A stretch of DNA of 64,000 nucleotides from Lepraria neglecta. Taxonomy: Eukaryota > Ascomycota > Lecanoromycetes > Lecanorales > Stereocaulaceae. The DNA lies in NCBI GenBank assembly GCA_033220425.1, contig CM065650.1, positions 3,286,001-3,350,000 of the forward strand. The letters are read 5' to 3'. The notes under the pieces were generated by a model. The model searched no databases, had not been told where the DNA came from, and saw only the letters and a list, made by a program, of their open reading frames with translations. Each line of letters begins with the position of its first letter. Position 1 is the stretch's first letter. Both the position numbers and the translations under genes were made by a program. Shown here one piece after another: positions 1-64,000 of this stretch.

Positions 1-204
1 TTAAGCGGGCAATCATTTGGCCTCGGAATATTGCATGGCTTTGCTCGAAACAGCCCTCTCTCCTTTCAGGCACCAACTAGACAATTTAAAATTTCGAGCA
101 TAGGACCGTCATTTTCGCTGTGGTCAATTCTCGGTATACAGAGCTCCGGTGACGCACCAGCGCCAGGGCTGGATAACGTCTGGGATCCAAAACTATGGAG
201 TCCT

Positions 205-1736
205 ACCAGCGCGTATTTCGACAGTGTCCCACCTACCAAGAAATGCAACAGTATAGAGGTATAGGATCTCCTGACTATGGGTATTCTAGTGCTTTTCAGC
301 TAATTGCTAAGCATTGTTAGGATTTCGAGCGCGTTTCCCAAATAGTGGTCGACTGTACAGAGAGCCTTCGGAGCAAAACCTCTCGATCCTGTCGTAAGGA
401 CTGAAAGGGCAGGCGAGCTGCTGCGTCTTGGCTACCCAGAGCTGGCCGCTGGAGATACCTACAGAGCCAAATTGCGCCTCGACCACATACTTATCTCTTT
501 TGCTAAAAACGATTATCGAGGCAAATACGAACCTTTTAGATCGAAGAGCAACACTTGCGCAACTGCATGAACGGTACATCAACGCATACCATGGATTAAT
601 ACGCGTTCTCGATCTAGCACGTGATGATAAAGGCCTCCTGAACGTTTCTGAAGAGGGAATGAAAAGATTTGGATCCTGTTCACCTTTCTTTCAAAAGGCA
701 TACGAGGCTGCGATAGCCAGGTCAAGGGCGAGAGAAACACAGATAAAGAAATTGATGAGCAGAAAAGACGCGACTCTCCACCTTGGATCCGGCTTCAACA
801 GGCATTTAGCATATCCTTTTACTCATACGAAGTACCCAAGTAGGGACAACAACGTCATTGAAGCGGCCAGGGACCTTTTTCGCAAAGCATCTTCGAACTC
901 TATCGTTTCTCACAGCTCAATGGCAAGTCCATCAGAACCTTCAGGCCACTCCTCCAACGTGCTGGGCGTGTTTGCAACCCGAGATATTGTGTGAGGAGAA
1001 CGCCTCGTTGAGGATACGACCATACTTGCGGCCTCGGCTGTCTCCGCCTTTGCTCCATCGACCGGGCATTCGAAACGGAAGGCACTAAAGGTATGCGAGA
1101 ATTGCTACGGCGTCATACCAGCACGTTCGAGACAGAAAAGCACACCAGAGTGCTGCGCTGCAGCCTATTGCAGCGCGCAATGTCAATCTACAGCACTTAG
1201 CTCCTATCATAGAGTGCTGTGCGGTAAATGCTTTGGCTGGCTTTTCAAAGAAGCCTTGCAGAAACCCGAGAATGATACCCTAAACGGGCCTCTATAGCTA
1301 CGCGTCCTTACTACCTGTGTCCAGAGTGATTGCCACCATTATAAGACGAAGTTGTCAGGAAATGGACATTGGCCAACAACATCATCACACCCACCAGGAT
1401 TCTTCAACAACTTGGCATAGACGTGTTCACAGATCAGCGCTACGACATCTGGGTATTGCAGACTATCTGGGCTCGGGTAGTAAACAACCAGGAAATACAT
1501 ACGGCGCCAGATGGACGCCCTGTACGGGCAATAAATCCCTTTTTATTCATTTTTCAACCACAGCTGCGAGCCGAATGCGCGCTATAGCTCTACTGGCAGC
1601 ACCAAATATATAGATTTGCGTTTCGTACGCGCCATTTACGGGGCGTGAGACAAAGGCCGAGAGAACCAAATATCTAAAGGAATGGATTGGGTCGAATAAC
1701 GCATGTGGGTGTTCGAGGTGCCGAAGAGAAGCTTAG
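205..1736 (+). pseudogene. Broken SET-domain (SMYD-like) lysine methyltransferase gene
   Basis: Pieces of a fungal SET/MYND-type protein methyltransferase lie in the right order but not in one frame. An N-terminal region holds AYFDSVPPT near 211 and LGYPELAAGDTYRA near 428-470. The SET start GVFATRDI is at 968-991. A Cys-rich MYND-like insert (VCENCYG ... AAYCSAQC ... HRVLCGK) follows at about 1093-1230. The SET core LANNIITPTRILQQLGIDVF starts at 1369, NHSCEPNA is near 1565, and a post-SET CGCSRCRRE is near 1705-1728. The defects are visible: a TGA at 992-994 with the family reading (GERLVEDTTIL) continuing straight after it, frame changes between about 1297 and 1345 and again just before NHSC, a TGA at 1646-1648, and loss of the usual GEE...SY segment before ERTKYLKEW. 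No GT-AG intron pair I could find repairs all of these. A functional copy would methylate lysine on histones or other proteins. The identity of the family is fairly certain; the exact ends are not. Confidence 0.72.
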
Positions 1737-2740
1737 AGCTGTTGAAGGCGAACCTGAGCTTTTCAGATCACCCTCGCCCTCAATTTCGGGTTATTATTCA
1801 AAAGTCAAGCCCACAAAAAGGCTTGTACAATTTACTAGCTGCCACTTACACCTAACCCCGATGATAATATCTAGTTATTTGCCCTTCGATTGAAACTTGT
1901 TTTTCTTTAGATAGGTGCACCATAACTCGAACCAACAACCTCGTGATACAGTCCATAGAGAAGATCGAGCCCAATCGCTAGCGATAATGACAATTCGGGA
2001 GATACAACACTCGCTTTAACGTGCTAAGAAAAGAGCTGATCCCGATCTTCGTCTCCCTTCCTTGCTCCAGCTTCCTTGCTCCAGCTTCCCGGCAAACGTC
2101 ACACTTCTTGCTCCACCATCCCCGCAAAATTGTCACCTCTTGCTCCAGAACCTCAGAAAATCTCGCACTTGAAGCTTAGCAATCCTCACAATCACTCCAT
2201 TCTTCGGTCAAACCCCCAAAGTTTTGCCATTTCAAGGCTCAACCCTCTTCAAAAAGCCGATGGAGCTGGGGAGGAAGCGACGGAGGGTTGAGAGAGAGAA
2301 GGAACTGATTGATACCCACGCAGGGGTACATGGATATGTGGGAGGGAGGGGCAAAATGGACGGTGAGAAGGGAGAAGGCCAGGAGGATGAGAAGAATGCC
2401 CGATGTACTACATATAAGAAAGCCTGGTCTGCCGGGCCAGGACCCGCTGCTTGTGACAATACCGGTCAGGAGAGCGCTGGAAATGGCATTCCATAGGCGG
2501 TGCTTGAACTGCAATCGGCAAAGCCTCACAATCTTCATGTATCGATAATGCCAGCAAAACTGTTTTTGTATTTCGATTACGATCATAGCTAAAAACCAAC
2601 AGACCATCCAATCCATTGTAACGAATGACAAAGAACGTGAACCCTAAGATAAGCATGTCATACTAAGAAAAGCGAAAATCTCTATGCCTATTGCTGTTTG
2701 GAATATCTTCACAGCCAGATTTGTATCCAAGTCGTACCCT
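1737..2740. other. Intergenic stretch, no gene recognised
   Basis: Only short overlapping open frames occur here, with no recognisable domain or codon pattern. A small local repeat of CTTGCTCCAGCTTCC lies at about 2063-2090, with further CTTGCTCCA copies to about 2148. The right end is the 3' flank of the minus-strand GH72 gene. Confidence 0.5.
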
Positions 2741-4272
2741 TTACAGCAGCGTCGCACCCAAGAACGAAGAAAGCAAAACCACGAGTCCGCAAGCCACAGG
2801 ACCCATTGAGAAGTCTGCAGGACGGCCACCCGCAACGGACTTGGAGGTGCTTGTTGCAGTGGCCTGTCCACTACCTGCTGTAGCAGTTCCAGGGCTTTCA
2901 GCACCGGCATTCTGAGAGCCAGATCCAGAGAGACCAGGTCCCTTGCCAGCGCCGTTTTTGAAGTACGCGCTAGCCTTTGGTGGCATAGCGGGCAGACCAT
3001 CACCGCTTACCAACCAGGTGCTAGATTTGGTGGGGCAGATGCTGGGAGAGCCGGTGGATTTGTAGCCTCCGTCGTCAGTTGGGAGAGGGGTGCCCTGGAA
3101 GGCGGATTGCAGGGATTGGAAATCGGTTTGTTCTGAGACGCTGTTGCCACTGATATCGACTAGACCATACTGGTCCCCTGGAGCAGCAGTACCCTCCTTG
3201 CTGTATTCGTAGACAAGACCGCCAGAGTAAACAGCCGTCATTTGGGTGCCGTAGAGGGTGGCAACTTCTTGGAATTTACGGGTAGTCTTGACACAGCCGT
3301 ATTCCGAGAGGAAGATGGGGATAGAGTAGTTGCTGAATGCCTGAACCTTTTGTTGCCATGTGGAGGTTTGGTAGGTGGAGGGATCGCACCAAGAATAGTC
3401 GTTGAACGCGAAGAAGTCGCTGCGCTCGTCGTCGGTACCGCAGTTCATGTAGTGGGCGGTCTCGACACGGTTGTCATCGATATCAGCGGCGGAGTAGCCA
3501 ACAGGGATTTGGCGGTATTTGCGGTTGCCAATGTATTGCTTCAAGTCACGAGTGACGGCTTTGACGTATGGTGCCGCGTTAGACGTCGGAACGCTGTTGA
3601 TGACTTCGTTTCCGGAGAAGAAAAGCAGAGTGTTACTGTAGGTTTGGAATACATCGACCGTGGCAAAGAGACTTTGAAGATATTCGGAGTTGTATGAGTC
3701 TGCTGGAGAGGCTTGATTGATGGAGTACTTGGGGGTATTGACATCCAGGGCCAGATATATACCAGCATTTGCAAGTGCTGTCATGCAAGCATCGTGATTT
3801 GCGCTATTGTCGACTGTGTAGACACGAACGGTGTTGATCTTTAATTTTTGGAATCTGTCGACATTGAGTTAGGATTTGTAGAGTCGTGAGACGAGGATGT
3901 GATGCTCACTCTACAATATCACGTTTGCAGATAGCTTCATCAGCAATTGGGTCCACGGCGTCGGATGAACCGCCTGAAGATTCGATCAGCGTTGAAATCC
4001 GCGGCAAGATTGGATGCACGCCTTACCTGGCTGATAATCGACACCGCGAATGTAAAATCGTGAGCTACCTGCAAAGAATGCTGTAAAAAGTGTTAGCATC
4101 CCTGCTGCCGAGAGAGTGGCGCGTCCGTACCATTCCCTTTAACAGTGACTTCTGGAAGAGATGAAGCCCGTTTAAAGTATGAAGGGATCAAGTTCTCTGG
4201 GATAGCGCTGGCAGATGCAGCAGTGGCCCCAAGAGCCACCGCTAAGGGTGCAATAGTACTGATGCCTCTCAT
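2741..4272 (-). CDS. GPI-anchored beta-1,3-glucanosyltransferase, GH72 (Gas/Gel type)
   Basis: This is a cell-wall enzyme that splits and rejoins beta-1,3-glucan chains at the outer face of the plasma membrane. My model has four exons (4131-4272, 4027-4080, 3910-3973, 2741-3854) with GT-AG introns of 50, 53 and 55 nt, giving about 457 aa. It begins with a secretion signal (MRGISTIAPLAVALGATAA). The family hallmark KGNAFF...FYIRGVDYQPGG is rebuilt exactly across introns 1 and 2. The two catalytic glutamates are visible in FFSGNEVINS and FLSEYGC. After the catalytic domain comes a Ser/Gly/Ala/Thr-rich stretch and a hydrophobic tail (ACGLVVLLSSFLGATLL) expected for GPI attachment. There is no Cys-rich CBM43/X8 module, so it belongs to the shorter GH72 class. 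A perfect palindrome lies about 430 bp upstream of the start. I am confident of the family, but not of which Gel paralogue this is. Confidence 0.95.
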
Positions 4273-5868
4273 TGTGACGGGTGACGGGTGATGGTGGGTA
4301 GGTTGTTAGAATATTAAAGTAATACTGTTCTCCTTTGTTGTTTGCTGGGATGTCGTTAATGGAACGAGAGTGGACGTGCTAGCAATTGAAAGGGTCAAGA
4401 GAATGACTGTGGTATGTGCAATTAGTAAAGAAGTAGCGACCGCGTAACGAATGAAGTGGTATGAAGAATTGGTGAATAATGAAGGAAAAAGAAGTTTGTC
4501 GCTGTTGAAATGAAGATCCTCCTCAGGGGCGAAACGGCACTAGCTTCTTAATTTCGCAGTCTCGGAGCCAAGCGATTAGCCTATGATTCCCCCCACTATC
4601 TCCAAACGCAGATTGTTGCCGTTCTAAAATAAGATAGGGGATGCCAATCCACTGGCTTGCACCCAATGCTTGCGTTTCTTGCCTCGCGCTACTATCGCTG
4701 TCGTGTGACATGTCACACATACATATTCCGGTCTGCTCATCATCATCCAAGCAGCCTCTACTATTCTCGTTGTTGATCTTTTGTCCCGCAGGCTTTGCCA
4801 AGCTGCATTTGGCCTTCGTATCGGCTAATATCTTTTACTCTTGGCTGCAATCTGCGTAGATCTTGGCCATTCTTGTCGACCTCTACTCGGCTGTGTATAA
4901 GAAATTGGTGGTTACGACGACTTTGGAGTGGACTCCAGACGAAAGACTTCTCTGTGCAGATCAATGCGAACCAAGTCACAAATACTGGGCATGAAACATA
5001 ATTAAATCAGCACACCTCAAGGCGTTCCACAGCCATACTACTGGAAGAGTACTCTCAAACCAAAGCATCGCATGTTAGAGGCATGACTCAGGGGTAGAAT
5101 GACCTATGTAAAGCTGCTGTACTGAGGATAATGCCCATCGAAAAATCCACTGATATGAATTTAGCAGTATGAGAGAAGCTCGAGGTAACAAGATGACCAC
5201 AGATTGGCCATCAATGTCAGACGCGGATAGCCTTGCGCATCTTGGGGCCAAGTCGACTTCCCAAGCTCTTCCTTCCTCTTGGCTCTTAGAATGGTGAAGG
5301 CTGTGGTGGCTATGTGCTGTGTCTAATTTGACACTTTGCCTCGAGCTTTCCTGGTAGTTGATGCTCTTCTCTTGGTATATTGACGTGTCAAGCCGTTGTC
5401 ACTAGCCTGCTCAAGGTGCGTTTGGCGCCTAGGTGCTGTCGGCCGATGTGTAATTTGATCCTCTTGCTTCGTATGTCTTCCAGTATCGGTCAATAGGTTT
5501 ACACATGAATAGTGAGATGCACTCATCACGCGGGGCTGCGCAATCAATAGTATACGTTGTAGGACAATTCGGTCTCCGGCCAATGTCTTCCAAGAGACGC
5601 ACGAAAGACGTTCTGCTTGCACTGCTTGGACACAGGATGATAGGCTTGAACCAAAATTATTCCGTCATATCTAATATTTGCGTTTCCTCCCAAATGGTAT
5701 AACATACACAAAAAGCCTTTTTACACGGGGCTTTCCCCGGCCCAGAATAACGCCGTATACCGCCATGCTTCCGCTTATAAACATTCGCTCCTCAAAGATG
5801 AAGCGAAAATCCCAAGGTAAGAAACGGTACCTCATATGTGAAACAGAAACTCTACCCAGCGCCGTAGA
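4273..5868. other. Intergenic: GH72 upstream region and GT62 downstream region
   Basis: About 1.6 kb lies between two minus-strand genes. The part next to 4273 should contain the GH72 promoter. The short open frames on both strands show no domain, signal peptide or splice pattern that I trust. The only notable site is the palindrome at 4703-4718. Confidence 0.5.
4703..4718. promoter_or_regulatory. Perfect 16-bp palindrome GTGTGACATGTCACAC
   Basis: The sequence equals its own reverse complement over 16 bases and contains two inverted TGACA half-sites. It lies about 430 bp upstream of the GH72 start codon. Dimeric transcription factors bind sites of this shape, so an operator role is possible. 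That is inference from symmetry and position only. Confidence 0.35.
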
Positions 5869-7063
5869 TTACTCGTTATAATGGTAAACCTGCAGTCTGG
5901 TATTAGCAATTGCAAGGCTCGATATGTTGAAGAGCTTTAGCTCTTGGGTCACTCACGAAGTAATTCGGCAACCCCCAACAACCCCAACCCAACCTTCTCG
6001 CCATTTTCGCGAAACCTTCTGTCTCCATCAAATGATAGAACGCGAAAGGTGGGAACATAGCCCCATCCCGATGTACTTCGGCCTTGACCAATAGAGCTGT
6101 TCCTCCAACGCCATCCAGTGGTATTATAGCTCTCGTGTCTCTGCCGTCGGACTTATCCGCGGTCATAGCCATTAGTGTTCGATATGTAGCCATATCATTG
6201 TAGCCCTCAAGAATTATATCATCGGGTGCCATGTTTGCCGCCATATCTGCAGCTTGTTGGCTGTCTTGCCATGAATTGTAATCGTAGGGCCTCATATCGG
6301 CTTTGCCCTCTCCGTTGGTAAACCGCTGCAGGCAATTGGGGACGATGACGGGCTTGTCATGGCTTGCCATATCTTGGATCAGCGTAGGAGGCGTCTCGAC
6401 GATATCAGCGTCCAGCCAGAGAACCCAGGATGTAGAAGGTCCGATGGTTGTGAAAAGCAGGGAGTTCCGAGCTCGAGACATTGCAGCTCGGCGTGTCTTT
6501 TGATTCTCTTTCTTATGGCGCTCTGCTTCGTCCTGCGATTGTAGTGGCGGATCGAAGTCCTGGCGCATTATAATGATACTGGCGAACCGTTTGGCTTCGG
6601 GACCAGTTTGGGTGCTTGCTATAGCTGCTTGTAGAGCCAAAGTTGCAGCATTGCCCTCCTTTGTTTTGGGAATGATGAAACCGAGCGCAATGAGGTGATG
6701 TGGATATGAGAGAGCGAGAAGATTGTTCCAGTATCCCTGGTAGAATCGAGCGAGCGGTGTAAGAATAAGGACGGTCTCTTCGTTGGTAATGGGGTCGGCA
6801 GTGGTCGTTACATTGTTGAGATGGTAGTGGACGACAGGTGGAGGCTTATTGCGTGCCTCCACAGAGGTATCCTGTTTGACGAAAGGAGCGGTAGGAGGAG
6901 ATAGAGGGTGGGAAGCAGCATTCGTAAGTTTTCGTTTGGCGGTCGAGACTGCGTCGGCGTTCGAGGATGGGGAAATGATGAATAGAAGGAAGCCGATTGC
7001 GAGTAGTCCGGCCAACACCAGCGTTATAGGACTCGTCCGCCGTAAAGTCCTTGGAAGAGCCAT
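5869..7063 (-). CDS. Golgi mannosyltransferase, GT62 (Anp1/Mnn9/Van1 family)
   Basis: Members of this family extend the mannan backbone of N-glycans in the cis-Golgi as subunits of mannan polymerase complexes. The 375-aa model has exon 1 at 5957-7063 and a 21-nt last exon at 5869-5889. Removing the 67-nt intron replaces a spurious tail by VYHYNE, so the protein ends LPNYFVYHYNE as is usual for the family. Near the N-terminus is a single membrane anchor (SPITLVLAGLLAIGFLLFII), giving a type II topology with a stem. The catalytic domain starts near ETVLILTPLARF, with a donor-binding DxD in WVLWLDADIVETPP and the conserved IILEGYNDMATYR and GVGGTALLV segments. It diverges from the F-box-like gene on the right, with 647 bp between the two starts. 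I cannot tell which of the Anp1, Mnn9 or Van1 branches it belongs to. Confidence 0.93.
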
Positions 7064-7710
7064 AGTGAATGTGGATGAGTATCGCCAAGGTACTCGAGAA
7101 AACCTTGAGGCCCCAGCTCACTCGTGTCACCAAGCGCTTCAGGCGTCTGCGTCGGCTACCCCATCAAGGTCTTGCAGCCATAGCAGTGCCGATAACGCCT
7201 TTGGAAACAATTCTACTGCAGGCTTCCGGTGGCCTTGGAGAATGGATGGGTAGATTGAGCTCTGTTGTCGTGGATAGTACGTGGTCTTCCGGAAAACAGA
7301 ATTCATGATTTCTCCTGAAAGGCGACCAACGCTAGCGGCAGCTAGGCCCAGAGATAGCCCCCGAAACTCTACCAATTTTGGAGATTGACTCACTTCACCT
7401 GAAACAAATGGTATTCTGCGCTGCAGTGACTTCTTTCATGCACAAGGTGGAGATTCGGATCCAACAATTAAATGTCACTGGGTTCGATTAGAGTACATTC
7501 AGACCAGAAATCCGCGTAGGAGACCTCACTTATGTACAAATACAGAGTTCATACCGAAGGATCGGACTGTTACTACGCTCTAGCAGAGCTCAAGGCACCA
7601 GAAATCTGCTCTGAGATGCTGTCGTTTATCGAGTTCGAAGGTGATCTACTACTATAGCTGCTATTGTTTCAACTTGGGTTTTCGAACACACACGAAGACT
7701 ATCAAGCAAG
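7064..7710. promoter_or_regulatory. Divergent promoter region between GT62 and F-box-like genes
   Basis: This gap between two divergent start codons must hold both promoters. No specific factor site stands out, and the short open frames here look like chance. Confidence 0.4.
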
Positions 7711-8325
7711 ATGACCGAAGACCCGAACGTATTCGGCGCAAAGATGAGCGTAAAGCAGCCTCCGAAGGGCAGAGTACCATGCAAACCATCTATCTCACTA
7801 CTCTCTCTGCCCTACGAACTTCATCGACAAATAATTACCGATCTCACTAATCACAAAGCTGCTCACTTCTGTCTACGTCGCATCAACACGTACTTCTGGT
7901 CTCTCATTTCACCCGATGACATCCGCAAATACTACCACAAAGATACCCCCAAAATGGCACAAGCAGCATTGCAAGAAATCGAACGGCTTTTCACCTATCT
8001 AATCGTGGACAGCCACTTCCCTTGCAAGCTCTGTTTGTGTATACTCCCGGCGGATCGATTTAATAAATGGCAACGAAGCAGGGGTCTAGGAGGAGTCAAC
8101 GGTCAATGTCGTTCCTGCAAGTCTTGTGGAAGACTCTATAAGGGACTTAGGGTGAAACTGCATGTTCCCGACCTTAAATTGTGTGCTCCAAATGTCGTTG
8201 ATTTCTTGATGGGCCGGAGGGAAGGCAGATTGGTATTGAGGCCAGGTTGGAAGTGGTCGGGTCACAGCATCCAAGCAGCAGAGCCTACCTGCTTGTCCTC
8301 AAAACCTGACATGAGGCATAAATAG
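7711..8325 (+). CDS. F-box-like protein with a Cys cluster
   Basis: This is a 204-aa single-exon protein. Residues about 28-70 (LLSLPYELHRQIITDL followed by CLRRINTYFWSLI) look like the F-box that links substrates to SCF ubiquitin ligases. The middle holds CKLCLCILPADRF and later CRSCKSCGRLY, the layout of a small Cys-based metal site seen in many fungal F-box-like proteins. The family is hugely expanded and mostly uncharacterised in filamentous fungi, so no substrate can be named. The first ATG of the frame was used as the start. The protein ends soon after the Cys cluster and no repeat domain for substrate binding is visible. Confidence 0.7.
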   Translation: MTEDPNVFGAKMSVKQPPKGRVPCKPSISLLSLPYELHRQIITDLTNHKAAHFCLRRINTYFWSLISPDDIRKYYHKDTPKMAQAALQEIERLFTYLIVDSHFPCKLCLCILPADRFNKWQRSRGLGGVNGQCRSCKSCGRLYKGLRVKLHVPDLKLCAPNVVDFLMGRREGRLVLRPGWKWSGHSIQAAEPTCLSSKPDMRHK

Positions 8326-8709
8326 CAGGCTTGGTTTGAGCAAAACCATCAAAGCAGGCTAAAGAATAACATCTAAAGCATTATAGTAGAGTGTAGATCG
8401 TGGAATCCTGCGAGACTTTCCAATACCAAACCCATCTTATGGCAATCGAAAGTACTTGATGAGAATGAAACGTATTTGGAAGTACCGCCGGAGATTGCTG
8501 CCCAAACGTCTTGAGGTCCCCAAGTCCTCCACTCTTTAAATTCTTATAAAGGGCTAGAACAGTAAGGTCGATGACAGGAACGCCTTGAGGTCCAGTGTCA
8601 AGACGCTAATCCATTACAAGCGCTCACGTTCCAACACTCAGCAAACCAATCTCAATTTGCTTAAACCACAGGCATGACGCTCTCAGCCTTGATACGACCG
8701 CTTGGCACT
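8326..8709. other. Intergenic, 3' ends of two convergent genes
   Basis: This is about 384 bp between the plus-strand F-box-like gene and the 3' end of the minus-strand PTH11-like gene. It probably holds both transcript ends; no gene or repeat is recognised. Confidence 0.45.
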
Positions 8710-9896
8710 TCATGCCTCTAAAGCCACTACACTACTTTGCGGAGGGCGTTCGATATCCACGAGATGTATCTTGTCGCCCGCCAACTCGCCCACTTTCACA
8801 AAAACTGAGCCGTTATCTGACTTCCTCGTACTGAACCCCAACTGTCGAGGTTTGGCCACGTCCAAATATTGTGGGTTGGAAGAGCCGTATCGCTTGTGTA
8901 GACTTGAGGCAATCGCCGCGGCCCTTTTCACGAGGTTGCCGTAGGTGGGGAGGCAAGCGCAGACTGTGGCAGTGCCAAGGTGGATGCTGAACCACATCCT
9001 CTCAGGTAAGGAGATATCTAAGACAGCTATTAATGTGACACGTAAGGTTTCGTTGGGGAAACCACCAACCATTAGACTTTCTAGTGCCGTAAGCATAGAT
9101 CAACCGTACAATATTCGTAACAACTACTCTTGTAATTGAGACATTAGCGAGGACAGGAGAGGATGCTTGGAGGTACTTACAGGCCGCCGAGCAAAAATAT
9201 CATTGAGATAAGGATTTTCCGCCTCCGAGAAAGCTGCAACTTAACTATCATTTGGACTGGAAGGCAAAGGATGACCATGTCCAGAACAAGTTCTATTGAG
9301 AACGCGACCAGTTGTAATTTTCCATATTGCAGGCATTGGCCGTGCACTTCCGGATTCCATAATGATTCTGGGGGGTTACATTTGAAGATCAATCCAACGC
9401 TAATCATGACAGCCCAGGCTACGCAGATTCCCATTACTATCGAGGATGCGAAGCGAAATGACGGAACCGGGAATATTCGACGATATAGGCATAGAAGCGA
9501 TATTTTGATACAAAGTGCTGAAGGGTTGCAGAACGTCGCGCTGATGTATTCGATCTAGAGGAATTTAGTGATCGAAGGCCACCGAATGGACCCACAAACC
9601 TTGATCCAAAACAGCATGTTTGGATTTGGTGATTGCACAATCGCAACAGCTGAGGGTGCTTTCAGCATCGGGACGGTCAAGCGGGGACTATACGAACCCC
9701 ATAGTTGTAGGCTCTCGTGCACCCAGTAGAGAACCAAGCCAAGAATGACCCACAAGTCATCCCATCCGAATGTAGCTTTGCCGCTCATTCGAGCAAGAAA
9801 ACGAAGCAAGACAGCCACGCCAGCCAAAGCTACGAACAGGATTCCCGTAACAAAGACCTGTTCGCTTTCAAGATGCACATCATCTGCGCGAATCAT
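8710..9896 (-). CDS. PTH11/rhodopsin-like fungal integral membrane protein
   Basis: This is a multi-pass plasma-membrane protein of the large fungal rhodopsin-like family that includes the Magnaporthe receptor Pth11. My model has four exons (9600-9896, 9181-9554, 9027 excluded so 9070-9128, and 8710-9026) with introns of 45, 52 and 43 nt. Splicing restores a continuous family pattern: RFLAR...FGWDDLWVILGLVL near the N-terminus, then CIKISLLCLYRRIF, then KCNPPESLW, then TNIVRLIYAYGTRKS, and last WFSIHLGTATVCACLPTYGNL. Seven hydrophobic segments are consistent with these blocks. The start at 9896 (MIRADDV) was chosen over an in-frame upstream ATG at 9974 because it sits just before the first membrane segment. 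The C-terminal tail is about 60 residues and hydrophilic. No N-terminal CFEM domain is present. Ligand and function are unknown. Confidence 0.85.
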
Positions 9897-10864
9897 GCTG
9901 AAGAAGCAGTAAGAATGGAAGAATAGTGGCAGTGACGAAGATAATTCAGACTGAGAAATGATTAAAAGAGACAATTAAATTCCACCAGTTGTTATATCGC
10001 GCACGACTGTCAGCCCAAATTTTAATTGCGGTGGGTCATCGTGAGACGTAGATAGAGCCTCACGAAATCCAAGGTCTTAGCAGGGGTGAAGCGGTGTAGA
10101 TATAGAGCACTGCGCAGCAAATACAAAATAAGCGACGCAAGCGAATGTTGCCTGCACTGGTTGTCGATGGCTGACATGCACCTCGGTTCCATCAGTCTGG
10201 ACCCACAACAATCGGTTGCTCTCCACACCTCCTTGATGAACGGAACTGTGATTTTGCCACTCCGGGCTCCCAAGTTTAGAAAAACTCTGAAGTTGAATCG
10301 GGGTACCTCCTAACAGTTCCTTCAGGAGGTAGACACTAGGCGGGTTTTCTTAACTTCGAAGCGCTTTAATCTTGATGTTGTCACATTTGAGAGGATATTG
10401 GCTAAAATCCTCGATCATTCTATGTTGAGTATCAATGGTACTGTCATGTTTGAGGAGAATTTGGCTAGTGTTTTTGACATTTCTGCGCTTTTGGTGTGCT
10501 AATAGTGCCGCGCTTTGATGGGTGCTAAGCTGAACCTTTGACTTGGCTTGGGCTTTGCAGAAAGGTCCAAAAGGACCTTCGTGAGTAAAAACTGTTGTAA
10601 AACACGGCGAAACCATGGGCAAATACTTCAGGGTGAAATAGCCCCGAGGCATCTCGCAAGTCAATGCCAAGAGATATCCCCAAACGGGACTAGCGCTAGG
10701 CGGTATGTCAATCGGGCATCCTAGTTCGCGTGGTCAATAAGCCATATTGCACCGCTCATTGTGAATCTACAAGCCAAAGACAATAATTCCAACTTAGAGA
10801 CCTGCTATTGCATTCCCATTCTCCGGGGCCACCTCCAATGTCTGACCAATGATCCCACTAAGAT
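9897..10864. other. Intergenic divergent region, no gene recognised
   Basis: About 970 bp lies between the start of the PTH11-like gene (-) and the start of the Dsc4-like gene (+). It should contain both promoters. Two minus-strand open frames of 83 and 106 codons have no recognisable features, and I do not call them. Confidence 0.45.
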
Positions 10865-11916
10865 ATGAATGATGCCCCCTCAACCTCAGATCATGTTACG
10901 AACGACGGCCCCTCAAACGACTCTACGATCGTCTCCGCCGTGGAAACGGGCAGTGATGGCGGCTCTCTGCAGCAGAAAAGGCGTGCTCAGCGAGATCGAA
11001 AAGCCGCCTTCCTAGACCATCTCATTCGCAACATCGACATCATGATTTATTGCCAACTCTCGATCTTATATTACATGGAGTAGGTCCTTGACATATCTTA
11101 CGTTTTACCGTCCAACTCTATGAACCTTTCTGACCTGGGGCTTATCGGCGTCTCAGTTGCTCCCTCTTAAAGTTCCTCTTCCGCGCTCTTCCCCACTGGT
11201 TCTACTTCACCCCAAAACCAGCAATCTTTCCGCTACCACCGCTTGCCCACCGTCCCTACGTCGGCATCATCTTCGGTACCAACATTATCTGCATACTGTT
11301 ACATCTCATGTTTGCCCCACCGGCGGCCGGGGAAGCGACTAGAGGCTATCTGCATGGGGGTTTGGTCATTGACTTTATAGGGCAGGCGAGTCCTGTCGGG
11401 AAATGGAGATTGGTAGGATTGGATATACTTGTTCTAGCATTACAGGTCCTGATTCTAGGGGTGACACTTGAGAGGAGAGGGATAAAGACTATAGATGAGA
11501 TCATTGCTGGCGTAGCTCAAGTCGTGACTGAGAACCGCCAAGATCATGATTCTGAAGAGAGGGGCATACTCAGGCAGGACGCTGATAATGAAGATGACAT
11601 CGAGTTGCAGGATCTACAGCACACTTCAACTGGTCGAACAGGCGCTGATGAGGACAGAGAAAGAGATGAATTGTTACCACCAGACGGCAGCACCGAGCCG
11701 TGGAATCGACATCCTCTGGACCCTTTCTACACCGGCGAACACGTAGTCGCGAATTTACATATCCTCGACACCATTCGCGCACAGTGGCAGGCTAGTGGAA
11801 TGAGCGCGGAAGGATCCGATTCTGCTGCTACCTCCGGCGTTCAAACTGCTCCGGTACCTATGGCAGGGAGGACTTTTACGTACCGCTTGGGCGAAGGGAT
11901 TCGCAGAAGTGTTTGA
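10865..11916 (+). CDS. DUF1746 membrane protein, Dsc4-like subunit of the Golgi DSC ubiquitin ligase
   Basis: The model has exon 1 at 10865-11079 and exon 2 at 11157-11916, with a 77-nt intron, giving about 324 aa. Joining the exons gives the DUF1746 core: RKAAFLDHLIRNIDIMIYCQ, then LLKFLFRALPHWFYFTPKP, then YVGIIFGTNIICILLHLMF. The clearest block is HGGLVIDFIGQASPVGKWRL followed by a hydrophobic LDILVLALQVLILGVTLE. In fission yeast and Aspergillus, DUF1746 proteins are subunits of the DSC E3 ligase that cleaves SREBP-type factors and removes orphan Golgi membrane proteins. The acidic, low-complexity C-terminal half (about 11530-11916) is expected to be cytosolic. The family call is good; the exact DSC role is transferred from those homologues. 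Confidence 0.82.
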
Positions 11917-12041
11917 AGAGGAAGCATGATTTCCATAGAGTTTGCAAGAAGCATGGCGTGTGGCGCATTATAGATATTGGAAGGTCTTGGATATCATTTC
12001 CTAAAGGCTACTTCTACTACACCTTGCTATTGAAGGTGATA

Positions 12042-13495
12042 TCAAGCTGCAGCGTTAGCCTTCAACAAATCGCCCACTTTAGGCGGCAAAACCAAAGCGC
12101 TCCTGTCATTCCTTCGATAGAAATCCGCCACCACCATCGCCGTCTTCTCTGCCTGGTCTTCGTGGATAAAGTGTCCTGCTTCCGGGAGGACCTGTAATTG
12201 ATACTTCCCCTGCATCTGACCAATCATCAATTCCTTGTCTAGGCGATCCGTCCCAGCAAGCAGAAGCAGTTTTCCGCCTTTTGCGTCCAGGAACTTCTTG
12301 CTGAGGCCAGCGAACCAGCCTTGCCAATACGGTTGCGTGGCTGCTAGATCGGTTCGCCATGTCCATGTTTTAGTTTCGTTCGCCGAAGGCTGTGAGGGAT
12401 CTAAACGGAGAAGGGAGGGAACAGAGATTCGGGCGGAGGTGGTGTTGCGGATGGTGCGTGAGCGGGTACTGGAAGAAGTCAGAAGAGACTTAGAAGATGG
12501 TGCGGACTGCTTACTGCCATTCTATAGCTGATGAGAGGGATGGAAAGTTTTTTGGCCTGGTTAAGAGATAGGACTGCATGCTTTGGAGCGCGTCGATTGC
12601 GGATCCTTCAACCACATCCAAGACTGCATAGCCAAGGACAGCGTTACCCAACTTCCCGCTCTTGGCTAAATCCGTCACAACTGCACCACCGAGGCTGTGG
12701 CCGATTAAAAGCAATCCGGGCAGCTCCGACCATTTCATTTCCTTCTCGGTCAACTGAATGACGTCTAGAAGATCCTGACTCAGGATTTCATGACTAAGAT
12801 CGGGAGCTGCATCACTGGGTGAAGGTTCGAGCTTCTCCACGACAGTCTCGCCATGTCCTCGTGCATCGAGAGACAATACACCGGCATCTGGAAGTGCCTT
12901 GCGGATTTCTGAGGCGAAGAGCGCAAAGGATAAACCTGATGAACCCGCTCCATGGTGTGTAACCAGAAGAGGCCCTTTGGCGGTTGGTGGCGTTATGTAG
13001 GCATGATAGGTGACATTCTCCGTAGGTCGAGCGAACTTCAGATATAGCTCTCGAGTGAAGTAGTCGTTCCAAGGAAGTGGTTCTGAGCCCTTTCTATTGG
13101 AGAACCTGCAGAATAAAGTTTACGTTTAGATTTGTCTTTAGCCATGTGGAAAGTGGCTGGAGGCTTTGCGTTCGAGAAACCATAAATTCCATATCAGAGA
13201 ATATGAGTGACATTCAGATAGAATATATTATAGTGTTAAACGTAGTGGATTTGACGAACCCCTTAGGTCTGGCAAAGAGATGCTTACTCGGCGATGGTCG
13301 GATAGTACCTGTAGATGACGCCGAAGAGGCAGAGGAAGCAGAGCTAGAATCGTCATCTGGAGCTTCAGGCAGTGGTTTCAGATCATCTATCTCGTCGTCC
13401 TCTTCGTTTTCTACCAAGTGGTTGGGTGGCGGTGGTGGCTCGAAAGGTAGGCCAGCGAGCTTAGCCCGGGCAAAAGACCGTTGTAAATCACTCAT
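12042..13495 (-). CDS. ppe1: Protein phosphatase methylesterase 1 (PME-1/Ppe1)
   Basis: Ppe1 removes the C-terminal methyl ester from the catalytic subunit of PP2A-type phosphatases. My model has three exons (13260-13495, 12515-13105, 12042-12468), about 417 aa. It starts MSDLQRSFARAKLAGLPFEP, followed by an acidic Ser-rich stretch and LFARPKG, typical of fungal Ppe1 N-termini. The alpha/beta-hydrolase fold has the oxyanion-type HHGAGSSGLSF, the LSLDARGHGET strand, the nucleophile Ser in GHSLGGAV, Asp in LLLAGTDRLD and His in VLPEAGHFIHED. Exon 2 to 3 joins as IEWHTRSRTIRN, a strongly conserved sequence. The donor of intron 1 (GTTCGT) is less usual but keeps frame, whereas a better-looking GTAAGC donor nearby does not. 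The gene diverges from the DUF2417 gene. Confidence 0.93.
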
Positions 13496-13972
13496 AGTGT
13501 ATGATGATAGGTGAATTTGTCGATATGCGGGGTTCCGCTGTCTTGCATAAAAGAACGTTCTAATAACTGTCACATGAGAGGACGATTAAATCTAGAATCG
13601 GTGGAAAGACCTTCGCGAGCCTCGATCAGCACCCATCATAGGAAAAAGATGACGCGCTTCCGCAATCCAAGAAAAGTCCAGCCCCGCAGGTCGCTGTTTC
13701 ACTCCACCTCCATTTTCTTAATCACCGAATTGCTTCTTTGCTCCTCCTCCTCCGCCTCTTAATTTCTCTCTATGTCAAGTACAATGCTCTGCGCATCGAT
13801 TATCAGCCCTTGAAAGCTTGGTAGGAGAACTAACAATCCTTGGACAGTCCTGTTTGTTAGCCACTGACGCAATCGACAGAAGCTTCCTCCTAGGCAACAT
13901 CCTAGCTCGAATCTTTTGCAGAGCATCTTTGCTTGACGTCTGCAACTTTGAGGCCACGAGTGGTCGAGGAAA
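13496..13972. promoter_or_regulatory. Divergent promoter between ppe1 and the DUF2417 gene
   Basis: This 477-bp gap between two divergent start codons probably serves as the promoter of both genes. Pyrimidine-rich tracts occur near 13690-13770. No specific operator is recognised. Confidence 0.4.
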
Positions 13973-15617
13973 ATGGTCTCACTGTGGGGCTCCAAAAATG
14001 GCGAAGAGCGTGCTAAGGGTGATGATACTGAACATGATGGTGGGGACGACAGAGAGCATACTCGTCACTCAGGAGGCCCCGAGCCAGATGAGAGGACTCG
14101 ATTACTCCCTCCTCGAAACGATGGCTTCCTAGATCCAGATGATCCAGCTGTAAGCCTCTCGGCTAGCTATCGCTAATCCTACTCTTAACACTGCACAGGT
14201 ATCTCCATACAATCTCTGGAGCGTTAGAGCTCTACGCTACCTATGCGTCCTCTTCTTCATCATCACCTTCCTATGGTGGGTACTGCTCCTAGTCTCGATA
14301 TTCGTCAGCCCGCCAATGATGCACTCCCGTGGCTCTGGCTTCTTCGACTTCTCATACACGACTCTGACTCTTGGCAACCTTCTCGTCGCTATACTCTTCT
14401 TCTCTACACCTTCCAAGGCCATGGAATGGGGCAGCCTGGTCGTGGTAGTGTTCTTGCTCATCGATGTGATTATCATCGCGGCGGTTGAGCGTATACGTGT
14501 GGAAGAAGGCTGGGTCGGTATTGCTTCGGTGGTCTGGGCGACCCTCATGGCTCTCTACAACGTCCTCACGGATCGCGTTGTAGCGTGGGGCAAAAAGGAA
14601 GAGGAAGAACGCCTGACGGGACGAAAAGAGACCCGCCGTACTCTTCGTGAATGGTGTGCTGTGCTCACAGCCTCAGTCATTATGGTGGTCATGATCGTCG
14701 TTGTGATCCTGCTGACTGCCACTCTCATCTTACGCTCCCGCGACGCAGGTCTAGCTCCACCCGGACAGCGCTATTACGTTGATGGAGACAAGTATCAGCT
14801 CCATGTGGCTTGTGTAGGCAACGTGACCTACAATGACAAAGGCAAGCGGAATCCTACCATCCTACTCGAGGGAGGCGAAAACCCTGTCGAGGATACCTTC
14901 GACGACTGGGTGTACAATGCCTACAACAACGGCACCATCGACCGCTATTGCTACTACGACCGTCCTGGCTTTGCCTGGTCGGACAATGCCCCATCTCCAC
15001 ACTCTGCTGGTATGACCTCTGATGCTCTTAGCGAGGCTCTAGTCCGCGCCGGCGAACAGTCACCTTGGATCCTCGTCTCTGCCGGTATAGGCGGCATCTA
15101 TAGCCGAATCTTCTCCAGCCGCCACGTCAAAGAAATCTCCGGCATCATGCTCATTGATGCATTGCACGAGGATCTGCTCTACAAAGTAGCCAAGCCAGGT
15201 CGAGGCTTCCTCCTTTGGGCTCGCGGTATCATATCACCACTGGGATACGACCGCCTCTTCGGCGCTATCGCCAAGGGTCGTAAGCCTGAAGACCGGGTCT
15301 ACGGTCGTTCCGCATACCAAGGCGGGAAGTACATCAAGGCGAAGCTGCAAGAGAACCTTGTTGCCAATTCGCTCACAAAGACTGAGGTCAGTCAGGCGAG
15401 GAACATCCAGAGCGACAGGACACCACTCGTGATAGTGAGCTCGGGTATCAATGTCAGAAAGGACAACGAGTGGGAGCAAAAACAGCGGGATTTGACGAAG
15501 GTCACCGAGAACTTGGTGAGCTGGGACATTGTTAATGCTGCGCCGCATGAGGTGTGGAAGACTCTGGAAGGAAGGCAGATTCTGGAGAAGAGGCTGGGGG
15601 AGCTGGTGAAAGGGTAG
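13973..15617 (+). CDS. DUF2417 membrane protein with alpha/beta-hydrolase-like domain
   Basis: The model has exon 1 at 13973-14149 and exon 2 at 14199-15617 (49-nt intron), about 531 aa. The acidic N-terminus runs into DERTRLLPP and, across the splice, DDPAVSPYNLWSVRALRY, a clear DUF2417 start. Several membrane segments follow (FFIITFLWWVLLLVSIFV; LLVAILFFSTPS; a helix near SLVVVVFLLIDVIIIAAV; and one near MVVMIVVVILLTATLIL). The second half has the order of a hydrolase fold: ILLEGGENPVED, YYDRPGFAWSD, then ILVSAGIGGIYSR. At that elbow the usual nucleophile Ser is replaced by Gly (SAGIGG instead of GHSxGG). NAAPHEVW supplies a possible terminal His. Homologues are annotated as mitochondrial integral membrane proteins, but location is not evident from this sequence. 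Catalysis looks doubtful. Confidence 0.85.
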
Positions 15618-16696
15618 TATCCGATTGATGATGGTCAGCAGAACGCGTACATGTGGTTGGGTCCCTCTTATTCAAAACGTACTTCTCATTCTTGGTAGCA
15701 TATATTCATGACGCACACAGCTTTGTTCGGCGCTGGAGGCTCTGCATGCACTGCATTTCATATTGATTATAGTCTACTACGAGCAATCAAGCATTCTAGC
15801 ATGCCCAGGTGGGTTATCCTCTGATTGCCAAACTTCGAAAAGTGTGTATACGTAAACTTTTCTGGGTCCTTACCTCCCAATCTGTCATTTCACCACTCCC
15901 AAGCCGTGCCTTTTGGTATGAATTTTACTCGGAGACAGCTTCCAGTCTCCTATAGTCGACTCCTCAGACAAGCCTTGTGGCACGGACACTGCTCCCAGAT
16001 ATCATCTTATCCCCTTCACCCTGCTCCTGATATTGATTTGCTGACAATGATTCTGCTTCCAGACAGTCTTTGGTGCCCCAGATTCTACTCTCCCGACTCT
16101 CTATTCCGGACGATCAGAAATTGCATTAAACCAAGCTACGTTCTAAGCAACATTAAAGTACGTCTCATCTTACATCCTACGACGCCCCCTCATGCTGACG
16201 ATTGATGTGTAATTACTCTTGCGCCCTATGTCGCCTTTGGGCGCTTTTCTTCGTGAAACCCTAAGACCCACGTCAGCACCAAGGAGAGTTCACACGGGCT
16301 GCAGAAAGGTCCTGGTGCTACCTCAGGATACAAAGCTCGCTAGGAAATGTGGCGCATGCCACCAGTGTACCCCCGTCGCGGCTTATTTCAGGGAGCCACT
16401 AAGGGCCATTTATGAGGTCTCAGATGAAAGGTCCCGCAACTCAGAGTGGCGCAGCCACTTCAGGCACAGCATTGAGTTACCTCTGTGCACACCATTTCCA
16501 ATCAGATCTCCTATGACTCGGATTTCCCAATGACGCTTAATATTGACAACAATTACGATTGAGTGGTACACAGTATACTATCCAACGCTGCAGTACTCCT
16601 GGATCTAAAATCGACCTCTCCAAATCAAACACTTTGACCCTGCGAACTTGATATGAGCGTCTATGCCTATGAGGCTATCGAGACGTATAACACCTG
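15618..16696. other. Convergent intergenic region, no gene recognised
   Basis: About 1.1 kb lies between the 3' ends of the DUF2417 gene (+) and the DUF6594 gene (-). Two plus-strand frames (15825-16205, 126 codons; 16219-16533, 104 codons) are open but show no domain, signal peptide or family pattern, so they are not called. Confidence 0.45.
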
Positions 16697-17814
16697 TTAT
16701 TGGCCCGGCTTCGATCCTGGGGTCGCCAGATTGCCGCTTACAAAAACGACAAGCACTGCTGCGTAGCTATTGTAACGTTAGCCAAAATTGAGGACGATTC
16801 GCGATTGGATGGACTCACGCTGCTGTTGCCGCAAAAACTTCTGATCTTCTAGCTGTCGACAACACACTGACCGAAAACGCAAAGAGGGTCGTCCAGAACG
16901 TGAGTAGGCCAAGTCTTGGAGCAGGTTTGGCCTCGAAATACAGCGATATGATTGCTCCTACTAGTAGAAGGCCGGCCATGACAACGCTCAATGCTCCCAC
17001 GGCTTTGGCGACTCGAGTCTCCGGGAAATAGAATACTCTATCCCACGGCTGTCTGTCTGGACCGCGACCCTTCTTTCAACGTGTATTAGCACAATTACAT
17101 GCTTGAGACATACGTGCACAACTCGTTACCTTCATCAACCAGCCGCAGTGGTTCCTCAAGAATTGCGATAACCTGTCTTCGCCTTTGGAAGGCCTCAACT
17201 CGACTAGTTCTTTTTGGTGTTCAAGGTAGGGTTTCTCCCCGAGCCCTACTAGGCACTCGTGATGTTTGAGATATTTAGTCAACACTGTTTTGACTCGATT
17301 CGGAGAGCTAGGGAGTTTTAAAACTTCGCTTTGCGCATTTAGAAGTTCGTCTACTTTTCTGTCAGCATAACCATTGTTCCTAGTCCCATACTGGCTCATG
17401 CTTTCACGTACAATATTCTTTCAAGGCGTCTTTCAGCTCGTCATATAGCTGATTTCTCTTCTCGTCTCGAGGACTTCGCGGCTGACGGAGTTCTTCGCAT
17501 ATAGTAGCTGAAGAAAGAAATTTTTCGTCGTCTTTCCGAGCCGCTGCGTCTTCTTCATCAAGTAAATCTAATTGCTGCTGCTTAAAAAGAAGTCTGCTTT
17601 GTAGAACAAGCAGTATCCGCGCTGCAGTCCTGTCAAACCTGCAGTACACAGCAAGCTCTTTGTCGGAGGAAATGAAGTCTGCAAATTGAGCATATCCCGT
17701 GGGCTTGAATTTGACAGGATATTGTACTAATGGTGCTGCCGTCGAGATTGAGGAGGCCTTATGCTGATACGACAATGTTTGGGCATTGTAACCGTGCTGA
17801 GGTAAAATAGCCAT
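16697..17814 (-). CDS. DUF6594 fungal membrane protein
   Basis: The model has four exons (17408-17814, 17130-17358, 16819-17072, 16697-16766) with introns of 49, 57 and 52 nt, about 319 aa. In pieces the locus looks broken; spliced, it is a complete family member. The order is: KPTGYAQFADFISSDKELAV, YCRFDRTAARILLVLQSRLL followed by a coiled-coil-like LDLLDEEDAAARKDDEK, then ELLNAQSEVLKLPSSPNRVK, ELVELRPSKGEDRLSQFLRN, DRVFYFPETRVAKAVGALSV, two C-terminal membrane helices, and RRSEVFAATAAYAAVLVVFV. The alanine-rich end is rebuilt exactly across the last intron, which argues for function. DUF6594 proteins are abundant in Pezizomycotina and their role is unknown. The start at 17814 was chosen because upstream residues do not look like the family. 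Confidence 0.85.
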
Positions 17815-18541
17815 CAAGATCCACGGCAGAAAGCGTTTAACTGCAATTGTAGCATTGAGGAATTGTCCGCATGGGCACCCAGGAATTAAATGACTTACTC
17901 TCTGTGGCGAGGCTGTTCCTTCACGAACAGGCTGACAGGCAGATTTTAGATTCATTCAAGCTCGTGAGTCCAGCTCGTGGCGCAGGCATTTGATTTGTCT
18001 AGGCCCCTCAGCCATTCGCCTAATCCATCGTGATGGTGTGCCAGCCTTATCATTCTAAGAAGCGATTGGGTGCGACACAAAATACAGCCCCAAGCCCCAG
18101 CGCCAGAGCAAGCCACCACCCATGATGGCTGCCCACAGCCCTTGGATACCCCTGTCTCCCGACTTATTGCACCTCCTAGTGATAAAAAGGTCTTGCTGAT
18201 TGGGCTCGTCAATTCTGAGGAGACAGTACGACTAGGATTAGAAACTATTGCATCTGTACGTCATTCTTAATGGTCTGATACTTATAATACTTGCGTCCAT
18301 ACTTTTTGTTTGCATTAGCCGTGCTTAATTGACAAGCTAGGTCGATACGGTGTGGCCGATCGTCAAATAATCCTTATTGCCCCCTCCACACTTCTTTTCC
18401 ACCCTGCCCTAATTATATAGGATCAACCCCCGGAGATTCCGACACACCTATCATCAACCACCCACAAGGCTACGACAGAAGCCATCAACAAAAACACCCT
18501 CTTTTTTTTTGCAAATAGACCGTTAGAGATACTGCCACAAG
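17815..18541. promoter_or_regulatory. Divergent upstream region of the DUF6594 and retropepsin-like genes
   Basis: About 730 bp should contain two promoters. A TATA-like AATTATATAGG is at about 18411 and a run of nine T with pyrimidine-rich flank lies just upstream of the start at 18542. A short open frame at 18070-18270 has a plausible peptide (KKVLLIGLVNSEETVRLGLE) but no recognised family, and I do not call it. Confidence 0.4.
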
Positions 18542-21010
18542 ATGGACGACAACGTTCATTCATTAAAAGGTCGACCGCTCATGACCTATTCTTGGGTAAG
18601 TGACTGCAACTCCCTGGAAGAGCGCCTGATCACGAGACGGTCTGTTAACAGGTGATGAAGGCCTCAAGCGCTGCTTTTGCGGCATTCTTCTTCGCATGGG
18701 TTTTCATCACCGCATACGGTTATTATTATCAATTCACGCTTCACATTTTCGCATTTTGCCAGTCATTGATTGCTCTCGGACTCCTGCTCTTGATATGGCC
18801 CAGAGGGCAGGCCGAGCTCTTCTCTTCTACAAGTTCGGCCAGGTCGAAGCGCAAAACAATTTTGGCGAAGTTCTGCACCTCAATCTACTTCACCTTTGCG
18901 GCCTTGTCCCTCTTCGCCCGATTCCGTGCACAGGATTTTAGGTCCGAAATTTTCCTTGTGCTGCTACGACAACAAGCCCTGACGACCATCTGCACACTGG
19001 ACTTTACGGCCTCATTGGCAATTATCGTGGCTCATATTGTAGGCTACCATGATATCTGCAATCGGATCCACCAAAGACTCCTTAAACTCGGCCAAGCTTT
19101 ACGTACCACTTGCCACATAGCTGGTAGGATTGCCTTTCAAATACTTCGAGCGTCCCCAAGGGATCTCGAGGGGCAATCTGACACCGCTCATGCGTCTCTC
19201 AATGGCCTTTCTAAGACTGGCTGCAGTCTATGTCCCTCTTCTCCTTCCGCGCTAGGGCAAGCACTTGCCGACTTGACTCCCGGAAATCAGCAAAAGGAAG
19301 ACATGAAGAATGGGATCGGAGTGGATTTGAACAAAGGATTCCAATTTCTAAGGAGGGTTTGGAGTCTATATATACGCACACACCAAGAACTCTGCTCAAT
19401 TGGTGGACACTTCAGAGGGTCTTCGGTGCGATATCGATTCCGGTTCGCAAAGCTTCCCCTCCAGAATATGTTTCTCTTCTTCGCCTCTCAGTTCCCGAGC
19501 AAGCACCAGGGGGCTCAGATTGTGCACACGAACGCGCCTTCACCGCTACCGCAGATAGTGCCTTTCAAGCTACGACCCATCCGGAGCTACCCGCTCAGTG
19601 CCAGCGAAGCTCTCATGGACATGATACAGCGTCAGCGTCAGGGTGCCATTAGTGCTCAACACCCCCAACCCTTCGACCCTACAACGCAATTCTACGAATT
19701 TTCCAGTGCGAGGCACGAGCCACACGTATCTTCAATATTTCAGCTTCCAGGAACAATCCAGAACCATCCCGTGATGGCCTTACCCGACACCGGTTCGAGC
19801 CAAAATATCATCGACAGGTCTCTTGTACAGCGCTTGAGCCCCTCTGTTCAAATTTGGCCAATCAACGGCAGCACCGACAAGCCTCTGGTCGCTCCAGATG
19901 GTGAACAAATACCGTGTGACGGTAAGGTATGCCTCCAATGGGCATTCAAGAATGAGCAAGACATATACGAGAGATGGTTTTTCGTTGTTGGAAATTGTTC
20001 TCACGGCGTCATTATCGGCAATGGGTTCTTGGAAGAGACAGAGACTATGCGTGAGCACCAGTATCGACTGGAGGTCAATATTGCCCTAGCTGCTGACCCA
20101 CGCCAAGGCAATGTTGTCAGCGAAACTCAACAAGATGATTGCACTCGCCAAATCGTGCTTGGTACAATCAACGGAGAAAAAGTGTTGGCTTCCCTTGATA
20201 CTGGTTGTGAGGCTAACCTGATGTCCGCTGATTTCGCTCGGAGCCTTGGATTGAAAATTATTCACCCGTTAATGGGTGAAAAGTATGTCAAATTTGCGAA
20301 TGGCCGAAAAGGCTCAACCATTGGTCAAGTCGAGGTGAAATGGAGCTTCTCCGACGCTCTAGACGAGGACGTCAACGTCAGATGCCACATCCTGGCCAAT
20401 TGCACCCACCAAGTCATATTTGGTGACCGATTCGTACTCTCAGAGAATCCTTGGACCAAACACAAAAATTCATTGATGCAAATGCCCTCGAACACTAACC
20501 ATGCGGGTCCCGTTGGAATGAAGAGAAATTACCCGTTCTGGAAATTCTGGGATCATAAGCCAGGTATGTCAAGCATGGGTTAACACGTCGCAGAGATGCT
20601 GACAACAACACTTAGACCCGACAACTGAACAAGATTACAAGGAGAATAAAGCCAGAAAGGACAGAGCAATGGCTCTTCTGCCACCTCAATCACAGCCACA
20701 ACGACAACTCCAGCATCCACAAATGCCAGCTTTACCGCCTCCGGCAGTCCTTCCTTCTCGTCCTTCCACAACAGCGCCTTCGCAGATCAACTCCAACGTC
20801 GTAGCATCGCAAGGGACGCCTCCTACACTCGGCCTAACACAGCCGAATGGGCCCACTAGCCATCCGACATCCCCTGCTACTTCAACCACAATACCAAACC
20901 CTTCCATTTCCCAACCCTCCGCCATGACTTCAACTCCAGCTACAAATCCACAGAATACGCAACGCAGTCCTACAAACACACCAAACGCATCATCCATAAG
21001 CCTCCCTTGA
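18542..21010 (+). CDS. Membrane protein with two tandem retropepsin-like (aspartyl protease) domains
   Basis: The model has three exons (18542-18595, 18652-20563, 20616-21010), about 786 aa, all in frame with good GT-AG introns. The N-terminal 150 residues hold several hydrophobic segments (AAFAAFFFAWVFITAYGYYY; FCQSLIALGLLLLIWP; an FTASLAIIVAHIVG segment). The middle is hydrophilic. Two related domains follow, each with a DTG active-site loop: PVMALPDTGSSQNIID with a paired VIIGNGFL, and EKVLASLDTGCEANLMSADF with a paired VIFGDRFV. They repeat with the same internal spacing of about 160 residues. The C-terminal exon is a Pro/Ser/Thr/Gln-rich tail. Retropepsin folds normally supply one domain and act as a dimer, so two in one chain could form an internal dimer. 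There is no RT, integrase or LTR nearby. I read it as a host gene of unknown function, possibly an ancient recruitment. Confidence 0.8.
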
Positions 21011-21589
21011 ACGTCTCTACCGCCAAATTTCTTGCCCCTTGCTACGTGAATATGGTCCCCAATGATAGACCGAATGACGGCGTTTCCGATCGATCTTTCT
21101 TTTTGAGCGCGGAGTTTAGAGCGCCGATACCCTAATTACCTTTCACCGCATTAGATGGGTTATACTTGGACATACTTTTCTTGTACATAAATTTGAAATC
21201 AGCGGCATTCTGGGAGGAGTCTATAGAGGTTGTACATACCACACCAAAAAGTCTTTGCCTGTAATCGTTGTGTGATGCCTCCGCAAGCTTCTCAAAACGC
21301 CAAACATTCCTGAGAAATGATCGCACAGATAATGGATAAAGGACGAGGCGCATATGACACTACCGGTGTACCAAAGCCCGGAGACTGGACTCAATCGTAA
21401 GATTTTGTATGCTGTGCAAGACATCAAGTAGCCAGATCCTCATAAAGTGACGATATCCTTCCTCAGAATGATCGTGCCATCATATTATCATGTCTCATCA
21501 TCATCCCATCATCACCAGCTAACATCAAACCAAATCAAGCTCGCTTCCATCAAAACGCTATCATTAAAGCGCAATCATCAAAGCAGCAC
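21011..21589. other. Convergent intergenic region
   Basis: About 580 bp lies between the 3' ends of the retropepsin-like gene (+) and the LQQDG-repeat gene (-). CAT/ATCA-rich short repeats occur at about 21475-21590. No gene is recognised. Confidence 0.45.
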
Positions 21590-22766
21590 TCATTTCAAAT
21601 CTTCGTCATGCTGTCCAACACCATCCATCTCGTCCTCCTTGTTTCCAATCGACTGCACCTTTTCATGTAGCACAGGCTCGCCGTGTCCATTCTGCTGCAA
21701 TGTTTCATGTAGTAGACCATCAACCTGCCCATCCTACTGCAATAATGTCAGCTTCGGACGAGCTTGTATAACAACGCGTCGCACCTTTCCATGTAGCAGG
21801 ACCTCGCCGTGTCCATCCTGCTGCAATATTTCAGGTAGCAGATTCCCGGCTTGTCTATCCTGCTGAAGGCGATTAGCCTTATGGTCTACTGGTCACACAG
21901 CTCGATGCAAATATACGTACTGCATCATCCCCAGACTTTCCATCCTGCTGCAAGGCGATTAGCTTTATGGTCCTCTCGTTCCATGGCTCGATGCAAGTAT
22001 ACATACTTTCCCAACCCTATCCACCATCTCCTGCGACCCGGCGGCGTGTGTCGAAGCACTATCCTCTCTATCCTCTCCATCCTGCTGCAGGGTCATCAGC
22101 TTTGTTTTCCCTTTAGCCTACACCTCGATGCAAGGAAATGTAACATAACATCCCCATCTGCTATACTCTGCGACGAGGTCGCTTGACAGACAGCCCCAGC
22201 TTCTCCATCCTGTTGCAAGTCCACTTGCTTATCGGATTTCTCGGCTGCAAGGCCGACTGTATTGGTAACCACGTTGGGCTTGGTCTTCTGCAAGCCCATC
22301 AATTTAACGTGCCATATAATGATTGGTTGAGGACAATAATGCTTACCTTTTCACCGCCGATGTCTTCTGCCTCACCGCCAGCCCCAACAAGCCAATTCTC
22401 GTCATCTAGCAGTTCTTTCCCAATGAAAGGCTCTTCGGACAATTTCTGCTTCTTGGTGACTTTTTGGTCCTCAGAATCAATGGCATCCTCGCTGGAGTCT
22501 TGCATTTTGCGCTTCTTGTCCTTGCCTTTCGTGGCTTTGGTGGATGAAATGGGGGGCGCTTTGGTGGTGGAGCGAACGCTTGGATTATCTGCGATGCTTG
22601 CACCATCCGGGCGCCAGTGTCATCCAACATGCTCAAGTTCTTCCAATTTGTTGCTTCGCATGTAATTTGAGACACCCAGACTGATTGGCTCCTTAGAGGT
22701 AGATAGGGTGCCATATGGATGGTACTCTTCGCGGAGACGCTCATTGAAAATTTCTAACAGTCTCAT
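21590..22766 (-). CDS. Hypothetical LQQDG-repeat protein with repeated intron-exon modules
   Basis: No known family is recognised. A chain of exons all joined in phase 0 from 22588 downward can be read: 22347-22588, 22150-22287, 22007-22084, 21921-21947, 21785-21862 and 21590-21733. It contains a basic nuclear-localisation-like KGKDKKRK, an acidic stretch, and repeats of the type (L)QQDG..GE..LLHE. Introns are at 22288-22346, 22085-22149, 21948-22006, 21863-21920 and 21734-21784. The N-terminal part starts at 22766 (MRLLEIFNERLREEYHPYGT). Read without an intron it meets a TGA at 22620-22622. A candidate 87-nt intron (22589-22675, donor GTGTCT) would bypass this and keep frame, so the gene may be whole or may carry one stop. 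An A/T-rich TATAAATA lies just upstream of the start. Transcript data would decide. Confidence 0.55.
21680..22225 (-). repeat. Degenerate repeat of TTGCAGCAGGATGG within exons and at splice junctions
   Basis: On the minus strand about seven copies of a TTGCAGCAGGATGG-like core occur, near 22215, 22085, 21948, 21862, 21820, 21735 and 21694. Some copies are fully exonic and encode LQQDG. At three copies the TTGCAG or TTCAG part is the 3' end of an intron and CAGGATGG begins the next exon. Two or three of the introns are also similar to one another (see findings). Confidence 0.75.
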
Positions 22767-23952
22767 CGTGGTGTATTTATATATTGGTGGTTTTGGTAGA
22801 TTCTGCTATATATTTAGAATCCTCCCACAAGAATAGAATCCATCGAAGCAGCGACATTATTGGTTTAATTAAAAAAGAAGCTGGAGATTAGCCACCGTCG
22901 CATATCTTCGAGCTGGGATTCGGCAACAGCTGACTCAATATATAAAATAATCAAGCCAGGTAAGGTTAAAACTAGGCGTGGAAGGAGTCATTCCTTGCTC
23001 GGACTTTTAACGAAGTGATCAAAGCCCAGCTTCAAGTCACTGTTGTATTCACAAGAGCCAAAGCTATCAGCAAAGACAGGTGTTCAAAGTCTCACCCCAC
23101 CAAGACCGCCAACATCATATCATACGACGATACCGAGCCCGCTGTAGTCTTGTCTCCTTTCAAGTCGTCGACCAGTGGATTGTTTTGCATAGCAGAGACA
23201 GCAGCGGGGCGACATCGTTCGTTACTCCAGCTTAGCCGCTTCTTCGCCTCTTCGGGTGGCAAGCGTGTGAAGTGGTCAGATTCTTGTGAAGTCTTGGGCT
23301 TGTAGTCTGCCAATCAACACCCCTGGAAGTAAGCCACTAAACGTGGCCCGCTAGGGGGCCGTTGCGGGAAGATCCCTTGTTATCGTGAATACCCGCCCCT
23401 AGTAATTCTTCTGATGATTCCTCATCTCAAACAGTGCTCCAATGTTATAAATGCTCCAACGCAGCAACTTAGGTCCCGGAGTTTGAGTATCTACCAACAA
23501 CCAGACAGGCATTTGATTCGAAAGAGATCGTACGAAATCTGTAAGTCATGTTTACTCGTGGGGATTTCCTTAGTAGAGTTATCTTGATACCTTACCTTTC
23601 ATCTGGGACGTGAATCAAGTAGTATGGCACCACAATCTAAGGGTGTTATAGCCGGGTCACCTGTTACTCTCTTCGCCCAATCTGCCCACGTTTCCTTTCC
23701 GATCTTATCGAGATGGCACCACTAGCCTTGTTTTTATATGCTCAGCAGATTGCTCTACATCATTTCTATAGCTCCGCACTGCCCTTTAATTTTAATTCTA
23801 AGAGTTACTGGGAACTCAAGCGGGTTTTCTCCCCGGAGCTATCTCCTCCCGATAATGACTATCTATACAACACCGGATACCTTGATTTTTGTTGTTGTCC
23901 TTCTCCTCCCATGTTCAAACAATCACTTGGATAAACAAAAACTGCCATCAAG
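22767..23952. other. Intergenic region with one uncertain small gene
   Basis: This is about 1.2 kb upstream of both the LQQDG-repeat gene (-) and the amine oxidase gene (+). Apart from the small minus-strand frame at 23092-23313, no gene is recognised. Confidence 0.45.
23092..23313 (-). CDS. Possible small protein or 5' exon
   Basis: A 73-codon frame begins MADYKPKTSQESDHFTRLPP and has a hydrophilic composition with an EEAKKRLSW helix, more protein-like than the overlapping plus-strand frame. It ends with LAVLVG just before a GTGAGA that could be a donor site, so it might be a first exon of the repeat-protein gene that starts 326 bp downstream on the same strand. It might equally be a separate small gene or chance. 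No family is recognised. Confidence 0.3.
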   Translation of the reverse strand: MADYKPKTSQESDHFTRLPPEEAKKRLSWSNERCRPAAVSAMQNNPLVDDLKGDKTTAGSVSSYDMMLAVLVG

Positions 23953-25721
23953 ATGGAGAGCTGGGCTAACGCATTTCAAAAGCGTCGATTACAACCTGGA
24001 GTGTCATACATAAAGGGTCAACTGATCCCCAACTCTCACAAGGGCCTCCTATTATTGAGCGGCATGAATGGTGTTGCAAAGACAATGGTCCAACGTATCC
24101 TTCCCAAGGGCAAAGTTCCACATGTGTGTATTGTGGGTGCTGGAGTTTCCGGCCTCAGATGTGCTCAGGTCCTTTCAGAGAAGGGTCTGAAGGTGACCAT
24201 ACTCGAGGGACGAGACCGGATAGGGGGTCGAGTGAGTGCTCCTCTATTCTCATCGAAATAGTAGCTGACAAATTTCAGCTTTACCAAAGCAACCTCATGG
24301 GTCACACAATAGACCTTGGCCCAAATTGGATCCACGGCACCGTTCGCAACCCTATTCTCGAGCTTGCGAATGAGCTCAAGCAAACCACTCTATCACCACC
24401 TGAAGATGCTGCTCGCTCTGTGTACGATGAACTCGGTGACATGGTCGAAGCCGAGACAGCAATCAAGCATTCAGAGCTGGTATGGGGTATCATTGCCGAT
24501 GCATTCAAATACTCCAACGAACATCATAATTCCATACCGCCAGAGAAGTCTTTGCTAGACTTTTTCGAATCTGAGGTGAAAGACAAAGGATTGGACGAGG
24601 CGTCATCGAAGCTAGTCTTTCAGATGGCGCATATATGGGGAGACTTCGTTGGAGAACCTATGGAGAAACAGAGTCTGAGGTTTTTCTGGCTAGAGGAATG
24701 CATTGAAGGAGGTAAGTGTCTCACTTCCGCTGGCAATTCTCAATACTTCCCAAATACTCATGTATTCCAAGAAAACCTTTTCTTGGCAAGCACCTACAAA
24801 GACGTCCTCAACGCAATCGCCAAAGTCGCTCTAGCAAGAACCGAGCTCCACCTCTCCACAAAAGTCACCTCCATCACGTCAAAACTAGAACACACAAGCG
24901 AGCGTGCCGTGGTAGTCACCACCGCCTCAGACACTGATCTCGTCTTCGACGAAGTGATCATGACCGCCCCACTCGGCTGGCTCAAACACAACATGTCATG
25001 CTTCACCCCAGCGCTCCCCTTGCCAATCATCAAAGCCATCGAAAACATCTCCTACGGCCGTCTCGAAAAGGTCTATCTCTCCTTCCCAACTGCATTCTGG
25101 ATGACCCAGAATCCCGCAGAGACTTCATTCTTCACGCAGTTCCTGTCTCCTACCTACACGAATCAGAACCCTGAGCACTGGAGTATCGAGTGCGTCTCCC
25201 TTGCCTCGTTACCAGAGCACTGCGCCCACGCTACGCTACTGTTCTACGTCAATGGCCCCTGCGCTCAACACGTTACATCGCTCGTCAAGGGTCTAGAACC
25301 CACTTCCAAGGAATACTTCTCCCACTTGAACGACTTCTTCGCTCCCTATTATTCTCGCCTTCCCAACTACGACCCTTTCTCTTCTGACTGTAAGCCGGCG
25401 GGCATTCTGGGAACTGATTGGCAGAATGACCAGTTCGCTGGCTGGGGCTCATACACCACCTTTCAGACCAGCAAGAGCAATGAGATACAGTTGGATAAGG
25501 ATATCGAAGCGTTGAGGGAGGGATGTCCAGACATGGGACTTTGGTTCGCTGGCGAACACACGGCGCCATTTGTGGCTTTGGGAACGGTGACTGGGGCTTA
25601 TTGGAGTGGGGAAGCTGTTGCTGAGAGGATTGCAGAGGCTTATGGTATGGGGAAGGAGGTGAAACAGAATGGTATTGAAGAGAAAGAGAAAGATGATATG
25701 AATGGGAATGTCGAGGAGTGA
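23953..25721 (+). CDS. Flavin-containing polyamine/amine oxidase
   Basis: This is an FAD-dependent oxidase of the Fms1/polyamine oxidase group, which oxidises spermine-type amines or related amines with release of hydrogen peroxide. The model has three exons (23953-24231, 24279-24711, 24772-25721), about 553 aa. The second intron is 60 nt and stays open, so it can be mistaken for coding sequence. Removing it gives [19 protein letters not shown], the family sequence. The dinucleotide-binding fold [17 protein letters not shown] ... [10 protein letters not shown] is at residues about 57-93, [11 protein letters not shown]-type substrate-site residues follow ([15 protein letters not shown]), and the C-terminal FAD motif is [20 protein letters not shown]. 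There is no signal peptide and no obvious C-terminal peroxisomal SKL, so a cytosolic location is the simplest reading. Confidence 0.93.
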
Positions 25722-26175
25722 GTGTGAAATTGAACAATTGGATGACTCAAGAGTTTCGTTGGTCGAAGACACGTTCTAGCATCGAATGAGGCGTTTCCAG
25801 GAGAGGAATAGTATAATTCATGATCCTCATGGTGTATGCAGGTATACCTGAAGACTAGACTATACTCAACGTCAGCGTAAGAGAATAGCAATGCATCAGA
25901 TCATTTGGTCACAGCAAGTGAGATCGCCTCGTTTCTACTATGCCAATGACACTCACAGCTCCACCGGGCTGGGCTTCTCTTGAGTGGAGAGGATTCTCGG
26001 TGGGCTTAAGTTACATTCCATGTACTAAGGTACTGTCTGTCTCTTTCCAACCTGTCGTCATATTCTATAGCAAAAAAGTACGTATCTGATATATACACGT
26101 AGATCCCACTAAGCCAGCATTGACTCAAATGTCCAAGCCGTCAAACAAAAAATATATGTGAAACGCTCAAGCCCA
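25722..26175. other. Convergent intergenic region
   Basis: About 450 bp lies between the 3' ends of the amine oxidase (+) and the pepsin-fold protein (-) genes. Nothing beyond transcript ends is expected or seen. Confidence 0.45.
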
Positions 26176-28030
26176 CTACCTCCTAGATCTCGGCGTCGCA
26201 GGCATCTCATGAAAAACATCTTTCTCCGGTGGTGCCGGCGGCAGCTCATGCGCCGCCTCAAACGGCAACTCATACGGCGCAAGAGTGTACTCCGGATTTG
26301 GAACTAGAGGCATCTCTTGCGGTGGCTGCCGATCCGAAGGCATCTCTGGTTTGTAGTAGGCCGAAGTGTCTGAATACATCGAATCAATGACTGGCTCTGC
26401 CGGGGCCGCTTTTTCTCTTTCTTGCTGACGCCTCCGTCGCCTCTTTCGTAATATGAATGCGCCAATGCAGAGAGAGATGGCAGCAAGGCCGCCAATCGAG
26501 CCACCGGCTATAGCTGCTTTTGAGGGGCCATTGTTGGAGCCGGACGGTGGTGGTGGAGCAAGGACCGATGGGAGAGGGTTTGGCGTTGGTGTTGAAGTTG
26601 CCACGGGAGGCCTGCATGTGGGTGGTCCCAACTCGACTAGGTTTAAGGATTGAGATTGTTGGCTTGCCCATAGCGTGAACTGCTGATTGTCGTTGTCGAC
26701 CATGAGGTAGGCGGAGCTGAGGAACGGCATACCGAAGCGGGGAATGTCGTTTGCGTTGTCGGCTTGAAGGCTGTTGATGAGGACTTCTGCGTATTTGGTG
26801 TAGTTGGAGACAACTTCCTGTCCCACTGGATTAATTTCGATGTCGGGAACCACGAGCTGGTGGTTGGGGATGGTGATTTCAAGATCTGGATATATGTTGA
26901 AAGTAAGGTCTCCATCATATCTGCGAACTGTCAGCGATCGCTTTTTTGTGCTGGAAGAGTGCGAACACACGCTCCACCCGCTGGGATCAGCATCCCAAAA
27001 AAGTTGAGCGGGCTCAACGATCGACCAATTTCCCCAACGCCCGTGATGTTGGTGAATGCCCACCATATGTCCTCTGACAGAGTGATGGGCCCGAAGTCCG
27101 GTTCAATGCAGGCTTTCAGAGACGATCCCGCTGATTGACCGATGATGCTAGGATTTGAACCATTCTTGAGGTTCATCTTGATATCCGTAACAGTAATGAC
27201 ATAGCCGTTGTTGCAGGCAGCTGAGGGGGCGAATGGTAGAGTCACATTGCTGCCAGTGACTTTCGCTGCGTCGTAGCCGCCAAGTACCAGACTTCCATCA
27301 GTCTGGTACTTGGCGTATGCTCCAGTCCACCCTTGGAAGTATCCATATGTTCTGGAAGCAATAACGCCGACTGAGGATAGAACATTTAAGAGGGTGGAGT
27401 TACGACCTAGCCCTAAAGTGTCGATATTGCCTGCCCCTGCGCTGTTCGGGGCATCTGATCGAAAGATTCCGATAGGAAAATTGGGAAGAGAGAATGTCGT
27501 GTTTATTTTAATTATATCAGTGCCCCATAAGTCCGAGCCCTGATCCGACACAGCCTCGACCGCTGTGTTCAGAGCGGAATATGTCGTGGCATTCCAGCTT
27601 GTTGAGCTGCCTTCGTCAAAGAGTCCTCCGTATTGGTTCGAACATTGCACCATTGTATAATTGGTGTTGCAACCTTGAACCGTACCATCGTTGAGAATAG
27701 TATTATTGAACATCCTATACTTCATTAGGCGGATTGTACAAGGTAAATGCGATTTCAAGTGGGGACAAACGGAGAAACGAGGAAGGCGAACGGCTGTGGA
27801 GGTGTTCCGATGGACACAGCAGCGCCGCGTCTTAAGGTGTTATCGCTCAGAGTGACATTGCGAATGGGGAATTGCACCGGTGTTAATGTTTGTGAAGCAC
27901 ATGAAGCCTTGGAAGTCGACATGGAAGAGGGCGTGGCGGAAGAGGACGATGCAGCAGATGGAGCTGCTAGGCAGAACCTCAGAACGAGTGGCAAAACCCA
28001 CGTTTCCGAAAGCCTCCATTGCTGAAACAT
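26176..28030 (-). CDS. Membrane-anchored pepsin-fold protein lacking the catalytic aspartates
   Basis: The model has three exons (27771-28030, 26969-27714, 26176-26927), about 585 aa. The second intron could also start 6 nt earlier in the same phase. The N-terminus has a hydrophobic secretion signal (WVLPLVLRFCLAAPSAASS). The ectodomain has the A1-peptidase layout: AAVSIGTPPQPFAFLVSP, then CSNQYGGLFDEGSSTSW, GTDIIKINTTFSLPNFPIGI, GNIDTLGLGRNSTLL, and GSLVLGGYDAAKV. At the places where DTG and DSG/DST should stand I read LVSPMF and IEPDFGPI, so both active-site aspartates seem absent. A Gly/Ser-rich linker, one membrane helix (IAGGSIGGLAAISLCIGAFIL) and a basic stop-transfer follow. The cytoplasmic tail is rich in Pro/Glu and contains repeated E-L/M-P. 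This resembles fungal receptor-like or sensor-like members of the family, not a digestive protease. Confidence 0.82.
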
Positions 28031-29070
28031 GGCTTTGTCCGCTCAGCAGACCAAAAATTACATGAGTATATACAGAGGGAAAAGAGCCAAATTAACGAGA
28101 ATTTAGAATGTAGAAAGCATCAACGCATGAGTGTCGTTCAGGCTGCGAGAATGAGACTTGAATGCTCGCTGCCAGCTCCAAGTGTCTAGCAAAAGAGAAT
28201 ACGGCTCACTAGTGCTAAAGCCAAGGAAAGATTCTCGTGGTGCAGCCGCTGAGGATGAAACTTTGCTAGTGTATGCAACAAAATCCTACGAAGAGCAAAT
28301 CGACCAATTAGTAAAAAGCTGTAAATTAAATCAGGCTCATTTCGGCGGGCGGTTTGAACAAGCGGTAGTTGGTACGACAAGAGATGATGCTGAGGTGTCG
28401 CGAGTGCAAATGAAACGAGCTGTTTATCATGAATAGGTAAGGGTCGGTCTAGGAGCATGTCCCGAGCTCCCAAGACTCCGCTGTATGAGTGGCTCAAAGA
28501 CAGTTGCTAGGGGCGGAAAAATATCGATGGTGCAGTTCCATCCGAAAGACTCATCCATGCCTCAAGCTGATCAAAAGCTGATCAAGGACAGATACGGGCC
28601 TCTTGCCCGAAGGACTCATCGCATATGATGGGCCGAGCTGAAATATCTGTGACACCAAATCCCTCCTGCACCGCCGTCACTCCTCTTTGAACACCCCTGC
28701 AAGGGCGAAAGCATGAAAGCCCACACAGGCGGGGTTACCGAAGGAGTCCAATACGGGTGACATGGGGTTTTGTTACACAAGGCGGCTAAGTAAGTTGCCG
28801 GCTCGCGGTCCAGTCGCCAATCCATTTGTGCTATATGAGCTAACCTAGAATGGTAGTGATCGCTGTTCGGAACCAATGGCTCTGAGCGCCAATGAGAAAG
28901 TAGCTAGGCCCCTAAATCCTATTTTCAGCTGAATCCACGTCTTGGCAAAACGAGGATCTGGCATTCCTGAAGATTTGTTGCAATGCGCTCCCTCTGAAGC
29001 TTGCCAAGTTTACTACTTACTATACTTGTCTTCTACTGTAACGATTCTTGAGTGATGTACTATACACACC
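28031..29070. other. Intergenic divergent region, no gene recognised
   Basis: About 1 kb lies between the start of the pepsin-fold gene (-) and the GT32 gene (+). A plus-strand frame at 28158-28436 and overlapping minus-strand frames have no recognisable features. Two adjacent AAGCTGATCAA copies lie near 28564-28585. Confidence 0.45.
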
Positions 29071-30033
29071 ATGAGTTTGCACGACTTTATGGGCAGCGCC
29101 AGCATTGTACGGCGACGTCCTGGGCGATTTAGCGCTCTATCAGTCTTCATCATTCTATGTCTTTACTTTTCCGTCTATCATATCCCTATACGATTGGAAT
29201 CTGTGCCGACACAGCCCTCGATATCGTCACGGCCACTCGAAGAAATCCCTCCCCGAATATGGCAGATCTTCTTTGGCTACACACCTATCAAGGATTTCGT
29301 GCCATTCATTCAATCATGGGTTACGAAGAATCAAGACTACGCCTACACGCTCATGAGCAATGATGGCGGCAACACTTTCGCCCGAAAACACTACGCCGAT
29401 CGACCGGACATACTCAAACCCTTCCTCGACCTTCAGTTCCCCGTCCTACGTTCCGACCTCCTACGCTACATGATACTTGAGACTGAGGGAGGGGTGTACA
29501 GCGATCTGGATACCAATGTGCTGAAGTCGGTCCGGGACTGGATCCCAAAAGACATGAAGTCGAAGGTCCACGCCATTGTTGGTATCGAATACGATCAGCT
29601 CGGCGGGCAGCCGGAGTTTGGAATGACTGAACCGTTGCAGTTCTGTCAGTGGACTATGGCTGCGAGTCGTGGTCATCCAATATTGAAAAAGGTCGTGGAG
29701 GATGTCGTTCATGCGCTGCAAGCCATGGCCGACCGCAAGAATACAACGATCAGTGAGCTGAAACCGGAAGATGATGAGGTGGTCGAAGTCTCTGGTCCCG
29801 TTATCTGGACACGGACTGTCATGCAGAGTATGTCTGAAATGACAGGGACTCCTATAGACTATCGTAACATGACGGGTATGACAGAGCCACGTCTGTTCGG
29901 AGATGTACTCGTCCTTCCAATTGACGGCTTTGGTACCGGGCAGCCCCATTCCAATTCGGGCAAGGACGGAACAGGCAATGCATATATTCGACACATGTGG
30001 AAAGGATCTTGGAAGCATGGTTGGGGCGGCTAG
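29071..30033 (+). CDS. GT32-type glycosyltransferase (Och1/Sur1-like, DXD)
   Basis: This is a 320-aa single-exon type II membrane protein. Residues about 18-37 form the anchor (FSALSVFIILCLYFSVYHIP). The catalytic region starts at IPPRIWQIFFGYTP, the usual opening of GT32 enzymes. The nucleotide-sugar DxD is in GGVYSDLDTNVL, preceded by PVLRSDLLRYMILE. LDT-type metal binding, FCQWTMAASRGHPIL and SGPVIWTRTV complete the fold. Family members add mannose or related sugars in the Golgi, either to N-glycans or to inositol phosphoceramide. The sequence does not tell which acceptor is used here. The next gene on the same strand is a GT25-type enzyme, so the two may serve related pathways. Confidence 0.9.
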   Translation: MSLHDFMGSASIVRRRPGRFSALSVFIILCLYFSVYHIPIRLESVPTQPSISSRPLEEIPPRIWQIFFGYTPIKDFVPFIQSWVTKNQDYAYTLMSNDGGNTFARKHYADRPDILKPFLDLQFPVLRSDLLRYMILETEGGVYSDLDTNVLKSVRDWIPKDMKSKVHAIVGIEYDQLGGQPEFGMTEPLQFCQWTMAASRGHPILKKVVEDVVHALQAMADRKNTTISELKPEDDEVVEVSGPVIWTRTVMQSMSEMTGTPIDYRNMTGMTEPRLFGDVLVLPIDGFGTGQPHSNSGKDGTGNAYIRHMWKGSWKHGWGG

Positions 30034-30728
30034 GTTCGCTGAGAATACTGTATAGAGGTAGAAAATTATCGAGCAGACGAACTCATGTGAAAATTAGATG
30101 TCTTGAGGCTCAAGACCAAACTGAGAAGGCGTCCAATCGTGATCGACAGCTGCCAGGGGGACCAAGGATTGTTTCATACCGAAATTTACAGGCTTGCATG
30201 CGAACTAGAAGAGCTGTCCGGGTGTATTCGACGGATTCAGACTAGTTAGGGTGGATCCAGAATCCTTCACTCCTGCATCTAATTATTGTTTCATGAGATA
30301 TCGTTTGTGTCGCGCGGCAGTTGTTGGCGCGTCCAATCTCGAAAATGACTGGCCAGGAGGTGTCGCTGCCAAGAATCACTAGATCTTAGCTGCTGGAATA
30401 GGCTGTGTTGTAACCCCTGCTCACATTTTAGTGAGGGAGGGTAGGACCCCTTTTGGGCGTAAATTGCCTTGTTTCGAATCCTTCTGACTCCTTCACACAA
30501 ACGACATCATGCAGTAGGATCATATGACCAAATCGATGCCTGCACTAAAGAGTTGATTTCATCCGACGTTCTTTCCTTTCGCGTCTGAAACTCTTGTCAA
30601 AATCCTTGGGCGGTTACATGGGAATCCTGAGTGGCCAGCCGTGGCAAAGGTGACTTTTCACGAATCCTATAATTGCGACTCATCTTTTAGTAGCAAGGCT
30701 CTTGCCCTTGCCATCCTCTCTGAAAGGA
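30034..30728. other. Intergenic, probable promoter of the GT25 gene
   Basis: About 700 bp lies between two plus-strand glycosyltransferase genes. No additional gene or repeat is recognised. Confidence 0.45.
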
Positions 30729-31962
30729 ATGCTTTTCCGTCATTCCAGGATGCACTTCCACGTTGGTAGTTTCGGCTGTGGGGTTTTGTTTTCTTTGATA
30801 CTCCTGTACGTCGGAACTATTTATCACATTGAGATCCTGAGAAGCAGTATTTTGCAACGTACTTCTTCCACCAAAGACAGCCTAGATAACGTCGCCAGCG
30901 AGTCAGCCAACGAGACTTCAGACGCAGACGTTGTAGCAGACCAAAAGTTCCCAATTAAGGATCATGTCGAAAATTCGACTTTCGGTGTACGATGACCTTC
31001 GCGGAGACTGGATGGAACTTTGCTTACAACCAACCAGTTTGAGAAAATACTCGCCCTCGGTCTCCCAGAGCGATCCGATAGACGTGATGCACTGACGCTC
31101 ATGTCGTCCTATCAAAACGTAAAATTAGAATGGATGGACGCTGTCAAGGGAGAAGATATCAAGCAAGTAGCATGGCCTGCTGTTCGTCTCCCTCGGTTTT
31201 TTTACAATAAGACGCTAAATCAGTACATAGCACTGGAATACTGCAAACAAGACCAACAGTATGGGGGAGCTTGGTTGTTGGAAATCTCACGTGAACGCAA
31301 TAAGGAGGTAAGTTTTCGGTAACTCGACAAACAAAGTGTGTCCGCTGATCTGATGGACGCACGATAGAGTCATTGACGAAGGACTATCGTCAGCGTTGAT
31401 CATTGAGGATGACGCAGACTGGGATGTCAATATGAGATCCCAGCTTCATGAGTTCGCCAACAGAAGTCGAGAGCTTGGCAACACTCTCCATGACTCTTCC
31501 GAGCGGATAACAGACGCTACACCCACCCAAAGTCCATACGGCGACGACTGGGATATCCTCTGGATAGGGGCTTGCGCATGGCCGCCGGCGCCAGCGGACT
31601 CAGGCGGCTTCCCCGGTGCGGGAGACAGAAATTATATGGTTTTTTGGGCTCGCGGAGGCATGGCCTGCACATGGGGATATGCCATTAACAGCAGGAGTGC
31701 GAAGACGCTTCTGGCCTGGCTGCTTGACATCAACGAAGCTGTCGACTTTCACATGGGCAAATACTGCGAACGTAGCAACTGTGTCTCAATATGGCCACCG
31801 TTGATAGGAGCCCATACTGCCGCTGGTCCTCAACGGAAAGACTCCGACATTCGCAACACCCCATCGGAAGCACGAGAACGGGGAGAGACAATGTGGATAG
31901 TAAACTCTGCGATTATGGACATGCAACAGAAGCTAGGCCACAAAGCACCGTTCAATCAATAA
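30729..31962 (+). CDS. GT25-type glycosyltransferase (LPS-biosynthesis-like family of fungi)
   Basis: In raw frames the locus looks fragmented, but four exons (30729-30986, 31038-31222, 31260-31307, 31368-31962) give one 361-aa protein. It has an N-terminal anchor (FGCGVLFSLILLYVGTIYHI), then NSTFGFEKILALGLPERSDR created across intron 1, the family's usual start. LGCWKSHVNAIRR, VIDEGLSSALIIEDDADWDV and DILWIGACAW follow. The DDxD-type acidic motif in IIEDDADWD is the expected metal/donor site. The first ATG of the frame (30729) places the anchor properly. Intron 2 is only 37 nt, unusually short, but without it the GELGCWKSH block is out of frame. Fungal GT25 proteins are little studied and acceptor sugars are unknown. 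Confidence 0.85.
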
Positions 31963-32082
31963 TATGCTTAATCAAAGCTAGTCTCATCTCTGATCCTGGA
32001 GTCCAAACGAGCTCAAACGATCCTTTAGTCCTAGCTACTTCGTACTACCAACAGAAATTTGGCTAGGTTAAGTCTTTTGCGA

Positions 32083-32544
32083 ATGAGAGATGCCTTGCAG
32101 CAGCGAATGCAGAAAAGCCACCAGCATAATGCCATAATTAAAGCCTCCTCCTCAGCGACCAAAACCGCTAGTTCGAGCGCGCTGTCCAGCACAAGCGTAC
32201 GCACCTCGTCCATCATCAGCCCAACCTCAACACCTCCCACGCTGCCACAGCCTTCGAACAATCATAGCTTAGCATTAGGTGTTGGCATTGGTGTTCCGCT
32301 GGGAGTCCTCATTTTCGCGGCTCTTGCCATGCTACTGTATCGCGACCGGCGAAACAAGAAGGCAATCAGAGATCTCCAGGCTTCAATGCCCAACGCCAAG
32401 GGAGCAGTTTTCGATCGAGAGCCTTCGGAATATCAAGGCCAATACAATGAAGAGAACGAATTACCCACAGGACTTGATCGAAGAGAACTCCCAACGGGGC
32501 ACGAGAATCACGAAATGCCTACAAGGCCGCGGTATGAGATGTGA
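32083..32544 (+). CDS. Short single-pass membrane protein, possibly 5'-truncated
   Basis: From the ATG at 32083 about 153 aa are open. A Ser/Thr-rich segment (SSSATKTASSSALSSTSVRT) of the kind that is heavily O-mannosylated comes first, then one membrane helix (LALGVGIGVPLGVLIFAALA) with basic residues after it (YRDRRNKK). The short cytoplasmic tail has repeated ELPTG, ELPTG and HEMPTRP. This is the layout of the C-terminal half of fungal wall-stress-sensor or SKG6-like proteins. There is no signal peptide or ectodomain ahead of it, so it may be the stub of a longer ancestor or an upstream exon has escaped me. It follows the GT25 gene by about 120 bp on the same strand. Confidence 0.5.
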   Translation: MRDALQQRMQKSHQHNAIIKASSSATKTASSSALSSTSVRTSSIISPTSTPPTLPQPSNNHSLALGVGIGVPLGVLIFAALAMLLYRDRRNKKAIRDLQASMPNAKGAVFDREPSEYQGQYNEENELPTGLDRRELPTGHENHEMPTRPRYEM

Positions 32545-32768
32545 TAGGCAAAAGAGGAGCATTGTACAGAGACAGCCAAGATGCCATGAACTTGTTGATA
32601 GTGTTCCCACAATTCTCCCAGAGCCACAACTCTAGATATTAGGGTCGACAAGCGAAGAGTGACCTCCTCTGAGCTCCCGGTAGCAACTGTAGCAGCATCC
32701 TAACAAAAGATCTCCCACACCTCCTTTACCTTCTCTAAACACTCTTCTTTCCTGTAGTTCTCTGAAGG

Positions 32769-33591
32769 CTAACTGAATCCACGATAAACATCCTTCAACC
32801 TATCCATATCGAAGATAGAGCATCTTTTAACCATTTTCACCTCTGTTTCACTAGAGGGAATCTGCACGGGGTGTAAGTGTAGCTATTCAGCATGAATAAC
32901 GTGGCATATTCTGAAGTACATACGACGTCAAGTGATCTGTACTGCTCCTTCAGCATCTCGATGAAATCTTTGACGCTGTATGTTGCGTGCTCTCGCCATC
33001 CATCTTTTGGATCATCATCTACTGGCTGCCAAACCAAGTGGTGAGAGCATCAGCTTCGATACTACTTTTGAAGACACGTTCATGAAAGCCGGGTTTGACA
33101 CCTACCTGCGATAAGTCCGTATGCTCTGGACCATCCTGGAAATCACAGTACGTAATTGTGCCTCTTTCCGTATCAAGAAAGATATAATATCCATCCCTCC
33201 CTCCGCTAGTTTTCGCAAGAGTCACAACATGCGATGGAAGAGTAGTCATTTCTTCCAATGGGTCAGCAACATCGGGATAAGGTTTATCAAGAGATGCAAT
33301 TCCGTGAAACGTTCCCCCATTGTAGTCCACGGCTGAGGTCTTTTCATAGATCTGGTATGGTTTGGAATCCTCATCTTGTCGTATAAAGGGAATGTGCCGG
33401 ATGATATCTACGATGGTGTCATTCTTTTCCATGAATGCGAGATACTCGGGAGTGATGTCAGGCCAGCCGCCTTGGGGTGGATATTTGAGGGCGGATGATG
33501 GGAGATACAACTCGACAAGGCATTCATAGAATGAGGTGAGTTCAGAGACGACCTTATCGCGAGAGTAGGTTCTCTGGTTCTTGGTGGCCAT
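32769..33591 (-). CDS. Conserved hypothetical fungal protein
   Basis: The model has three exons (33106-33591, 32924-33025, 32769-32882) with introns of 80 and 41 nt, about 233 aa. The spliced protein is hydrophilic and has no signal peptide or membrane segment. Recognisable conserved-looking blocks are YPPQGGWPDITPEYLAFMEK, IVDIIRHIPFI, GYYIFLDTERGTITYCDFQ and, in the second exon, WREHATYSVKDFIEMLKEQY. I have the impression of a widespread uncharacterised fungal family that is sometimes compared with SMI1/KNR4 proteins, but I cannot confirm that link from the sequence. The final exon was found because the unspliced frame ends in an unlikely tail. Function unknown. Confidence 0.7.
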
Positions 33592-33897
33592 GGCGCGAGG
33601 GCTTGGAGAAGTGGGTGATTTGTAGACTTGTCAATGGAACTGGGTGCTGCTGGTAAAGAAAAAAGGTGCAACGCAACTGAGGGTTACCATACGCCGTATT
33701 GTAGTGTCTTAATGAACAATGAGACGAGATTAAAGGATTCGACGAGTCACAATGTTCGAGGAAATTCCTAAGCGTTTCTAGTCCATGAGACTCCACATTT
33801 GATAAGTTCGAGCATTTTTGTACCGTTCGGACTGAAACTCCACAAGCAATTCCACAGCGAGATGCAAAAGGCAGCCCTAATATCGGAGCAACTCTCT

Positions 33898-34503
33898 CTA
33901 CAATGTCTCCACCAATCTCCCCCACCCAATCCTCGTTATCCCCTCAGCCCATTCAATCTCAAACTGCAGCTCCACAATATCCCATGTCTGGAAAAACAGA
34001 ATCAGCGCGCGCGTCATGACCTCCAATTGACCCCACGTCAGCATTCCGACAGGTATAATCCCAAGTGATATGTTATTAGACATAGCAGGAGTGTCCACGA
34101 AGTCGAGATAAACAATCCTTCCCCCTTGTATTAGACTGTCTTGGTCATGGCTTCTGGCGTCGTCGTTTGCATGTGCAATAAGACGATTGACGCGTTCTGG
34201 GTTTAGAGCTTTGCCGTAGGAATATAATACTACTGATAGAGGGGTGTCAGTGTCATAATAGAAGGGGTCGTGGGGGAGGGCACTAGTGGTCGTGTAAGCA
34301 GTGACTCTGAATTTGGGTTCCTTATGTGCCACTGGGTTTAGTAGATGTACTGACTTCTTCGCGTTGGTCAAATTAAGCGGTGCTGTCACGTTCGTTTCTG
34401 CGTCGTTGAGCAAGGAGAAAGCGGACGGAGGCAGTGAGGCACTAAGGGCTAATGCGCAGACAGGTAGAATATATAAGTACACTCTGCCTTGTAGAGGGAC
34501 CAT
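33898..34503 (-). CDS. Hypothetical secreted protein
   Basis: From the ATG at 34503 the protein has about 201 aa. An in-frame upstream ATG at 34524 is less likely because MVPLQGRVYLYILPVCALAL is a standard signal peptide start. The mature part has several N-glycosylation sites (NVT, NLT, NIS) and no cysteine pattern of small effectors. Motifs FRVTAYTTTSALPHDPF, LSVVLYSYG and GMLTWGQLEVMTRALILFFQ might belong to an uncharacterised secreted family. No catalytic motif is visible. Confidence 0.6.
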   Translation of the reverse strand: MVPLQGRVYLYILPVCALALSASLPPSAFSLLNDAETNVTAPLNLTNAKKSVHLLNPVAHKEPKFRVTAYTTTSALPHDPFYYDTDTPLSVVLYSYGKALNPERVNRLIAHANDDARSHDQDSLIQGGRIVYLDFVDTPAMSNNISLGIIPVGMLTWGQLEVMTRALILFFQTWDIVELQFEIEWAEGITRIGWGRLVETL

Positions 34504-35016
34504 TTTCTCCAAGAGTGAAAGCAAGCATAGCCATCAGTCTTATCAGGCTTTGTCGTAATGGCGCGTAGCCATGTCGCCTCTACTACCATGTCTCTTGTTT
34601 CACCTCTTAGCCGCTTGCTGCAACGTCTAGTTCTATTGCACTAGGCGCATGATACTTTCTCAACCATGATTGAAAGCTCTATGCTTACTAATTGCGTAAC
34701 ATTCGTCCTCCGTCCAGCTTGAGAATGTTCTATTGAAAGATATGAGCTGCTTCTAAGCCTTACGATCCTGGACTCTATTATTTCAAAGCATTGTGCTTCC
34801 ACTGAAGACATCGAAGATCTCTTTTAAGTGAGGCGGTGCATAAAAACAAATGAAGAGCTGTCGACCCAGCGAAGCAGGATGCTGTCATATTACACAGGAA
34901 TCTATTACCAAAAGCAGGAAAAGTGTTTCCGCCAAAACCAGGACCAAAGAATGCAGAACACCGGCTAGATATCAGGAACCATGCGTTATGCGTCATACGT
35001 CATACGTACAAACGTT
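34504..35016. other. Intergenic region
   Basis: About 510 bp contains the upstream region of the secreted-protein gene and the 3' flank of the lipase gene. A short direct repeat CGTCATACGTCATACGTA is at about 34989. No gene is recognised. Confidence 0.4.
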
Positions 35017-36438
35017 TTAAACCTCAAACTCGTTGTCTAGCCAGTGGCCAACCACGACCTTACCTTCGTCGAAACCCTTTCTTGTCTGCGAGCGCACAAT
35101 TATCGCAGCATGCGTGTGCCTCACTTGGTGGATATGCACACGGTATTTGCGGAAGCCGACATCATCTAATGCTCGGACCATAGCGAATTGCTCTGGTGTC
35201 AGAGCTAAAGTTGGAAATTCGGCGTGGCGCGATGTAGTACGCTTGAGGTTCGACTCTGAGGAAGTAGGTTTCTCCGCATGAGCGTTCTCATGCTCGTGCG
35301 TAACCTTGGAGTTCGAATCATCTTCTGATTCTGATTCTGGTAGATACTGTTGTCCCTGACGAGCGTTCATATTCTCAAAAGCACTTTCCATGGTACTGCG
35401 AGCATTCTCCACCACCAGCGGTATCCTGTAGCTTCCAAGTCCAATGCCAGCGTTCCCCTCCTCATGCATCCGTATCCGCTTCTGACTGCGGACAGTTTGT
35501 ACCCCTGAGTTTATAAGGAACACGACAGAGCCGATGGGAACGAGGACGCAGAGGAGGGCGAAGACAGGGACACGACTAAGCAGGGCATGGCTGCTCTCTG
35601 CGATGCGGGTGAGCAACGGCGGCTGGGTATCTGGAGATTTTAGGGAGACCGGATTGGCAAGATCTAGAATGTTGGGGGTATAGTCGGGGAGGTAATTGAT
35701 GTTGATAGCGTCGAGGGTTTGGTAGGGATCAGTGGTGGAGATGCTAGTAGTGTAGTAAGGAGCGGAGCGATCATTAATAATGTTGGCGTAGAGGACGCGA
35801 TGTTTGAATTTCGCAAGAGCGAGCATGAAGATGCTCCCAGGGTCTGCGAGGACGGAGAGTAGGGGCCGTTCCGTGTTGCGGAAAGTGTCGATTGTGAACA
35901 ATTGACGACCTGAAATAGAGAGGGTATTTGCACCGAGTAAATTCCATACGCGATGATGTACCCCCAGGACTGGTGTCCGTACGCCGAGATGGGGGCTTGC
36001 GAAGGTAGTGAAGTTGACAGGCTCCATTCTGTCAAACCAGCCATTGGAAAACAGAAGACCAATTGCATATCGTGCCACGAGACCACCAAGCGAGTAACCA
36101 ACTATACTTATTTTTGTTATGCGACTACCCTCTTTCTCCAAGTCTTCAATATATGTCTCAATTTCTTGGGTCACTCTTTCGCCTCCCAGGTCAATGCCGT
36201 CGTAGGTAAAGGTGTCAGAATTTGTCTTCGCACTGAGTATATGCAGCTTGTCCTTTGAATGCTTGTATCGTAAAGCGGATGCGAGGTAGTCCATATGCTT
36301 TGGGTTTCCCCATAGCCTAGAGAACTATAAGTCCAATAGATAATGAAAGCGGGAAGATGTAGCTCACCCATGTATCAAGACGCAGAGATGCTCCGCTTTT
36401 GGGCGGCCATCGCTTGCTATCCGCTCTGTTTCTTCCAT
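35017..36438 (-). CDS. ROG1-like lipase of the DUF676 alpha/beta-hydrolase family
   Basis: The model has exon 1 at 36368-36438 and exon 2 at 35017-36316, joined by a 51-nt intron, about 456 aa. The splice builds the conserved entry HLCVLIHGLWGNPKHMDYLA. The nucleophile elbow is SIVGYSLGGLVARYAIG, followed by TFASPHLGVRTP. A hydrophobic segment VFALLCVLVPIGSVVFLIN lies in the middle of the C-terminal half and could anchor or embed the enzyme in a membrane. The tail after it is acidic and Ser-rich and ends in a His-containing VRHTHAAIIVRS block. Yeast relatives (Rog1, Lpl1 group) act on mono- and phosphoglycerides, often at lipid droplets. The substrate here is not known. It is the last intact gene before the repeat block. 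Confidence 0.9.
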
Positions 36439-36808
36439 GTTTGGGACAATGATGGAGAAGTACCTCTTGTCAAGGCCGTTAAGGACGTTAGGCAGACATC
36501 CAGGTCAAGTGTAGCAGGGAAGGATTAATCACTTGGGCAAGAGGCATATGTAAGAAATGCCTGATGACGATGACATTGCACAACCGGCAGGGTTATTGTT
36601 CCGGTCCGTTTCTAGAAGGGTTCACCCCCTAAATGGGCATACCCCCTAAATGGGCAGCCCTATAGGGCTGAATCTCCAAAAAAAAAACTCCTAAACCAAT
36701 TTCATTAACTTCTTTCAAGCAATATTAATACTAATAAGCCCTGAAAATGCTCTCAAAGCCTCCTCCGCCGATCTATCACGAGATAAGCGTCTAGACCTCG
36801 CCCTAAAG
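36439..36808. other. Border zone between gene-rich and repeat-rich DNA
   Basis: Composition changes from ordinary to AT-rich over this stretch. It contains a 17-bp direct repeat and a palindrome near 36624-36669. After that comes a short open reading (PENALKASSADLS) that vaguely resembles the start of pogo-like transposases. The resemblance is weak and the stretch is cut at 36809 by an LTR. Confidence 0.4.
36624..36669. repeat. Direct repeat ACCCCCTAAATGGGCA (x2) with adjoining palindrome
   Basis: Two identical 16-mers at 36624-36639 and 36641-36656 are separated by one base and followed by the perfect palindrome AGCCCTATAGGGCT (36656-36669). Such repeats often sit at ends of DNA transposons, but no matching inverted partner was seen. 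Confidence 0.6.
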
Positions 36809-37013
36809 TGTTGCGGTCGTACATGCATGGGAACCACTGACTGCAGGCCTCAACGGTACTTCTCAGTACGACTGCGTACGTCTCAGCCTACTAGGGGCTT
36901 GGTATTTGCAGCAACACTAAGTATCGCGCATGCATGCTTCTTCTTCTCTCCTTAGCTTAGTTATCTTAGTTAATTACTACCTATATAATTCGCTCTATAC
37001 TGGCCATATGGCA
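36809..37013 (+). mobile_element. Solo LTR of the element C family
   Basis: About 205 bp match, in inverted orientation, the LTR at 48703-48939. Shared blocks include TACGACTGCGTACRTCTCAG, CTTAGCTTAGTTATCTTAG and AATTCGCTCTATACTGGCCA. No internal retroelement sequence adjoins either side and no clear target duplication was seen, so it is read as a solo LTR. It is less AT-shifted than the copy at 48.7 kb. Confidence 0.75.
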
Positions 37014-37184
37014 CTATAACTAAGCTCCAATCACTTACAAGCTTGTACCAGTTATAACTGCGAGTCGAAATAAAGCAACTACAGCGGTATTGAATCCTGA
37101 GTAACCTAAGGACTCCTTAATACCAAAACTACCAACCTAATCCCGCCCTCGTAAGCCAGTTAGTAAGGTTAAACAAACGATATT

Positions 37185-37362
37185 TGTCACGGGCTGGCCA
37201 TGCATACGCATACCTCATTGGGCCTAGCTCAGAGGCTTGCCGCCGCATGCCTATATAGATTCCTCGCGCGCCCATATGGCCTTCTTTCCTTAGCATTAGT
37301 ATTTTATCTATATCACCTCATTGATAGCCACCGTTCTACCACCACTAGATCAGGCCGTGACA
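37185..37362 (+). repeat. Element A LTR, TGTCACGG...CCGTGACA
   Basis: This 178-bp unit has matching inverted ends TGTCACGG and CCGTGACA, standard for fungal Ty3/Gypsy elements, and is followed by ATTAGTATCGAC where a primer-binding site is expected. No second copy was found in the window. Confidence 0.8.
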
Positions 37363-38814
37363 ATATTAGTATCGACAGGGTCGATACGCGATTAGCTATA
37401 AGATAGTAAGAGCTCTACGGAGTATACCAGAAAGAGAAAGCTTCGAGGAAGCATCTATATTTAGAAAGAGATACTACTATACCAAAACCTCCCTTCCTAC
37501 GCTCTAATTCGACTCTCTATAAGATATATAGTAAATCCTCGCCTATAAAACGCGCTCTAAGTAAGTTTCTAGCACGGTTTAGCTATATATCGCGTAGTAA
37601 GAGTAGGTAGTAAGCCGTATAAGAGGAGAAGAAGAGATGTTAGGATAGTAAAGCTAAATATACCCGAGTTAACGGAGGACTAGCTATAATACAAGGAAAT
37701 TATTAATAAGGTATTAAAGATACGGCGAACTTCGGTACTATCGGTAGATATACTAGGAGGAGCTAAGGAGGCAAAGACTACTTAGGAAGTAGTTAGTATA
37801 GTTCAGCTATAGTACTAGGCTTAATACTTACCCTTTGTAATAGGAACCTATAGCAATGTAAAATCAAGTATAGTAGTAGGTTTGTACCAAGACTAATTCT
37901 CGAGGAGTCTATAAGAGGGGGGGACGATAAGGAACTACTTGCCGTAGTTTATATATTATAAAACTGGCGAGTATATATAGAGAGCTACTCGGATCTAACT
38001 ATCTTTATAGATTATAAGAATCTTCTTAACTTTATAATAATAAAAGAGCTAAATAGAAGATAAGTTCGATAGTTAGAACTATTAGGTCAATATAAATTCA
38101 AGATAATCTATACCCTAGGAAAGGATAATAGTCGAGTAGATACCCTTAGTAGGCAATTAGACTATATAGAAGAGAAGAATATTATAGAGCGACCGATCCT
38201 AAAGAAAGAAGCGGACAGATTATTAGTACTATACTAGGTATTAGCTATAACCCTTTGTATAATAGGACCTAATACGACTAATAGGATCGTAAAGGTCTAT
38301 AAAGACGATATATTCGCAATAACTATAAGGAAGGATTAGCTAGATACTATATTACTTAAATACTAGGAGAAGACTTATCTACCTAAATAATACACTAAAG
38401 AAGTAATTAGGGATTACTATAACGACCCTTTACAAGGTTACCTAGGAGTGTCCAAAATAATGGAACTCCTAGGACGAGGATACGCGGCGCCGAAGCTTCG
38501 AGCGCGCGTTAAATAATATATTAAAGAATATATCTAATGCTAGTAGAATAAGTCTATACGATATACTAGATATAGACAAATACAATTTGCGCTAGTCCTA
38601 GAATTACTATAGGACGATATTATAATAGACTTTATAGTTAAGCTACTACTATTAAAGGATCTAGCTATATAGGATACCTTCGATTCGATTATAGTTATTA
38701 TAGATAAACTAACGAAGTATACTATTATAGTACCTTTTAAAGAAATCTATAAAGTAGATTAGCTAGCGTTTATACTATTAGATAGGCTAATTAGAGACTA
38801 TAGTATACTAAAAT
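37185..38814 (+). mobile_element. Element A: truncated Ty3/Gypsy-type retroelement fossil
   Basis: The 5' LTR (37185-37362) is followed by a short internal part in which only RNase H-like (about 37.97-38.18 kb) and integrase-like (about 38.3-38.8 kb) remains are recognisable. The gag, protease and RT parts are missing or beyond recognition. At 38815 the integrase region is cut by an LTR of element B. The sequence is heavily degraded with very many breaks and the pattern of RIP. Confidence 0.8.
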
Positions 38815-39266
38815 TGTAATACTAACTATTATATTAGAAAGGGTCTGCCTTATTAGTAAAGCTATTCCGATATCTCTTAGTGCGCGGAGCGCTAGCGTGG
38901 ATCGGAATGATATTCGACCGACTTGGTAGCTATCAGGAGCTAGGTTCTTAGTAGTACGCTAGCTACCTAATAGCGGCTATATATTACCCGCAGGAAGAAG
39001 CTTAAGGAGCGGTCTACCTACTTCTTTCCTAAGGATCCTTAGTAATTAGTTCTAATATAGAACCATCTATACTATACTAGTAATATAACCACTTCACGTC
39101 TTTGAATACCTTTATATATAGTAGCGTAACGCTAGCGAAGAGCTGAGCCGTAGTCTAATATCGTAGTGCCTGCGGGACGCAGATCCTAGGGCGTAGCAAC
39201 GGTCCGCTAGCGAGGAGCCTAGTTTATAGAGTAATAACAGCCCGCTAACGGGGAGTATACCTTATA
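38815..39266 (+). repeat. Element B 5' LTR (452 bp)
   Basis: It starts TGTAATACTAAC and ends CTTATA. It aligns without gaps to 45551-46002, with about 37 differences by eye, all but one of them transitions. Confidence 0.92.
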
Positions 39267-42200
39267 GTTCTAATTACTCTAACCTTTAAGGCTAAAGGCC
39301 CGGAGTAGGATATTATAGTAAGATAACCGTACTCTTTAGAAGAACTAGAACCGGAGACTATACGCCCTGATAACCTACCGATAGTAGAGTCCTCGGACTC
39401 GACCCTTTTATCTCCGGTACTCTAGTAGAGGATTACCTAACTTAAGGTAGAAAACTAATACTTATTAGAAGAAAAACGTGTCCGGGAGTTAGAAGCTTAG
39501 AATATAGAGCTTTAACTAGGAGCTAAAGCTAATATAGAAGACTTTAAGGGGCTTAGTAATAGCGAGGCGCTATTAGTCTTACTAGTAGTAAAGATAATAC
39601 GCCCTGAAAAGATACGGCTCTATTACGGTAATAGCGAAGGAGAATATATCTACTAGTTCGCTAATATCGAAATTAAATTCCTTCTAAGTCCTAAATATTT
39701 TACTACCGATAGAGCGAAAATCCTCTACTATATATAGTCCCTAGAAGGGGATATAGTAATATAGTAGCGCTAATACTTTCGGAAGGAATAGCTAGATAAT
39801 TACTCTTTTAAGAACTTTTCTTAGTTTCTCTTAGATTTAGTAGTAGACCTAGTAAATCGCTAACTGATTACCTATAAGCGCTTAAATAGCGCTAAGTAAT
39901 AGTAGAGATAGAAGGTTTCCGTCTTTAAAGCTTACCTAGAAGAACTAGAAAGCTATATTACTCCCCTATCGGAAGAGTTCCGGGTAAATAGCTTTTTAAC
40001 TAAACTCCGCCCTAAGTTAAAGTCTAAAATCCTAAGTACTAGTAGTATCCCGACGACGTATAATAGTCTCTTAGTACTTGCGATTATATAGGAAAAGAAC
40101 CTTAAGCGTTACCTATTAACGCCTAGGTCTAGTAGTAAGGGTAGGCCTTTAGAAGAACGGGTATCTAGTACTCTAACTAAGTCCGCTAGCGGAGAGCTAG
40201 CGGGACGTTAGCGAGGTAGTAAGAGGAGACGAAATTCTAAGTCTTATCTAGTACCTAAGGCTAACCCTGACTACTATAATAATAGTTATTATTATTACAG
40301 TAAGACGGGGTATTAGAAACTAGAATATCTCTATAGGGATAATCTAAGCTTTACCCCTATTAATACAGTATAGTTAAAAAAAGATAGTACTCTACTACTA
40401 CTAAGTAAGCGGGGGAAGATAGACGAATAGAAGCCTTAGAACCTCTTTACCTTACGGGATAAGTAATCCTCCTAGGTAGTCGATAGCCCGTTAAGGGGCT
40501 AATTAACCCTAGGGCGACGATTAGCTTGGTCTCTTAGCGGTTCGTAGTACAATATAATTTATAGCTAGAATACGCTATCTTGCCGACGCCGGTATAGCTA
40601 AGTAGATAAGGCGCCTTTTATTATAGGGCGTTTTAGTTAAGCTATATAGCTACTAATAACTAGGGGCAAGAAAAGGAATATAGTTCCTTATTCTACGCCG
40701 TAGACTAGAAGGGTCCCGACTTGATTATCGGGATACTAGCGCTTTATAAGTCAGGTATTATAGTTAATACGCTAGCGTACTAATAGCGGTACTAAATAAA
40801 TCCTAGGCTAATATAGCTAGATAGACCGACCGAATTTAGTAAAGTTTTGTAATAGGAATAGAAAGTATTCGCTATAATTTATACTAGCGCCGCGATAGCG
40901 GAGTAACCTTAGACTAACGAGTTCGATATAACCCTTCCTCCTAAATTATAGGAGTTTAAAGATATCTTCTTAAGTAAGAAAGTAGGGATCTTGCCTAAAT
41001 AAAAGTAGAGAGACTATACTATTAAGTTAGACGGTAGGGAGCTATCTTATAGTCCTATCTATAATCTATTAAGGATAGAGCTAACGGAGCTTTAGTAGTA
41101 CCTTAACGATATACTAGGAAAGAAGTAGATTCGCTACTCTATTTCGCCGGTAGGAGTATCTATACTTTTTATACCGAAAAAGGATAGGGGGCTATATCTT
41201 TATATAGATTATTAAGGGTTAAATATAGTAATAATCAAGAATCGATACCTATTACCCCTAATTACCGAGATACTAGACCGCTTAAGCGGTACCAAAGTAT
41301 TCTTAAAGTTAGACCTTAAGGATATATATTACTATATCCGAATTAAACGTAGTAATAAATAGAAGATAGCGTTCCGTACGCGTTACGATCACTTTAAATA
41401 TCTTATTATACTATTTAGATTAGTAAATACCTCTACTACTTTTTAAATATATATTAATCGGGCCCTTATAGGCCTAGTCGATATAATATATATAGTATAT
41501 TTAGATAATATCTTGGTTTTTTCGGAAACCCTAGCGGACTACTAGAGGTATATTAAAGGAGTACTCTAAAGACTTTAGTAATTCTAACTCTATACGAACC
41601 GGAAGAAGTATAAGTTTTTTATAACCCGGGTTAAGTACTTAGGCTTTATTATCTCTACCGCTAGTATAGAGATAGATATATATAGAGTTAAGATAATTAG
41701 GGATTAGCTAATACCGAAGACTTATCGAGAAGTCCAGGTATTCCTAGGCTTTGCGAATTTCTATTATCGTTTTATCTATTATTATTCGGCTATTATAGTA
41801 CTACTTACTAGCCTACTAAAAGATAGTAAGGATAGAAGGAAAACGGGACTACTTAAGTAGTTCGATAACGCGTAGACGGCGTTCTAATAACTATATAGGA
41901 AGTTTACCGAAGCCCCCCTACTATAATATTTTAATCCGTCTTAGAAAATTAGGGTTAAGACTAATATATCGAATTTTACTATTATAGGTATCCTATTATA
42001 ACTAGATAACTAGGGGAGCTAGCGGCTAGTTATATTCTAGTCTCGTAAAATAATTCCTACTAAGCAAAATTATAAAGTATATAACTAAGAATTATTTATA
42101 GTTATTACGGTGTTTAAGTAGTAGTAATACTACCTAGAAGGAAGCCTTTTCCTAGTAGAGGTTCTAACGGATTATAATAATCTATAGGGATTTATAAAGC

Positions 42201-44350
42201 TAAAAGAGTTAATACTATAGTAAGTATACTAGGTACTAAAGCTCGTAGCTTATAACTTCGAGATAATCTATAGAGCGGGCAAAACTAATCCCGCTAATCC
42301 TCCTTCTAGACGCCTAGATTATAAAGGAGCCTCGCTATTAAATACTAAGCTATTACTAATATTATAGAATAAGCTAGTACTTTAGTCTATAGAGGATATA
42401 AGTATACGTAAGCGCGCCGATAAGGCGATACTATAGCTAGGGTCGTAAGTTATAGGTATTTAGGTAGTTATACTAAGGAAAACCGTTAGAGATCTTAAGG
42501 AAGGGCCTTATATAGATACCTAAAGACTACTTAAGTCGCTAATTTCTAATTTCTAATACTATAATAAATAGGTTAGGAAATATAGAAGTAATAGCGTAGA
42601 GTTAGAGTAGCGCCTACGCCTTCTAGATTAAGATTAGTCTTTTAATAATAAGAACCTCCTTTAGTATAAAGGATAACTATATATCCCTAAAGATAGTACT
42701 TTAAGATAAGAATTAATTAGTAAATACTATAATAACCCCCTAGTAGGATACTTTAGAGCCGAAAAGACGCTGGAGCTCCTATAGTGTAAGTACTATTAGT
42801 ATAATATCGCGGAGTAGATATAGAGCTATATATATATATATATAATATCTATTAAAGGGTTAAAGTAGCTAGATATCGTCCTTATAGCGAATTATAATTA
42901 TTACTATTACTAAAAGGTCTATAGTAGGAATTAACTATAGATTTTATAATAGGATTACCTCCGAGTAAACGGGGCGGCGTTATATATAACTCGATTTTGG
43001 TAGTAGTAGATAGATTTACTAAGATAGCTCGTTATCTACCTACTACTAAAACTATCGCTACCGCCGAGCTAGCGGAACTCTTCTTTAATAAAGTTATCTA
43101 CTAATATAGTATACTAACTAGTATTATAAGCGATAGAGGCTCTATATTTATAAGTATATTCTAGTTAGTAGTTTACTATTATATAAAGATTAAGCGGTAT
43201 ATAAGTACCGCTTTTTACTCGTAGACGGATAGTTAGATAGAATACTAAAACTAGATATTAGAGTACTTCTTATAGACGTTTGCGAATTCAGAATAAATAA
43301 ACTAGGTAAAGCTCTTACCTATAGCCGAATTTACTTATATAAATAGCCTCTATAGCTCCGTTAGCTACTCGCCGTTTTTTATAGAATATAGTTATAACCC
43401 CGAAATTCATTAGGAAGCCGGGGATAGTTCCCTAAGGGGGGAGATACTATTAGTAAAGGAACGGGTAGAGTAGTTATAGTACTATCGTAAAACGATTAAG
43501 GAGTATTAGTAGGGAGCTATTAAGGTATAGGCGAAGTATTATAACTAAGAATATAAGCCTAAAGAGTACTAAGTAGGCTAATTAGTAATACTATTAGCTA
43601 AAAACCTTAAGTAAAGGCAGCTAAGTAAGAAGCTATCCTATTAGTTTATTAGCCCTTTTAGAATTAAAGATAAGGTCGGAGTATAGACGTACTAACTTAT
43701 ACTACCCCCGGATTATTATATCTATAATACCTTTTATATATCCTTACTTAAACCCTATTATTTACACGATAGCGCGGAGTTAGCGGATTTTATATAGCCC
43801 CTAGAACTTATTAATAATAAAGAATAGTAGGAGGTAGAAGAAATTATTAATAAGGTAAAGAATAAGGAAGGTATATAGTATAAGGTTAAGTAGACTAGAT
43901 AGGGTAATATCTATAACTAATAGTTACTAGAGGATAAACTTATTAATACGCTAGTCCTTAAGTATAAGTATAAGGAGTATATAGGACGCGGAAGGAAGCG
44001 TAGGAGAAAGTTATCTTAATTAAATATAACTATAAAACCCTATAGTTCTATTACCGAGCTACTAAATACTAGAATACTAAAAGGAAAAAGCAAGAATATA
44101 ATCTAAGAGGACTAAGCCTAGAAAGTTAGTATAAGCGGCGGTGGCGGAGCGATATCGCTTACCCTCTTTACTGCGTTTATAGCTCTCCTCCTCTCTTTTC
44201 TCTTCTCCCTCCTCCTTACCCTCCTCTCCTCTATCCTCCTCTCCTCTAGATCCTCTAATACGGTACCTCGAACGACGTTACTCCGAGGTTAGCTTGCAGG
44301 TAGCTATATAACTTAGTATATAGCGGTAATAGGCGGTACGCTAGAGCTTA

Positions 44351-44419
44351 CCTCCTCTTCCTCTTCCTCTTCCTCTTCCTCTTCCTCCTTACTCTCCTCT
44401 TCCTCCTCTTTACTCTCCT
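44351..44419 (+). repeat. TTCCTC hexanucleotide tract
   Basis: A run of CTTCCT/TTCCTC repeats lies inside the noncoding 3' part of element B, within a wider pyrimidine-rich region (44.16-44.42 kb). Confidence 0.85.
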
Positions 44420-45550
44420 CCGCTATACTTGCCTCTGCGCTTATAACACGTAGCCCTTCTACCTTATCCTAGAAGAAATTAGTCGGTATACGCGTAGTAT
44501 ATAAGGCGTATAAGCGGAGTTAAGAAAAGTAGTATAATAGAAGGATAGAGAAGGAAAGAATAGGATATAACTTACCTCCTGCGGCGAGTTAGCGGAGTTA
44601 ACTTACAGATTCGGAATTCTTACTAATACCCGTACCCTCCCCTCTAGGTCGGCTACCTACTGAGCCGACCGATAGCCCGACGTGGCGGGGGTTATACCGT
44701 AGTCCTTACGCTACTAGGTAACCTGCCGAAGTAGGTCCCTAATATGTTAGACTAACGGGCGTGACACGCCCGCCGCTGCTATACTACCGGCTAACTCGGC
44801 GGAGAGTGCCTAGGCCTCTGCCCTAAACTCTAGTAGTATCTTTAATATTAGCGGAATATAGGTAGAATATTAAATAATATCTATACTATAATATAACGGT
44901 TTACTCTATATTATACCCCCTTATACTAAGTATAAGGAGGTACTAGCCTATAGTAGTACTAGATTTATACCCGAAGGTACGGCCTATACGGGAGGTCCGC
45001 TACTACGAATATTAGTAGCGCCCTAATAGCGGGGCTCTTACGTATTAAATTATACTTACTTCTACTACTACTACTATTATTAACTATTAAGATATTAATA
45101 TTATTTTATAACGACTCTATAATAGCTCTATTTACTTAGGAATCGAAAATTATTATAACGAGATAATCTATTATTAATTAGAGTCTATACCTACTAAAGG
45201 AGTATTAGATTATAGGGTATATACTATAAGTAGTAGGAGTTATAAAGGAAGAAAGTAAAAGGGGAATCTATAGGGTTTTTAATATTGCGACGGCGGTTAG
45301 CTAGCGTTATATAAGATTTACTTCGAAATAAATTCACCTTATAATCTCGTTACTACGGTAGTAAATATACTTATATTATTTCAGAGCTTATATAAAGTAG
45401 AGACTCTTTTCCCTCCTTTTTCCTATCGGGTTTTAGAAGGGTTTTAACGAGCTCTATATATAACTATCTAGCCCTACTATCGGTGTGCGCTACGAATACG
45501 CGCTACTATAGGTTTATACTAGAGGGCTAGTACTTAAGGGGGGAGATAAT

Positions 45551-46002
45551 TATAATACTAACTATTATATTAGAAGGGGTCTACCTTATTAGTAAAGCTA
45601 TTCTAATATCTCTTAGTACGCGGAGCGCTAGCGTAGATCGGAATGATATTCGACCGACTTGGTAGCTATCAGGAGCTAGGTTCTTAGTGGTGCGCTAGCT
45701 GCCTAATAGCGGCTATATATTACCTATAGGAAGAAGCTTAAGGAGCGGTCTACCCACTTCTTTCCTTAGGATCCTTAGTAATTAGTTCTAATACAGAACC
45801 ATCTATACTATACCAGTGATATGACTACTTCACGTCTTTGAATACCTTTATATATAGTAGCGTAACGTTAGCGAAGAGCTAAGCTATAGTCCGATATCGT
45901 AGCGCCTGCAGGACGCAGATCCTAGGGCGCAGCAACGGTCCGCTAGCGAGGAGCCTAGTTCACGGAGCGATAATGGCCCGCTAACGGGGAGTATACTTTA
46001 TA
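45551..46002 (+). repeat. Element B 3' LTR (452 bp)
   Basis: This is the partner of 38815-39266. It is immediately preceded by a purine-rich AAGGGGGGAGATAAT, the expected polypurine tract. Confidence 0.92.
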
Positions 46003-46614
46003 CCGAAGAGGAGATTCGAAATAAGCTACTATTAGAATATTATAACTTCCTCGATATCTTTAATAAAACCTAGATAGATAAGTTACCCTTTATTAGTCCT
46101 ATAACTATAAAATCGAACTTAAGGTTAATAAATATCCCCCGTATAGTCGAATCTACCCTATATCGGGTAAGAAACTCTAAAAAGTTAGGGAATACTTGGA
46201 GGAGAACCTATAGAAGGACCTATAGAAGGGGTTTATTAGTCCTAGTATAGCCCTTTATAGCTTACTAGTACTATTCGTTTAGAAACTAAACGGAAGCCTT
46301 AGGTTCTACGTCGACTACTAAAAGCTTAATACTATTACTCGAAGAAACTACTACCTAATCCCTCTAATCGACGAGATCCTAGCGAGGGTAGTAGGATATA
46401 AGTATATTACCAAGTTAGATATTATTATAGTATTCAATAAGCTCTATATATATCCTAATAGCGAGGAATATACAACCTTCGTTATATTACTAAGGGCCTA
46501 TAAGTATTATATATTACCTTTCGGATTAACTAATAGCCCGTCTAATTACTAGTACTATATAAACGATATCCTCTTCAAGTTTATTAATAAGTTCTACTAG
46601 GTATCTTTCTTCTA

Positions 46615-47560
46615 ATAATAGATTATCGCGACATTCGGAGCAATTCCGCACTTGTAGCCAATTAGAACATCCCTTTAGAGCTGCATTTCCTCTCTCGGCT
46701 AGCGCCTTCAACTACCAAAACTTGAATACGCTGCGCACTTCTTCGCAGTAATGCCCCGCGCCACATACGTCATATGATATCGAGATGATTTCATAAGTTT
46801 TAAAGTCAATCATTAGCTTGCTTGCGCATCAAGAATTTTTAGAATCGGCCCATTTGCGCAATAGTTATGAGCAAAAGAAGCGTTTTCGCCATGTTTTGCT
46901 AGTACCGCGAGCTCGGTGGCAAATGCCAAGCATTGAGCTGAATGCGCACCGTAACTTCTTTGCAGTACTTCCCCGCGCCACATACGTCATATGATATCGA
47001 GATGATTTCATCAGTTTTGGAACCAAGCATGCGCTTTCCAACACCGTCGAAATTTTCAAAATCGGTCCATTTGCGCAAAAGTTATGAGCAAAAGAAGCGT
47101 TTTCGCCATGTTTTACAGGCGGTACCAGATGCCAAGCACTGAGCTTGGCACCCCCGGACCCTGGAACATCAAAAGTTGAATGCGCACCGCAACTTCTTCG
47201 CAGCAATGCCCCGCGCCACATACGTCATATGATATCATCATAATTTCATAAGTTTTGGAACCAGGCATGCGCTTTCCAACGCGGTTCGAATTTTGAAATT
47301 TGGCTAAGGTTTGGCTAAGGAAAGCTCAAAAAACATGTTTTTGCCTGCGGACTTCCCTGAAGCTACCCCCGCAGCCGCCCCCGACGCACTAATATACTAA
47401 ATCTTTAATAAGTTTTGCCCTATTAGGATTAGGGCTTAACTTTATGTATATAAAATATACTATAAATAGAGGGCTTTCTAATTCCGCTTAAATCTTCTAA
47501 ATCGAGTATAAAATAAGCGAGATATAGTAGGTTTTACGGTAATCTTCTGTGAAGATTACG
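46615..47560. other. Foreign insert of ordinary composition within remnant D
   Basis: About 0.95 kb interrupts the RT region. Most of it (46.62-47.40 kb) has normal GC and CA/TG content, in strong contrast to its surroundings. It contains the tandem repeat given separately. The right part (47.40-47.56 kb) is AT-rich and ends near a GTAATCTTC/GAAGATTAC hairpin. Ends are approximate and no convincing terminal inverted repeats were found. Confidence 0.6.
46731..47300. repeat. Tandem repeat, unit about 235 bp, 2.5 copies
   Basis: Three consecutive copies begin near 46731, 46939 and 47174 and share GCCCCGCGCCACATACGTCA, TATGATATC, ATTTCATAAGTTTT and, in the first two, GAGCAAAAGAAGCGTTTTCG. The third copy is cut short. 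The short open frames crossing it merely follow the repeat. Confidence 0.88.
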
Positions 47561-48679
47561 GGCACTAACTTGTACCTTAATAATATCCTTATCTATAGTA
47601 AGACGAAGAAAGAGTATATAAACTATATCCGCCTAGTACTTATAAAGCTCCGATAGGCTAGTCTATAAGTCGATATCTATAAGTATAAATTCTACGTCTA
47701 AGAAATAATATTCCTAGGCGTAATACTATTAACGGAAGGATTAAGGATAGACCTAAAGAAGATATAGGTTGTTCTAGAGTAGCCTACCCCTACGTTACTA
47801 AAATAGGTATAAGGTTTTATTAGCTTCTATAACTTCTACTAATAGTTTATTTAAGACTTCTCGAAAATTATCTAACTAATAATAAAACTAACCTAAAAGG
47901 ATACCCTATTTAAATAGTTATCCGCTTATTAGTCCTCTTTTAATAGCCTAAAGGAGAAGATTACCTTAGCTCTAGTACTATACTACTACGACCGTAGTAG
48001 AAAGGCGGTACTAGAGATAGACTTATCGGATTATATTAATAGTAGTATACTATCCCAAGAAGACGATAAGGGAGACCTCTACCCCGTAGCCTTCTATAGT
48101 AAAAATATACTACTCGCGAAGTATAACTATAAGATCTATAATAAGGAACTACTCGCTATTATCCGTTACTTCGAGTATTAGTACTCTAAACTTAAGTCTA
48201 CCGATATACTAATTAAGGTAGTTATAGACTATAAAGGCCTTGAGTATTTTATAAATACTAAGGAACTATCCTACTATCAGGCCCGATAGTCTAAGAAACT
48301 AGTAGGCTATAACTTCAAGATTAGATATCGCCCCGGACGGAAGAATGAGCGCGCTGATACGTTAACTAGAATACTAGGTTCTACCCTAGTAGGCTAAGAC
48401 GATACGTATATCAAATACTAATATTAAACCATCCTGACGCTAGACCGTCTAGATATCGCTCCTATAGAGCTAGGTAATAATATAAGGGAGGACTTAGTAT
48501 ACTAAGAGGTCTTTAAGGCAAACAAGTTAGATAAAGGATACTTAGATTACTATACTATAGTTAAAAAAGGAGTAAAGGTATAGAAAGGGATTCCTCTATA
48601 AAATTGCTCGATTAAGTAAGGTACCCTCTATAAAGATAATATATTATAGGTATCTAAGGACGAACGGCTACTCGCAAGG

Positions 48680-48702
48680 TGTAATACCAACTATTATATT
48701 AG
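48680..48702 (+). mobile_element. 23-bp stub of an element B LTR
   Basis: The bases after 48680 match the first 23 positions of the 452-bp B LTR with one difference, and the match stops exactly where the C LTR begins. Confidence 0.75.
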
Positions 48703-48939
48703 TGTCAGGTGGCCAGTATAGAGCGAATTATATAGGTATTGATTAACTAAGATAACTAAGCTAAAGGAGAAGAAGGAGTATATATACACGATATTTAGTA
48801 TTACTTCTAGTGCTAAGCCACTACGCGGGCTGAGATGTACGCAGTCGTACTAAGAAGTACTATTAAAGCCTGCTATATATACAACGATTGAGGCTTGCGA
48901 TGCGACAGTAGCTGCCATGTATACGCGCTCGCAATATCA
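48703..48939 (-). repeat. Element C 3' LTR (237 bp, minus orientation)
   Basis: Read on the minus strand it runs TGATATTGCGAG to GGCCACCTGACA and is directly preceded by a purine tract (GAGAGGGGG, 48940-48948). The same family is represented by the solo LTR at 36809-37013. Confidence 0.82.
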
Positions 48940-49115
48940 CCCCCTCTCTATTAAGCGACGCCTACGGCGCTAGTAATAGAGCAGTTTCCTTATATAGGGT
49001 TCTTATTGGACCGGAGGCGGCGGAGGGTAGCGAGTTTAGGCTTCTATAGGTATTTCCTATAGAATTCAGCGACTACCTTAGCCGCTACATCGAATTCGCT
49101 ATCATCCGCGTTATA

Positions 49116-49340
49116 TATAAGGGCCGACCATGGAGATGCTAGACCAGGTTCGGGAGACTATCCCTCTAGTACGGCTATACGATAGCGTAAGTCGTATAGT
49201 GGATCGGCTTGATACGAGGGTGCAATCTCCCTCGATAAATGTATTGTCTCTAAGGACTCCTACCTGAGTTCCTTAGGATTCAGTCTATCTAGTAGTAAAT
49301 CTACCAGTTGCTTAGTCACGTATACCTAGACCCCGTTATA
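49116..49340 (+). repeat. Element E 5' LTR (225 bp)
   Basis: It runs from TATAAGGGCCGAC to CCCCGTTATA (ancestral TG...CA ends are likely). It aligns without gaps to 55253-55477, with about 16 differences counted by eye, all transitions. Confidence 0.93.
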
Positions 49341-50741
49341 TTTCTGAATCCTGAAACTCTCGCTATTATCGACACGATAGTAAGGGGGGTATACCCGTCT
49401 AATAACCGACCAACGCTATAACTACCGTTACTACTACCTACCGATTAACGCCGGCGTCGAGCTAGTCAGTCAAAATTCGAATCGAATATCGAATCGAATA
49501 GTTAACTACAAGTTATAATAGCTTCCTTAGCGGGAGTAAGATAATAACTTAGATCGGATCCTAGCGATAGTACGCTTAGAGGAGCCGACGCAGGCGAAGA
49601 AGCCGGTACTAGTACAATACAGATAAATACTAAGGAGTATACGACGTTTCAGGCCTATTAGATACACCGTTAATAGGCCTTATTAAGTTTCGAGATATAA
49701 GGGATAGTAAAGAGATTAATCCTAAGCCTGAAGATAAAAGACCTAAAGCTATATAAAGGTAATACCCCGGAGGAACTAGACGACTTTCTATATAAATATA
49801 AGTATTAGTTTAATACTAAGGGCTTTAAGCAAGAAGACCCCGAAGGCGAGATACTAGTAGGCTAAGTATATTAAAGGGAGGAAATAAAGAAGAAAGTTGC
49901 TTACGCTATAGGCTTCCTAGAGGATAGAGCTAAGACTAACTAGAAGTCTTAGTTACTATAGTTCCCGGTAGGGGCTAACTCGTAGATATATTTCAAGATA
50001 TTATTATATAAGTTCCTTAAGGGTGATAAAGATAAGGCGTATACCGAAGGTAGCTAGAAACTAGTAAACGCAAGGTAGCGAAAGGGCGATTCAGTTAATA
50101 AGTATTATAACTATATATACAAGCTATATATTCGCCTTAGGGCCCTTAATAGAGAATAATCTTTTACTAATTAATAATTCTTCGACTACTTCTAAGTATA
50201 ACTACTTTAGGAGTATAGGATAAAGCTAGACGAGCTAATTCCTAGGCCAAAGACTATATACGAACTATTATATTAGGTTTACTAATATAAGAAAATAGTA
50301 AGAATATATACGTAGAAGGACGGATAGAGAGATAAGTCTCGTCCTAAGGGGTCTACGAAACCCTAAGTTTCGAAGAAGGATAATAAATCTAACTAAATAG
50401 CTAATTATAATTAGAAGAAGGGTCGTAATAGTAAGAAGGACTTAGGTAATAAGCCTCCCTTCGTTATATAGAAGGATAAATTATCTAAAGATATCCGGGA
50501 CCGCCGGTAGAAAGATTAGGCGTACTTTAAATACAGGTTATCTAGATATAAGATATACGATTATATAGCAAAGGAATAAATATTATATAATACCTAAGTA
50601 ATACTCGATATAGTAAAAAATAAGTAGGTATAGTAATAGCTCCGACCGCTATATCTATACGAGGAGTAATTATAATAACTCCCCCCGTCGATAAATCCGA
50701 GCTAATAGATATCTTATTAGATAACGCTAGTTCGAGTTAGA

Positions 50742-50806
50742 ATATCGAGTCGAATACCGAGTCGAATATCGAATTAAATACCGAGTCGAATATTAAATCG
50801 AATACC
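50742..50806 (+). repeat. Short tandem repeat of GTCGAATAYCGA
   Basis: Several imperfect 12-15 bp copies lie in the 5' half of element E. A related stretch of TCGAATCGAATATCG lies near 49482. Confidence 0.75.
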
Positions 50807-52378
50807 CCGCTAGCTACTAAGGTAGAACCCGTTATTAATATAAGGGTATAGGCGGTAAAGGTTCACGCTATAACCTAGCGAATCAAGGAACTATTAAAGA
50901 TAGATAGTATCTTTATTAGTAATACCCTAGTACTAAATATAAAGGGTAAGACTAAGACTTTTAGTATACTAGCAGATAGTAGTACTAAAGTAAATATTAT
51001 CAACCGTATAAGCGCCTAGAAGATAGGCTTACCGGTACTTAATACTAATATTAGGTTAAGTATAATCTATAGAGAGGCAGTGAAGATCTACGGGATATAC
51101 TATATCGAATTCTAGCAAGAGGACGAATAAGGCTAAGTCTACTACTTTTAGGATACCTTTCTCGCTATAGATATTAATACCTAAATAATTCTTGGTATAC
51201 TATAGCTAACTATAGCGAATCTAGATATTAATTAGGTTAAGAAGTTATTCCGATAGAGGATCTATACTACGGTAGTAGCTCTTATAACTACTTATCGAGT
51301 AGATATTATAGATCCGAAGGAGTTCGCTCGGCTTGCTATTAGTAAGGAAGTATACTATTTTATTATATATATACGTTAAGTAGTAAATACTAACGAGCCT
51401 CCGGTCTATAGGGATCGTCGCGTATATATTAGTCAGGTAAGTAGTACTACCACTGAGATAGTACAAATACCGCCGGAGTATAGTAAGTACTCTAACGTCT
51501 TTTCGGATAGTAGTACTATAGGGTTACTAGAGTACAGACCTGTAGATCACGCTATCGACCTTATGGACGAGTAATAGCCGCCCTATAGTTCTATCTATAA
51601 CCTGAATAAGGTAGAGCTCGAGACCTTACGAGGCTATATTGAGAGTAACCTTGCTAATAGCTTTATATAGCTATCTATATCGCCGGTAGGGTTACTAATC
51701 CTCTTTGTACAAAAGCCCGGTAGAGGTCTATACCTCTATATAGACTATTAAGGACTAAATATAATCACGATTAAGAATCAGTACCCTCTTCCCCTCGTCG
51801 GAGAATCTATTAATTACCTAGCTATAGCTAAGAGGTATACTTAATTAGATCTAACTACTATATATTACTACCTTCGTATTAAGAAGGGTAATAAGTAGAA
51901 GACTACGTTTAGAATATATTATAGTTACTTCGAGTACTAAGTCTTGCCATTTAGGCTTATAAATGCCCCTATAACGTTCTAAGTATATATTAATCAAGTA
52001 TTAGCCGAAAAGCTAGATATCTTTTATATTATTTACCTTGATAATATTCTTATTTATACGCAAGATATTAGTACTAAGTACGTCGAGGCTATAAAGTAGG
52101 TTCTAGACAAATTAAGATAGTATAGCCTATTTATTAATCTTTAGAAGTATCGTTTCGGTATAGACAAGGTATACTTCCTAGGCTATATTATTACCCCTAT
52201 AGGGGTAAGTAGAGAGGAAGACTATATCCAGTCAGTTAAGAACTAGCCAGAACTGAAATCTATTCGAGAGATTCAGGTCTTCGTAGGCTTTGCGAATTTC
52301 TATCGCAGGTTTATTAAGGGGTTTAGTTATATTACGGCTCCTCTAATAGAGTTAATAAAGATATTACTACCTAAAAGA

Positions 52379-52600
52379 GATATAGACTTATACGCCCGAG
52401 TAGTCTCTAATATATAGAGAAGTATAGATATTATATTTAGAGGTATAGTATAGAGGGATACAAATATTATATCTAAAGGCACCCTAGATATAGACTCGTA
52501 CGCCCGAGTAGTCTTTAAAGGTATAGACTCGTATACCCGAGTAGCCACTAAAGATATAGACTTATACGCCCGAGTAGTCTTTAATATATAGAGGGATATA
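52379..52600 (+). repeat. Tandem repeat TATAGACTYRTACGCCCGAG, about 33-bp unit
   Basis: Four imperfect copies occur near 52381, 52492, 52525 and 52557, with longer spacing after the first. The array sits between the RT and RNase H parts of element E. The minus-strand open frame through it is only the repeat read backwards. Confidence 0.8.
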
Positions 52601-55252
52601 ATTACTATATCTAGAGGTACTAAGATAAACGAAAAGAGCTCTAAGAGTCTATTTATTCTTATATCTAAGGTAAAGAAGGCCTTTAAAGATTTAAAGATAG
52701 CTTTTACTACTATACCGGTACTAAGGTACTTTAACTCGGAACTACCAATATAGGTAGAGACTAATATATCAGGCTATACCATTAGTAGTATCCTGAGTTA
52801 GTTATATAGTAAAGTTTGGTACCTAGTAGTATACTACTTACGCAAATAAATTCTAGTAGAGACCCGGTACGACACGTATGATAAAGAACTATTAGCTATT
52901 ATTAAGTTATTTAAATACTAGCGCTACTACTACGAGGGTAGCAGGTATAAAACTCAGGTCTTAACAGATTATTATAATCTCAAGAGATTTATAAGTACTA
53001 TATAACTAAATAGTTATTAGATTCGTTAGGTACAAGAACTAAGTCGCTACGACTTTACTATCGAATATCGTCAGGGGAAATATAATCCCGCGGACCTACT
53101 AAGTTGGATCCCTGACTACGAGTAGGATAATAGTGTCACCGAACGAGAGAACTATTATCTACTTAATAAGCTAAAGTATACCCTGCAAGAGTTCCGTACT
53201 ATAGGGCAGTCTACTTTTATAGCAGGCTGCTTTTAGATACTTATTACCGGTACTAACAGGGTACCCGGTATATATAGATAGTAGGCCTAAATACGAGCTA
53301 CTATTATAATCGAAGACCCTATAGGCGACTCCGTTAAGGATTAGTCTTTTAATAATTAACTCGAAGAGTTAACTCTTAAAGATAATTATACGAGGAACGT
53401 TATAGAATAATTGAAGAAATCTATAATTAACTCTCTAAGCGGCCTAAGTAGCTAACCCTATAGTCTCGCTAGAGGTAGACTATACTATAAGGGACGAATA
53501 TATATTCCTGAGGTATTGCGAGATATTATTATAGAACGCTATTATAATAGTCCGCTAGTAGGCTATTTCGGTACTAAGAAGACTTAAGTACTTATTTAAT
53601 ACAAGTACTTCTAGCCGAAGCTTGCCAAGGATATAAGCGAATACGTCGCTATATACTCTATATATACTATAACCAAGTTATCAAGGCACAAACCGTATAG
53701 CAAGTTAATACCCTTACTAGTCCCTACTTATAAATAGAAGGATATATTATTAGACTTCGTAACTAGGCTACCCCTATCGAAAGATTGGCGTAGGTATATA
53801 TACGACTCGATCCTTATAATCGTAGATCGTCTTATAAAGATATTATATTATATAGCGGTAGACAAGACGCTCGACGCTAAGTAGTTCGCCTAGATACTAA
53901 TTAAGAACCTAGTTTGCTATTATAGATTACCGGACTCTATAGTAATAGACCGTGGGTTACTATTCACCTCTTAGTTCTAGTCTAGCCTTATATATTTCCT
54001 AGGGGTAAGATATCGCCTCTCGATAGCTTTTCACCCTTAGACCGATAGCTAGACTAAGCGATAGAATAGTACTATAGAATAATACTTACGAGCGTTCGTC
54101 TACTGGGAGCAGGATAACTAGGTATAGTAGTTACCTATAGCGGAGTTTGCTTATAATAATATAAAGAACTCTACTACTAGTATATCGCTATTCGAGGCTA
54201 ACCTTGGCTATAGTCTAAGGATATCTTGGGACGAGGAAATCGATCCGAAATCTCGTTCTCGCGCCGTAGTTAATAATATAAAATACTTATTTACACTAAT
54301 AGGCGTATATAAGGATACTATCTTGGCTGTATATTAATTATAAGTAGAGTTCGCTAATAGATATTAGAAGCTATAAGACTATAAAGTCGGTAACCGCGTT
54401 TAGTTAAATACTAAATATATAAAGATAAAGCGAAATAGGAAGCTAGAGTTCAAGAAATTCGGTCTATTCCTTATTATAGACGTTATCGGCTTATAGTTAT
54501 ACCGACTAAAGCTACCGGATAGCTAGCGAATTTATAATATATTCTATATATCCTTACTAGAAAAGGACTCTTTAAAGTAGAGGGAGATAAGCTAAAGCCT
54601 AGAGGATATAGAATTCGACAAGGGCGATATATAGGACTATATTATTACTGGCGTTATAGATAGTATAATTTTCGAACCTAGCGAGGATAGTAAGATAGGA
54701 GGCCTATACTATTAAATCTATTAGGAAGGTTATCCTAATTTAGAGGATACTTAGGAACCCTTTAAGAGGGTCTCTTATCTACGGAAGCTATTAGGAAAGT
54801 TTTATAAGGAATACCCTAATAGGCCTATAGTAGAATTAGTAGCTACCGGAAGGAGGCTATAACGATATATTCTAAAGAGACCTATATCTATAAATAAGGG
54901 TAAGGGTATAAGAAAGCGTTAATATCTATAGCGATACTATAACCGATAGTACTCTTTTATCTATTTTCCTACCTACTAGGGAGGTTTTTATAGTTTTAAT
55001 AAGACTAAGGCGTCGCGTAAGACAGAAGGATTAAAGTTCGAAAGATATCGATCTAACTAATCGACTCGGACTTCGAGTCGGATCTCGTCTACTCGGCAGT
55101 TGTCTAATAATTACTAGCGTATTAGTATAATATCTATATAATAGGGTATCGGCGTACTGTAAAGCTGCTCCGGTAGGGGTAGCTAATTACTATTATTCTT
55201 CTTCCTACGCTTACTACCTTATAGGAGCTTATCTTAGAAAAGAGAGGATAAT

Positions 55253-55477
55253 TATAAGGGCCGACTATAGAGATACTAGATCAGGTTCGGGAGACTATCC
55301 CTCTAGTGCGGCTATACGATAGCGCAAGTCGTATAGTAGATCGGCTTGATACGAGGGTGCAATCTCCCTCGATAAATATATTGTCTCTGAGGACTCCTAC
55401 CTAAGTTCCTTAGGATTTAGTCTATCTAGTAGCAAATCCACCAGTTGCTTAGTTACGTATACCTAGACCCTATTATA
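55253..55477 (+). repeat. Element E 3' LTR (225 bp)
   Basis: This is the partner of 49116-49340, followed by the TTATA duplication. Confidence 0.93.
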
Positions 55478-56100
55478 TTATACTAGTCCAGATCCCTATC
55501 TTTATAGCCTCGCTATTTAATACGGTATTTTAATCGCCTATAGTCCATCTTAGCGTCGAGGATATTATCTACCTTATATTACTCCGTTCTATCTACTATA
55601 ACTAGTCTAGATACGCCCGTCTTTTAACTAAGTAATAGGTCCTAGGAAGCCTTCCGCAAGAGGCTCGGATAGAAAACGTTATAGATCTTCATCGTCGGCG
55701 CCAATTGTAGCCTATAGGAATAGCCTACTTGTTCAACTATAGGGAAGGGTCCTAGTATCTTATCATCCAGCTTTCTTAACGGCCTTACTATTCTAATATT
55801 CTTGCTTAATAGAAATACAAGGTCGCTAGATTTATAGCTTCATCGCGCTTTCCCAAAAGATTATATCATTAGCGTCACAGCTAGTTTTGCGCTATCAGCA
55901 GGCCGTATAGCGATTAGGGTCTATATCCCATATCGATTGCGGACCGAGAAATTAGCCAAATTAGTAACTCGAGGTTGCCGACAGCAGCATCTGCAACCTT
56001 AAATTGCTGCGCTAGGCGCCTATAACATTAGTATTAAAAGTTGCTTTCGTGGACTAACGCTACTATTACGCATTTATTCTGGAATACGAAATATATACGC

Positions 56101-59100
56101 TTAGGTAGTATATCGATAATATTAGTAGATAAGAAGTCATCCGAGTCGGATAGTTTAGATATATCCTCCGCTATAGTAGGTATATTTAAGTTAGATATCT
56201 TATCTAGAATTAACCTATAGGTAGTATTATCCGAGCTAGGCGATTTTAAAAGATAATACGATAATCATTTTCATATTATATATTTAATAGCTATATATTC
56301 GATTGCTAATAGCTTAATTCTATCAGGCTTCCTCCCGCCCAAGCTTTATACTCTATCGATCTATTCTCTATCCCCTCCGTAGTATCCTTAGTAGCCTAGT
56401 CCTTAGGTTCTTCTCCTATTAGAATAATATTTAGATATACTATTTTATCCTCTATAATCTACCTCTCTACCGACCTACTCTACTCTTCGATATCTATAAT
56501 ACGATCCTCTTCCTAAAGACTCTTATCTACTTGTAGGCCGGCCTCCTTCTATATACGCTCGAAGTCCTATATTAAAAATACCTAGATATCTATTATCTCC
56601 GCTGAATTATTACCGAAGATAAGGGAAGCGAAAAAACTATCCTAGTTTCCAAACTCTAAATTAGTCTTGTCGAGACCCTCCTCGGGAGATAGTTCTTTAG
56701 CCTTGATTTCAGTATTAGCCGATAATATATACCTATAATCGCTTCTTATATATATCGCATATTCTTTATTATTTCTATACTCTTCTTCTTAGCCTATTAT
56801 ACTAGTATTATTTATTCCTATCTCCTCTAGAACGCTCTAAAGGTCCGGTTAATTTTTCAGATCTTCTAGGGAATCCTTGAACGTATTAGTAACTAGTAGT
56901 CGACGGTTCTTACCATACCTATTTATATAGTAGTAGTCCATTATTCGACGATAAAGTAGTCCCGTAACTATCCGCGTTTTAATTTCACCTATATCGTACT
57001 ATACCTCTATTATATATTCGAATATAGCTCAAGGTATTATTAGTATATAGGTTGTTCTTCGAGTATTAGGTTAACTTACTACTAACTAATATACCGTCCT
57101 ATCTCTTGATTCTACGGGAGCTATATTTATATTCTTCGAATATATAATAAAGCGCTATTATAACGAAAATAATAGTACTAGCGGGTAAAGGTTTCTATAG
57201 ATCCGTACTCTTATACCTGAGTCTAATAGTACTTATTCTATTAGGGAAAAAACGCGATATAGATTTATTATAATTATCGGTGCTAGAAAATAACCCTTAT
57301 CTTAGACCTATTAGCTATATATTTCGTTCTTATTTAGGAAAGAAGAATACTTATACCTTTCTCTAGATCCGCGAAAGTAAATCGTATATTAAATAGTAGG
57401 TTCGATATATTATTCTTCCGGTCCTCGACTATTAGGTATAGCTATTCTACTACTATTTTAATAGTTAATCTTATTTTCCTTATTATAAAACTTCTGAATT
57501 CGCTTAGGCTATCTATAAGCTACGAAGATATTAGCTATTACGCGGCGTTATATAAATAGGTAGGGGTTTAGGAGTAATAACCTTGCGAGCTTCTTTAGGA
57601 GTTAGTATATTACCTAAGGTATCTAGATCGCCGATAACTTGAGGCCCCTTCGTTCTTTAGAGCTTAGCCTTCTATTCTCTCTATATTTTTATTATAAGGT
57701 TATTTAGAGCTACCGGGTTATATTCTAGCTACGGTAATAGGCTATCGGTATTATTACCGCCTATAATCTTAGAGAGGAATATAGGCTTCGTTGCGTAGAA
57801 AATATATTGATATTCCCGTAAGGATTGGTATCTTTGCGCTTGGCGACGCCTAGAACTACCCTAAGTAATAGGTCCTGCCGCCTCCTCCGCGGTTACCTCC
57901 TTATAGTTATCTTTAGATTTAATATCCGATATATATATAGGTATAGGTAACGAAGTCGATAATAGTCTAGGCCTTGTCTTTTTAGATGATGGAACCCGAT
58001 CGTTAGGATTAGATAATCGTCCCGTGGTCACGGTACTAGAATTCGGCCGCTTACGCCGTGTAGGTAGTACGGTACGAGTTAGCTATCGCTATTTATATTG
58101 TACCGACTATAATAATTAGTTATTATAAGACCTATATACTAAGGTAAATATACTATTAATTCATCCTTCCGTCTACTGATTAGATTCTCTCTCGATTTTC
58201 AATATTTCTTACTAGTAGATTTGAACTTATTAGTTATTATCTATTAGGGCGTCTAGGTAGGTCGTCCGGCACGCTAGCCATTCTGCTCTATATATAAAGA
58301 TATTCGGTTTTATTATTCCTATACTATCGGCTATTTCAGCTATATTTAATAAATACACGTCTCTAATTTATTATTTACCGAGCTGCGTAGGTAGTTCCTA
58401 GTATCTATATTCCCTTGAGGACCTCGTTTTATTATATAGTTCTATATTATTTCCTTCTTTCTATATTAGCGTATTAAATATACGTATAATATCGATAGGT
58501 AACTTACGGTCTTCTTTTGGGTAATACTCGTATCGCTTTATAATACGGTATCGATTCTAGATATCAATAGCCACGTCTATTTACGCTGTACGGTCAATAG
58601 GTTATATCTATTATTATATACTAATCGTATTTATAACGGAGAAGCCTATCTTTTCCGTCTCCTAAATATAGAGTTATCTAACGGACCGAATATAGGAGTA
58701 TAGGGAAGTTATACCCCTATAACGATAGTAGGTACTAGTCTCTTCGCAGGGCTAGTTATAGGGTTATTAGAAGATATTTTAATATCCTCGACGCTGGTTA
58801 TCTTTGAAGAGACCTCTTCTTTATATATTTTTTCAGAGATATCCTTACTAAGGTTACTATTATATCTTTAACGTTTCCTAGGCTCTACTACTCCGTCGTC
58901 CCCTTCGGTACTTCTCTTAGGTTCTAGCTACTTTTCTTTAATAGCCTTAATCTACTAATATATTAATATATAGAATAAGTTACTCGGTTCGAATCGTACC
59001 TTTCGCTTATTCGCTTTGGTCTCCTAGGCTTTTCTAGTAGCTACTAGTTATTCTCCCTTTATCTTAGCTATTATTAGAAGATCTCTATTATCTATCTAAT

Positions 59101-62100
59101 ATATATATAGATCTTTACTAGTAACGAGGTAGTATAAGGTATTAAGGAGTATAATCCACGACGATATAGCTGGTTATAGATAGCTAGATAGGCGAGGTTC
59201 TTAGGGGAAGAAGGCGAAGGTTTTCAGAAAGGGATAGGCTTCTTTAGCGTATTATTATCGTATTGTTTTAATTAATATAATATTAATATAAAATCGAGTT
59301 AGCTTAAAGACTATTAACTAAGTTAGATAGAAACTTAGCCGAGTTAGACAAAAGTCTATCCGAGTCGAACGAAATTTTCCTACCTTTTCGAACAGGTTGC
59401 TACTAGGACTATATCTCTAGCTATAGTTCTCCTACGTATAACGAATATCGCCGTTTCTTCTATATCCTCGACGAGTATACGCCGCCTCCGCCCTATTAGC
59501 CCGGGACCTTAAGACCTTAGATACTACCTACTTGAGTATCTATCGATGAATATATACGGAGCCGGACTCACTAGATTCGTGTTAATAATATATACTTTGC
59601 CGCCGGCTCTTAAGTTGTATAGATAGGATATAGAGTTACGTTATTAGCTTAACCGATTGAATTAGTTCTTCGACTTGGTTAATAACGATTAGATACCTCC
59701 TTCTATTTATAATATATCCTATAAAGAGAATCTCTACTAGCGGATATATATTAAGTTAGCGGAACTATATCCTCTATAGCGGCGACGGCGTTTAGATTTA
59801 TTAGAGAAGACGAATCTAGGTTGGGAAAAGCGGCGGGTAGTATTAGCTGGGTCTTTATAGCGGGATTCTAGGATATAAATATTATATCGGTAACGTTGAG
59901 TTAAATAGTATAGTTTCTCTAGTCTCTAATTCGAATAACGGGGTCTACTATTTATAACATTTAAACTAGTCCTTAAATTTACTACTAGCAATACCTATAG
60001 ATTAATTCTATTATATTATATCTACTCTTACTAAGAGCTTTCTATCCGCCTATCTAGATAATAATCGAATTAAGATCCCTTTGCCTCATCTAGAAATATA
60101 CTATACTCGTATACCTTCTATCTTTGCTATTACTACCGAACGACCCGCCTATAGTATCAAATCCTATAGTACTTTATCTAGTCCGTATCTATATTTATAC
60201 TTCTAGAGGTATAGGTAAGAGTAATACCGGTTTCAAGAACGTAGTTTATAGGGGGAATAAAGTGATGATAGTTGTCTCCTTGGTATATCTACACGAATAA
60301 TTCATCTCGTTTCCCGGAAGGTAAGGCCGAGCTACGCTATAGTTATTTATTAGGATAATACCTTTTAAACTACTAGAGCAAGGTTAGTATAAAGCCAAGG
60401 CGAAATAGCGGAAGAGCTATAGACCTACTATCGCCAGAATATATATAGTAGTAGATAGCTTGGTAATTATAGACAGTTGTTACGGTCTTCCGACGATATC
60501 CTCCTTTAGTTTAATAATTAAATCCTTTAATATAACTAACTTCGGACTATTGTTAACAAAATATTCGATGTGATAGATATAGATACTAGCTAGCGGGTAT
60601 TTAGTCTAGTCTTCTCTTAGATTAGCTAACTCTATAAAGTTCGTGCAACCCTCGCCGCCGTTATATAAATCCCCCCCTTCGAGCTCATCCGTATATAGAG
60701 ATAGGTTATCGAGCCGAGCGAATCCTAGAAGGCTTGGGACTATAGTAGCGGCGCGTAGTTTATATACACGTTTAAAGTAGTTAGTAGTCGTTAGCGTAGA
60801 TATCTCCTTGCTAGCCTTGCGAGTAATTACGTATTATCTAGTATATTTTACTTTCGCTTCGTCTTAGATCCTTTAATCCTTAGCGTAAAGAGCTATATTT
60901 TATACTGGCGAAGGCGGGTATATAATATAACGAATCTCGTAGGGAGGTAGTTATACTAGATCGGTAGTCCCAGAGATATCTTAAGTATATAGCGTCCGCT
61001 TTATATCGATTATCTTCGTCTACTATTATAAACAATTACCTACTACTTTCGCTAGTACGATAGTAAGAATAATACCTAACTTTGCTACGCTAATATTCCG
61101 GGCGGCGCTATTCTTGATATACGGATAACTGATATTCTATTTATAAGCCGATAGATATATATCGTAATAACTCCGTAGCTTTAATCTCTCTAGTAAGAGA
61201 TACTTATTATAATAAAGCGATATTTCGAATTATTGGATGATTTTGTATATATGGATTTCGATCTAGATGGAGTCGGATGTTAGCGTTGCCTAAGTCGAAC
61301 ATCCGTATTATTCGAGTCGACTAGAGTCCTTAATAGAAGTAATAATTTAGTTTAGATATCTCTAAACCAGAATCTTGCCCGTAGATAGCTCCCCCCTATT
61401 AGAAAGCCTACTATCTTATCCAAGCTACGTAGTATAGCTAATAAATAAACGGTATAATCTTCTTTATTTTGCTATTAGGGGCTATAATAGATAATAACCT
61501 ACGGAGGTTTCGTATATTCTATATAGACCGGTTTCCCTTCTATAGCTAAAACAATAACTCTATATACTACTATATTTTCTGAGACTATTACGGATAGTCC
61601 TCTACCTTGGTTATATTAATACTAGAGTAGTATTTAGTAGTAAGTAAATAGTAAAGTAGAGGTTAAAGCACTTATATCCTATTACGATCCTCCTATTCTA
61701 ATACCTCTAGATCTTTCGTAGCTACTCTAGCTACTACTACCCTACCTATCTCGATATTATATAACTTCGGAACCCTGCTATTATAGGCCTTACTAACCTT
61801 TAACGCCTTCTCCTCGTCCTCTTCTATAGTATCCCCTTTCTCCTCTTACTCCTTCTCTTCCTAATTACTAGTATAGCTACTATTATTTATATCAGAACGG
61901 ATAAGTATAGAATCGTTTAGAGGCCGGGTAGGAAATACTAGTAGGCTTACTTAATTAAGGGGGAGAATTTATAAGGCTTTAGGGCGGGGAATTTAGTAGG
62001 AGAGGTAGTAGAGTCTTCGCGTAGAGGATTCTATATATTATAGGTTATATTCTTAGGTTATACCGTAAGAGAAGAATATCTAGCCCGGTAAGGTTATATA

Positions 62101-64000
62101 GAGGTATAATAGAGATAGTAATAATAGGAAGAATGAAATATAAAGAAGTAGAGGCCCTTCGCTAAGTTAGAACGAAGAAGAATACTAGAGTATATAATTT
62201 AGTAGTATCGGCGTATCGTAATTGACTAGGTTTACTAATATACCGCGGAAACGGACGTAAGGTATACCTATTATTTAATATTTTACGCGGGCCCGCTATT
62301 TTACTAGAGTATAGTTAGTAGGAGTATAATCGAAGTAAAGTATAAGATATATACCTCGCAGGCGCGTCTTAATATAAAACGAGATAGGATTCTCGCCTAT
62401 ATTATATATCTATAAGGTAGCTACCTTGAATTTACGGGTATAATTAACTTTAATATCGTTTTTGCTAATATAATAAAGAATTTAGTCGGTCGAGCTATTA
62501 TAGATACCGTCCTCGCGTAAGACCTCTTTAAATATTCTAAATTCGATCTCGTCTAATATAATACTAGCTAGAGGTTTTTTCTCCTTAATAATATCGGAGG
62601 TAAAGAAAAGTATATTCGCTATTATCTCTATCGACCGGATATAGAATCCTATTTTACCGAAGGTAAGCGGACGCGCTATATATAGAGTACTATCTATAGA
62701 GAGAGACGGTATAGTACGCCTTCTACGATTACGATAGTAATTATAGGTATTATTAATCTTTCTAGCTATACCTAATTTATAACTCTCTAGCTAGGGTTAG
62801 GTTAGGGGATTCTAGGTATAAAAACGGAGGGAAATACTATTTCTAACTGCTATAAGGCCTTGCTAAGTTTAGCCTAGTTCTCCGGTATCCCTAGGGACGT
62901 ACTAACGATATATCTCCTTTCTATCTCTTTCTTTAATACTACTCGAATCTCCTTATAGTAGGCCTATTCGACTATAAGGCTATACGAAATAACCGAGACT
63001 GTCTAATTCCTAGGGTTAGTATTTTTATAGAATTCGGTAGAAGGTAAAGAGGCTAGAGAGGAGGGGAAAACGTTAGCAGCGACGGCTACGGGCTTATACT
63101 AGTATTCTATAGTAGGTATATATATAATATATAGAGTATTAATTAATATATTAGTAGTAAGAGAAAGGAGTATAGAAAAGGATTAAAAGGTCGATATATA
63201 ATATATAAAGAATAATTCCGTACTAAGCCTATAGTAATTAGCGTATAATAAGCGATGTTCGACTCGAACGCCAAGTATATTAAGCGCTATTCGACTTGGA
63301 TATCGAGAGTTATCCGACTCGAATACTATCTAATACTCGATATTGTTCGACGCGTAGGCTATTCCCTATATAGTATCTATATTAAGTATAGATATAACTA
63401 CTTGACTTTCGAGTAGGTTTCTCCCTTTATTTAATAATAGTCTTAGTTAAAAGAGTCTATATTAATAGAAGGGTATTATAAGGAAGATTATAACTTAAGA
63501 TAATACGTTATAAAGGAGTATAGTAGCGTATATAGTTCGTATTAAATACGATTACAATCTAGTAAGTTAGGGCTATAAATTATATTCCCTTTTACCTACA
63601 GCTTGTATTTAGTATATAAGTATATAGTATATCTAGATTTTGGTAGCGGATATTCAAGGAAGACTATAGCGCGAAATATCTACTAAAGATAGGAGAAAGC
63701 AAAGGGGAATAGCTAGCAATCTAAGTACTTTCAAGTCTTCCCGAACTAGTATAGATTAGATTTAATATTACTATAGAAGGGTAATAAGAGTCTTATATCT
63801 ATCTTATACGAAGTTAAAGTACTACCGAGTAGAAGAAAAGAAACCCGCAAAAGCGCGCTATTACTTAGCTAGAAATATCTAGCTTATTTATACGCCTATT
63901 ACCTTATTATATTATCTCTACTCTATTTAAATAATACCTTCTAATCTACTCTATATTCATCGTCTATAATAAAGTAGTAGTTATATATCTTTGGATTTCG
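56101..64000. other. AT-rich degraded sequence, not assigned
   Basis: About 7.9 kb of the same TA-rich, CA/TG-poor texture has no open frame of 60 codons, no tRNA and no LTR pair that I could match. Part of it may be the 5' portion of element C or other retroelements. A cluster of TCGACTCGAA-like short repeats lies near 63258-63345. Pyrimidine-rich tracts occur near 61.80-61.86 kb. Confidence 0.5.

Follow-up and report, generated by a model that had tools for sequence, protein, structure and literature searches.

How did one small gene come to hold several introns that resemble each other, and how can the sequence that closes these introns also be read as codons elsewhere in the same gene? 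Both questions are raised by a locus in a 64,000-nucleotide stretch of DNA (positions 3286001-3350000 of contig C5; hereafter, the window) from a genome of 42.0 Mb in 11 contigs. The intron grammar of the window and the protein domains found in it (GH72 glucanosyltransferase, DUF2417 and amine oxidase) fit a filamentous ascomycete. An earlier note on this DNA had offered two readings of the locus, namely tandem duplication of an intron-plus-exon unit and the birth of introns from a coding repeat. We therefore compared the introns and coding repeats of the locus with each other, with the rest of the genome and with known systems.

Gene model and coding evidence

The locus is likely to be a small gene on the minus strand (about 22766-21590) that encodes a protein and is spliced, and its predicted features are listed in Table 1. 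The frame is open from the ATG at 22766 to the TGA at 21590 once i0-i4 are removed and the distal acceptor of i5 is chosen. The start of the gene and i0, including the boundary between exon 1 and i0, are placed in the model as a guess. When i2, i3 and i4 were read on from the preceding exon, each contained two stops, and their lengths are 65, 59 and 58 nt; the frame thus needs their removal, and retention would break the protein. From ATG to TGA the genomic sequence measures 1177 nt, and the predicted product is 801 nt after removal of i0-i5, or 798 nt with the distal acceptor of i5. The earlier note had assigned all five proposed introns to phase 0. This agreed with the chosen frame for i1-i5, although the frame across i5 was open only with the distal AG (21734) or with another acceptor.

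Table 1. Predicted features of the minus-strand gene, in the order of transcription
Feature	Positions	Strand	Details
Exon 1	22676..22766	-	ATG at 22766; stop-free; codon score 0.053 (other frames, -0.10 and -0.13)
Exon 2, lysine/acid-rich coding	22347..22588	-	codon score 0.189, exceeding 402/402 out-of-frame control windows
Intron i1, 59 nt, phase 0	22288..22346	-	donor GTAAGC
Exon 3, with X1 (22212-22150) at its end	22150..22287	-	codon score (see text)
Core copy 1 in exon 3	22218-22205	-	TTGCAACAGGATGG, which encodes Leu-Gln-Gln-Asp-Gly
Intron i2, 65 nt, phase 0	22085..22149	-	copy of the i3/i4 intron; weak donor GTTATG; 3' end CTGCAG, followed by CAGGATGG
Exon X2, 78 nt	22007..22084	-	begins CAGGATGG; codon score (see text)
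Intron i3, 59 nt, phase 0	21948..22006	-	GTATGT...GCTAATCGCCTTGCAG
Exon X3, 27 nt	21921..21947	-	begins CAGGATGG; codon score (see text)
Intron i4, 58 nt, phase 0	21863..21920	-	GTACGT...GCTAATCGCCTTCAG
Exon X4, 78 nt	21785..21862	-	42-nt coding unit B and part of unit A; the core at 21826 encodes LQQDG
Doubtful intron i5, 48 nt (51 nt with the distal TAG acceptor)	21737..21784	-	donor GTGCGA; branch-like CTGAC; acceptor TTGCAG, followed by TAG
Last exon	21590..21733	-	coding units A' and B', then tail; TGA stop at 21592-21590; codon score 0.133

Coding potential was evaluated with a codon-usage score trained on 42 long open reading frames (17,721 codons) taken from the window and from 20 further stretches of 10 kb, and both the studied locus and the AT-rich block of the window were kept out of the training set. 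With the introns removed, the expected frame ranked best in 7/7 exons and contained no stop, which makes a spliced coding gene likely. The score of exon 3 was matched by 0.5% of 734 out-of-frame windows and that of the last exon by 0.1% of 716 such windows. The evidence was weaker for X2 and X4, the scores of which were matched by 2.4% and 6.8% of 1316 out-of-frame windows, respectively. A Pfam search with the protein of the gene matched no family, and a search for relatives in viral contigs gave six pattern matches, none of which was confirmed. No paralogue of the locus was found in its own 42-Mb genome (the genome searches for the locus and its introns scored the best candidates or allowed up to three mismatches, and no match in them does not prove rarity).

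Other features were also observed in the window. On the plus strand, about 1 kb past the 3' end of the studied gene, a 644-codon open frame (18649-20580) contains a retropepsin-like aspartyl protease domain (Asp_protease_2, 2.6e-13; gag-asp_proteas, 9.1e-11). From about 37000 to 64000, the G+C content drops from about 0.49 to 0.32-0.41 over some 27 kb. This AT-rich block contains only one stop-free stretch of at least 120 codons, and tandem repeats occur in it at 52486-52592 and 50732-50806, with periods of 33 nt and 12/24/36 nt. Our guess is that the block is repeat-mutated or centromere-like.

A coding repeat that also supplies predicted 3' splice sites

Seven minus-strand copies of the core TTGCAGCAGGATGG were located within 532 nt (21687..22218), in agreement with the count of about seven in the earlier note. 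They start at 22218, 22090, 21953, 21867 (one base shorter), 21826, 21742 and 21700; an eighth match at 22616 has four mismatches and looks like chance. When one mismatch was allowed, 27 sites were found genome-wide, 6 of them at the locus, and the reversed-pattern control gave 6 in total. In each of the seven copies, the common block starts six bases ahead of the exon, and the acceptor hexamer TTGCAG is therefore intronic in some copies and encodes Leu-Gln in others. In this sense, the earlier note was literally right that the 3' splice site is supplied by the coding repeat. Such sharing of TTGCAG can arise either from a duplication that starts in the last six bases of the intron or from recruitment of a coding hexamer as acceptor, and one genome cannot decide between the two.

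The coding repeat measures 42 nt (14 codons, LQQDGHGE-type) and is present as units A, B, A' and B'. Autocorrelation placed lag 42 on top (z=5.8), and core-like words recurred about every 42-43 nt across much of the array, in both exons and introns. Downstream of the core, the 42-nt coding units were alike (0/200 shuffles for U4/U5, 0/200 for C5/C6 and 1/200 for U4/C5). B and B' differed in four codons, all of them non-synonymously, and A and A' showed two synonymous and seven non-synonymous differences; because the differences are mostly non-synonymous, purifying selection on the repeats is not evident.

Similarity of introns i2-i4 and extent of the repeated unit

The introns at 21948-22006 (i3) and 21863-21920 (i4), which the earlier note had described as clearly alike, were identical at 48 of 58 aligned bases (local score z=19.9, reached by 0/1000 shuffles), and the strings that it had quoted matched both introns with 0 mismatches. 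The kinship suggested for the intron at 22085-22149 (i2) was also upheld: the comparison of i2 with i3 gave z=7.7 (0/1000 shuffles), and the score of i2 against i4 was reached by 4/1000 shuffles. Leave-one-out profiles recovered each of i2, i3 and i4 from the other two (0/300 shuffles each), and a model built on the three introns together returned those three alone in the window at E<=10. Over aligned bases, i2-i4 were 80-83% alike.

Other candidate members of this intron family were rejected. Both i1 and i5 were unrelated to i2-i4 once the splice-site ends had been removed; as a possible ancestor of i2-i4, i1 gave a similarity that was reached by 3/500 shuffles with these ends and by 424/500 without them. 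The coding stretch 22275-22213 was considered as a former intron. It showed a weak similarity to i3 (9/1000 shuffles, or 6/200 when anchored), and its match to the intron profile was reached by 11/500 shuffles, by 48/500 without its TTGCAA end and by 100/500 after removal of the profile ends, so this candidate was dropped.

Downstream of the core, X1 and X2 were alike (3/200 shuffles), and X3/X4 reached only 9/200; over aligned bases, X1/X2 agreed at 49/62 (17 gap columns left out) and X3/X4 at 21/25 (4 gap columns left out). X2/X3 (40/200) and X2/X4 (100/200) were not above shuffles. The 3' ends of the exons together with the donor region look alike (repeat family D3; no shuffle control), and the repeat unit takes in the exon ends and the full-length intron (repeat families D1, D3 and D4). 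Because i2-i4 are alike upstream of the core, and the 42-nt coding units and X1/X2 are alike downstream of it, the repeat unit consists of an exon piece plus a whole intron. Judged from these alignments, the longer unit is nested with the shorter 42-nt coding repeat.

Quality of the splice sites and the doubtful intron i5

Donors were ranked by their enrichment in an intron-like setting in a 234-kb background (250 donors). GTACGT (i4) ranked 1, GTAAGT 2, GTAAGC (i1) 4 and GTATGT (i3) 45, and the weak donors GTTATG (i2) and GTGCGA (i5) ranked 169 and 208 of 250, respectively. From these ranks, the splice sites of i1 and i4 look sound and those of i3 appear acceptable, whereas i2 probably works by descent though weakened, and i5 is doubtful. 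The branch-like words CTAAT, CTGAT and CTGAC precede the acceptors of i2-i5, although the same words were only slightly above shuffles in the 234-kb background (9 vs 7.3, 17 vs 10.7 and 16 vs 9.0). All four intron-preceded cores carry tandem acceptors (CAGCAG at i2, i3 and i4, and CAGTAG at i5), with the two AGs three bases apart as in NAGNAG sites, and small in-frame shifts of the acceptor are therefore predicted.

As an intron, i5 is doubtful with respect to its weak donor, its sequence, which is unrelated to i2-i4, and the TAG (21736-21734) that directly follows its first acceptor within CAGTAG. Owing to this TAG, translation would stop at that point, and only use of the second AG of CAGTAG or of another acceptor would let it continue. 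The in-frame codon score of i5, on the other hand, was as low as that of only 4% of 1085 coding windows; i5 is thus not coding-like, which speaks for an intron.

Distribution of the intron sequence in the genome

The earlier note had set the locus apart from dispersed introners because everything in it was local, and a genome search for the shared intron sequence bore this out, with no other copy of the intron found in 42 Mb. The 21-nt pattern of the intron 5' end occurred at this locus only, plus one site with three mismatches. The 3' pattern, with up to three mismatches, matched 13 sites, 2 of them at the locus (reversed control, 0). The 11 other sites comprised nine of one kind and two single sites, which lie at the start of contig C7 and on the small contig C11. 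Five of these 11 were examined; the exact 3' match in them was a word of 12-14 bases, and gapped alignments ran along most of i4 at two of the five. At the four sites tested, the sequence before the shared word was no closer to i3 or i4 than shuffles were (229 to 500/500); the fifth (L044), in which 16 bases precede the shared word, was left out of the shuffle test. The exact word CTTGCATCGAGC occurred 11 times, once at the locus, and its reversed control occurred 5 times.

L041, L042 and L043 (contigs C1 and C3) and six more sites of the 3' pattern lie in a dispersed repeat with GCTAATCGCCTT, which was AT-rich in the three copies examined. The GCTAATCGCCTT word is also present at the 3' ends of i3 and i4, and the likeness goes no further. 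Separately, repeats of the GTAAGTAAGCAAGGAAGCAGGCAAGTAAG type were observed at C4 5197278, C5 4923640, C7 13431, C8 4474169, and C9 93713 and 85702, the copy on C7 being near the start of the contig.

Origin of the repeated introns

The 3' half of the gene may be understood as a two-level tandem repeat, of which level one would be the LQQDGHGE-type coding repeat of 42 nt and level two an exon piece plus a whole spliceosomal intron, as in X1-i2, X2-i3 and X3-i4. Slippage or unequal exchange between TTGCARCAGGATGG cores would copy a pre-existing intron along with its exon. Because the introns are in phase 0 and removed, every added module would contribute an in-frame exon. It is probable that one existing intron was amplified, along with the adjacent exon, by slippage or unequal exchange within the coding tandem repeat. 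Of the two readings in the earlier note, tandem duplication of an intron-plus-exon unit is the one supported, as the likeness spans the exon end, the intron and the exon start. That the introns are spliced, that duplication was the mechanism and that an intron predated its copies are points that we infer from comparisons of sequence.

In the other reading, 42-nt coding units would themselves have become spliced, by means of an internal donor and, as acceptor, the TTGCAG of the unit that follows. We consider this quite unlikely. The intron-bearing core spacings of 84, 86 and 128 nt are near multiples of 42, TTGCATCGAG in i2, i3 and i4 lies 43 nt ahead of the next core, and i5 fills one unit length in register; introns within coding tandem repeats are also described in the cited parts of reports on fission yeast (PMC3629103) and human repeat genes (PMC10809524). 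However, the fourth spacing, 137 nt, does not fit, and the intron lengths (65, 59, 58, and 48 or 51 nt) are not multiples of 42. The start of i5 resembled the tail after unit B' when GTGC was counted (33 and 53/1000 shuffles in two scorings), but this similarity fell to 219 and 204/1000 shuffles without GTGC. Furthermore, the bodies of i2-i5 resembled the 42-nt unit only at the level of shuffles, as the score of a profile of the four coding units was reached by 88 (i2), 87 (i3), 232 (i4) and 278 (i5) of 300 shuffles. Intron birth from the coding repeat is therefore not supported; it would be conceivable for very old events, for which the sequence gave no positive sign.

It is also unlikely that the locus is a decaying repeat or pseudogene, in which the splice signals and the frame would be leftovers, whether or not it ever was a gene, or that the other strand is the coding one. 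Decay would be consistent with the TAG at 21736-21734, the weak donors of i2 and i5, the mostly non-synonymous differences between repeat copies and the lack of a homologue in the libraries searched (Pfam, own genome and viral contigs), but the expected frame was the best one in all seven exons, and the last exon was still coding-like past the TAG (0.1% of 716 out-of-frame windows). A stop-free stretch of 173 codons on the plus strand (22144-22662) had a codon score of -0.027, which is below the coding mean (0.026) and above the off-frame mean (-0.132), whereas the spliced minus-strand model scored 0.128, well above it, and a second plus-strand stretch (21432-21863) scored -0.227. Plus-strand coding was rejected because both stretches scored below the minus-strand model, although 22144-22662 is still not clearly noncoding. 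Introner-like elements of fungi are near-identical introns dispersed within one genome, whereas the searches located the intron of this locus in a single gene. Three chance landings of such an element in one gene would fit the presence of near-identical introns in a fungal genome, and also the finding that a word of 12-14 nt from the intron 3' end recurs in a dispersed AT-rich repeat and at two other sites. This explanation is highly improbable, as the 5' pattern was confined to the locus apart from one site with three mismatches, the upstream sequence at the four testable outside sites was at shuffle level, and exon sequence is common to the copies on either flank, a pattern that insertion would not produce.

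An array of candidate one-codon exons on contig C1

A scan for neighbouring intron-like segments (at least 70% similar and within 600 nt of each other) was carried out in 264 kb, made up of the window plus 20 samples of 10 kb taken at even spacing from contigs C1 and C2, with 766 candidates and no shuffle control. The scan gave two loci, the studied gene, in which i2 stayed unpaired at the 70% threshold, and L019. One find per 200 kb of samples is a very rough base rate.

The second locus lies at 4.80 Mb on contig C1 (4798525-4801472; L030:1525-3000 and L019:1-1472) and contains 38 consecutive homologous intron-like units. The units, which occupy 4798531-4801472 and measure 70-77 nt, follow ATG AGT, with exactly three bases after each. 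Most units have the form GTAAGT/GTACGT ... GCTAATT ... TATAG; the donor is GTAAGT in 29 units, GTACGT in 8 and GTAAGC in 1, and the end is TATAG in 37/38. The parser used for the array demanded a branch-like word, AG, three bases and GT, and the repeat spacing of 73/79 nt is visible without the parser. When joined, the codons read MSREAALALLRREIELEFLRERARERALERAFRALEKADE, after which come an intron of ordinary appearance and an open frame of 136 codons. Column entropies were compared in 26 units (27/38 units are 76 nt long, and the last of those was left out). The three codon columns had entropies of 1.54, 1.95 and 0.93 bits and the intron columns averaged 0.22 bits and did not exceed 1.14 bits, indicating that the triplets vary and the remainder of the unit is kept.

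A DNA search gave 15 matches, all of them inside the array. The pattern GTANGTN{40,70}TAGNNNGTANGT matched 63 sites, 36 in the array and 27 elsewhere, with 76 in the control; the CAG version of the pattern revealed no array (27 matches vs 55 in the control). The predicted product of the array gave no Pfam match above the cut-off, and no paralogue of it was found. The peptide showed no amphipathic periodicity at 100 degrees (1293/2000 permutations reached the value), which speaks against a designed helix; of the nine angles compared, 80 degrees gave the lowest permutation count (82/2000) and 160 degrees the next (93/2000).

The array on contig C1 is a more surprising object than the locus in the window. 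A narrow-term search found no description of a comparable array of one-codon exons in the portions of the literature that it returned, and the cited part of PMC5639578 mentions two 3-nt exons in one fungal gene. In this genome, coding sequence may have been built repeatedly by tandem amplification of an intron plus a short exon, a suggestion that we make tentatively. The locus in the window (three introns, exons of 27-78 nt) would then be a mild case and the array on contig C1 (38 introns, one codon each) an extreme one. In such arrays, the DNA repeat could grow or shrink without damage to the frame, and the exon bases would be free to vary. If truly spliced, the array would represent a naturally occurring gene in which dozens of exons are one codon long, and would test the smallest exon and the densest intron array that a spliceosome can handle.

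Comparison with known systems

In Cryptococcus neoformans CNN00420, introns 3-5 are identical and intron 2 differs by one base, and the cited part of the report (Sharpton et al. 2008, PMC2395259) gives lengths of about 39 nt for the exonic and about 107 nt for the intron-containing repeats, along with EST support and variation of repeat number between strains. As described there, CNN00420 is like the present locus in being a single-copy gene with several near-identical introns and with short exonic repeats nested with intron-holding repeats. The features of that type, namely at least two homologous introns, a unit that includes the exon ends and the full intron, and additional short exonic repeats, were all found here. 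The two differ in the length of the exonic repeat (about 39 nt vs 42 nt here) and of the longer unit (about 107 nt vs 128, 137 and 86 nt here). Moreover, introns 3-5 of CNN00420 are identical and EST-supported, whereas the candidate introns of the present locus are 80-83% alike. The core seen here is exonic in some copies and a predicted 3' splice site in others, a double use of which no mention was found for CNN00420 in the cited part of PMC2395259. On this comparison of sequence features, the locus is the CNN00420 design with more diverged copies and is not a new mechanism; intron gain by this route is known, although it has seldom been caught.

Other systems share single aspects with the locus. 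In human UBC and VCX3A, tandem repeats contain dual-specific splice sites and the intron length is a multiple of the repeat (cited part of PMC10809524). There, too, introns and coding tandem repeats share splice-site sequence, and repeat expansion was proposed as the source of introns; however, each of those sites is a donor or an acceptor, whereas the core here is an acceptor only, and the intron lengths here (65, 59, 58, and 48 or 51 nt) are not multiples of 42 nt. In fission yeast, 24-nt exonic repeats became introns that are made of repeat units (cited part of PMC3629103). A tandem coding repeat with phase 0 introns is common to both cases, whereas the intron bodies here are unlike the 42-nt coding unit, and homology of the intron body to the adjacent exon, as in the Rogers model and in fission yeast, was not detected in i2-i5 (87-278/300 shuffles). 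In potato RdRp, an intron was gained by tandem duplication across an intron-exon boundary (cited part of PMC4974935). The duplicated segment likewise spans that boundary and acceptor signals were copied with coding sequence, but one new intron arose there with a donor from the former exon, whereas whole introns were copied here.

Internal duplications in which whole introns are carried along, Arabidopsis TOUCH3 among them (Knowles and McLysaght 2006; Gao and Lynch 2009, both as cited in PMC4974935), represent the process proposed for the present locus, in which a pre-existing intron is multiplied by tandem internal duplication. The cited part of PMC4974935 sets such multiplication apart from true intron creation, and by that definition i2-i4 are multiplied, not created. 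According to the cited parts of PMC4974935 and PMC3629103, the origin of most newly gained introns is untraceable. At the present locus, the source of the introns is visible next door, with copies of differing similarity in one gene; the order of duplication, the fate of the donors (as in the weakened i2) and the use of tandem acceptors are therefore testable by RT-PCR and strain comparison, and the locus is a good natural test case for intron multiplication.
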